DNA from: Bacteroidales bacterium
GTDB lineage: Bacteria > Bacteroidota > Bacteroidia > Bacteroidales > G3-4614
Reading direction: 5' to 3'
DNA: 41,743 nucleotides
NCBI GenBank assembly: GCA_017935575.1
Contig: JAGBHI010000078.1
Location: 1 to 41,743, forward strand
The position numbers were made by a program, and so were the translations under genes. Numbering within the stretch: the first letter of the stretch is position 1; each line of letters opens with the position of its first letter. The notes under the pieces are model-generated. The model was given only the letters and a program-made list of their open reading frames with translations. It was not told the origin of the DNA and ran no database searches. Below, one piece after another: positions 1 through 41,743 of the stretch.

Positions 1-39
1 ATTGTTTATACATGAGCAATACAAAAGTAATTAATCTTA

Positions 40-63
40 GGGAGACTTTGGTCTCCTTTTTTT
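40..63 (+). terminator. Intrinsic terminator of an upstream gene outside the window
   Basis: A six-base-pair stem (GGAGAC at 41-46 with GTCTCC at 51-56, loop TTTG) is followed by seven T residues at 57-63. It is oriented to stop plus-strand transcription entering from the left. No gene for it is visible in the window. Confidence 0.75.
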
Positions 64-108
64 GTATTGTCAATGATAACTACCTTTGCACTTTCTTCTT
101 GAAATTAC

Positions 109-157
109 AGCCCCAAAAGTTTTTTAACTTTTGGGGTTCACTTCAAATTTTGGGGCT
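109..157. repeat. Inverted repeat with two possible partners, downstream of bcp
   Basis: An 11-base arm (CCCCAAAAGTT, 111-121) pairs perfectly with 126-136 across a TTTT loop. A third related arm, TTTTGGGGCT at 148-157, can pair with AGCCCCAAAA at 109-118, so the two pairings exclude each other. It lies just past the end of bcp. No T tract follows on either strand, so it is not a classic terminator; it may stabilise or end the bcp transcript. The rest of 64-213 shows nothing else. Confidence 0.6.
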
Positions 158-213
158 AATATTATTTAAAATTAAAGATTCTGATATATTAGGAATTTCT
201 AATTTTTTCAATC

Positions 214-672
214 CTAATTCCTAATTGAAGTAAGTATCTGATTTGCCGAGTCAGAAGTTTTAACCTTTTCAATAACTCTTTCAATAGTTGCGCTATCGGC
301 ATCAATAATAAAAGTTTGTCGCAGAGTACCCATATAGGTACGCCCGTATAGCTTTTTCTCTGCCCACACCCCAAACTGTTGTTGCAGTGCGGTATCAGTA
401 TCAGCAATAAGTCTAAAAGGCAAAGAGTGTTTTGCAATAAATCCTTGATGCGACTTTGCACTATCTTTGCTTACACCAATAATTTCATACCCTGCAGCTT
501 GAAGTTGTTCGTAACCGTCACGCAAACTACAAGCCTCGGCTGTACAACCGGAGGTGTTATCCTTAGGGTAAAAGTATAGAGCAATCTTTTTGCCGGCATA
601 TTGGCTTACCCTTACCTCTTTACCCTCTTGATCTAAACCTAAAAGGTCAGCAACCTTATCTCCAACATTCAT
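214..672 (-). CDS. bcp: Thioredoxin-dependent peroxiredoxin, BCP/PrxQ family
   Basis: A 152-residue cytoplasmic thiol peroxidase that reduces hydrogen peroxide and organic hydroperoxides and is recycled by thioredoxin. The length is normal for the family. The peroxidatic site is visible as YPKDNTSGCT, with the peroxidatic Cys at residue 43 and a second Cys at 48, the five-residue spacing of atypical two-Cys BCP enzymes. The conserved Arg lies in the later TLRQTFIID segment. Ser replaces the usual Pro before the Gly-Cys pair. The gene begins two bases after the stop of the carboxynorspermidine dehydrogenase gene, so the two are almost surely one transcript. In related genomes I recall recA following this pair; it does not follow here. 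Family assignment is firm. Confidence 0.95.
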   Translation of the reverse strand: MNVGDKVADLLGLDQEGKEVRVSQYAGKKIALYFYPKDNTSGCTAEACSLRDGYEQLQAAGYEIIGVSKDSAKSHQGFIAKHSLPFRLIADTDTALQQQFGVWAEKKLYGRTYMGTLRQTFIIDADSATIERVIEKVKTSDSANQILTSIRN

Positions 673-674
673 TA

Positions 675-1871
675 TTATAGCTCCAAATCAACGTTAAATA
701 GTTCATGCCAAGGCAAACCTTGCTCGTTAAGCTCTTTCATAAATGGGTCCGGGTTGAAGTCCTCAACATTCCAAACACCCGGTTTGTGCCATTCGCCTTT
801 CAAGAACATCTTAGCACCAATCATGGCAGGAACACCAGTAGTATAACTTACACCTTGAGCACCTGTCTCGCGGTAAGCAGCTTCGTGGCTACAGTTATTA
901 TAAACATAATAGGTAATCTCTTTACCCTCTTTGTCAATACCTTTAATACGACAACCTATAGATGTTTGACCTGTGTAGTTTTCGCCAAGGTCTCCGGGGT
1001 TAGGCAATACCGCTTTCAAAAATTGAATAGGAACAATCTCAACACCATTATACATAATAGGTTTAATGCTGTCCATACCAATATTCTGTATTACGCGCAA
1101 GTGAGTAAGATACTCTTGACCAAATGTCATCCAAAAACGAGCACGTTTAATTGTAGGGAAGTTTTTAACCAAACTCTCCAACTCCTCGTGATACATCAAA
1201 TACGACTCACGTGGACCAACCTCAGGATAGTTCAATGGTTTGTGAACCGATAGTGGATCAGTCTCTTTCCACTCGCCGTCTTCGTAAAATTTACCACGTT
1301 GAGTAATCTCACGAATGTTTATTTCGGGGTTAAAGTTAGTGGCAAAAGCCTTGTGGTGGTCGCCTGCGTTACAATCAACAATATCAAGATATTGAATTTT
1401 ACTGAAGTGGTGTTTAGCGGCGTATGCAGTATAAACGCCTGTAACACCCGGGTCAAAACCACAACCCAAAATTGCAGTTAATCCTGCATCTTCAAAGCGT
1501 TGTTTATAAGCCCATTGCCAGCTATATTGATATTTAGCCTCGTCAAGAGGTTCGTAATTGGCAGTATCCAAGTAGCTTACGCCATACTCCAAACAAGCGT
1601 CCATAATAGTAAGGTCTTGATATGGAAGTGCCAAGTTGACAACCAATTCAGGTTTGAACTCTTTAAAAAGAGCCACCAATTCTGCAACATTATCAGCATC
1701 AACCTGAGCTGTCTGAATTTTAATGTTTTTAATATCTGCAGCTATTTTATCGCATTTGCTTTTGGTGCGGCTCGCCAACATAATATCGGTAAACACATCG
1801 GCATTCATTGCCATTTTTTTTACAGCAACGGTGCTGACACCGCCTGCTCCAATAACTAATACTCTTGCCAT
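675..1871 (-). CDS. Carboxynorspermidine/carboxyspermidine dehydrogenase (saccharopine dehydrogenase family)
   Basis: A 398-residue NAD(P)H-dependent enzyme expected to condense aspartate semialdehyde with a diamine to give carboxyspermidine or carboxynorspermidine, the route many Bacteroidetes use for polyamines. An N-terminal Rossmann nucleotide-binding loop is seen (VIGAGGVS, residues 6-13; Ser stands where the third Gly is common), followed by the SRTKSKCDKIA segment and the family motifs GCGFDPGVTGVY and VDCNAGDH. The length matches the family. A saccharopine dehydrogenase proper is the alternative, but lysine degradation by that route is not expected here. The gene is first in an operon with bcp and has a clear -7 promoter element 41 bases before the ATG. 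The decarboxylase partner nspC is not in the window. Confidence 0.88.
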   Translation of the reverse strand: MARVLVIGAGGVSTVAVKKMAMNADVFTDIMLASRTKSKCDKIAADIKNIKIQTAQVDADNVAELVALFKEFKPELVVNLALPYQDLTIMDACLEYGVSYLDTANYEPLDEAKYQYSWQWAYKQRFEDAGLTAILGCGFDPGVTGVYTAYAAKHHFSKIQYLDIVDCNAGDHHKAFATNFNPEINIREITQRGKFYEDGEWKETDPLSVHKPLNYPEVGPRESYLMYHEELESLVKNFPTIKRARFWMTFGQEYLTHLRVIQNIGMDSIKPIMYNGVEIVPIQFLKAVLPNPGDLGENYTGQTSIGCRIKGIDKEGKEITYYVYNNCSHEAAYRETGAQGVSYTTGVPAMIGAKMFLKGEWHKPGVWNVEDFNPDPFMKELNEQGLPWHELFNVDLEL

Positions 1872-1911
1872 TGCAATCTCTGTTTAAATATGTTTAGGTT
1901 AATAATAGTTG

Positions 1912-1919
1912 CAAATATA
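1912..1919 (-). promoter_or_regulatory. Bacteroidetes -7 promoter element for the dehydrogenase-bcp operon
   Basis: The minus strand reads TATATTTG, an exact match to TAnnTTTG. It predicts a transcription start near 1905 and a leader of about 34 bases before the ATG at 1871. No clear -33 TTTG is present at the usual distance. Confidence 0.6.
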
Positions 1920-2054
1920 GCATTAAAAAAACAAAAAACGAGAAAACCTCTGAAGTTGTTTGAATTTTTTTCAAAAAATACGATTTACGGAGCAAAAAAG
2001 TTAAATATTTGCGTTAAAAACTGAAAGATAACGCATTAAACAGAAAAGCTATGA

Positions 2055-2240
2055 AATAGAAACAATGAAGATTTATCAGTACCTAAAAGTTGGAAAACAT
2101 TCTACAACCTTGAAATGGTCATTGCTCTTGCATTTAGGTTGAATACATATGAGCAAGTAGGGTAAGGCAAAAGATATTGGAGGGTATTTTGTGGTGAAAA
2201 GAGGGAAGAATGGATTTGTTAATATTTTTAGTGAAGAATT
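2055..2240 (+). pseudogene. Decayed fragment resembling RhuM-type virulence protein
   Basis: No open frame spans this stretch, but two short frames look like broken coding sequence. One (about 2070-2165) reads VPKSWKTFYNLEMVIALAFR and on to a TAA, close to the YYNLD..I..GYRV block of RhuM/Fic-associated proteins. After a frame change, about 2172-2240 reads GYFVVKRGKNGF, like the later EYxxKGF block. The similarity is judged from memory and is weak. The wider stretch 1872-2286 holds no intact gene, only this fragment and two promoters. Confidence 0.3.
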
Positions 2241-2286
2241 CCGGATAAAATTCTTGGCAATTCATCATTTATTTGAATCCTTTTTG

Positions 2287-2294
2287 TATCTTTG
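2287..2294 (+). promoter_or_regulatory. -7 promoter element for the AbiE operon
   Basis: TATCTTTG matches TAnnTTTG exactly and predicts a transcript start near 2301. This lies downstream of the TTG at 2292 that would give a longer open frame, so the first usable start is the ATG at 2328. Confidence 0.55.
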
Positions 2295-2327
2295 TGTTTG
2301 AAAAATCATCAAAATTTCAAAGGTTGT

Positions 2328-2810
2328 ATGACTAATAAATATTCAATAGACGGTACAACTCTTAGGCAACGCATAGAAGCGATTCCGGAGGATTGTATAC
2401 TGTTTCGGTCAGACTTTCCTGAATACCATACGGAATTTGTAGGAAGCATTTTGTCTGAGTTAACTACAGAAGGTGTACTTGTTAAAATTGCACATGGGAT
2501 ATATGCCAAGCCAAGAAAAAGCCGATTCGGTGTTGTACTTCCTTCTGTAGATAAGGTCGTACAAGCAATTGCTGTTCGGGATAACGCAGAGGTGTTGCCA
2601 TCAGGTATGACAGCATTGAATGCATTAGGGTTATCAACTCAAGTACCGATGAATTACACATACTTAACTACCGGAAGTGAAAGAACTGTAAACCTATCCA
2701 ATAGAAAAGTCGTGTTAAAGCGAGGTGTGCCCAAGAATTTCTGTTATGGTACTCGCCTCGTCTCTTTACTTGTTCAGGCTCTTAAAACCCTTAAAAAAGA
2801 GAATGTATGA
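2328..2810 (+). CDS. AbiEi-type (DUF6088-like) antitoxin, cut short by an in-frame TGA
   Basis: A 160-residue product with the layout of type IV AbiEi antitoxins: an N-terminal winged-helix-like part (about residues 1-75, with the ILSELTTEGVLVKIAHGIYA wing) and a C-terminal part with the family segment LPSGMTALNALGLSTQVP. The antitoxin normally counters the AbiEii nucleotidyltransferase toxin and represses its own operon. The ATG at 2328 is chosen because the promoter start falls after the upstream TTG. The frame ends at TGA (2808-2810), yet the same frame continues open for 41 more codons that look like the missing C terminus, so the gene appears to carry a nonsense mutation. The toxin gene follows. 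Family identification rests on remembered similarity. Confidence 0.75.
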   Translation: MTNKYSIDGTTLRQRIEAIPEDCILFRSDFPEYHTEFVGSILSELTTEGVLVKIAHGIYAKPRKSRFGVVLPSVDKVVQAIAVRDNAEVLPSGMTALNALGLSTQVPMNYTYLTTGSERTVNLSNRKVVLKRGVPKNFCYGTRLVSLLVQALKTLKKENV

Positions 2811-2936
2811 GAAGAAGAACTAAATATAATTCTACAATTGGTATCGAATGAAACTGACAAGGAGACACTTGCTAAAGATGTAGATATGATGCCTGCGTGG
2901 ATGAAACGAATTATAAAACCAATGCTAACCGTTTAA
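2811..2936 (+). pseudogene. Detached C-terminal tail of the AbiEi antitoxin gene
   Basis: Directly after the TGA at 2808-2810, in the same frame, 41 sense codons run to TAA at 2934-2936. They read EEELNIILQLV, then a charged helix, then DMMPAWMKRIIKPMLTV, the kind of ending expected for DUF6088/AbiEi proteins. No strong start lies inside. The tail would be made only by stop readthrough, or if the TGA is a sequencing error. Confidence 0.7.
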
Positions 2937-2950
2937 AATAGAATTAGATT

Positions 2951-3970
2951 GTGGGAAAACTGTGGTTAAACAATGAGATAGTGGACCGTTTAGCTATGTT
3001 GCAGCAAACGGAGGCTGAACACCCTGGCGTTAATCAAATTGCCATAGAAAAGGACTGGTGGGTAACTGTTACGCTAAAGGCATTATTTCAAACAGATTGC
3101 TGTGATTCTTTAATATTCAAAGGCGGAACATCGTTGTCAAAAGGTTTTAGCATCATAGAGCGTTTTTCTGAAGACATTGACTTGGCAATCACTCATTCAT
3201 TCTTTGGTATTGAAAAGACTGGTAAAAGTCAGCGTGAAAAATTACGCAAAACGGCACGAGCATATATCCATGAGACCCTTTCCATTCAATTAGATGCTCG
3301 ATTGAAAGGAATGGGAATCTCGGGTTACACTATAGAAAATGTATCTCAAGTCCAAGATAAAGATGGAGAATGGCGACCGATAGATTCAGACAAAGATCCT
3401 ACGGTAATTCTATTACACTACTCGTCAATTCTTGAAGATACGATAAATTATATTCCTCCACGTGTAAAGATTGAGATTAGTTGTCTTTCAATGGACGAAC
3501 CTACTGAATTGCGACCAATTCATTCCCTTATAGGTAAAAGTTTTGATGGCGAAGATACTGACGCAGAAAGTCTTGTTAGAACAGTAGTTCCTTCTCGCAC
3601 ATTCCTTGAAAAACTATTTCTTTTGGCTGAAGAATTTCAAAAAGAAAAACCAAGGAGCGTACGAATGTCACGACATCTGTATGACTTGGAAAAACTGATG
3701 GATACAGAGTATGGTAAAGAAGCGTTGTCTAATCGCAAACTTTATGATGCCATTGTTGAGCATCGTAAGGCTTATTATGCTTTGAAGTATGTAAACTATG
3801 ATTTACATTCCCCATCAACCATTAGCTTTACAATACCAGAATCGGTTATTGATGCGTGGCAAGATGACTATGCCGATATGAGACGATTTTTCATTTATGG
3901 AGAATCATTAGAGTTTGATGCACTTATGGAGAAAATGAGAGAGTTGCAAGAAAGAGTGAGGATTATGTAA
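2951..3970 (+). CDS. AbiEii-type nucleotidyltransferase toxin
   Basis: A 339-residue nucleotidyltransferase of the AbiEii family (type IV toxin-antitoxin, linked to abortive phage infection); relatives transfer nucleotides to tRNA acceptor ends. All four expected motifs are visible: FKGGTSLSK (residues 57-64), SEDIDLA (73-79, with the metal-binding Asp75 and Asp77), RVKIEIS (171-177), and the TFLEKL...RMSRHLYDLEKL block (217-249). The start is a GTG 14 bases after the end of the antitoxin tail, giving the usual KLWLN N terminus. The toxin looks complete although its antitoxin gene is interrupted. It is co-transcribed from the promoter at 2287, and a terminator follows. Confidence 0.88.
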   Translation: MGKLWLNNEIVDRLAMLQQTEAEHPGVNQIAIEKDWWVTVTLKALFQTDCCDSLIFKGGTSLSKGFSIIERFSEDIDLAITHSFFGIEKTGKSQREKLRKTARAYIHETLSIQLDARLKGMGISGYTIENVSQVQDKDGEWRPIDSDKDPTVILLHYSSILEDTINYIPPRVKIEISCLSMDEPTELRPIHSLIGKSFDGEDTDAESLVRTVVPSRTFLEKLFLLAEEFQKEKPRSVRMSRHLYDLEKLMDTEYGKEALSNRKLYDAIVEHRKAYYALKYVNYDLHSPSTISFTIPESVIDAWQDDYADMRRFFIYGESLEFDALMEKMRELQERVRIM

Positions 3971-4009
3971 AAAGTCAAACTGCAGAACAAATCTTCATCA
4001 TCTTATTAG

Positions 4010-4048
4010 AATCTTCATCATTAGAACTCAAGATGATGCAGATTTTTC
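4010..4048 (+). terminator. Terminator of the AbiE operon
   Basis: AATCTTCATCAT (4010-4021) pairs with ATGATGCAGATT (4033-4044) with one mismatch across an 11-base loop, and T residues follow at 4043-4047. The left arm also occurs as a direct copy at 3990-4001, so either copy could pair. This is the end of the AbiE transcript. The rest of 3971-4196 holds only the next promoter. Confidence 0.6.
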
Positions 4049-4136
4049 TGTTATGGTGCAAAAACAAGAGAAAATACTTAACTTCGCAATGTATAAATAA
4101 ATATAATTACACTATAAAAATTATGCTTGAAAATAG

Positions 4137-4144
4137 TATCTTTG
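4137..4144 (+). promoter_or_regulatory. -7 promoter element for the fucosidase gene
   Basis: TATCTTTG matches TAnnTTTG and predicts a transcript start near 4151, 46 bases before the ATG at 4197. No good -33 TTTG is seen. Confidence 0.55.
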
Positions 4145-4196
4145 TTTTTAATAAAAAATTTAAATACATAGTATAAATCATTTAGCTTATTACAAT

Positions 4197-6164
4197 ATGT
4201 TGACTAAACACCACAATTTACTTACTTACTTACTTACTTACTGCGCGATATTAATTCCGATTAATGCTTTTGCTCAGACTCAGCAACGACGGGTAATAAA
4301 GTTGTATAAAAATTCAGGAATAGTTGAAACATTGCCTATTAGTTATTTAGATAGTATCGCTTTTGGATATGAAGATATTCCGCAAATTGATATAAATGGT
4401 TCATCAGAATCAGAAGATATTGAAGCATATAATAAGAGAATGCAATGGTGGAATGATGCTCGTTATGGAATGTTTATACATTATGGGCTATATTCTGTAC
4501 TTGGTGGTAAATATTATGGCGTTAATTTAAAAGGAGAAGAAGTTAAGTTTCAGAGTTATGGCAATAAAAATACAATTGGTGATGGAGTAACGAGAGGTAA
4601 TGGATCTGGAGCGGAGTGGATATTGGGAGAGGCAGGGATTCCTCGTTCGGAATATAAAAAATTCTTACCTCAATTTACAGGTACGGCGTGGAATCCTGAT
4701 TCTATTGCATTAATGGCATCAAAATGTGGTTTTAAGTATATAATAATAACTGTTAAACATCACGAGGGATTTTGTTTATGGGATAGCAATACAACAGATT
4801 TTGATATTGCGTCAACCCCAGCCGGAAAGTTATGGAATGGAGATATGATAAAACCTCTTGCAACTGCTGCTCGTAATGCTGGATTAAAATTTGGTATATA
4901 TATATCACATAGTTTGGATTGGATGCACGAAGGAGGATTAGGAAATATTCCCGAGATAGGAGGTCAGTATTCTTTAGAAAAAAAAAGAAATTATATGCAA
5001 ACTTATACCTATCCTATGCTTAAGGAAATTTTTACTCGTTATAGCCCAGATATTATATGGTGGGACGCTCCATATACAAATCCCTATGAAGAGTTTGCAA
5101 GCGGATGCTTAGATATTCTTAAAGAGTATGCTCCTTCTGATATAATACAAGATGATAGACTATCTTCTCTTGAAGCATATAGGGGAGACTATAAAACATT
5201 AGAACAGAGTATGAATGAAAATACAGCTGTACCCAATGCGGAATGGTGTATGTCGCTTAACTATACATGGGGATATAATCAATACGATGAATCGTATAAA
5301 GAATCAGGATTTATATTATGGAGTTTATTGAGGTGTACAAAAGTAGGAGTAAATCTTTTGATAAATATTGGGCCAAAGGGTGATGGCTCTGTTTTAGAGT
5401 CGCATTATGATATTATAAAACCTGCGGGAGTGTGGCTTCAAAAAAATGGAGATGGCGTATATAAGACAAGTCGTAGCCCATTTCAATATAATTTCCCATA
5501 TGGTCCGGTTACCTATTCTTCTAAAGGAAATGAAAAAGCATTATATTATAATATTTTTTATTGGGACGGTTCTGGTAAATTATATCTTCCTGGTATTATG
5601 AACTCACCTGAAGAGGTTGATTTGCAATTTACAGAGGATTCCGATTTAGAGTTTGAGGTAGAGAAAATTCCGGGAATAGGCTTGTGTTTAAAAGGCTTAC
5701 CTCATAATAAAATATCCGATATAGCTACTCAATTAAAGATATCATTTAAAAATCAACCTGAGTTGAGGGAAGGCATACCTGAAATAGAAAATAAAATATC
5801 TCTTACATCAATGGCTTTAAAACATCAGGGAGGAGAGATCACAATGTTTGATACATACCCGTCGTATAATTGGTATGGAGGAAAGGAAATAAGATATAAA
5901 ATTATAGTGCCCAAAGATGCTACATATAAAGTTGAAGGTTATTTATCGGCAGAAGATAGTGGAACTATAACATTTAATGTCTCTAATGGACAATCTTTTT
6001 CAGGCAATAATACACCAACAGGTGGTGCAGTAGGTCAAAATTTTAAATGGCAAGAATTAGGAACAATATCTTTAAAAGAGGGTGAATATGAGATTGTTGT
6101 AACTAGTAAACAAAATAGTTCATGGATTAAATTAAGAGAGTTCCTATTTACAAGAGTTGATTAG
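4197..6164 (+). CDS. Secreted GH29 alpha-L-fucosidase with C-terminal beta-sandwich module
   Basis: A 655-residue retaining alpha-L-fucosidase expected to release fucose from host or plant glycans outside the cytoplasm. Residues 1-26 form a signal peptide ending in AFA. A short segment (33-57, ending LDSIAF) resembles the small DSITF-type extension common at the start of Bacteroidales surface proteins. The GH29 catalytic domain spans about 80-440: MQWWNDARYGMFIHYGLYS, KHHEGFCLWD, the nucleophile block IIWWDAPY (Asp290), and LINIGPKGDG. The last 120 residues look like a carbohydrate-binding beta sandwich. Codons 8-15 are built from six TTAC repeats, so slippage would switch the gene off. No SusC/SusD pair lies nearby. 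It has its own promoter; wzz follows after 66 bases, also with its own promoter. Confidence 0.92.
   Translation: MLTKHHNLLTYLLTYCAILIPINAFAQTQQRRVIKLYKNSGIVETLPISYLDSIAFGYEDIPQIDINGSSESEDIEAYNKRMQWWNDARYGMFIHYGLYSVLGGKYYGVNLKGEEVKFQSYGNKNTIGDGVTRGNGSGAEWILGEAGIPRSEYKKFLPQFTGTAWNPDSIALMASKCGFKYIIITVKHHEGFCLWDSNTTDFDIASTPAGKLWNGDMIKPLATAARNAGLKFGIYISHSLDWMHEGGLGNIPEIGGQYSLEKKRNYMQTYTYPMLKEIFTRYSPDIIWWDAPYTNPYEEFASGCLDILKEYAPSDIIQDDRLSSLEAYRGDYKTLEQSMNENTAVPNAEWCMSLNYTWGYNQYDESYKESGFILWSLLRCTKVGVNLLINIGPKGDGSVLESHYDIIKPAGVWLQKNGDGVYKTSRSPFQYNFPYGPVTYSSKGNEKALYYNIFYWDGSGKLYLPGIMNSPEEVDLQFTEDSDLEFEVEKIPGIGLCLKGLPHNKISDIATQLKISFKNQPELREGIPEIENKISLTSMALKHQGGEITMFDTYPSYNWYGGKEIRYKIIVPKDATYKVEGYLSAEDSGTITFNVSNGQSFSGNNTPTGGAVGQNFKWQELGTISLKEGEYEIVVTSKQNSSWIKLREFLFTRVD
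4218..4241 (+). repeat. Six TTAC tetranucleotide repeats in the fucosidase signal sequence
   Basis: Six perfect TTAC units begin seven codons after the ATG and encode LLTYLLTY. Tetranucleotide repeats inside codons are the classic substrate for slipped-strand phase variation. With five units the frame would hit TAA three codons past the tract; with seven it would hit TAA after eight. Only counts that differ by three keep the gene on. Confidence 0.9.
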
Positions 6165-6195
6165 CAACTATTTTTTATTTATAAATAAATTATGT

Positions 6196-6203
6196 TACCT
6201 TTG
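6196..6203 (+). promoter_or_regulatory. -7 promoter element for the polysaccharide locus (wzz)
   Basis: TACCTTTG matches TAnnTTTG, with predicted start near 6210 and a leader of about 20 bases containing three AATT units. This separates the polysaccharide locus from the fucosidase gene. Confidence 0.55.
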
Positions 6204-6230
6204 TATTGAATTAATTAATTGCAGTAAATT

Positions 6231-7364
6231 ATGAGCGAGAATATTGAAGACTCTAAAGAGAATAAGAAAGAAGATTCATTAGATTTAACGAAATATATAA
6301 AGCAACTTATCCCTTACCGCAAACAGATAATAAAGTTAGGTTGTGTGGTCTTTGTATTGTCGGTTGTGATTGCTCTATCAATGCCAAAACAATATACAGT
6401 AACACTAACATTAGCTCCCGAGGCAGGACAAAATGGAGAGGGAATGTTATCAGGTGTAGCCTCAATGCTTGGTGTAGGAGGTTTTAATGTAGGCGAAGAT
6501 GCCGATGCACTAACAGCACAACTCTATCCAAATATAGTTGCCTCTACACCATTCTTGGTTGATATGCTTGATACTCGAGTAAGAACAGCCAACGGAAAGA
6601 TGGATACAACACTTCAAGCCTATATAATAAGTCAATTTACATTTCTTCAAAAAGTAAAGGGCTTGCCATACAGAGCCAAAAAAATGATAACAGATATGTT
6701 TAAGGATCCTATAGTTTTAGGGGAAGGAGGTAAAACAACATATCTGACTGAGGAAAAAAACGGGCTTGTCTCTATTTTGAGAGAGTGTTTTGAGGTGGCA
6801 GTTGATAAAAAAACAAGTGTCTCAACAATAATGGTAACTTTTAATGATCAGATGGTAACAGCAATGGTTGCTGATACTTTAATAGAAAAATTACAGGAGA
6901 AGATTACCGAATACCGATTGGCAAAAGCTATTGATGATTGTCGCTATTGGGAGGAGATATATAAAGAGAGTAAGGAGGACTATTTTAACAAACAAAACGA
7001 GTATGCCCGATATGTAGATACCAATAAAAATATAGTATTACAGAGTGTAAAGGCAGAAGAAGAACGTTTGGAGAACGAGGCTCTTTTGGCATATCAAATA
7101 TATAGCAATGTTGCAACTCAACTACAAATGGCAAGAGCAAAGATACAAGAAGCAAAACCCGCTTTTGTAGTAGTACAGCCATCAATTTTCCCATACGAAG
7201 CATCAGGGACAAGTAAAACAACTACAGTATTGGTTTTAACTTTCTTGGGAGTTGCTCTTATAATTGCATGGTATCTCTTTGGCAAGGAGTATTGGATAAT
7301 TGCAAAAAACAAATTTAAAGAATTTAAAACCAACACAAAAGAGATTAATTCAACCAATTCATAA
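6231..7364 (+). CDS. wzz: Wzz-family polysaccharide chain-length determinant
   Basis: A 377-residue inner-membrane polysaccharide co-polymerase that sets chain length together with a Wzy polymerase. It has the standard plan: a short charged cytoplasmic N terminus, a first membrane segment at about residues 33-50, a Wzz domain beginning PKQYTVTLTLAP, a long periplasmic helical part (about 210-310, rich in Glu, Lys and Gln) and a second membrane segment at about 328-347 ahead of a short basic tail. No tyrosine-kinase domain is fused, so it is a Wzz and not a Wzc. The ATG fits the promoter at 6196. A strong terminator right after it may limit readthrough into the rest of the cluster. Confidence 0.88.
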   Translation: MSENIEDSKENKKEDSLDLTKYIKQLIPYRKQIIKLGCVVFVLSVVIALSMPKQYTVTLTLAPEAGQNGEGMLSGVASMLGVGGFNVGEDADALTAQLYPNIVASTPFLVDMLDTRVRTANGKMDTTLQAYIISQFTFLQKVKGLPYRAKKMITDMFKDPIVLGEGGKTTYLTEEKNGLVSILRECFEVAVDKKTSVSTIMVTFNDQMVTAMVADTLIEKLQEKITEYRLAKAIDDCRYWEEIYKESKEDYFNKQNEYARYVDTNKNIVLQSVKAEEERLENEALLAYQIYSNVATQLQMARAKIQEAKPAFVVVQPSIFPYEASGTSKTTTVLVLTFLGVALIIAWYLFGKEYWIIAKNKFKEFKTNTKEINSTNS

Positions 7365-7370
7365 GTTATA

Positions 7371-7408
7371 AAAAATAGAGAAAGACACCTCTTTCTCTAT
7401 TTTTTTTG
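7371..7408 (+). terminator. Strong terminator after wzz
   Basis: AATAGAGAAAGA at 7374-7385 pairs with TCTTTCTCTATT at 7390-7401 around a CACC loop, and flanking A and T runs extend the stem. T residues run through 7407. It would end much of the wzz transcript before the downstream genes. Confidence 0.85.
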
Positions 7409-7450
7409 AAAATATATCTTTATAATTACAATAAATGTAATATTTGTTAC

Positions 7451-7480
7451 GTTAACCTTGAAAAGGTTAACATTTTTTTT
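7451..7480 (+). terminator. Second terminator-like hairpin, in the leader of the polymerase gene
   Basis: GTTAACCTT (7451-7459) pairs perfectly with AAGGTTAAC (7463-7471) across a GAA loop, followed by A and eight T. It ends 12 bases before the ATG at 7493. A near-match to the -7 element, AATATTTG at 7439-7446, lies just before it, so the hairpin may act as a leader attenuator. Confidence 0.7.
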
Positions 7481-7492
7481 GAATAGAGAATT

Positions 7493-8830
7493 ATGTTTTT
7501 ATTTCTGTTGTTAGCACTTCTGTGGTTTAAAAAAGGGAAAAAAGAGTTATCTCTTATTACCTTTTTTGCCTTCCTTACAGGAGGCTTTCAACTAATCCCC
7601 GATGTAGTTTTTGCTTGGCCTGTTTCAATAAAACCAACCGATTATGCAATACTCTATCTCTTTGGAGTTATAGTAATGGAGTATTTTTCTGGAAAGCGAA
7701 AAGAACTCATAGAGGTACTACCTAAATTTACACTCATATTTCTTTTATTTATAGGATTTTCAGCAGGAATAAGTATTTTTATACACCATATTCCAATAGT
7801 AGAGGTCGTGAAAAATACACGAGAATACTTTTTGTTGTTAACGCCAATCCTATATTATACACTAACAAAAGATGAACTACAAGGAGTTTTTAAAACTCTA
7901 TTTAGAATAACAATATCCTTGAGTATTCTTTATACTTTACAACCAATCTTGGATATCCCAATAATGCAAGGATATTATACTGAGGGAAAAACCGAACTTT
8001 TTGGAATGTTTAAAGTAGCACGTTTCTATAATACTCCCACATATCTTTACATATTCTTCTTTTATGTGCTTTATAATTCCGATTTTAGTTTAAAAACCAA
8101 GCTATTATATAGCTCTATAATGTTACTGCCTATACTTTTGTGTATGCATCGAAGCCTTTTAATGGCAATAGTCGCGATAATTCTATTTAATCATTTTAAG
8201 GAGAAAATAAAAAAAATATATCCTATACTCATTGTATTGTTTGTTGCATTAATTCCATTCTTAGGTACAATACAGGGTAATATTCTTGATACCAAAATAG
8301 CACAAGATATTATAGGCTCGGTTGATATTGAACCTGAAGATTTTGTACCTGGAGAGCTTGGAGAAGCTACATTTACATTTAGAGTATTGCACTTTTTAGA
8401 GCGCTTATATTATGCGTCAGAAAGTTGGGTAACAATGCTCTTTGGTTTGGGATTTATGTCTGAGGGATCTGATTATACAATGAACAGCTTTGATTTTATA
8501 GTTGGGCTTGAAAACGAGGATACAGGTTTTGTAAATCAGGTTGACACATCAGATATAGCGTGGTCTATATTTGTAATACGATTTGGTATAATAGGAACAA
8601 TTCTATACTTGATATATTATTTTACTTTAATAAACTTCTTTAATAAAAAATACAAAGCTGAAACACTTGCAAAGGTCGCATTTTCAGTATTGGGTGTAAT
8701 CTTTATAACCTCATTTACAAGTGTGCAAATAGTAAGTATGGAGTTTATCTCTCTTATCTTGCTTGTGTATGTTTTGTTGAAGAAAAAAGAGATAGAAGAT
8801 GTTTCAAGGGAGGGGTGCTTAAATAGTTAA
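7493..8830 (+). CDS. Wzy-like polysaccharide polymerase / O-antigen ligase-type membrane protein
   Basis: A 445-residue integral membrane protein with about ten to twelve hydrophobic segments spread over the whole length and one larger hydrophilic loop (about residues 265-345, with DIEPEDFVPGE and the GLGFMSEGSDYT stretch). This is the plan of Wzy polymerases and WaaL ligases, where the large periplasmic loop carries the active site. Primary sequence in this family is poorly conserved, so the call rests on topology and on position between wzz and the wzx flippase. A Wzy that joins repeat units under control of the neighbouring Wzz is the likely role. No Shine-Dalgarno is visible. Confidence 0.75.
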   Translation: MFLFLLLALLWFKKGKKELSLITFFAFLTGGFQLIPDVVFAWPVSIKPTDYAILYLFGVIVMEYFSGKRKELIEVLPKFTLIFLLFIGFSAGISIFIHHIPIVEVVKNTREYFLLLTPILYYTLTKDELQGVFKTLFRITISLSILYTLQPILDIPIMQGYYTEGKTELFGMFKVARFYNTPTYLYIFFFYVLYNSDFSLKTKLLYSSIMLLPILLCMHRSLLMAIVAIILFNHFKEKIKKIYPILIVLFVALIPFLGTIQGNILDTKIAQDIIGSVDIEPEDFVPGELGEATFTFRVLHFLERLYYASESWVTMLFGLGFMSEGSDYTMNSFDFIVGLENEDTGFVNQVDTSDIAWSIFVIRFGIIGTILYLIYYFTLINFFNKKYKAETLAKVAFSVLGVIFITSFTSVQIVSMEFISLILLVYVLLKKKEIEDVSREGCLNS

Positions 8831-8835
8831 TAGAT

Positions 8836-10365
8836 ATGACACAAAAGAACGTATTGATAAAAAATTCAACATTTGGCATAATTCAATTTGTAGCAGTTGC
8901 CATATTAACCTTTTTGTGTGTTCCCATATTTATAGGGAAATTAGGAGTTGATGCGTATGGTGTTTTTGCTCTTGTGTCGATACTCGGAAACTTAAACTTC
9001 TTCTCCTCATTCGGTTTAAATAGTGCATTGTTGGTCTTTTTGTCAAAACAAGGTAAAACAGAAGAGTCGCAACGCGATATAGTAGTAGTTCTATTCTCTA
9101 CAATAGTAATAGCCCTATTTCTATGCTCTTTACTATATATATTTAAAACGTCTATAATAGAGAATATATTTGGAGTTCCACAGGAGTTTGTCCAATCATC
9201 AAGCTGTTTGTATGATTATCTGTTATTGGCAAATTTATTATTGATAGTAGGTCAGGTTGCTGTGTCAATAGTAGATGCATTGCAAAAGATATATATATCA
9301 AACGTGATACAATTTGTTTATAATTTAATATATTGGGTTGGGTTAATTGTTGTAGTTCTTGCAGGTGGCAGCTTAGCAGAAGTAGGAATACCTCTATTGA
9401 TTTCAGCCTTAGTTTGGTTTATATTAATATTTTGGAAGGCGCGTTCGTTCTGGGGCAGTTTTAAATTAACTCAACCCATACGCCCCCACCTAAAAAGAAT
9501 GATTGTTAAGCAGTTCTCTTATGGTGCAAAAATATTTACTGCAGGTTTTTGTGGATTCTTTTTAGAACCTCTATCAAAAATATTGGTATCAAAATTTGTG
9601 GGAATAGATTTAGTTGCCTTTTATGATATTGCACTACGCATAAAGCATCAGGTTGCAGGATTATTCCAAAAAGCAGCATATCCACTTTTCCCCTATATAT
9701 CAGAACAACCTAAGTCATCTCAATTAAATGATAAGATAACTGATATGAGTAAAAAAATACAACTGTCGGTAGTTTCTTTATCAATGTTTATGTTATTTAC
9801 ATTTCCTATATTGGTTAAACTTTGGTTAGGAGAAGATTATACAACAATAACATTGATATATATATTGGCTATAACCATATCATATATTCTATTTTCACCA
9901 CCTATTTTGCCCATTTACTACTATTTGCAATCAAAAAATATGGCAGATAGAAATATATATATGCACTTAGGTGCAGTAATAGTAAATATTGTAGTTTTTT
10001 TTGTCGTATATAAATATATAGGAGTTTATGCAATATTGATATCAAATACAATATCTATATTTTTTACCTATCTATTGGGCATTTATTATATGAAAAAGTA
10101 TAATGATTTAAAAGTTCTATCACTATTAAAATATTATATAACAATACTTTTATGGGTTGTAATCTCCGGAGGTATCTGTTATGTGTTAAAATGCTATATT
10201 GTTCCGGAAACGATATTTGATGTACTGCTCTATCCTTTGGTAATAATATTAATTTTAGTTATCTTTACAAAAATAGGATATTTAATAAATAAATCAGATA
10301 TTGATAGATATTTGGGAACAATGCCCAAAGTAAAAAATATGGCAATAAAACTTTTGATAAAGTAG
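8836..10365 (+). CDS. Wzx-type lipid-linked oligosaccharide flippase
   Basis: A 509-residue membrane protein of the polysaccharide transport (MOP/MATE) family with about twelve to fourteen membrane segments. The N terminus, IKNSTFGIIQFVAVAILTF followed by GVDAYGVFALV, is characteristic of these flippases, which move undecaprenyl-linked repeat units to the outer face of the inner membrane. It starts five bases after the polymerase stop and is followed six bases later by a GT2 gene, so it is within one transcription unit. Substrate cannot be read from sequence. Confidence 0.88.
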   Translation: MTQKNVLIKNSTFGIIQFVAVAILTFLCVPIFIGKLGVDAYGVFALVSILGNLNFFSSFGLNSALLVFLSKQGKTEESQRDIVVVLFSTIVIALFLCSLLYIFKTSIIENIFGVPQEFVQSSSCLYDYLLLANLLLIVGQVAVSIVDALQKIYISNVIQFVYNLIYWVGLIVVVLAGGSLAEVGIPLLISALVWFILIFWKARSFWGSFKLTQPIRPHLKRMIVKQFSYGAKIFTAGFCGFFLEPLSKILVSKFVGIDLVAFYDIALRIKHQVAGLFQKAAYPLFPYISEQPKSSQLNDKITDMSKKIQLSVVSLSMFMLFTFPILVKLWLGEDYTTITLIYILAITISYILFSPPILPIYYYLQSKNMADRNIYMHLGAVIVNIVVFFVVYKYIGVYAILISNTISIFFTYLLGIYYMKKYNDLKVLSLLKYYITILLWVVISGGICYVLKCYIVPETIFDVLLYPLVIILILVIFTKIGYLINKSDIDRYLGTMPKVKNMAIKLLIK

Positions 10366-10371
10366 GAATAT

Positions 10372-11157
10372 ATGGATAAAGAGGATATATTGGTAACCAT
10401 TGTAACCCCCTCATATAATCAAGGACAATTTATTGAGGATACAATTACAAGTGTACTTAATCAAACATATAAGAATATACAATATATTGTAGTTGATGGA
10501 GCCTCAACAGATAATACAATGGAGGTTGTTGAGCGTTATCGCGATAAGATTGATATTGTAATTAGCGAACGCGATAAAGGACAAACTGATGCAATAAATA
10601 AAGGATTCAAATTGGCAAAAGGAGAGTTGGTGGGTTGGATAAACTCTGACGATATGCTCTATCCATATTGTGTTGAGGAGATAGTAAAACTATATAAACA
10701 GAATTCGGAAGGAGCCATATATTATGGTTCAACAATAGATGTAATTGATGCAAAAAACAATCATCTAAAATATTACATAAATAATATGGGTAGCAGACAG
10801 AGACTGCTTTGTGAAAATTATGATGTTTCTCAACCCGGCTCTTTTTATCGAAAAGATATACTTGAGAAAATTGATTATTTAGATGAGAGTATATTCTATT
10901 GTATGGATTTGGATCTCTTTCTAAAACTCTTAAAACATGGAAATCTATATTCAATTGATGATAAACCATTGGCAAAATTCAGAAAATGGGAAGAGGCAAA
11001 ATCTGCAACGGGAAGAACAAAATTTATTAAGAATATAAGAGAAAGATTATATATTCATGGTGCAAAATTTTATAATAAAACAATACTCACCACATATTAT
11101 TGGCAGATAAGATTTGCTCTTACTGATATTGTAAAAACAATATTTAGAATAAAGTAG
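10372..11157 (+). CDS. Family 2 glycosyltransferase (GT-A fold)
   Basis: A 261-residue cytoplasmic transferase. The N-terminal nucleotide-sugar fold is clear: VTIVTPSYNQGQFIEDTI (residues 8-25), VDGASTDNT (41-49), then DKGQTDAINKGF and the metal-binding NSDD at 91-94. There is no membrane anchor apart from a weakly hydrophobic C-terminal stretch. It should add one sugar to the growing lipid-linked repeat unit; donor and acceptor are not predictable. Gene spacing of two bases to the next gene supports an operon. Confidence 0.9.
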   Translation: MDKEDILVTIVTPSYNQGQFIEDTITSVLNQTYKNIQYIVVDGASTDNTMEVVERYRDKIDIVISERDKGQTDAINKGFKLAKGELVGWINSDDMLYPYCVEEIVKLYKQNSEGAIYYGSTIDVIDAKNNHLKYYINNMGSRQRLLCENYDVSQPGSFYRKDILEKIDYLDESIFYCMDLDLFLKLLKHGNLYSIDDKPLAKFRKWEEAKSATGRTKFIKNIRERLYIHGAKFYNKTILTTYYWQIRFALTDIVKTIFRIK

Positions 11158-11159
11158 AT

Positions 11160-12218
11160 ATGAAAATTGTTCACATAGTATATAGTTTGGAGTTTGGAGG
11201 AATTGAAACTATGCTTGTTAATATTGTAAATGAGCAAATTTCAATGGGACATGATATAGGTATAATATGCATAAATAATGCAATTAATAGTGGATTAAGA
11301 GAAGCTATTGATAAAAAAGTAAAACTATATTGTATAGGACGTCCTATAGGATCTAAAAACCCTTATTATTTGCTAAAATTCAATTATAAATTATATAGTT
11401 TAAAATCTGACATCATACATGTTCATTCTCCATCTATAACGCGTTATATACTTTTTAATTTATTGAAAGGTAAAATGTGTACAACTCGTCATGCTCCACA
11501 CAATCCAATAGAAAGTAATTATTTACCATATTTTAAGTATATATATTCAATATCCAATTCTGTCAGAGAAGATGAAATAAAGAATATGAATATTGATTCT
11601 AAAGTGATATTAAATGGAGTAAATGTTTCAAATATAAAATCAAAAATAAATCTTAGTGAATTTAACGCACCTTTAAAATTAATACAAGTAAGTAGAATCA
11701 ATCATCTTATAAAAGGGCAACATATCTTAATTCAAGCGATAAAGATAGTGAAAGAGGGAGGATATAACATTTCAGTAGATTTTATTGGAGATGGACCATC
11801 GTTTGATTATTTAACTGAACAGATAAAAAAGTTGGGATTAGAGAATGAAGTTAAACTTTTAGGTGCAAAATCACAACAATATATTTTTGAGCATCTTTGT
11901 GAATATGATTTGTTTGTTCAACCATCAATTTATGAGGGTTTTGGGCTTACGGTAGCTGAGGCAATGGCTGCAAAAATTCCGGTATTGGTATCAGAAAATC
12001 AAGGACCATTGGAGATAATTGATAATGGTAAATATGGTTACTCTTTTAAAAATGGCGATGCAAACGATTGTGCCGATAAAATTATAAATATTATAGAGCA
12101 GGGAGTTGATTTAGATATGATTAATGCTGCATATAAACGAGTAGAGGAACTTTACTCGGTACAGCAAACCGCAAGAAATTATATAAATGAGTATAAGTTG
12201 ATACTTGAAAATAGATAA
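11160..12218 (+). CDS. Family 4 glycosyltransferase (GT-B fold)
   Basis: A 352-residue retaining glycosyltransferase. The N-terminal domain opens with MKIVHIVYSLEFGGIETML, the GGIE-type acceptor loop of GT4 enzymes; the C-terminal donor-binding domain carries LIQVSRI...KGQHILIQAI and the EX7E motif as EGFGLTVAE (Glu259 and Glu267). It should act on the lipid-linked repeat unit. The stretch from here to 14528 looks even more AT-rich by eye than the flanking genes, which would fit an exchanged cassette; this was not measured. Confidence 0.9.
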   Translation: MKIVHIVYSLEFGGIETMLVNIVNEQISMGHDIGIICINNAINSGLREAIDKKVKLYCIGRPIGSKNPYYLLKFNYKLYSLKSDIIHVHSPSITRYILFNLLKGKMCTTRHAPHNPIESNYLPYFKYIYSISNSVREDEIKNMNIDSKVILNGVNVSNIKSKINLSEFNAPLKLIQVSRINHLIKGQHILIQAIKIVKEGGYNISVDFIGDGPSFDYLTEQIKKLGLENEVKLLGAKSQQYIFEHLCEYDLFVQPSIYEGFGLTVAEAMAAKIPVLVSENQGPLEIIDNGKYGYSFKNGDANDCADKIINIIEQGVDLDMINAAYKRVEELYSVQQTARNYINEYKLILENR

Positions 12219-12229
12219 GGTAGAAAAGA

Positions 12230-13420
12230 ATGCTTACGTTTAAAAATAAAATAGAGTTTAATTTTAATAAATGTAAACAATGTGGAGCTTGCAAGGCTAT
12301 ATGCCCTACAAATGCCATAAGTTTTTATCAAAGACAGGACGGATTGTTTAATGTTGAGGTAGATTATGAAAAGTGCATTAAATGTCGTAAATGCGAAAAG
12401 GATTGCCCTTCAAATAATGTGCAAATACCTCAAAATTATTTTGACGACTTTCCTAATAAAAGATATTATTTAGGATATAATTCAGATAATATAATTAGGC
12501 ATAATGCTTCTTCTGGTGGTGTTGCCAGAACTATAATTGTTGAAGCATTAAAGCATAAATATACGGGCGGAGTATATACTTTAGCAAAAAAAGTAGAATA
12601 TCCGTTTGCTGAAGGAAAATTTTACACGCTAAATAATATTCCTGAATATGATGATATCCCAAATTCTGTATATCATTCTGTGCCACTTTGTGAAAATTTG
12701 AACAATATAAAGGATTGTGATAGAATAATATTGGTTGGGACATCGTGTCAATTAAAAGCCTTATCTCCTATTGTAGAAAGAAAATGTAAAGATGTAATAA
12801 AGGTTTGTATATTTTGCAAACAACAAAAAAATTTGAATTCTACACGGTTTTTAACAAAAATTATGGATACGCAAATTCCTAAGAATCTAAAATTTAGTGT
12901 GAAATATAGAGGTGAGGGATGGCAAGGTGTAGTTGGCATTAACAATTCAAGAATAACATGGGAAGAAGCTGCTCAGATTCCTTTTGGTCGTAGAGTCTGG
13001 TCTGTCCCAGGCTGTAATATATGTGGAGATCCGTTTGCGATAGGAGTTAAAGCGGATATATCTTTAATGGATCCTTGGGAAATAAGAACTCCAAGTGATT
13101 TAGGCGAGACTTTAATTACTGTTCATTCTGAAAAAGGAGAAGCATTATTAAAATCATTATCTCCGGAATTAAAGTTTGTCGAAATTCCATATAATGAAGC
13201 GTTGCCAGCATTAGGTTTAAAAGATGTATGGCGAAGACAAAAATTAGTTCCATATTTTAAAGGAGAAAAAGTCTCTTTAAAAATCAAGATGGCAGGGATT
13301 GGAGAGAGAATACAAATATCAATTATAAAGAAAATTGTTACTATTCTCCCTAAAATGCCTATTTTTGTATATAGAGTAATTCGAAGAATTCCAGATTTAA
13401 GAAATCTTTTTATAGGATAA
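12230..13420 (+). CDS. Two-[4Fe-4S] ferredoxin / F420 dehydrogenase beta-like protein of polysaccharide loci
   Basis: A 396-residue protein with two N-terminal ferredoxin motifs, Cys15-18-21-25 and Cys49-52-55-59, each CxxCxxCxxxC. The body matches the coenzyme F420 hydrogenase/dehydrogenase beta-subunit domains (SSGGVARTIIVEAL, then VGTSCQLKAL, CIFCKQQKN, and ADISLMDPW). Proteins of this type recur in Bacteroidales capsule loci next to polysaccharide pyruvyl transferases; F420 is not expected in this phylum, so a flavin is the likelier cofactor. The next gene begins one base after its stop and is such a transferase. A redox step on a sugar or on the pyruvyl modification is inferred and not proven. 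Confidence 0.85.
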   Translation: MLTFKNKIEFNFNKCKQCGACKAICPTNAISFYQRQDGLFNVEVDYEKCIKCRKCEKDCPSNNVQIPQNYFDDFPNKRYYLGYNSDNIIRHNASSGGVARTIIVEALKHKYTGGVYTLAKKVEYPFAEGKFYTLNNIPEYDDIPNSVYHSVPLCENLNNIKDCDRIILVGTSCQLKALSPIVERKCKDVIKVCIFCKQQKNLNSTRFLTKIMDTQIPKNLKFSVKYRGEGWQGVVGINNSRITWEEAAQIPFGRRVWSVPGCNICGDPFAIGVKADISLMDPWEIRTPSDLGETLITVHSEKGEALLKSLSPELKFVEIPYNEALPALGLKDVWRRQKLVPYFKGEKVSLKIKMAGIGERIQISIIKKIVTILPKMPIFVYRVIRRIPDLRNLFIG

Positions 13421-13421
13421 T

Positions 13422-14528
13422 ATGAATATAAAAATAATAACACGTCATTTTCCTGCTAACTACGGATCTATATTACAGAGTATTGCTACTCAAAAAGCAA
13501 TAGAAAAGTTAGGACATAAGTCTCAAATTATAGATTATATTCCAAAAAATGAATATGGAGTTAGAGGAGTACTCTCTTTGTTAAAACAAAAAAAAGAGTG
13601 GAATAATAGTGCTTTAAAGAAGTTTTTATATGTGGTTCTAAGATCACCGGGAGATGTTATAGCAAATTTTAAGTTCTCGCGAATGAGAAAAAAGTATCTT
13701 GAATTAACTCCTCGTTATAATACAAAAGAGGAGTTGCGAGAAAATGTAGAACCTGCGGAGATTTATATGACTGGTAGTGATCAAGTTTGGGGCGAAATAG
13801 CTGGAGGTGGTTATGATTATTCATATCTATTGGATTTCATCTCTGAAAAATATCCTAAAGTTGCATATTCTGCGAGTTTTGGGAAAATAGATTTTTCTGA
13901 AGAGGTTTTGCTTCAATATAAAGAACTTTTATCTAAATATAAATATATTTCGTTGCGAGAGCTTGACGGAGTAAACATATTGAATCAAATGGGAATTCCT
14001 AATTTGGGGCAGGTATTAGATCCTGTATATATGTTTAATTCTGAATGGTGGAGTCGTTTTATTAAAAAAGAACGCACCGATAAATATGTATTAGTGTATC
14101 AGATTCATGCTAATAAAGATATTGAAGAGTATGCAAAGAAATTTGCAAAGGAAAAAGGGTTAAAACTTATACGTATATTCCCATTGTTACATCAAATTTT
14201 TAGAGGTGGCAGATTAGCATATTTGCCAAATATATCACAATTTTTATCGTATATTAAAAATGCTGAATACGTTGTTACTGATTCTTTTCATGGAACATCT
14301 TTTTCTTTAATTTTTAATACTCAATTTATAAATGTATTAGCTAAAGTAAATATAAATAGCAGAATATATAGTTTGTTAAAAATATTGGGAATTGAAGATA
14401 GAATTGTTACTGAAAAATTTGATTTTTCCATTGCAGATAGAAAAATAGAGTATAATGCTATTAATAAAAAGATCGATGACCTAAGAGAGAAATCATACTA
14501 TATATTAAAGACAATAATTGAGGAATAA
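13422..14528 (+). CDS. Polysaccharide pyruvyl transferase family protein
   Basis: A 368-residue cytoplasmic enzyme of the CsaB/WcaK superfamily. Seen are the N-terminal HFPANYGSILQSIATQKAI, the core TGSDQVWG, then YSASFGK, the ISLRELDGVNIL segment and the C-terminal VVTDSFHGTSFSLIF, where the DSFHG motif is diagnostic. Members add a ketal pyruvate from phosphoenolpyruvate to a sugar, though some homologues beside F420-like proteins may do other chemistry. It is coupled to the preceding gene by a one-base gap, so the two probably act as a pair on one repeat-unit sugar. Confidence 0.88.
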   Translation: MNIKIITRHFPANYGSILQSIATQKAIEKLGHKSQIIDYIPKNEYGVRGVLSLLKQKKEWNNSALKKFLYVVLRSPGDVIANFKFSRMRKKYLELTPRYNTKEELRENVEPAEIYMTGSDQVWGEIAGGGYDYSYLLDFISEKYPKVAYSASFGKIDFSEEVLLQYKELLSKYKYISLRELDGVNILNQMGIPNLGQVLDPVYMFNSEWWSRFIKKERTDKYVLVYQIHANKDIEEYAKKFAKEKGLKLIRIFPLLHQIFRGGRLAYLPNISQFLSYIKNAEYVVTDSFHGTSFSLIFNTQFINVLAKVNINSRIYSLLKILGIEDRIVTEKFDFSIADRKIEYNAINKKIDDLREKSYYILKTIIEE

Positions 14529-14531
14529 CAA

Positions 14532-14942
14532 ATGTTTAATAAAATTAAATTTATATCTATTTTATCATTATTAATTACCTTCTCTTGCTCAAAAGATGAT
14601 GAAGCAAAGTTAGAGGGGCGTTGGCAAGGCACTACTATAGAGTCGCCACGTCATAGCCTTCAATCAGATTCGCTGTTTTGGAGTTTTGATAGCGGAGTGT
14701 GTGAAATACAAACCTTACAAGCATCAAACTCCCATTATGCCGAGCAGATATATGCGAACTATCTTTTGGAAGAGAATTCAATAAAAATATCGGTTCCAAA
14801 TAAATATATTGATAAAGCATTGCAAAATAGATTTTTGGATTGGGACACCCCGGAACGTAAATTTGAAATAAGAGAGCTGACCTCTAAATCGTTAAGATTA
14901 TCGGTTAACGATACTATATATTCATTTCGTAAATATTATTGA
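14532..14942 (+). CDS. Small lipocalin-like lipoprotein
   Basis: A 136-residue exported protein with a type II signal peptide; the lipobox ITFSC places the lipidated Cys at residue 19. Directly after a short charged linker comes LEGRWQGTTIE, the GxW opening of lipocalin-like domains, and the rest is predicted beta-rich (KISVPNKYI, RLSVNDTIYSFR). It overlaps no conserved enzyme family. Its place just before wzi suggests a periplasmic or outer-membrane accessory in surface attachment of the polymer; that is inference from context. Its stop is a genuine TGA (14940-14942). Confidence 0.7.
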   Translation: MFNKIKFISILSLLITFSCSKDDEAKLEGRWQGTTIESPRHSLQSDSLFWSFDSGVCEIQTLQASNSHYAEQIYANYLLEENSIKISVPNKYIDKALQNRFLDWDTPERKFEIRELTSKSLRLSVNDTIYSFRKYY

Positions 14943-14944
14943 TT

Positions 14945-16411
14945 ATGAAGCGTATAATTTTATTAGTAATAATGGCGCTCGTGGTAATATTTACAGCGTC
15001 AGCAAAAGATTTTAACCTCTCATACAAAGCAGAGGCAAACATAATAAGCGGAGGAGGAGATTATACTCCATTTTGGTTAATGAACAACACTAATGGGGTG
15101 GTTTCTGATAAAAACAATAGCGGATATTTACGCTTAGGACTCTTTAAAGAGGAAGCAGAAGATAAGAAATTTTCATACTCTTTTGGCTTAGAGGTTGTGG
15201 GTGCATACCGAAACGAGGCTCCCATATATCTTCAACAAGCCTATTTTGATGCCAAGTTAAAGAATTGGAGCATATTTGCAGGGGCAAGAGAGGAGAAAAC
15301 AATGCTTTGGGATACAGAGTTGAGTAGTGGAGGTATGATAAATAGTGGTAATGCTCGCCCCATACCCCAAATATATATCGGGCTTCCGCAATTTACCAAA
15401 GTGCCGGGTACAAAGGGGTGGTTGCATGTACGTGGAGGTGTCTCGTATGGTTGGTTTGTTGACTATAAATATCAAAAAGATTTCAAGACGGAAGGTATGC
15501 AGTATAGTAAAAATGTACTATATCACCGAAAGAATTTGATATTTAAAATAGGAAATGAATTAAAACCTCTATATGGTATAATCGGTATTGATATGGCAAC
15601 TCAATTTGGCGGTACGGTGTATGATTACAGAGGTAATCAAACAGTAAAATTTCCGTCAGGAATAAAGGAGTATTTCAAAGTCTTTGTACCACTATCGGGC
15701 GGAGAAGATTCTCCCAATATTGACCAAGTAAATGTATCGGGTAACCATTTGGGTATATATATACTCTCTTTAGGCTACAAGAAAAATGGTTGTGATATAA
15801 AAGCCTACTATGAACACTTTTTTGATGACCACTCGGGCATGATATTCCGTAATAAATGCGATGGCCTTTGGGGATTATCGTTTAGAACAGACAAGAAATT
15901 CTTTATTGAAGGAGTTACCTTTGAAATCATGAATGCCACAAATCAAAGTGGACCATTTCTTTGGGATACAACATCAGAGATACCTGTCCAGGTTAGTGCC
16001 GGCGATAACTACTATGGGCATATAATGTATAATGGTTGGACACATCGCGGACATGCAATGGGAACACCTTTTATTACATCGCCTCTCTATAATAAAGATG
16101 GATATTTAGGCTTTACAAACAATATAACCCGAGCTTTTCACGGAGGTATTGATGGTACAATCATTGAAGGCTTAAAATATAAAGTTCTTGCATCGCATCA
16201 ACGAGGTTGGGGAACATCTTACGCTCCGTCAATAAATATTAAACATCAATTTTCTGCAATGTTGCAGTTAAACTATACTCACAATAAAACAAAAGGGTGG
16301 AACTTCTCCGTTGCAGGAGCATTTGATAAAGGTACGCTCTTTGGCGATAATTGGGGAGTACAAATTGGTGTACGTAAAAGTGGTGAATTGTTGAATTTAA
16401 GTAAAAAGTAA
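14945..16411 (+). CDS. Capsule assembly protein Wzi-like outer-membrane barrel
   Basis: A 488-residue exported beta-barrel. The ATG at 14945 is preferred over the in-frame TTG at 14939 because it gives a clean signal peptide ending in TASA (residues 1-20). The mature part begins FNLSYKAEANIISGGGDYTPFWL, with FWL..N repeated in the Wzi family of Bacteroidales, and alternates short hydrophobic strands with turns to the end. In enterobacteria Wzi is an outer-membrane lectin that anchors capsule; the same anchoring role is likely here. The stop overlaps the ATG of the next glycosyltransferase (TAATG). Confidence 0.85.
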   Translation: MKRIILLVIMALVVIFTASAKDFNLSYKAEANIISGGGDYTPFWLMNNTNGVVSDKNNSGYLRLGLFKEEAEDKKFSYSFGLEVVGAYRNEAPIYLQQAYFDAKLKNWSIFAGAREEKTMLWDTELSSGGMINSGNARPIPQIYIGLPQFTKVPGTKGWLHVRGGVSYGWFVDYKYQKDFKTEGMQYSKNVLYHRKNLIFKIGNELKPLYGIIGIDMATQFGGTVYDYRGNQTVKFPSGIKEYFKVFVPLSGGEDSPNIDQVNVSGNHLGIYILSLGYKKNGCDIKAYYEHFFDDHSGMIFRNKCDGLWGLSFRTDKKFFIEGVTFEIMNATNQSGPFLWDTTSEIPVQVSAGDNYYGHIMYNGWTHRGHAMGTPFITSPLYNKDGYLGFTNNITRAFHGGIDGTIIEGLKYKVLASHQRGWGTSYAPSINIKHQFSAMLQLNYTHNKTKGWNFSVAGAFDKGTLFGDNWGVQIGVRKSGELLNLSKK

Positions 16412-17478
16412 TGGATGTAATAATAGTATCACCATCGCTTGATACCACTCAAAATGTGAGTGGAATATCTTCTGTAACACAATTTATAATCAATAATAAC
16501 CCCACTCAAAACTATATCCATTTTGAACAGGGTAAAAAAGATAATGAGCCCGGGGGTATTCGTCGCGTATTTCCTTTAATTGCAAAGTTAAGAGAGTGGA
16601 AAAAGCTATTGGCAACATATCCTCAAGCAACTATTCATTACAATTTTCCGCTATCAAAGGCATCAATAATTCGCGATGTGCCATTTATTAAATATGCACA
16701 ACACGAAAACCGAAAAATAGTTATACACCTTCATGGCGGTGTATATCTTACCTCTGAAAAGATACCATCATATCTCAATACAATGCTTAAAATGGTCTTT
16801 AACGAGACAACACCCATCATAACATTGAGCGAAATGGAGCGTAGAGCAATAGTTGATCGTTATGCGTTAAAAAATATATCGGTTCTCCCTAATTGTGTTG
16901 ATATAAAGGATTATCCCATAAAAAGCGAGTGTAACAGTAAAAGAGAGCTGACATTAGGTTATATGGGTCGCATAACAAAAGAGAAGGGTATGGAGTATCT
17001 TCTAAAAGCGTGCAAGAGTTTAAAGAAAGATAGCATACCCTTTAAACTTATGTTAGCTGGTAAAGAGGATATCCAAGATGAGTATATACCTCGCTTTAAA
17101 GAGAGTTTGGCAGATGATTTTATATACACCGGAGTTGTATCGGGAGAGAAAAAAGATGAATTTATAAATAAATTAGATCTTTTTGTATTACCTTCGTTTT
17201 TTGAGGGGTTACCAATGTCGCTTTTAGAGTGTATGGCGCAAGGTGTTGTACCTATAACAACTGATGTAGGTTCAATATCAGATGTTGTGTCAGATGGAAC
17301 AAATGGAATATTTATAGCGGTAAAAGATTCTATCTCAATATACAATGCTGTATGTGAATTGGATAGAGATAGAGAAAAACTAAATAAATTTTCTCATGAG
17401 GCTTATAAAACAATAAAATTGAAGTTCTCGCCTGATGAGTATATAAAACAATTGAATAATATATATAATAAGGCATAA
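16411..17478 (+). CDS. Family 4 glycosyltransferase
   Basis: A 355-residue GT-B enzyme. It shows the opening IIVSPSLDTTQNVSGIS, an acceptor-side HLHGGVY segment, the donor domain start LGYMGRITKEKGMEYLLKA, and the EX7E motif as EGLPMSLLE (Glu265 and Glu273). It starts on the last base of the wzi stop codon, so translation is coupled, and is followed after one base by the WecG-type transferase. Together these late genes probably add the first sugars of the repeat unit on the lipid carrier. Sugar specificity is not readable. Confidence 0.9.
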   Translation: MDVIIVSPSLDTTQNVSGISSVTQFIINNNPTQNYIHFEQGKKDNEPGGIRRVFPLIAKLREWKKLLATYPQATIHYNFPLSKASIIRDVPFIKYAQHENRKIVIHLHGGVYLTSEKIPSYLNTMLKMVFNETTPIITLSEMERRAIVDRYALKNISVLPNCVDIKDYPIKSECNSKRELTLGYMGRITKEKGMEYLLKACKSLKKDSIPFKLMLAGKEDIQDEYIPRFKESLADDFIYTGVVSGEKKDEFINKLDLFVLPSFFEGLPMSLLECMAQGVVPITTDVGSISDVVSDGTNGIFIAVKDSISIYNAVCELDRDREKLNKFSHEAYKTIKLKFSPDEYIKQLNNIYNKA

Positions 17479-17479
17479 T

Positions 17480-18205
17480 ATGTTGCGATTAAAAGAGTTG
17501 AATATTGTTGAGAGCAGAGAGGTGTTGTCAGCTTTGCCCCAAGGAAAAAAGATGATAAACACTATTAATGCGCATAGCTATAATACTGCATTAAAGGATA
17601 CACTCTTTGCTGAAGCTCTTAAAAATTGCGATGCCTTAATTCCTGATGGGGCAAGCATTGTAAAGGCTTGTAAATTCTTAAAAGCAAAATCGCGTCCAAT
17701 TGAGCGTATAGCAGGTTGGGATTTGTTTATTCTTGAGATGGAGCGTTTGAGCAAAAACGGCGGAGGAGTCTGCTTTTTTATGGGAAGTACCAATGAGGTT
17801 TTGTCTTTAATAAAAGAACGTGCAGCTAAAGATTATCCAAATATCATAGTTAAAACCTATTCACCTCCCTATAAACCTCAATTTTCTGATGAGGATAACA
17901 AAGAGATTATATCTCAAATAAATCAGGCAAAGCCCGATCTTTTGTGGATTGGAATGACAGCACCCAAACAAGAGAAATGGGTATATGAGAATTGGGATAA
18001 ATTATATATCTCTTGCCATGTGGGAACAATAGGTGCGGTATTTGATTTTTATGCCGGAACAGTAAAACGCGCCCCTATTTGGTGGCAACGCCATAGCTTA
18101 GAGTGGTTATATCGTCTTTTAAAAGAACCAAAGCGTATGTGGAGACGATATATAATAGGGAATACACTATTTTTGTACAATATTTTACGAGAAAATAGAT
18201 ATTAA
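17480..18205 (+). CDS. WecG/TagA/CpsF family (GT26) glycosyltransferase
   Basis: A 241-residue GT26 enzyme. Family marks are INAHSYN (residues 29-35), IPDGASIVKA (54-63), FFMGSTNEV, GMTAPKQEKW and the C-terminal GAVFDFYAGTVKRAPIWWQR followed by a basic amphipathic membrane-binding tail. WecG and TagA add N-acetylmannosamine or its uronate as the second sugar on an undecaprenyl-linked N-acetylglucosamine. This points to an initiating enzyme encoded elsewhere, since none is in the cluster. It is the last gene before a 256-base gap. Confidence 0.92.
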   Translation: MLRLKELNIVESREVLSALPQGKKMINTINAHSYNTALKDTLFAEALKNCDALIPDGASIVKACKFLKAKSRPIERIAGWDLFILEMERLSKNGGGVCFFMGSTNEVLSLIKERAAKDYPNIIVKTYSPPYKPQFSDEDNKEIISQINQAKPDLLWIGMTAPKQEKWVYENWDKLYISCHVGTIGAVFDFYAGTVKRAPIWWQRHSLEWLYRLLKEPKRMWRRYIIGNTLFLYNILRENRY

Positions 18206-18316
18206 TTAACATTGCATAGAAGGCTAAGTATAAGAATGTTTGGTAGGTTATATCTACTTCTTTGAGAAAGATACTCAGAGCCCTTTTTAGTCTCTCTCTT
18301 TTCTTGTACGTTGCGA

Positions 18317-18426
18317 TTTATGGAAATAGATTAACAAAAATTAACTATTTTATGGAAGTAGAAAGTTAGATTTTTGCTTATTTATGGAAATAGATTAAGA
18401 AAAATTTGCTATTTTATGGAAATAGA
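18317..18426 (+). repeat. Tandem array: four TTTATGGAARTAGA motifs at exact 32-base period
   Basis: The 14-base motif starts at 18317, 18349, 18381 and 18413, exactly 32 bases apart. Copies 1 and 3 also share most of the following 18 bases, so the true unit may be 64 bases. Copies 2 and 4 sit in a partial palindrome (CTATTTTATGGAAATAG in copy 4). The array lies 36 bases before the acetyltransferase ATG and no gene overlaps it. The rest of 18206-18461 has no gene, no clear terminator and no exact -7 element; TATTTTAG at about 18429 is one mismatch away. Confidence 0.85.
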
Positions 18427-18461
18427 ACTATTTTAGTTGATAAGTAATAATATTAGACAAT

Positions 18462-19091
18462 ATGGGATTAAAAGAAAAACTAAGGAATAACTTTATAATA
18501 AGAGGAGTATATTTTCTATTTCGCGATTATTTTTGGGACTGTCGCAGAAGTAGATTTGGCTATATAGCAGACGATGTAACATTGATGCCTCCTTTAAGAA
18601 TAAGTAATCCGGAGAATGTCTATATATATGAAGATAATTTTTTGCGTAATGCCGATATAATGGTAACAAACGCAAAATTTATAATGAATGCACATTGTAT
18701 GGCATCTGAAGGGTTGAGAGTTACAACCGGAAACCATGCAATGGTTTTAGGTCGTTTTTCATCAACAATTACTGAAGACGAAAAGCCTAAAGGATTAGAT
18801 AAAGATGTAGTTGTTGAATCAGATGTTTGGTTAGGACGTAATGTTACTATACTTTCGGGAGTAACAATTGGAAGAGGTGCTACAATAGGAGCATGTTCTT
18901 TGGTAAGTAAAGATATTCCACCATATTGTGTGGCAGTGGGAGTGCCTGCAAAGCCTATAAAATTTAAATGGACAATAGATGAGATTCTCTATCACGAAGA
19001 GCAACTATATCCCGAAACTGAAAGATACACACGTGAGCAACTTGAAAAGTTATTTGCTGACATTAAAGCAAAATATCCTAATATAAAATAG
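18462..19091 (+). CDS. Hexapeptide-repeat (left-handed beta-helix) acyltransferase
   Basis: A 209-residue trimeric acyltransferase of the LbH/WcaF-CatB type. Repeats with a Val/Ile every sixth residue are visible from about residue 40 and are clearest in VVVESDVWLGRNVTILSGVT and the following IGRGATIGACSLVSKDI. The TTGNHAM segment (about residues 87-93) offers the catalytic His, and VAVGVPAKPIKFKW is the usual exit. It likely O-acetylates a sugar of the neighbouring polysaccharide, probably with acetyl-CoA. It is set apart from the cluster by the 256-base gap with the 32-base repeat array, so it may be separately regulated. Confidence 0.88.
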   Translation: MGLKEKLRNNFIIRGVYFLFRDYFWDCRRSRFGYIADDVTLMPPLRISNPENVYIYEDNFLRNADIMVTNAKFIMNAHCMASEGLRVTTGNHAMVLGRFSSTITEDEKPKGLDKDVVVESDVWLGRNVTILSGVTIGRGATIGACSLVSKDIPPYCVAVGVPAKPIKFKWTIDEILYHEEQLYPETERYTREQLEKLFADIKAKYPNIK

Positions 19092-19103
19092 CATCAAATC
19101 TAT

Positions 19104-19152
19104 ACCTCAGATGGGGTTTACTATATTTAATTATACTCTCCTAATCTGAGGT
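19104..19152. terminator. Probable bidirectional terminator between the acetyltransferase and rodA
   Basis: ACCTCAGAT at 19104-19112 pairs perfectly with ATCTGAGGT at 19144-19152 around a long 31-base loop. It sits between two convergent genes. The T-rich tract after it is interrupted, so strength is uncertain. Confidence 0.5.
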
Positions 19153-19155
19153 TTA

Positions 19156-20604
19156 TTATATTCTTCCTGTCCTTGAAGTGTCAATTCGTAACAGCGTAAA
19201 CAGTAGTATTGTAAAGCCCCATAACGATGAACCTCCGTATGAGAAGAAGGGTAGGGGAATACCAATTACGGGCGATATACCCAATACCATACCTACATTT
19301 ATGGCAAGGTGGAATGTAAATATTGATGCAACGCAATAACCGTAAATTCGTCCGAATGCATCGCGCTGTCTTTCCGATATATATATTATGCGTAGTATAA
19401 GTGCTGTGTATAGTATTAACAATGCTGTTGAGCCTAAAAATCCTAACTCTTCTCCTACTGTACAGAATATAAAATCGGTATCTTGCTCAGGAACATATTT
19501 CAGTTTAGTTTGGGTTCCTGCCAAATAACCTTTCCCCAAGAAACCTCCTGAGCCTATGGCTATTTTTGATTGGTTTACATTGTATCCTGCTCCTCGAGGG
19601 TCATCTTCCATTCCAAACGATACTTTTATTCGGGCTTGTTGGTGTGGCTCCAGAACCGAATTGAATATATAATTTACCGAGAAAAGGAATATTATTGATA
19701 ATATTGCAACAGCTATAGGTTGTAACAGTTTTGCTGAATTTACTTTTAGCGATAGTATAAATGTATATATGCTGTTTATTGCAATTGCCACGTATAGGGT
19801 GTATGCCCAATTTACAGGTGTAAATATATTTGTTATACCTGCTACCAAAGCGCATGCAAGTGTAATATATAACATAATTCTGAAAGCCCCTCTCTTATTA
19901 TATTTTGAAGAGGTCATTATTATCAATACTATATTTGTCAGTAGTAATACAAAAAACTCTCCAACAGGAGTTATTCCCCAATAGGTTTCGGCATATTTCA
20001 GAGCCAATATAAAGTATGTAATTGACCCTATACCTGCAAGCAAAATCAGTCCCGACATTCCCTCTCTGAAAAGAACCAATACAAAAGCTAAATAAACAAG
20101 AGCAGTTCCTGTCTCCTTTTGCAGAATTATTATAAGTAGCGGAACAACAATAATAAGTATTGCCCGTATCATATTTTCGGGACGTTTCAATATAAAGTTA
20201 TATGCACTCATAAACCGAGCTAAACAGAGTGCTACGGCAAATTTAGAGAACTCGGCAGGCTGTATGCTGACAGGTCCCATTACTATCCATGAGTGAGAAC
20301 CTTTTACATTGGGAGCTATGAATATCGTCAGTATAAGAATTAATATGGTTACTGCATATATGGGATAGGCATATGCCTCTAAAAGCCGCGTGTCAAACAT
20401 CATTATAACAAATGCTACAATACAGGCACACCCAATCCATAGCAATTGCTTGCCGGCTCTTCCGTCAAGGCTGAATATTGAAGTGCCATCGTAATTATAG
20501 CTTGCTGCATATATACTAAACCACCCCCACAAAACAAGGAGTAGGTATATGACCACTGTAGGTTTGTCTATTAGTGCAAATATGTTAGTGTTTCTTGACT
20601 CCAC
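19156..20604 (-). CDS. rodA: Rod-shape peptidoglycan glycosyltransferase RodA
   Basis: A 482-residue SEDS-family inner-membrane enzyme that polymerises lipid II into glycan strands for cell elongation, working with PBP2. About ten membrane segments are visible, with the family motifs SIQPAEFSKFA, the catalytic-region EQDTDFIFCTVGEELGF and PVIGIPLPFFSYGGSS. It is longer than many proteobacterial RodA proteins, with extra hydrophobic segments in the middle, as I recall for Bacteroidetes. It overlaps the 3' end of mrdA by 20 bases and ends the mre operon. Confidence 0.95.
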   Translation of the reverse strand: MESRNTNIFALIDKPTVVIYLLLVLWGWFSIYAASYNYDGTSIFSLDGRAGKQLLWIGCACIVAFVIMMFDTRLLEAYAYPIYAVTILILILTIFIAPNVKGSHSWIVMGPVSIQPAEFSKFAVALCLARFMSAYNFILKRPENMIRAILIIVVPLLIIILQKETGTALVYLAFVLVLFREGMSGLILLAGIGSITYFILALKYAETYWGITPVGEFFVLLLTNIVLIIMTSSKYNKRGAFRIMLYITLACALVAGITNIFTPVNWAYTLYVAIAINSIYTFILSLKVNSAKLLQPIAVAILSIIFLFSVNYIFNSVLEPHQQARIKVSFGMEDDPRGAGYNVNQSKIAIGSGGFLGKGYLAGTQTKLKYVPEQDTDFIFCTVGEELGFLGSTALLILYTALILRIIYISERQRDAFGRIYGYCVASIFTFHLAINVGMVLGISPVIGIPLPFFSYGGSSLWGFTILLFTLLRIDTSRTGRI

Positions 20605-22447
20605 TGTATATTATTGTATTTGATGTTGCCATTCGCTTTTCAAGCTCTTTGCGATTTGTGGCAATCGTGTCGTTAAGGTATTTCTCTATCATAAGGCTTC
20701 CTATGGGTACGGCATAGGTTGCCCCAAATCCTGCATTCTCAACATAAACGGCTATGGCAATTTTAGGATTGTTGCGAGGAGCAAATCCCATAAAAGCCGA
20801 GTGGTCTCGTCCGTGAGGGTTTTGTGCTGTTCCTGTTTTACCGCAAAGGTCAGTTCCCTCTATCTCTCCTATGCGACATGTTCCTTCTGTTACTGCCATT
20901 CTCATTCCCTCAACAATATCTTCGTAATGTTTTGAATCAACCATTGTCTTATGAGGGGTTGTATATGTTGAGTCAATAATTGTATCTTGTATCTCTTTTA
21001 CTACATGAGGGGTATAATAGTAACCTCTGTTTGCTATGGTTGCCGATAGGTTTGCAATTTGCAATGGTGTAGCAAGAACCTCTCCCTGACCTATAGCTAC
21101 AGATATTATTGTAAGAGCACGCCAGCGACCTTTACTGTAATATTTATCGTAATATTCGCTATTTGGTATAAAACCTCGTTTCTCTCCGGGTAGGTCAATT
21201 CCTAATTTATATCCGTATCCCATTGATACGATATAATCTTTCCAAAGAGTAAAGGCTTCGTCGGTTCGCTCATATTTTTTTCTGTTATCAAGCATCGCTT
21301 TAAATCCATAACAGAAGTATGCGTTACATGATGTTGCTAATGCCGGTTTCATTGCAATTGGTGCGGGGTGGGCATGACAACCAACCTTTAATTTGCCCGA
21401 TATAAAACCACCATAGCAGGGATATAAAGTATTCAAATTAGTTATTCCCTCTTGTAAAAATATTAGCGACTGCGTGGGCTTAAATGTAGAACCCGGAGGA
21501 TATACTCCCATTATAGTGCGGTCGTATAGGGGTTTGTATTTATCTGAAACAAGTTTGGCATAATTCTTACCGCGTTCACGTCCGACAAGAGTTGAGGGCT
21601 TGTATGTGGGTGCAGAAACCAATGCAAGTATCTCTCCTGTTGATGGCTCAATAGCTACTATTGCTCCAATTTTATTTTGCATCAGATATTCTCCATATGC
21701 CTGTAACTCGGCATCAATTGATAGAGTCAAATTTTTTCCGGATATAGGAGCAACATTGTATATTCCGTCTTCATACTCACCTTTAATTCTACCACGTGCA
21801 TCACGAAGTAGTATCTCAACGCCTTTTTCTCCCCTTAAATATCTTTCGTACGATTTTTCTATTCCTAAATCACCTGTATAATCGCCAGCTTTATAGTAGG
21901 CATCATTTGCAATATCGGTAGCCGATACCTCTCTGATGTTTCCTAATAATGAGCCCGCTATATCGTAGTTGTATTGTCGTATAATTCTATTCTGAACGTA
22001 TATCCCGGAGAATTTATACAATACCTCTTGTAATCGGCCATACTCTTCGGCTGACATCTGAGATATCAGAACCTGAGGCGTATATGATGAATAACCCGGA
22101 TTATATCGTCTGTCCTTCATTCGGGCAACGCGTGTGTCAAACTCCTCTTTGGTTATATCTATTGCCTGACAAAATGCCAATGTGTCAAAATCTTTAACCT
22201 CTCGGGGTATCATCATTACATCATATGCAGGCTGATTATATACGACAAGGCGTCCTTCTCGGTCATATATTAATCCTCTTGAAGGGTATTGAGTTTTTCT
22301 TAAAAACGCATTTCCTTCAGCATGACGGCGATAGTCAGTATCTACCACCTGTAGCATAAATAGGCGTATAATATATATAAGTGCAATTGTAACAACAATT
22401 CCACCAATTATATATTTTCGTTTTTCAAGATTGTAATCTTTTCTCAT
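20585..22447 (-). CDS. mrdA: Penicillin-binding protein 2, elongation transpeptidase
   Basis: A 620-residue class B PBP that cross-links new peptidoglycan during elongation as partner of RodA. One N-terminal membrane anchor (residues 12-32) leads to the PBP dimerisation domain beginning YPSRGLIYDREG. The transpeptidase motifs are all present: Ser320-Thr-Phe-Lys323, Ser373-Cys-Asn375 and Lys537-Thr-Gly539. It overlaps mreD by four bases upstream and rodA by 20 downstream, so translation is coupled through the operon. Confidence 0.96.
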   Translation of the reverse strand: MRKDYNLEKRKYIIGGIVVTIALIYIIRLFMLQVVDTDYRRHAEGNAFLRKTQYPSRGLIYDREGRLVVYNQPAYDVMMIPREVKDFDTLAFCQAIDITKEEFDTRVARMKDRRYNPGYSSYTPQVLISQMSAEEYGRLQEVLYKFSGIYVQNRIIRQYNYDIAGSLLGNIREVSATDIANDAYYKAGDYTGDLGIEKSYERYLRGEKGVEILLRDARGRIKGEYEDGIYNVAPISGKNLTLSIDAELQAYGEYLMQNKIGAIVAIEPSTGEILALVSAPTYKPSTLVGRERGKNYAKLVSDKYKPLYDRTIMGVYPPGSTFKPTQSLIFLQEGITNLNTLYPCYGGFISGKLKVGCHAHPAPIAMKPALATSCNAYFCYGFKAMLDNRKKYERTDEAFTLWKDYIVSMGYGYKLGIDLPGEKRGFIPNSEYYDKYYSKGRWRALTIISVAIGQGEVLATPLQIANLSATIANRGYYYTPHVVKEIQDTIIDSTYTTPHKTMVDSKHYEDIVEGMRMAVTEGTCRIGEIEGTDLCGKTGTAQNPHGRDHSAFMGFAPRNNPKIAIAVYVENAGFGATYAVPIGSLMIEKYLNDTIATNRKELEKRMATSNTIIYSGVKKH

Positions 22448-22956
22448 CTCTTCTCCTTAAATATAAACTCTGCAGCCATTACTGTTATAAAGGTAAAGAG
22501 TGTGCTGGTAATTACCTTCAACACAAGAGATAGAGGGTTGTAGAGAGAGAATGATTGAACAATAAATATGGTTGCTGAGAATGTAAGAGATGTTATTAAT
22601 GCGTAAACTGAAAATGGTGCTGTTCCTAATGAGCGTATTGAAGGATACATTGTCCCGTAATCATCTTCGTGTTGTAACACCAAAGTTATGTAAGGTCTTC
22701 GCATAAATGCAGTTACTACCGATGAAAGAGAATATACACCCGGAGTTGAAAAGAATATATCAATAACAAGCCCCATAACAAAAGCAATACTCATTGTCTT
22801 GTTCGGAGACAATGATACGGGGAGTTTCATTATTAAATATATAAACAAAAATGGTGTGGCACAACCCCAAAGTGTTATGTTACTTAGTATTGTTACTTGT
22901 AAAAGTATCAATACTACTGCAAGAATCAGGTAATATGTAACCGATGTCCTTTTCAT
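22444..22956 (-). CDS. mreD: Rod-shape determining protein MreD
   Basis: A 170-residue inner-membrane protein with about five hydrophobic segments, of the size and topology of MreD, the membrane member of the MreBCD elongasome. Sequence conservation in this family is low (the PLSLSPNKTMSIAFVMGLVI-like Pro/Gly pattern is visible), so the call leans on position: it overlaps mreC and mrdA by four bases each. Confidence 0.9.
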   Translation of the reverse strand: MKRTSVTYYLILAVVLILLQVTILSNITLWGCATPFLFIYLIMKLPVSLSPNKTMSIAFVMGLVIDIFFSTPGVYSLSSVVTAFMRRPYITLVLQHEDDYGTMYPSIRSLGTAPFSVYALITSLTFSATIFIVQSFSLYNPLSLVLKVITSTLFTFITVMAAEFIFKEKR

Positions 22957-23795
22957 TTCTTATCTATACTCTCCAAAGAGTCCTTCTCTTCGCGTTGAGG
23001 ATTGTCTATAATAGCAACATCGCCAAGTCTGAAATAGTCGGTTGAAAGTTTAACTTTTAAAGCATAAAAGTTATCGTTTTTCTCTTTTGAATACTCTTGA
23101 ACTGTTCCTATCATTATACCCTCAGGAAAGACCGAAGAGTAACCACTCGTTACAATTGAATCTCCAATATTGAACTCCACGTGGCGAGGTAGTTCCTCTA
23201 ATCGTGCATATTCAGGAGATAATCCGTCCCAAACAAGAGAACCAAAATATCCGCTCTCTTTCAGTTTGCAACTAATTCTCAACTTAGGGTTAAGTATTGT
23301 TATTACTAATGCATAATTATCAGATACTGAACTGACTATACCTACAAGTCCTGAACGATTAACAATACCCATTCCCTCTTTAATGCCATCTTTAGCACCT
23401 CTGTTTATAGTTATATAATTATGGGTATTGGAGGTTGTTGCATTTACAACTTGAGCTGTTCCGTATATATGTTGAGGGGTTAATCCTCCTTGTAGATTTT
23501 CCTCTTCTTGCAACGAAGCCTTAATTTGTTGCAACTCATTGCGTAATTGGGCATTTTCAACTTGCAATACTGCATTGTTGTATTGTAGCTCGTCATTTAT
23601 TTGGCGTAATCCTACGTAACCGGTAATATTATTAACCATTGAATAATATCTGCCGGCTATACTATTTGCAGAGGTAAAATATATACTCTGTTGATAGGGA
23701 TTAAAACACAACAACAGTATAATCGAGATTGTAATATAAATTACGAAAACGAATATACTGCTATGTGCTATTATAAATTCAATCAACCTGCGCAT
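22953..23795 (-). CDS. mreC: Rod-shape determining protein MreC
   Basis: A 280-residue periplasmic scaffold of the elongasome. One N-terminal membrane segment (about 10-30) is followed by a coiled coil (about 62-100, QINDELQYNNAVLQVENAQL) and two beta domains with the MreC marks RGAKDGIKEGMGIV, VSDNYALVITILNP and the VTSGYSSVFPEGIMIGTV core. It links MreB filaments to PBP2 and RodA. It lies 18 bases after mreB and overlaps mreD by four. Confidence 0.93.
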   Translation of the reverse strand: MRRLIEFIIAHSSIFVFVIYITISIILLLCFNPYQQSIYFTSANSIAGRYYSMVNNITGYVGLRQINDELQYNNAVLQVENAQLRNELQQIKASLQEEENLQGGLTPQHIYGTAQVVNATTSNTHNYITINRGAKDGIKEGMGIVNRSGLVGIVSSVSDNYALVITILNPKLRISCKLKESGYFGSLVWDGLSPEYARLEELPRHVEFNIGDSIVTSGYSSVFPEGIMIGTVQEYSKEKNDNFYALKVKLSTDYFRLGDVAIIDNPQREEKDSLESIDKK

Positions 23796-23813
23796 ATCGC
23801 AAATTAAGAGTTT

Positions 23814-24833
23814 TTATCGCATTAAGAAGTTGAAACGGTCAATATTCTTCAAAGCGATACCTGTTCCTTTTGCAACAGAGTGTAAAGGATCTTCTGCTAT
23901 ATGGAAAGGTATTCCTATTTTATCGGTCAATCGTTTGTCTAAACCTCTCAACAAAGCACCACCTCCTGCCAAATAAACGCCGTTACGAACTATATCGGCA
24001 TATAATTCGGGGGGAGTCTGTTCCAATGCGCTCAATACAGCTGCCTCAATTTTAGATATTGATTTCTCAAGGCAGTGTGCAATCTCTTGGTAGTTTACAG
24101 GGACTTCCATAGGAAGAGCTGTCATTCTGTTAGGACCGTGAACTATATAATCTTCTGGTGGATTATCTAACTCTGTCAAAACCGAACCTACGTTTATTTT
24201 TATCTCTTCGGCTGTTCTCTCTCCAACTCGTACATTGTGTTGACGGCTCATATACTCTTGAATGTCAGATGTAAGGTCGTCTCCGGCTATACGAATTGAT
24301 TTGTTTGAAACTATTCCTCCTAAAGATATTACGGCAATCTCTGTTGTTCCACCACCTATATCAACAATCATGTTTCCTTGTGGGGCTTCAACATCTAAAC
24401 CAATACCTATTGCAGCAGCCATAGGCTCATATATCATATATACGTCACGTCCACCTGCATGCTCGGCTGAGTCGCGTACGGCACGAATTTCAACCTCAGT
24501 ACTACCTGAGGGAATACATACCACCATACGTAATGATGGTGCAAACCAATGTCTGTGAGAATCAACTTTTTTAATCATTCCGCGAATCATCTGCTCTGCT
24601 GCATAAAAGTCAGCAATAACACCATCGCGTAATGGGCGTATTGTTGTGATGTTGGGGTGCGTTTTCCCGTGCATTTGACGAGCAACTTCTCCAACAGCAA
24701 TAAGTTTGTCGGTACGTTTGTCTAACGCAACCACAGATGGTTCGTCAACAATTACCTTGCCGTTTTTTATTATAATAGTATTAGCTGTTCCTAAGTCAAT
24801 AGCTAACTCTTGAGTAAAAGAAAATAGTCCCAT
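23814..24833 (-). CDS. mreB: Rod-shape actin homologue MreB
   Basis: A 339-residue actin-fold ATPase that polymerises under the membrane and directs side-wall synthesis. Nucleotide-binding motifs are clear: AIDLGTANTIII near the N terminus, MIVDIGGGTTEIAVI as phosphate 2, and VYLAGGGALLRGLDKRL as the adenosine motif. The length is standard. It starts three bases after the purH stop, so it is read from the purH promoter or one inside purH. Confidence 0.97.
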   Translation of the reverse strand: MGLFSFTQELAIDLGTANTIIIKNGKVIVDEPSVVALDKRTDKLIAVGEVARQMHGKTHPNITTIRPLRDGVIADFYAAEQMIRGMIKKVDSHRHWFAPSLRMVVCIPSGSTEVEIRAVRDSAEHAGGRDVYMIYEPMAAAIGIGLDVEAPQGNMIVDIGGGTTEIAVISLGGIVSNKSIRIAGDDLTSDIQEYMSRQHNVRVGERTAEEIKINVGSVLTELDNPPEDYIVHGPNRMTALPMEVPVNYQEIAHCLEKSISKIEAAVLSALEQTPPELYADIVRNGVYLAGGGALLRGLDKRLTDKIGIPFHIAEDPLHSVAKGTGIALKNIDRFNFLMR

Positions 24834-24836
24834 TTT

Positions 24837-26360
24837 TTAGTGTTTAAAGTGTCTTACACCTGTAAATACCATTGCTACTCCATTGTTATTGCAGTACTCT
24901 ATTGTTTCGTTATCACGAACAGAGCCTCCGGGTTGAATAACGCTATCAATTCCCTCTGCGTGAGCTATCTCAACGCAATCAGCAAATGGGAAGAATGCGT
25001 CAGAAGCCATAACCGAACCATTCAAATCAAAACCAAACGATTTTGCTTTTTCTATTGCGTGGCGTAATGAGTCAACGCGAGATGTTTGACCTACACCGCT
25101 TGCATATAGTTGTTTGCCTTTTGCCAATACAATAGCATTTGATTTGCTATGTTTTACTATTTTGTTTGCAAACAATAAATCTTCAACCTCTTCAGTAGTT
25201 ACGGCTTTATCGGTTACCTGTTTCAACTCTTCGGGTGTCTCAATTTTAAGGTCTCGCTCTTGCATCAATACTCCATTTAACAACGAACGGTATTGAACTT
25301 TTGCATCGCTACCTCTTTTTTGTATAAGTATTATGCGGTTCTTCTTTTGTTTTAATATCTCCAATGCCTCAGCTGTATATGAAGGAGCAATTATTATCTC
25401 AAAGAATAGTTTGTTTACCTCTTCTGCAGTTGCAGCATCAACTTCGGCATTGGCAATCAATACTCCACCAAAGGCTGATACAGGATCACCTGCAAGTGCA
25501 CATTTCCATGCCTCCAATAATGTTGGACGTGATGCCAATCCGCAAGCGTTATTGTGTTTAAGGATAGCAAATGTAGTCTCATCAAACTCTGATATTAACG
25601 ATACAGCGGCATCAATATCTAATAGGTTATTGTATGAAATTTCTTTTCCGTGCAATTGTTCAAACATCTCGTCAAAATTGCCGAAGAATGCTCCTTTTTG
25701 GTGAGGATTTTCTCCATAACGCAATGCTTTTGCATTGTCGGCTGCTGCACGGAATGCTGAATTTTCTCCACCATCAAAGTAGTTGAAAATTGCTGAGTCG
25801 TATGAAGAAGATACTGCAAATGCCTCTTTGGCAAACCATCTGCGCTCTTCCAAAGAAGAAACAGCTCCATTACGATTTAGCATATCCATCAATGGTGCAT
25901 ATTGAGCTTTTGAAGCAACAATAACAACATCGTTATAGTTTTTAGCAGCACCTCTGATAAGTGAAATTCCACCTATATCAATTTTCTCAATAATATCTGC
26001 ATCGCTTGCACCTGAAGCAACAGTCTCCTCAAATGGGTATAAGTCAACAATAACAAGGTCAATTTCCTCAATTCCGTATTGTTGAGCTTGTTGCATATCT
26101 TGCTCAAGTGAGCGACGACACAAAATGCCTCCGAAAATTGCAGGGTGAAGAGTTTTTACTCTTCCTCCAAAGATAGAGGGATATGTTGTCAATTGCTCAA
26201 CCGGTGTACATTCAATACCCAATGACTCAATAAATTTTTGAGTTCCGCCTGTAGATATAAACTTAACACCTTCTGCGTCTAACTTCTTTATAATCTCGTC
26301 TAATCCGTCTTTATAGAATACGGATACTAATGCTGTTTTTATCTTTTTTGCTTCTGTCAT
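24837..26360 (-). CDS. purH: Bifunctional AICAR transformylase / IMP cyclohydrolase
   Basis: A 507-residue enzyme for the last two steps of purine synthesis. The N-terminal cyclohydrolase domain has the TALVSVFYK opening, FISTGGTQKFIES and GRVKTLHPAIFGGIL; the C-terminal transformylase has LRYGENPHQKGAFF and the folate-site KHNNACGLA, ending RHFKH as usual. The ATG at 26360 is chosen: the frame extends six codons further to a TTG but the family begins at MTEAKKIKTAL and this gives the normal length. It heads the mreBCD-mrdA-rodA operon, a linkage I recall from other Bacteroidetes. Confidence 0.97.
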   Translation of the reverse strand: MTEAKKIKTALVSVFYKDGLDEIIKKLDAEGVKFISTGGTQKFIESLGIECTPVEQLTTYPSIFGGRVKTLHPAIFGGILCRRSLEQDMQQAQQYGIEEIDLVIVDLYPFEETVASGASDADIIEKIDIGGISLIRGAAKNYNDVVIVASKAQYAPLMDMLNRNGAVSSLEERRWFAKEAFAVSSSYDSAIFNYFDGGENSAFRAAADNAKALRYGENPHQKGAFFGNFDEMFEQLHGKEISYNNLLDIDAAVSLISEFDETTFAILKHNNACGLASRPTLLEAWKCALAGDPVSAFGGVLIANAEVDAATAEEVNKLFFEIIIAPSYTAEALEILKQKKNRIILIQKRGSDAKVQYRSLLNGVLMQERDLKIETPEELKQVTDKAVTTEEVEDLLFANKIVKHSKSNAIVLAKGKQLYASGVGQTSRVDSLRHAIEKAKSFGFDLNGSVMASDAFFPFADCVEIAHAEGIDSVIQPGGSVRDNETIEYCNNNGVAMVFTGVRHFKH

Positions 26361-26382
26361 AATAGTATGGTATTTCAAAACA

Positions 26383-26399
26383 CAAATTTAGCAAATTTA
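26383..26399 (-). promoter_or_regulatory. Two consecutive -7 elements before purH
   Basis: The minus strand has TAAATTTG at 26399-26392 and again at 26390-26383, both exact TAnnTTTG matches nine bases apart. A TTTG at 26425-26422 is a possible -33 box for the first. Either would start transcription 10-25 bases before the purH ATG. Confidence 0.55.
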
Positions 26400-26469
26400 T
26401 CTCTACTATATTGTATATTTCCAAATAAAGTTATAAACATTATAACTCAATTATTATTTGGGCGTTAAC

Positions 26470-28281
26470 TTATGCTTTTTTTATAGTCATTTTGCACTCT
26501 TTGCAATTGAAGTGTAGCTGTAATCTGTTTTTCCCTGAAACTAAATATAAAGGCTCTTTCCAATCATTACCCTCTTTTGTTTTCAAGCATTTGCCAAATG
26601 TGCGGCGTATGCAATGAAGTGTTGTCATAAGAGTTGCATCTTCAACCTCTTTCAACTCGTACGCATGAGCTATTTTATCAACGCCACGTTCTTTGTAAAA
26701 TTCAATAGCTTTTGAATTTGATATATTTGTCTCAAAAGTGAGATTTTGAGTATGATATTGAGGTTTTGTGTCCTTATCTTTTATAGGTCGGTTATAAGTA
26801 GCAACTCTTTTTTGTATCAATTTCTCTACCGCATCTCTTCTCATCTCGGCAAGTAGCGATGACGGAATAAAGAGATCTTTAATATTTGAACAATCCACAC
26901 TCTCTGCAACAAAAGGTGTATTTCCTAATTTAGAGAGTTGTCTCTTTTGGTTCTCCTCTTGTTCGGTTTTTGCCTTTTCTAAAACAATTCTATCCTTCTC
27001 TGTTTTTACAATATTTCCTTTATCGTCAACAATTTGTAGGGTCAAAATATTCTCGCAGTACGATAGGGTTATATAAACAGCTATTTTACGCTCGGCTGTT
27101 GGCGAAGATAACAGTTTCTCAAACTTAATATCGTGGTTGCGGTATATAATGTCTCCTTTTTTTATATCAGGCATTTGTGATGGATAAAGTTTTGAGCCTT
27201 CTGCTCTGTTTAATCCAAAACCGGCAAATTTTCCATCAGATGAGGTAAAACATAATCCGTCGCCATTATTCAATTCGGCTATTTCGGCTATTTCTATATA
27301 ATTTGAATATACCGATTTTACTGTTCCAACTCTTTCTCCTCTTGATTTTGGAGTATCAATTGATGTTATTGAATTTATATCTTTATTACTGTAATATTGG
27401 GTAAATCCGCGATTGAAACTTTTGTATGGGTTGGGAGCAAAATTTAAATTTATTCTACCCGATGATGATGCTTTGTATTCTTCTCGTCGAGAAAATATTT
27501 CATCTAATATTGTCCTGTAATATGCGGTTATGTTTTTTACATATTCAATATCTTTGAGCCTGCCCTCTATTTTTAGAGATGTTACTCCTGCATCTAAAAG
27601 TTCTTCAATGCTATTGCTTCTGTTCATATCTCTTAGAGATAAAATATGTTTGTCTTTTACCACGATATTACCATTCGCATCTTCTAAGTTATATGGCATT
27701 CTGCAACTTTGAGCACATTCTCCTCGGTTTGCACTGCGTCCGTTAAGGGCACAACTTAGGTAACACCTGCCACTATAACTTACGCACAAAGCACCATGAA
27801 CAAAAACCTCTATTGGAATATCACTATTTTTGCATATATCACTTATCTCGTTAATATTAAGCTCTCTTGCAAGCACCACTTGTGAGAAACCCGATTCTTG
27901 CAAGAATTTAACCTGTTCAATAGTTGTATTATGGCATTGTGTACTTGCATGAAGTTGAATGGGGGGTATATTCATTTTAAGAATACCCATATCCTGAACA
28001 ATTAGTGCATCAACACCTATATCGTATAGCGATTTTATCAATGCTTCAACTTCGGGAATTTCCTCTTCGTAAATAATTGTATTAAGAGCAACATATATTT
28101 TTACTCCATATAAATGGGCAAACTCCACTAACGATGCAATATCTTCAATGCTATTGCCTGCTGCAGCTCTTGCACTATATTTAGGAGCGCCAATATACAC
28201 GGCATCAGCCCCGTGAAGTATTGCTTCTCGGGCTGTCGGCACATCTCGCGCAGGTGATAATAATTCAATACTCCGCGCCAT
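26470..28281 (-). CDS. U32 family peptidase-like protein, RlhA-type rRNA hydroxylation enzyme
   Basis: A 603-residue protein of the U32 family with a C-terminal extension. The N-terminal TIM-barrel-like domain opens MARSIELLSPARD and has ADAVYIGAPKYSARA and PIQLHASTQC. A Cys-rich block at residues 166-193 (Cys166, 173, 177, 189, 193, with GRCYLSCALNGRSANRGEC) fits the Fe-S ligands known in RlhA and TrhP, which hydroxylate 23S rRNA C2501 and tRNA U34 using prephenate. The long form with a middle domain matches RlhA (YdcP) better than TrhP. A protease role is less likely. It begins seven bases after metA. Confidence 0.82.
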   Translation of the reverse strand: MARSIELLSPARDVPTAREAILHGADAVYIGAPKYSARAAAGNSIEDIASLVEFAHLYGVKIYVALNTIIYEEEIPEVEALIKSLYDIGVDALIVQDMGILKMNIPPIQLHASTQCHNTTIEQVKFLQESGFSQVVLARELNINEISDICKNSDIPIEVFVHGALCVSYSGRCYLSCALNGRSANRGECAQSCRMPYNLEDANGNIVVKDKHILSLRDMNRSNSIEELLDAGVTSLKIEGRLKDIEYVKNITAYYRTILDEIFSRREEYKASSSGRINLNFAPNPYKSFNRGFTQYYSNKDINSITSIDTPKSRGERVGTVKSVYSNYIEIAEIAELNNGDGLCFTSSDGKFAGFGLNRAEGSKLYPSQMPDIKKGDIIYRNHDIKFEKLLSSPTAERKIAVYITLSYCENILTLQIVDDKGNIVKTEKDRIVLEKAKTEQEENQKRQLSKLGNTPFVAESVDCSNIKDLFIPSSLLAEMRRDAVEKLIQKRVATYNRPIKDKDTKPQYHTQNLTFETNISNSKAIEFYKERGVDKIAHAYELKEVEDATLMTTLHCIRRTFGKCLKTKEGNDWKEPLYLVSGKNRLQLHFNCKECKMTIKKA

Positions 28282-28288
28282 AACAATT

Positions 28289-29206
28289 CTATTTAATTGA
28301 TTTTATATCGTATGGAGTTTCCTGATATACAAAATAGTTTAGCCAATTAGAGAAAAGTAAGTTCGCATGTGCACGCCATTTTACTTGAGGCTCTTTTGTC
28401 GTATCGTCGTTAGGAAAATAGTTTAGGGGAATTTGTATCTCCAAACCTTTGTTTTTATCTCTGAAATATTCATCTTTGAGAGTATTGGGTGAATATTCTG
28501 AGTGTCCTGTAATAAATATTTCACGTCCTCCACGAGCCATTAACATATGTAATCCTGCCTCTTTGCTCTCTGATAATATCTCTATCTCAGGAACTTTCTC
28601 CACATCTTCGCGCCTGATTTCAGAGTGGCGGCTGTGAGGAGCATAAAATTCATCGTCAAAACCTCTAAATATGGGGTTTTGCTTATTATATATTGAGTGA
28701 AGGAATACTCCAAATCTCTTTTGTGATAAAGAGTATTTAGGAATGTCATAGAAGTAGTTGAGTGCTGCTTGTGCTGCCCAACAGATATACATGGTTGATG
28801 TAACGTGGGTTCTTGCCCATTTGAATATTGTTGTCAATTCCTCCCAATATGAAACATCGCAAAAATTGAGTTGTTCAACAGGAGCTCCGGTTACAATCAT
28901 TCCATCGTAGGTATCCTCTTTTATCAAAGAGAACTCCTTGTAAAATGCCTCCATATGCTCTATGGGGGTATTTTTTGAGATATGCCCGGCAATTTTCATA
29001 AAGTCAATCTCTATCTGTAGGGGAGAGTTTGACAATAGGCGGATAAGGTCCGTTTCTGTTGTTATTTTTAACGGCATTAAGTTAAGGATTACAAGTTTCA
29101 GCGGGCGTATATCTTGAGATGACGCACGTTGAGAATCCATAACAAATATGTTCTCTTTTTTTAAGAGGTCAACAGCCGGGAGGTTTGCCGGAATTGTTAA
29201 GGGCAT
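28289..29206 (-). CDS. metA: Homoserine O-acyltransferase MetA, predicted to use acetyl-CoA
   Basis: A 305-residue enzyme activating homoserine for methionine synthesis. Catalytic residues fall at the family positions: Cys142 (MYICWAAQ), His235 and Glu237 (GHSEYSP). Residue 111, which sets acyl-donor choice in this family, is Glu in TGAPVEQL (Gly in the E. coli succinyltransferase, Glu in Bacillus cereus acetyltransferase), so O-acetylhomoserine is the predicted product despite the usual succinyltransferase annotation. It lies 25 bases after the barrel gene and seven before the U32 gene. No riboswitch is evident upstream. Confidence 0.93.
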   Translation of the reverse strand: MPLTIPANLPAVDLLKKENIFVMDSQRASSQDIRPLKLVILNLMPLKITTETDLIRLLSNSPLQIEIDFMKIAGHISKNTPIEHMEAFYKEFSLIKEDTYDGMIVTGAPVEQLNFCDVSYWEELTTIFKWARTHVTSTMYICWAAQAALNYFYDIPKYSLSQKRFGVFLHSIYNKQNPIFRGFDDEFYAPHSRHSEIRREDVEKVPEIEILSESKEAGLHMLMARGGREIFITGHSEYSPNTLKDEYFRDKNKGLEIQIPLNYFPNDDTTKEPQVKWRAHANLLFSNWLNYFVYQETPYDIKSIK

Positions 29207-29231
29207 ATCCTATCTATTATTTGTATTCTAA

Positions 29232-30005
29232 TTAAAATACGTATCCAAAGCCTATGTTAAAATAGACATTGAACATATTAAAACTCATTGCGGTAAAGTC
29301 TTTCTTAAACAGAGGAACGCAACCCCATGTTAAGTCGCCTGAAATCAATAGGTGTTTATATGGTATAAAATCCACACCTACTTGAACACCGGCATCTACT
29401 TTGCGCATATCATCAGTGAAATCGTATGTGGCATCAACTCCATCTACGCGATCTCCAATTGGAGAGCCATCTCTCATATATCCGTTTGTTGCAGTACCTG
29501 AGAACTCGCCATTAACCATAAATGAGACATATCCTCCAAATTTTACGTCCCAGCGAGGAGATATATCATATACTGCTAAAACAGGGATTGTTATGTAGCT
29601 GTTATGAACTTTTGTGGTTACATCGCCTGTAAATACTCCTTTTATTGTAGAACCGTCCATACTTACAACCAATTGGTAGTTTTTTACGTTGGCATCGGTT
29701 TCCATTCCCTTTATATCAAACTTTACACCAGATTGCAACCCCCATTTTTTAGTTATGTTATATTGTGCAGTTCCTGCAATAGAAAATGAAAATGTTGGTT
29801 TAAATGAATTTATAGCTCTAATCTCGGCTGGTAGTCCCATCGGTGCTGTTCCTCCAAGATTAAATCCCGCTTTTGCAGCAAATACAAATCTATCTTCAGT
29901 TTTATTTTCTCTTAGACCTTCTCTGACTCTTACTTTTGCGGCAAAACTATCTTGTATTGCTAAACTTGATACTATTATTGCAAATATTATATATATCTTT
30001 TTCAT
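29232..30005 (-). CDS. Outer-membrane beta-barrel protein (PorT / OMP_b-brl type)
   Basis: A 257-residue exported protein with a signal peptide ending in SFAA (about residue 23) and, from residue 42, alternating strands of a small barrel: FAAKAGFNLGG, SFSIAGTAQYNITKKWGLQSG, YITIPVLAVYDISPRWDVKFGGY, VDAGVQVGVDF, and a C-terminal strand ending in Phe, as needed for BAM insertion. The function is unknown. It follows the PCMD lipoprotein gene by 24 bases and precedes metA by 25, so all may share a transcript. Confidence 0.82.
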   Translation of the reverse strand: MKKIYIIFAIIVSSLAIQDSFAAKVRVREGLRENKTEDRFVFAAKAGFNLGGTAPMGLPAEIRAINSFKPTFSFSIAGTAQYNITKKWGLQSGVKFDIKGMETDANVKNYQLVVSMDGSTIKGVFTGDVTTKVHNSYITIPVLAVYDISPRWDVKFGGYVSFMVNGEFSGTATNGYMRDGSPIGDRVDGVDATYDFTDDMRKVDAGVQVGVDFIPYKHLLISGDLTWGCVPLFKKDFTAMSFNMFNVYFNIGFGYVF

Positions 30006-30029
30006 ATCTCTTTATCTTATTTATAGCAA

Positions 30030-31232
30030 TTATTCACATTCCAATATTACATCATCAATCCAAAGTTTACTTCCTACAGCTCCTTGGAATTCAGCGCCAT
30101 AGTAACTCGATGAGAATACAATAGTAATGCTGTATTCAAAATTTTTCAATCTGTTTTCATCAATAGGAGAAGAGAATGTAAAAGGAAGTTCTATTTCTAC
30201 ATATTCATTAGGATAGCCTTCTTTGTTTGTTGGTGTGCCGTACTTCGTGTTATCTGTAAGTATAGCCCTTCCAACTTCTGCCGGGCTTGACAATATTGTA
30301 GAGCCATCTAAATAATTCTTGCCATTATATAACTCTTTAGCTTTTACATTGTCAAACATAACAGCATATATGGCAGCATAATCTTTGCTTCCAGTATTTT
30401 GATTGTTACCACTATTGTCGTTGTTTGTTGTTCTGGTGCCTATAATATCTCCGCTTTCGTTGTAGATACTAATAATACCTCCACTTTTATATTTAAACCA
30501 CACTTTTAATGATTTTGGCTTTTTGTTGAATGGAATACCAAAACGAGTTGCCTTCATTTGCTGCTTCATTATATTGATTCCTTTTCCGGAAAATTCTCCG
30601 ATAAATAAGTTTCCTGCAGCCAAAGGAGAGCCTTGACCTATAGCTCCAACATAGCGAGTCTCTAATACTGCAGCATAAGCACCATTATGAGCGTCGTCTT
30701 GAGATAATGTCTTATATGTAGGATAGTCTGAGGGGTTGGTCCCTTTCCCTGTAATACGGTATCCTAAATTTCCTGAAGCCCAAATATAGAAGTCTGATGT
30801 ATTTCCGTTGTTCATTAATCTTTCATAGCAATCCTCATAAACGCCACTTGTGTTCCTATTTTCTTCCCAATTTTCAAAGTAGTATTCGGTAGGGAAAGCC
30901 ATATCCATAATTCTTACTTCGTGAACTTTTCTCCAATTGCCGTCTTCCGAAATAACCTCTATTTCATGTGCCGAAGAGTAATCGTAGTTATCATCTCCTC
31001 TTATAATTTTTGACCCTTCTGATAATACATATGTGGGTTTTATATTTGTGAGATCTCCGTATGAATTAGGAGTTATAAATACAGTTATACGGTCATTCTC
31101 TATCTTTTTACCAATAATTACATCTTTGTCTAACTCTATATCCAAAATATCTGCATCAGTGTTTGGTAGTTCATCTTTTATACAACTGCTTAATACCATT
31201 AGAGGTAACGCAAGCAATAGGGTTATTCGCAA
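30030..31232 (-). CDS. PCMD-domain surface lipoprotein
   Basis: A 400-residue lipoprotein with lipobox VLSSC (Cys17). After a short acidic linker comes an Ig-like part (about 35-105, ILDIELDKDVIIGKK and the WRKVHEVRI end) and then the PCMD (putative carbohydrate metabolism domain) region, marked by YYFENWEE, then Y..WASGN.GY, and the closing SIVFSSSYYGAEFQGAVGSK-like stretch with LWIDDVILE. PCMD proteins are frequent beside polysaccharide-use genes in Bacteroidales; the exact job is unknown. The first gene from the promoter at 31323. Confidence 0.78.
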   Translation of the reverse strand: MRITLLLALPLMVLSSCIKDELPNTDADILDIELDKDVIIGKKIENDRITVFITPNSYGDLTNIKPTYVLSEGSKIIRGDDNYDYSSAHEIEVISEDGNWRKVHEVRIMDMAFPTEYYFENWEENRNTSGVYEDCYERLMNNGNTSDFYIWASGNLGYRITGKGTNPSDYPTYKTLSQDDAHNGAYAAVLETRYVGAIGQGSPLAAGNLFIGEFSGKGINIMKQQMKATRFGIPFNKKPKSLKVWFKYKSGGIISIYNESGDIIGTRTTNNDNSGNNQNTGSKDYAAIYAVMFDNVKAKELYNGKNYLDGSTILSSPAEVGRAILTDNTKYGTPTNKEGYPNEYVEIELPFTFSSPIDENRLKNFEYSITIVFSSSYYGAEFQGAVGSKLWIDDVILECE

Positions 31233-31322
31233 AATTTATTTCTTCATATATCTATAATTTAATTGAGAGCCTTATAATTTGTATTGTTTTTGGTTATGTT
31301 AGAAACTCTCTATTTCAGCCCG

Positions 31323-31330
31323 CAAAGATA
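31323..31330 (-). promoter_or_regulatory. -7 promoter element for the PCMD lipoprotein-barrel genes
   Basis: The minus strand reads TATCTTTG (exact TAnnTTTG), giving a start near 31316 and a leader of about 84 bases. The 31233-31452 gap otherwise contains only the small repeats just upstream. Confidence 0.55.
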
Positions 31331-31358
31331 ATAAATTTTACCGAATTAGCACACTATT

Positions 31359-31396
31359 CTCTATTAAAATAGAGTATGTTTTGAGTATGTTTTGAG
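31359..31396. repeat. Small hairpin and an 11-base tandem duplication upstream of the PCMD promoter
   Basis: CTCTATT (31359-31365) pairs with AATAGAG (31368-31374) across two bases. Overlapping it, GAGTATGTTTT occurs twice in tandem (31372-31382, 31383-31393). They lie 30-65 bases upstream of the -7 element, where a regulator could bind; no function is claimed. Confidence 0.5.
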
Positions 31397-31453
31397 CTAT
31401 AATATAGATAATTAATGCTTTAATATAGTAATTAGTCTTTATTAGCATAGAAT

Positions 31454-31482
31454 AAAAAAAAGAGAGTGCGGTTACACTCTCT
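31454..31482 (-). terminator. Intrinsic terminator of prs
   Basis: On the minus strand AGAGAGTG (31482-31475) pairs with CACTCTCT (31468-31461) around a six-base loop, followed by seven T. It lies 28 bases after the prs stop. Confidence 0.88.
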
Positions 31483-31509
31483 TTAGGTATTTATCTTTAT
31501 TTAATGTTA

Positions 31510-32448
31510 TTACATTATATATTGCGAACTTATTGATTCGTTATTGTGAGCTCTGCGTATTGTCTCGGCAAACATCTCAGCGATACTTATTATGTGAGCT
31601 TTTGGACAATCTTTTGTGAACGGAATACTATCTGAGAATATCATCTCTGTCATTTTTGAGTTCATTACTCGTTCGCTTGCGGGATCAGACATTACAGCGT
31701 GGCTTGCAATTGCACGAACCGATTTTGCTCCTTGTTCCATCATAAGGTCGGCAGCTTTTGTAATTGTTCCTGCTGTATCAACCATATCGTCAACAAGTAT
31801 TACGTTCTTTCCTTCAACATCTCCAATCACCATCATGCTCTCAACAACATTTGCTTTTGCTCTCTGTTTGTGACATAGAACCAAAGGTACACCAAAATAT
31901 TTTGCATAGGTGCTGGCACGTTTTGAACCACCCACATCAGGAGATGCAATTACCATATCTTCAAGTTTCAATGATGCAATGTAATCAACAAACACCGATG
32001 ATGCGTATAGATGATCAACAGGAACATTAAAGAAACCTTGTATTTGATCAGCGTGTAAGTCCATAGTTATTAAACGGTCAATACCCGCAACGCTTAGCAA
32101 ATCTGCTATTAATTTTGATGCTATAGAAACACGAGAACGGTCCTTGCGGTCTTGACGAGCCCAGCCAAAATAGGGAACAACAGCTATAACTGATGCTGCA
32201 GATGCACGTTTAGCCGCATCAATCATTAACAATAGTTCCATTAAGTTATCTGAACTTGGGAATGTTGATTGTACTAAATATACTTCACAACCACGAATTG
32301 ATTCTTCAAACGATACCGCAAATTCTCCATCTGCAAAATGTTGAATAATCATGTTTCCGAGGGGACAACCTAAATTCTCACAAATTTTTTCTGCCAAATA
32401 GCGTGTGTTTGTTCCTGCAAATACCTTTACCGGTCTTTCGTTGCTCAT
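31510..32448 (-). CDS. prs: Ribose-phosphate pyrophosphokinase
   Basis: A 312-residue class I PRPP synthetase making phosphoribosyl pyrophosphate from ribose 5-phosphate and ATP, feeding purine (including PurH), pyrimidine, NAD, His and Trp synthesis. Seen are the FADGEFAV flag region, YFGWARQDRKDR, the metal site DLHADQIQGFF and the PRPP loop VILVDDMVDTAGTI. The length is standard. It has its own promoter and terminator, so it is a single-gene transcript. Confidence 0.97.
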   Translation of the reverse strand: MSNERPVKVFAGTNTRYLAEKICENLGCPLGNMIIQHFADGEFAVSFEESIRGCEVYLVQSTFPSSDNLMELLLMIDAAKRASAASVIAVVPYFGWARQDRKDRSRVSIASKLIADLLSVAGIDRLITMDLHADQIQGFFNVPVDHLYASSVFVDYIASLKLEDMVIASPDVGGSKRASTYAKYFGVPLVLCHKQRAKANVVESMMVIGDVEGKNVILVDDMVDTAGTITKAADLMMEQGAKSVRAIASHAVMSDPASERVMNSKMTEMIFSDSIPFTKDCPKAHIISIAEMFAETIRRAHNNESISSQYIM

Positions 32449-32494
32449 TGCTTGTAAGTTTTATTTAAGAATTTGTTTTTTTTACTTTGATTTA

Positions 32495-32502
32495 CAAAAG
32501 TA
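32495..32502 (-). promoter_or_regulatory. -7 promoter element for prs
   Basis: The minus strand reads TACTTTTG, an exact TAnnTTTG, with predicted start near 32488 and a leader of about 40 bases. Confidence 0.5.
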
Positions 32503-32590
32503 GTAATTTATTCTTAAGAATTTGTTTTTAAATGTTTGATTTTTATAAAAATTTTTTTCTCTCTTATAAAATAGAGTTAAATATATTGTC

Positions 32591-34270
32591 TTATCTTTTC
32601 TTTGAACATTTCCATATAGCTGTTTCGTAACCTGATAATAGAGTCTTAAAAGGTTTGTTTTGAGATAGTTCTCTCTCTCCTTTATTACCCGATAACAGCT
32701 CTTTACAATTAAACTCTCCCTCCTCAATTTTAAAATATTCAAACAGATGAGATGGAATATTTATATCAAGTTCGGCGTTTTGTGAGCGGAAATTTACAGC
32801 TACAATATATAAATCCTTCTTAAAATAGCGGGCAAATAGATATACTCTTCCTGTAGATATGGCATCGTTATTGCCATTTACATACATTAAATCAAAAAAC
32901 AATCCATTGCTGATGCCTTTCTCTTTTGCAGCTACGTTAAGTAGTTTTTTATATTTATTTCTTATCTCTTTTTGTTCCTTAGATAATCTTTTTAACCCTT
33001 TTGTTATCCATTGTCTTACGGTAGGTACACTCCAATAGTCAAAAATTGTGGTTCTTCCATCTTGTCCGGAAAAACCTTCTGCATCTGTAGCGGCTTCGCC
33101 TAACTCTTGCCCAAAATATAGCATTATTGGGTTGCTGTCAATTAATGCTGAGAGGGCAAATAATGGAAATGCCCTATGAGGATTTCCTGCAAAAAAGTGA
33201 GATGCAGAACGTTGCTCGTCGTGATTTTCGGTGAAGTGTAACATATTCTCTTTAACCTCACCTATAGACTGCCACCACTTTGTAATTGCACCGGTATGGC
33301 GTCCCCTCATTACAATGTCTTTTAAGGTGTCGTATAATCCAACCTTATCATAAAGGTATGTAAATTCTCCACGTTTTACATAGTTGTAATATTGGTTAGG
33401 ATTGTAAACTTCTGCTATAAATATCATATCAGGATAGCTCTCTTTTACTTGAGCTATACACCACTCCCAAAATTCAACAGGAACCATCTCTGCCATGTCG
33501 CAACGGAATGCATCTACTCCTTTCGCAGCCCAAAATAGCAGAATGTCTCGCATCTTTATCCATGTGTTTGGTATCGGATTGAAATGACACCAACCTGTTG
33601 CATGGTCAACTCCATAATTTAGTTTTACTGTCTCGTACCAATCGTTTATTGATGGAGATGAAGTAAAACAGTCATTGCCTGTTACTTTTGCGGGGGATTC
33701 ATTATATCTCTCATCTCCCTCTCCTATATTAAAATAGGGAGAGAATGTTTGTCCGGGAAGATAGTAGAAATTGTTAAGAGGGGAGAAAGCCCAATTAGGA
33801 TTGTCTCCTTCACCTAAACCTATAACTCCTGCCGGAGCTGCATCTGATGAGTATTGTCTTGCTACATGGTTCGGTACGAAATCCATTATAACCTTCATTC
33901 CGGCTTCATGAGTTCGTTCAATCAGAGCTTCAAATTCTGACATTCGAGAAGGAACATCATCTGCCAAATCGGGGTCAATATCGTAGTAATCTTTTATTGC
34001 GTATGGAGAACCTGCCAATCCTTTTACAACATATTTATTATCAGGCTTAATTCCATATTCTGAATAATCGGTAGCTGTGGCATGCTCAATAATGCCGGTG
34101 TACCATATATGAGTAGTTCCTAACGATTTTATCTCTTTTAATCTTTCTGGTGTGAAATCCGAAAATTTTCCAACACCGTTTTGTTCTTTTGTTCCCCAAG
34201 GGATACAAGTTGAATTAGTATTACCAAATAGGCGTGGTAATACCTGGTATATTATAATTTTTTCCATCAA
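32591..34270 (-). CDS. Cytoplasmic GH13 alpha-amylase family enzyme
   Basis: A 559-residue glycoside hydrolase family 13 enzyme with no signal peptide, so it should act on internal alpha-glucans such as glycogen or imported maltooligosaccharides. The four conserved regions are visible: DFVPNH (130-135), GVDAFRCDMAE with nucleophile Asp258, FIAEVYN with acid/base Glu287, and FTENHDEQR with Asp351. A C-terminal beta domain follows from about 470. The start could be either of two adjacent Met codons. It lies ten bases after the Dabb gene and is probably co-transcribed with it. Exact specificity (amylase, glucosidase or trehalose-related) is not resolved. Confidence 0.9.
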   Translation of the reverse strand: MMEKIIIYQVLPRLFGNTNSTCIPWGTKEQNGVGKFSDFTPERLKEIKSLGTTHIWYTGIIEHATATDYSEYGIKPDNKYVVKGLAGSPYAIKDYYDIDPDLADDVPSRMSEFEALIERTHEAGMKVIMDFVPNHVARQYSSDAAPAGVIGLGEGDNPNWAFSPLNNFYYLPGQTFSPYFNIGEGDERYNESPAKVTGNDCFTSSPSINDWYETVKLNYGVDHATGWCHFNPIPNTWIKMRDILLFWAAKGVDAFRCDMAEMVPVEFWEWCIAQVKESYPDMIFIAEVYNPNQYYNYVKRGEFTYLYDKVGLYDTLKDIVMRGRHTGAITKWWQSIGEVKENMLHFTENHDEQRSASHFFAGNPHRAFPLFALSALIDSNPIMLYFGQELGEAATDAEGFSGQDGRTTIFDYWSVPTVRQWITKGLKRLSKEQKEIRNKYKKLLNVAAKEKGISNGLFFDLMYVNGNNDAISTGRVYLFARYFKKDLYIVAVNFRSQNAELDINIPSHLFEYFKIEEGEFNCKELLSGNKGERELSQNKPFKTLLSGYETAIWKCSKKR

Positions 34271-34280
34271 TAGTTATTAA

Positions 34281-34580
34281 TTAAAAAGTGTAATCAACAC
34301 AAGCTCTACCAGCAGCTACAGCTTTAAATATTGATGCGGCTGCTACATGGTCTGGGTGATTGGCATATGTCGCTAAGTCTTCAAAATTCTCAAAAACAGT
34401 TGTTAATGCTAAATCAAAACTCTCCGACGGATTTTCGTTTATTTGAGCCTCTATTGATATTAGACAGGGTATTTTAGGAGGCAATGCCATAAGAGCATCT
34501 CTAAACTTTTCTAAAACCTCTCTCTTCTCTTGAGGATTGTCAAACTCTTTAACCTTAAATAGTACTATATGTTTTACCAT
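34281..34580 (-). CDS. Dabb (stress-responsive alpha/beta barrel) domain protein
   Basis: A 99-residue single-domain ferredoxin-like alpha/beta barrel, usually a dimer. The family opening MVKHIVLFKVKEF and the ending DHVAAASIFKAVAAGRACVDY are clear. The ATG at 34580 is used; a longer frame to 34631 would run through the predicted promoter at 34618-34625 and is not credible. Biochemical role unknown; relatives are linked to stress or to polyketide cyclisation. Directly upstream of the amylase gene. Confidence 0.88.
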   Translation of the reverse strand: MVKHIVLFKVKEFDNPQEKREVLEKFRDALMALPPKIPCLISIEAQINENPSESFDLALTTVFENFEDLATYANHPDHVAAASIFKAVAAGRACVDYTF

Positions 34581-34601
34581 GTGTATTTGTATATATTTTT
34601 G

Positions 34602-34609
34602 TATATTTG
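34602..34609 (+). promoter_or_regulatory. -7 promoter element for mltF
   Basis: TATATTTG is an exact TAnnTTTG on the plus strand, with predicted start near 34616 and a 36-base leader. It lies just eight bases from the opposing element at 34618-34625. Confidence 0.55.
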
Positions 34610-34617
34610 CTGTACGG

Positions 34618-34625
34618 CAAAGATA
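34618..34625 (-). promoter_or_regulatory. -7 promoter element for the Dabb-amylase transcript
   Basis: The minus strand reads TATCTTTG, an exact TAnnTTTG, with start near 34611 and a leader of about 31 bases. It overlaps the predicted start of the divergent mltF transcript. Confidence 0.55.
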
Positions 34626-34651
34626 CAACAAAGAAATGAAAAGGACTAATT

Positions 34652-36061
34652 ATGTTTGATTTTAGAATAAATAAGTTTGATTTTGTAATAATTATATCTT
34701 TTTTTCTCATTGTTATCGGTTGTTCAAAAAGAGAAAATGAGAGCAATATAAGAGATTGGGAAGATATTAAAAGAGAAGGAACTCTTCGTGCTATAATGAT
34801 GCAAAACTCTACATCTTATTTTGTATATAGGGGAGAGGATATGGGGTGTGAATATGAGATTATCAAACAATTTGCCGAAGAACATAATCTGCAACTTGAA
34901 ATTGTTATAGCAAAAAACTTTGAAGAACTGATACCGCTTTTAAAGGAGGGTAAAGGAGATATCATAACTTACGATATGCCTATTAATTTGAAGAACAAAA
35001 TACTATTTAGGTATTGTGGACCTGAAATGATATCAAACCAGGTATTAGTGCAGCGCAAAGATTCTACTCGTATTAAAGAACTTAAAGATATTATAGGAGA
35101 GACTCTATATGCCGAAAAGAGTTCAAAGTATGAAGTGAGAGCAAAAAATTTGAATTCGGAGATAGGAGGAGGTATAACTATTCTTAATTCATTTGGTGGC
35201 GTAACAACAACAGAAGCATTTATTGATGCAGTTGCAAATGGAGAAATAGATTATGCAGTAGCAGATAATGTAATTGCGGCTCTTAATAAAAGCTATTATC
35301 AAAATCTTGATGTAAGTTTAGATATTGGTTTTGATCAAAAAAGTTCGTGGTTGGTACTTAAAAGCAACTCTGCTCTTGCCGATAGTATTGATGCTTGGGT
35401 TGTCTCAAACAATAAATCAAAAAAATATCTATCCACCCTTCAAAAATATTTCAGAATGAGCAAATGGGGAAACGAACATGTCTCTCCATATAAAATGGCA
35501 ATATCATTGGAAAATGGTGTTATATCGCCATACGATCATATTTTTCAGAAATATGCTAAAACTATAGGCTGGGATTGGCGATTAATGGCAGCGATGGCAT
35601 ATAACGAATCTCAGTTCGATTCATCGCTTGTTTCGTGGGCAGGGGCAAAGGGAATAATGCAACTTATGCCGTCAACTGCCCGACATTTTAGTGATGAAGG
35701 TTGGGATATGACCAATAATTATCAAAATGTAGCAGCGGCAACACGATATATATCTTCTCTTGATAAAAGTTTAAAAAATATAGAAGATAAAGAGGAGAGG
35801 ATAAAGTTTATTTTGGCATCATATAATTCTGGTTTAGGCCATATATTTGACGCAATTGCTTTAGCTGAAAAATATGGTAAAGAACCTCAGATTTGGTTTG
35901 ATAATGTAGCCGAAGCTTTAAAGTTGAAGAATTTACCTGAATATTATGATGATCCTGTTTGCCGTTGTGGCTATTTTAAAGGTAAAGAGACCTTAGCTTA
36001 TGTTGTTAAAGTTATGGAACTCTACCAATTTTACAAACAAAATATGCCCAAAGAAGAATAG
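34652..36061 (+). CDS. mltF: MltF-like lytic transglycosylase lipoprotein (SBP_bac_3 + SLT)
   Basis: A 469-residue lipoprotein (lipobox VIGC, Cys24) with two domains, like E. coli MltF. Residues about 40-260 form a periplasmic substrate-binding-like domain (GTLRAIMMQNSTSYFVYRGE, LLKEGKGDIITYDM, AVADNVIAALN) that in MltF regulates activity on binding muropeptides. Residues about 295-450 are an SLT transglycosylase domain with catalytic Glu319 in AYNESQFDSSLVS and then GAKGIMQLMPSTARHF and LASYNSGLGH. It cleaves glycan strands to anhydromuropeptides. It is transcribed alone and divergently from the Dabb gene. Confidence 0.93.
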   Translation: MFDFRINKFDFVIIISFFLIVIGCSKRENESNIRDWEDIKREGTLRAIMMQNSTSYFVYRGEDMGCEYEIIKQFAEEHNLQLEIVIAKNFEELIPLLKEGKGDIITYDMPINLKNKILFRYCGPEMISNQVLVQRKDSTRIKELKDIIGETLYAEKSSKYEVRAKNLNSEIGGGITILNSFGGVTTTEAFIDAVANGEIDYAVADNVIAALNKSYYQNLDVSLDIGFDQKSSWLVLKSNSALADSIDAWVVSNNKSKKYLSTLQKYFRMSKWGNEHVSPYKMAISLENGVISPYDHIFQKYAKTIGWDWRLMAAMAYNESQFDSSLVSWAGAKGIMQLMPSTARHFSDEGWDMTNNYQNVAAATRYISSLDKSLKNIEDKEERIKFILASYNSGLGHIFDAIALAEKYGKEPQIWFDNVAEALKLKNLPEYYDDPVCRCGYFKGKETLAYVVKVMELYQFYKQNMPKEE

Positions 36062-36100
36062 TTGTTTAAAATAAGAGTGTTGGTTTTTATATATTAATAC

Positions 36101-37414
36101 CTATTTGCCTATATAATAATACTCAAAACCAAGCGAAGCTAACTCTTCTCTGTCATAAATGTTTCGTCCGTCAATTATAAGAGGATTTGACATAATCTTT
36201 TTTACCACCTGCCAATTAGGTAAGCGGAATTGTTTCCACTCTGTTAATATAAGCAGAGCATCTGCTTCTAAAAGTGTATCGTACATATCTGATGCATATT
36301 CAACATCATCTCCTAACCTGCGATAGCATTCCTCCATTGCAACGGGATCATATACTTTTACTATTGCTCCTGCTTGCTTTAAAAGTGATATGGTTACAAG
36401 AGAAGTAGCTTCTCGCATATCATCTGTTTCGGGTTTAAAGGACAAACCCCATAATGCAATACGTTTACCTTTTAAATCACCCTTATAATATTTATTGAGT
36501 TTATTAAATAAAACTAATTTTTGCTTATCGTTTACACTCTCAACAGCTTTAAGCACCTCCATTGAGTAACCTGCCTTTTCTGCTGTTTTTATAAGAGCTT
36601 TTACATCTTTAGGGAAACAACTGCCACCATAACCACAACCGGGATATAAGAATTTTGTGCCAATACGAGAGTCGCTACCTATTCCTTTACGAACCATATT
36701 TACATCAGCACCAACCAATTCGCAAAGGTTTGCAATGTCGTTCATAAAACTTATGCGTGTTGCTAACATTGAGTTGGCAGCATATTTAATCATCTCAGCA
36801 CTCGGAATGTCTGTAAATATAACTCTGAAGTTATTAAGTAAAAAAGGACGATATAGTTTTGTCATCAGCTCTTTAGCACGTTCGCTTTCTACTCCAACAA
36901 CAACTCTGTCAGGACTCATAAAATCTTTTATTGCAGCTCCCTCTTTCAAAAATTCAGGATTACTTGCCACATCAAAAGGAATATCAACACCTCTCTTTTT
37001 TAACTCCTCATTAATAACCTGTTTAACCTTTTGGGCAGTACCTACGGGTACAGTTGATTTTGTTACCAATACGGTATATTTTTTTATGGCTTGACCAAAT
37101 GTTTTAGCAACAGCAAGTACATATTGAAGATCGGCACTTCCGTCTTCGTCAGGAGGAGTTCCAACTGCGCTAAAAACAACCTCTACATTATCAATACAAT
37201 CTATTAATGAATTACTAAAAGACAAACGCCCTTCTCTCTGATTTCTAATAACCATCTCAGATAATCCTGGTTCATATATAGGAACTATTCCTTTTTGGAG
37301 AGCCTCAATCTTATTTTTATCAACATCAATGCAAGTTACATTCACACCCATTTCCGAGAAACATGTGCCACTTACCAAACCTACATATCCTGTGCCAACA
37401 ATTGCTATATTCAT
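36101..37414 (-). CDS. ugd: UDP-glucose 6-dehydrogenase
   Basis: A 437-residue NAD-dependent enzyme that oxidises UDP-glucose twice to UDP-glucuronate, a precursor for capsule and exopolysaccharide sugars. Seen are the Rossmann loop IVGTGYVGLVSGTCF, TKSTVPVGT, NPEFLKEGAAIKDFM and the catalytic thiol Cys266 in GYGGSCFPKD. The product may supply the polysaccharide cluster at 6.2-19.1 kb. It is a single gene, convergent with mltF, with its own promoter and a palindrome in its leader. A UDP-ManNAc dehydrogenase is a less likely alternative. Confidence 0.94.
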   Translation of the reverse strand: MNIAIVGTGYVGLVSGTCFSEMGVNVTCIDVDKNKIEALQKGIVPIYEPGLSEMVIRNQREGRLSFSNSLIDCIDNVEVVFSAVGTPPDEDGSADLQYVLAVAKTFGQAIKKYTVLVTKSTVPVGTAQKVKQVINEELKKRGVDIPFDVASNPEFLKEGAAIKDFMSPDRVVVGVESERAKELMTKLYRPFLLNNFRVIFTDIPSAEMIKYAANSMLATRISFMNDIANLCELVGADVNMVRKGIGSDSRIGTKFLYPGCGYGGSCFPKDVKALIKTAEKAGYSMEVLKAVESVNDKQKLVLFNKLNKYYKGDLKGKRIALWGLSFKPETDDMREATSLVTISLLKQAGAIVKVYDPVAMEECYRRLGDDVEYASDMYDTLLEADALLILTEWKQFRLPNWQVVKKIMSNPLIIDGRNIYDREELASLGFEYYYIGK

Positions 37415-37468
37415 TTATAAATTTAAATTAGATATTTACAAAATGAAAAATTATAATCCATTAATGAT

Positions 37469-37486
37469 AATATGTTTAAACATATT
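37469..37486. promoter_or_regulatory. Perfect 18-base palindrome at the ugd transcription start
   Basis: AATATGTTTAAACATATT reads identically on both strands. It sits immediately downstream of the predicted ugd start point (about 37487) and 55 bases before the ATG, a classic repressor position. It could also fold as a weak hairpin in the leader RNA. The remaining 37415-37645 sequence is AT-rich with no gene. Confidence 0.6.
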
Positions 37487-37493
37487 TTAGCCA

Positions 37494-37501
37494 CAAAGTT
37501 A
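37494..37501 (-). promoter_or_regulatory. -7 promoter element for ugd
   Basis: The minus strand reads TAACTTTG, an exact TAnnTTTG; an ATTG at 37523-37520 lies 18 bases upstream as a possible -33 box. The leader is about 73 bases. Confidence 0.55.
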
Positions 37502-37645
37502 AATATTTTCTATTAAATTCAATTAAACAATAGTAAAAGAGATTATAATAGAGGAATTGATTTATATAATGTAAAAAATAAATACCTGTTAATCAGAAAA
37601 ATATGTTTGTGATAAAAAATATATATAAAAAATATTCAAAAAAAT

Positions 37646-37677
37646 ATTGTCAATTAAAAAAAATAGTAGTACTTTTG
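37646..37677 (+). promoter_or_regulatory. Promoter of the tRNA-Arg/tRNA-Gly transcript
   Basis: TACTTTTG at 37670-37677 is an exact -7 element, and ATTG at 37646-37649 lies 20 bases upstream as a near-consensus -33 box. Predicted start is about 37684, six bases before the tRNA. Confidence 0.7.
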
Positions 37678-37689
37678 CATTCGGAAAAC

Positions 37690-37763
37690 GGTTCCATAGC
37701 TTAATTGAATAGAGCATCTGACTACGGATCAGAAGGTTGCAGGTTTGAATCCTGCTGGAATCA
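37690..37763 (+). tRNA. tRNA-Arg (anticodon ACG)
   Basis: A 74-base cloverleaf: acceptor arm GGTTCCA (37690-37696) with TGGAATC (37756-37762, one G-T pair) and discriminator A; the anticodon stem TCTGA/TCAGA encloses loop CTACGGA, anticodon ACG; the T arm is GCAGG TTTGAAT CCTGC. CCA is not encoded. Being ACG, it needs A34-to-inosine editing by TadA. Confidence 0.95.
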
Positions 37764-37769
37764 CAAAAG

Positions 37770-37793
37770 GCTGTACAATGTGCAGCTTTTTTT
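37770..37793 (+). terminator. Terminator-like hairpin between the two tRNA genes
   Basis: GCTGTAC (37770-37776) pairs with GTGCAGC (37780-37786, one G-T pair) across AAT, followed by seven T. It begins seven bases after tRNA-Arg. It may end part of the transcript or serve as a processing signal; no promoter for a separate tRNA-Gly transcript is seen. Confidence 0.75.
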
Positions 37794-37832
37794 AGGGAAA
37801 ACCTAAAAGTGGAGGAGGGAAACCTCGCCACT
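37790..37832 (+). other. Two further structured hairpins in the tRNA spacer
   Basis: TTTTAGG (37790-37796) pairs with CCTAAAA (37802-37808) around GAAAA. Next, AGTGG (37808-37812) pairs with CCACT (37828-37832) enclosing GAGG/CCTC with a GAAA tetraloop. Both loops sit in a shared GGGAAA(A)CCT motif. The first shares its T run with the terminator, so the two folds compete. Confidence 0.65.
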
Positions 37833-37837
37833 AAATT

Positions 37838-37910
37838 GCGGGAATAGCTCAGTTGATAGAGCATCAGCCTTCCAAGCTGAGGGTCGCGGGTTTGAGCCCC
37901 GTTTCCCGCT
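37838..37910 (+). tRNA. tRNA-Gly (anticodon TCC)
   Basis: A 73-base cloverleaf: acceptor arm GCGGGAA (37838-37844) with TTCCCGC (37903-37909) and discriminator T; D arm GCTCAGTTGATAGAGC; anticodon stem TCAGC/GCTGA with loop CTTCCAA, anticodon TCC; T arm CGGGTTTGAGCCCCG. CCA is not encoded. Confidence 0.96.
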
Positions 37911-37955
37911 CAAAACTTCCATAATAATTTACTCTCTTTAAGAGAGGCTCAGATT

Positions 37956-38004
37956 AGATTGAACTATCATAATGTATTTACATTAAATAGTTCAATCTTT
38001 TTTT
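37956..38004 (+). terminator. Strong terminator after the tRNA genes
   Basis: AGATTGAACTA (37956-37966) pairs perfectly with TAGTTCAATCT (37988-37998), and the loop holds a nested AATGTA/TACATT stem. T residues run 37998-38004. It ends the tRNA transcript, and it also lies just past the convergent patatin gene. Confidence 0.88.
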
Positions 38005-38010
38005 ATGATT

Positions 38011-40329
38011 TTATTCAATGAATTTAGGATTGTATAGTAATATACCAAGGTTGATACCAAAATTCCAATTATTATTAGGATAAGAGTAGTAATTTACAAA
38101 CATGCCAATTGATGCAAATGGCAGATTGTATGCCATAGTTAGTTCTCCCATAAATTCAGGATTATGCATAAACTTTCCGTATGCAGCTTTTTCCTTATTT
38201 TGATAAGATTGTTCAATCTTAAAGAAAGGAGTGAAGCAGTAAAAGTCACCTCGTAGTTGTAAATTTTTAATTATCTCCCATATAGGAATAACCCCGACAG
38301 CAATAAACTGATTTGCTCTAAATGCTTCGTTAAATACTGTTTTGCTATGAGGTGTGGGAGAGAATGTAGGTGCATGAACAATAGTTGAAGTATATGAAGC
38401 ATTAAAATTTTTTGTTGACAACATCAGATCTCCTAATATTCCAATTGAAAAGTGCTTATTGGGGTTAAAATATTTTGTAGCTTTAGCATGCATTACTAAC
38501 CATGAATGTTTATCTTTAAGCTCTCCATAAGTAACATCTGCAGGTTTAAATCGCTCTTTCCCGGTAATAAATTCTCCAACAATAAATATATTTCTTCCTT
38601 TTGAAGAATACATAACATTGTTAAGTGTATTATGCTCAAATTTAACAGAACCCATAAAAAGACTATAATTACTTTTGTCGTAATGAGTATTTGCATAATC
38701 TATTACATTTGAAGGATAGTATGTATCAGTTAAATATCCATATCCTAATGATATTTCAGTTTTACTGTTTGTTAGAAAAGGTAGGCCAATTCTTATTTTG
38801 GCAAAGGCTTCTTGTTTGGTTATAAAAGTGGGAGACTCTTTTTGAACAAACAATCTTTCGCTTTCATAATATTTTTTCTTTGAGAATACTCCGAAAATTT
38901 TCAGATACATTGGCAATTTGCTTGGAAGCTCAAATTTTACCGATAGCATTCCCGAATTGTATGACCGTCCCACATATCCATTTAAATCAACGTCCATTGA
39001 ATACAAACTAAGTGTTCGGTATTTTGTATCAATATATATCATATTTGTATTACCTGACGATATATACCCTCCCAATCCAATTTGAAAGTTATCTTTTAAT
39101 TTTGTTTTTAATTCAAGAGTAAATAAACCTGTAGAATCATTATATATACTATGAGGAATAATTTCTGAGATTTTATTATCCGACATAAGTTTATAATAAG
39201 CCTTCTCCGCGCCTTCTATATCAAGAAGATTTGAAGAGTTTTTTTCAACTTCAAACTGTTTTTTTATAAAAGCCTGTTGCGTATTATTTCCACCCTCAAC
39301 CTCAATTTTATCATAAAGGAGTTCTGGGGTTTTGCTTTTCCATTGCATTCGCATCAAACTTCTGCTATCTTCAGATAATCTTCTGTTAATACGTCCTTTT
39401 ATGGAGTCTGCCATTTGAGTACCCTTTTCGTAACCAATTTGGTATATCATATCGGCCTTTGCAAAATCAAGAAGACTTATAATTGAGTCAAGTTTGAATG
39501 ATATAAGAACACCCTCTTCAGGATTAACATTATAATCGGTCTTTTGCATAACCATGGCATCAATCTGAGCCATTATATCCCCCTCCTTGGGCTTTGATGG
39601 GTTTCCTGCCACTTTACTGCCAATTATAAAATCGGGAGCAAAGTCGTTACGCATAACATCAACGGGAAAGTTATTATATATGCCCCCATCATAAAGTAAG
39701 ATACTATCTTTCTCTATGGGTTTAAATACAAAGGGAAATGTCATTGAAGCTCTAACGGCATCACCTAAATCTCCATCTTTAAATATAACAGCAGTTTTAT
39801 TATATACGTCAGAGGCTACGCATCTGAAAGGAACAAATAGATTGTCAAAATTACTATCAGATTGAGCTGTATAAGCTGAGAAAAGTTGCAAAAATCCGTA
39901 GTTCATAGGAACCGGATTTATCAAACTTGATGGTAAAAATTGAGGTGTAACTTTCTTGTTCTTATCACCTATATTTATGTTGATTGCCGCAAATCTTGGG
40001 GAGGGTTCTCCTTTCCTGAAATAAAATTGGTGTTTACTCTCAATCTTTCCTGTGGACCAACTCTCAAACTGAGTTGATTTTACAATCTCAAGCATCTCCT
40101 CAGGAGTATATCCCATTGCGTAAAATGCACCAACAATGGCACCCATTGATGTTCCTGTAATATAATCAATGGGAATTTCGTTCTCTTCAAGAGCCTTTAT
40201 AACACCTATGTGTGCAATTCCTTTAGCACCTCCTCCGCTCATAACCAGTCCGACACTTTGAGAAAATGCCGATGATGAGATTAGAAGGAGTGTTGTGAGT
40301 ACAATTATAGAATTTCGCACAAAACTCAT
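38011..40329 (-). CDS. Patatin-like phospholipase with C-terminal BamA-type barrel (PlpD-like)
   Basis: A 772-residue outer-membrane protein. A signal peptide (1-23, ending AFS) leads to a patatin domain: oxyanion loop GGGAKG (32-37), nucleophile Ser61 in GTSMG and catalytic Asp214 in DGGIYNNFPVD. A POTRA-like part follows (about 345-410) and then a barrel of the BamA/ShlB superfamily to the C terminus, with aromatic-alternating strands such as WNFGINLGILLY. The plan is that of type Vd autotransporter-like lipases, but the patatin may stay in the periplasm. Probably hydrolyses phospholipids. It starts nine bases after serB and is likely co-transcribed. Confidence 0.92.
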   Translation of the reverse strand: MSFVRNSIIVLTTLLLISSSAFSQSVGLVMSGGGAKGIAHIGVIKALEENEIPIDYITGTSMGAIVGAFYAMGYTPEEMLEIVKSTQFESWSTGKIESKHQFYFRKGEPSPRFAAININIGDKNKKVTPQFLPSSLINPVPMNYGFLQLFSAYTAQSDSNFDNLFVPFRCVASDVYNKTAVIFKDGDLGDAVRASMTFPFVFKPIEKDSILLYDGGIYNNFPVDVMRNDFAPDFIIGSKVAGNPSKPKEGDIMAQIDAMVMQKTDYNVNPEEGVLISFKLDSIISLLDFAKADMIYQIGYEKGTQMADSIKGRINRRLSEDSRSLMRMQWKSKTPELLYDKIEVEGGNNTQQAFIKKQFEVEKNSSNLLDIEGAEKAYYKLMSDNKISEIIPHSIYNDSTGLFTLELKTKLKDNFQIGLGGYISSGNTNMIYIDTKYRTLSLYSMDVDLNGYVGRSYNSGMLSVKFELPSKLPMYLKIFGVFSKKKYYESERLFVQKESPTFITKQEAFAKIRIGLPFLTNSKTEISLGYGYLTDTYYPSNVIDYANTHYDKSNYSLFMGSVKFEHNTLNNVMYSSKGRNIFIVGEFITGKERFKPADVTYGELKDKHSWLVMHAKATKYFNPNKHFSIGILGDLMLSTKNFNASYTSTIVHAPTFSPTPHSKTVFNEAFRANQFIAVGVIPIWEIIKNLQLRGDFYCFTPFFKIEQSYQNKEKAAYGKFMHNPEFMGELTMAYNLPFASIGMFVNYYSYPNNNWNFGINLGILLYNPKFIE

Positions 40330-40338
40330 ATAAAAACT

Positions 40339-41577
40339 TTAGTTAAGAGGCGAATTATAATAAGAATCTTTAAATCCAAGAAAATATAAAATACCGTCCA
40401 GACCAATAGTTGAAATAGATTGTGAAGTATTAGCCTTAACCTTTGGCTTAGCGTGGAAAGCGATACCCAATCCTGCAGTATTTAACATCGGAATATCATT
40501 AGCACCATCACCAACAGCAATAGTTTGAGCTATATTTACATTTTCAATTTGGGCAAGCAATCTCAATAATTCGGCTTTACGTTTACCATCAACAATATCT
40601 CCTACATATTTGCCTGTTAATTTACCATCAACAACCTCAAGTTCATTCGCATAAACATAATCAACTCCAAATTTTTGTTTAAGGTATTCTCCAAAGTATG
40701 TAAAACCTCCCGAAAGAATAGCAATCTTAAATCCAACGGTTTTAAGCGTTTTCATTAATCGCTCAATACCTTCAGTCATAGGTAAATTTTCAGCAATATC
40801 TTTCATTACGCTAACGTCAAGACCTTTTAAAAGGGCTACTCTCCTTGTAAAACTTTCATGAAAATCAATCTCGCCTCTCATTGCCGATTCAGTAATTTCT
40901 CTAACCTCTTTACCAACTCCGGCTCTATCGGCAAGTTCGTCAATAACTTCAGTCTCAATAAGAGTAGAGTCCATATCAAAACATATCAAACGTCTTGTTC
41001 TTCGGTATATGTTATCTTCTTGGAACGAAATGTCAATACTTAATACAGATGAAAGTTCTATAAAGGCAGCCTGCATTTTGTTCTTATCTTTAGGAGTTCC
41101 ACGTACCGATAATTCAATACATGAGACACCCATCTCCTGTTCAACCTCTTCCAAAGGCATACGTCCTGTAAGTCGTCTGATGGCGTCAATATTTAACTCT
41201 TGTTCAGCAACAACTTTTGTAACTTCACCAATCTGTTGAGCGGTAACACGTCGTCCTAAGATGGTTATAATATATCGGCTTTTACCTTGTCTGCCAACCC
41301 AGCTATTATACTCCTCTTCGCTGATAGGGGAGAAGCGAATATTTACACCTATTTCTGTTGCTTTAAAAAGAAGTTCTTTAATAATTTCTCCTGAGTTTTT
41401 ACTATCTGTAACAAACAGAATACCCAATGATAATGAGTGATGTATATCAGCCTGACCAATATCCAAAACAATAGCGTTATACTTTGCAAGTATATTAGTT
41501 AATGCACTTGTAACACCAGGTTTGTCATCACCTGTAATCTGAACGAGTATAATCTCTTTCTTATTAAAACCCTCCAT
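40339..41577 (-). CDS. serB: Phosphoserine phosphatase with N-terminal ACT domains
   Basis: A 412-residue enzyme for the last step of serine synthesis. Two ACT-like regulatory domains (about 8-85, opening ILVQITGDDKPGVTSALTN, and about 100-185) precede a HAD phosphatase: DMDSTL with nucleophile Asp201 and general acid Asp203, AILSGGFTYF, and VGDGANDIPML. ACT domains suggest serine feedback. The upstream edge is unusual: about 30 bases before the ATG the sequence turns into what looks like an insertion-sequence end, and no exact -7 element is seen for it, so its promoter may have been altered. Confidence 0.95.
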   Translation of the reverse strand: MEGFNKKEIILVQITGDDKPGVTSALTNILAKYNAIVLDIGQADIHHSLSLGILFVTDSKNSGEIIKELLFKATEIGVNIRFSPISEEEYNSWVGRQGKSRYIITILGRRVTAQQIGEVTKVVAEQELNIDAIRRLTGRMPLEEVEQEMGVSCIELSVRGTPKDKNKMQAAFIELSSVLSIDISFQEDNIYRRTRRLICFDMDSTLIETEVIDELADRAGVGKEVREITESAMRGEIDFHESFTRRVALLKGLDVSVMKDIAENLPMTEGIERLMKTLKTVGFKIAILSGGFTYFGEYLKQKFGVDYVYANELEVVDGKLTGKYVGDIVDGKRKAELLRLLAQIENVNIAQTIAVGDGANDIPMLNTAGLGIAFHAKPKVKANTSQSISTIGLDGILYFLGFKDSYYNSPLN

Positions 41578-41671
41578 ATCGCAAAAAGTTTATATAATAT
41601 ACCACTACTGTCCCATTAAAATTTGAAATCGTTCTTTGAAATTATTGAAATATAGTTAGTTACAGAGATTT

Positions 41672-41703
41672 TTTGAGTCAACGGATTTGAAAACGTAATT
41701 TTG
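41672..41703 (+). promoter_or_regulatory. Promoter of the putative transposase
   Basis: TTTG at 41672-41675 and TAATTTTG at 41696-41703 are 20 bases apart, the best full -33/-7 pair in the window. Predicted start is about 41710. A hairpin, GCGACA (41703-41708) with TGTCGC (41718-41723), ends two bases before the ATG. Confidence 0.6.
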
Positions 41704-41725
41704 CGACATCAAGAATCTGTCGCAT

Positions 41726-41743
41726 ATGAACAAAGAAAAATAC
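41726..41743 (+). CDS. Transposase, first six codons only
   Basis: ATG at 41726 opens a frame, MNKEKY, that runs off the window. It follows a promoter and a start-site hairpin, as in insertion-sequence transposase genes. Too little is present for a firm family call. Confidence 0.4.

Follow-up and report, generated by a model that had tools for sequence, protein, structure and literature searches.

The window analysed here (the whole stretch of 41,743 nucleotides) carries a gene for a GH29 alpha-L-fucosidase with a slippage-expanded TTAC microsatellite in its signal-peptide codons. The likeliest reading, which we hold with about even confidence, is that this tract makes the accessory fucosidase gene phase-variable, switching it on and off. 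Replication slippage would remove or add one TTAC, shifting the frame and bringing a stop after 17 to 23 residues (OFF), and a compensating change or a net three-unit change would bring back the full-length secreted enzyme (ON). LLTY repeats would be tolerable as a signal-peptide core, so that alleles of three, six and nine units should all work. We infer that the tract length varies in the population, reverts and is kept by selection. The source genome, which belongs to a gut bacterium, is of the Candidatus Caccoplasma type. The features concerned are:

4197 to 6164, plus strand: gene for the GH29 alpha-L-fucosidase (Pfam PF01120), 655 aa, with a signal peptide and an N-terminal IKLYK...DSIxF module
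4197 to 4274, plus strand: signal peptide, MLTKHHNLLTYLLTYCAILIPINAFA, predicted by eye, ending at an AFA/Q site
4218 to 4242, plus strand: coding tetranucleotide tract, (TTAC)6 plus T, in the signal-peptide codons LLTYLLTY

The fucosidase assignment of the original prediction was supported by a match to Pfam PF01120 (E 5.5e-64, residues 74-419). Solved-structure matches comprised 48 chains, with alpha-L-fucosidases at the top, and D290 aligned with D224 of the T. maritima fucosidase 1hl8, which we take to be the catalytic nucleophile, indicating that D290 probably serves as the nucleophilic Asp here. The signal peptide showed an ordinary layout. The enzyme had been described as both secreted and located at the surface: secretion agrees with the predicted signal peptide, whereas the surface location is uncertain, because the signal peptide has a signal-peptidase-I-type AFA/Q end and lacks a canonical lipobox, whereas its relatives are of the lipoprotein type. 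Two more proteins of the source genome likewise start with a signal peptide and continue with an IKLYK...DSIxF-like module, and their codons are non-repetitive.

Six perfect TTAC units were found at 4218-4241 (100% match), as had been claimed, and together with the first T of a seventh unit they form a run of 25 nt (4218-4242, 100% match). Translation from the ATG at 4197 (MLTKHHN-LLTYLLTY-CAILIPINAFA/QTQQ) puts the tract start at codon 8, seven codons past the ATG. The consequences of unit changes were simulated for 1 to 11 units, and the hand translation of the original prediction was reproduced. Five units gave a stop after 17 aa, with the TAA following Ala-Arg-Tyr three codons past the tract, and seven units ended after 23 aa. 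Only steps of three units kept the frame, with 3, 6 and 9 units giving 651, 655 and 659 aa, and all other counts (1, 2, 4, 5, 7, 8, 10 and 11) were OFF in silico, with stops within 13-27 residues. A change of unit number would therefore toggle the fucosidase between full length and an early stop, as expected of a contingency locus. No upstream start restored the frame after a change in unit count, and the sole alternative was a TTG in frame about 35 codons on, past the signal peptide, from which 620 residues can be read once the count has changed. If translation truly began behind the tract, for example at this TTG, the tract would be an untranslated leader and the frame would be unaffected. 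However, the frame from the ATG at 4197 gives a good signal peptide directly ahead of a module, and in two other proteins of the genome this module likewise comes after a signal peptide; a later start would strip the enzyme of its export signal. We regard a later start as very improbable.

The rarity of the tract was assessed against a background sample of 787 kb of stretches (39% of the genome), supplemented with whole-genome pattern searches, and chance was modelled with an order-3 Markov chain over 566 kb of the source genome. The model expected 8.1, 2.4, 0.9 and 0.3 tetranucleotide tracts of 12, 13, 14 and 15 nt, respectively, and none longer; the same 566 kb contained 5, 2, 0 and 0, plus the fucosidase tract of 25 nt. 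This tract was also the only tetranucleotide tract of at least 14 nt in the 787 kb. Within the first 120 nt of genes, the longest period-4 run measured 5-11 nt in 470 of 471 genes and 25 nt in the fucosidase. Given the peptide LLTYLLTY and the codon usage of the genome, the probability of the exact codons was 3.6e-5 (0.006 for a single LLTY unit). The fucosidase tract is thus an uninterrupted, non-triplet repeat inside a gene and beyond chance length, as in contingency loci, and it is a product of slippage, neither of chance nor of codon usage.

Three or more TTAC units occurred at two places only across eight genomes of the genus, namely the fucosidase and a (TTAC)5 tract in G004, which is intergenic and lies upstream of gyrA, a gyrase-like gene. 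The tract was absent from the alignable copy of this gyrA upstream region in G001, indicating that the length of tracts of this kind shifts within the genus. Elsewhere in the order, TTAC tracts of at least five units lay between genes, at the 3′ ends of genes or in a spurious ORF. A degenerate YWRA pattern was too loose to be informative, matching 322 of 393 genomes of the order, about the same as its reversed control.

Slippage could also have acted without any switch. A chance TTAC duplication may have been expanded by slippage within the tolerant signal-peptide core of a recently acquired gene, in which case OFF alleles would be plain loss-of-function rather than an adaptive switch. This neutral explanation is a realistic possibility, to which we give somewhat over a third of our confidence. 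The tracts elsewhere in the order lie outside genuine 5′ coding ends, indicating that expansion occurs without a switch, and the signal peptides of the 3-, 6- and 9-unit alleles are alike in hydrophobicity (core hydropathy, 1.84-2.04). On the other hand, a 24-nt perfect non-triplet repeat at a coding 5′ end would be costly unless useful, and no other was present in the 471 genes.

Relatives of the enzyme were then compared. The closest homologue found was from Bacteroides nordii (52%) and likewise lies within a polysaccharide locus; those of G003 and G007 (44 and 42%) lie at other sites of their genomes. All three homologues have lipoprotein-type, repeat-free signal peptides. Neither the genus nor a set of 393 genomes of the order yielded an orthologue carrying the tract, and no DNA-level orthologue or further copy of the fucosidase was found in genome contigs, viral contigs, plasmids or phages. 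The original prediction had named LLTY repeats in non-repetitive codons as evidence against itself; this objection falls away, since no related gene encodes LLTY repeats, and none confirms the tract either. The restriction of the gene to one species, and of the tract to this gene among its relatives, also fits neutral expansion.

The surroundings of the gene comprise the following features:

2292 to 3970, plus strand: pair of AbiEi (2292-2810) and AbiEii (2951-3970), directly upstream of the fucosidase
4137 to 4144, plus strand: TATCTTTG, ahead of the fucosidase, matching the Bacteroidales -7 box TAnnTTTG (motif only)
6197 to 6204, plus strand: TACCTTTG, -7-like box of wzz, common to G001 (TACCTTTG) and G006 (TATATTTG)
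6231 to 18205, plus strand: polysaccharide locus with wzz, wzx, glycosyltransferases, a pyruvyl transferase and a WecG-type transferase

The predicted position beside a polysaccharide locus was borne out, with wzz to wecG lying downstream of the fucosidase. This locus largely recurs in the sister species G001 and G006 (common genes mostly 60-88% identical) without the fucosidase. There, a divergent hexapeptide acyltransferase gene precedes wzz, and the AbiEi/AbiEii pair is missing ahead of it. The next conserved gene leftward, a saccharopine dehydrogenase (675-1871), has different neighbours in all sister species. As judged from these sequence comparisons, the fucosidase is an accessory gene, a species-specific insertion with its own -7-like box. 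The fucosidase heads the cell's own polysaccharide locus and its closest relative found, that of B. nordii, lies within one, so a switch, if real, may govern how the cell trims its own polysaccharide and not how it forages on host mucin.

A gene order unlike that of every sister species could also point to a wrong join of the fucosidase locus in the metagenome assembly, or the assembly could carry a wrong unit number, since the draft genome comprises 99 contigs and is 88.75% complete. However, the wzz promoter region behind the fucosidase matches the sister species. Moreover, a run of 25 nt fits within a single short read, which should make the count reliable, and six units is the in-frame count in a gene otherwise intact across 655 codons. 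An assembly artefact is therefore unlikely, with only a slim chance of accounting for the tract.

Two other forms of control were considered. A switch that acts on the entire polysaccharide operon through polarity is unlikely: wzz carries a -7-like motif of its own, which is also present in the sister species that have no fucosidase; a switch in the fucosidase should not silence the locus. For promoter inversion, inverted pairs near 4137 were weak or chance-like, the best being 22 nt with 77% complementarity. Repeats of other kinds were observed in and around the locus. A 32-bp unit in about 3.5 copies (71% matches) lies at 18316-18426 of the window, ahead of the gene for a hexapeptide transferase at 18462. 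In G006, the C-terminal part of a 445-aa polysaccharide-locus protein is partially duplicated in tandem (L220:10345-12269), and no such duplicate was seen in the window's copy.

A second coding repeat, (GT)7, was found in a hexapeptide acyltransferase gene of another polysaccharide locus of the source genome (L065:11595-12330, contig 34 of G000). The repeat ends the frame at 170 aa, and one extra unit would extend it to 246 aa. The syntenic orthologue in G006 (L197:8972-9709) is open and 88% identical, and its repeat region is 2 bp longer and broken by substitutions. The (GT)7 allele could be the OFF state of a switch, a gene killed by slippage or an assembly error. Under either of the first two readings, coding-repeat slippage would occur in this lineage and affect glycan genes. 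In the source genome, glycan genes thus seem to acquire OFF alleles by slippage. A long-kept switch at the GT site is disfavoured because the G006 repeat is interrupted. If expansion at the fucosidase were neutral, decay of an ordinary kind would explain the acyltransferase gene; that the second frameshifting repeat also sits in a glycan gene argues against this.

The poly-G/C tracts of the genus were considered as the same mechanism and rejected, as those examined were intergenic. Runs of 9-11 recur in a GGGGGGGGGTAAA context (L135:1501-1509 in G002 and L142:1501-1510 in G005), with further runs across the genus in L137, L139, L141, L145, L148 and L151, and between orthologous copies of one run the length is 9 G in G002 versus 10 G in G005. 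A heptanucleotide tandem repeat, TTAGTTG (including rotations and complement), was also present in several genomes of the genus, mostly between genes (L161:5488-5514, L158:4800-4819, L083:10756-10775 and L219:7202-7225).

The on/off switch is the best-supported reading of these observations, and the neutral microsatellite is its main rival; the two differ on length variation and reversion in populations. The frame behaviour, the rarity of the tract, its outlier status at gene starts, its location in an accessory gene that heads a glycan locus and the (GT)7 frameshift speak for the switch. The tract also falls within the first 15 codons, where coding contingency tracts usually lie. Against it, microsatellites are otherwise scarce in the source genome, in contrast to Haemophilus or Neisseria, and the tract is not conserved, the signal peptides of the relatives being unrelated and non-repetitive. 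Six units is also short for a tetranucleotide contingency locus, so the switching rate may be low. The broader proposal that Candidatus Caccoplasma diversifies its surface glycans by frame slippage in short repeats (the TTAC fucosidase and the GT acyltransferase) is tentative, and we lean against it.

Surface-glycan diversification in Bacteroidales is known mainly through DNA inversion. The polysaccharide and Sus loci of Bacteroides have invertible promoters, with on/off control of glycan genes by site-specific DNA inversion. The proposed switch would exert the same on/off glycan control in the same order, but around the promoter motif of the fucosidase only weak or chance-like inverted pairs were seen. 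A demonstrated SSR switch in Bacteroidales was not found in a literature search, a weak negative because subscription papers lay outside it. If real, the fucosidase switch would add microsatellite slippage to the means by which gut Bacteroidales vary their glycan biology.

In Haemophilus influenzae, contingency loci with coding tetranucleotide repeats, such as the lic genes and modA, vary among strains, and one survey counted 12-14 tracts per strain (PMC2651432). As in these genes, the fucosidase tract lies near the 5′ end of the frame and a unit change shifts the frame, and lic and modA act on cell-surface glycans, to which we liken the fucosidase. Unlike H. influenzae, the present host is a member of the Bacteroidales with one known tract, of six TTAC units and known here from a single sequence. 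The sialidase gene nanH3 of Gardnerella, as cited in PMC11868660, is reported to undergo slipped-strand mispairing. There, as here, the proposal is that slippage in a repeat turns on and off a secreted exoglycosidase whose target is the ends of glycans, though the phylum, enzyme and repeat differ. In Bacteroides fragilis, a frameshift was described in a polysaccharide-locus acetyltransferase, and the authors proposed slippage as a source of variation (PMC3090145). This case, also from the Bacteroidales, resembles the (GT)7 acyltransferase of the source genome, but the change there was a single C added to a stretch of four, not a long repeat, and the gene does not encode a fucosidase. Judged by its sequence features, the TTAC tract of the fucosidase is a candidate case of an already known type of switch, coding tetranucleotide slippage.
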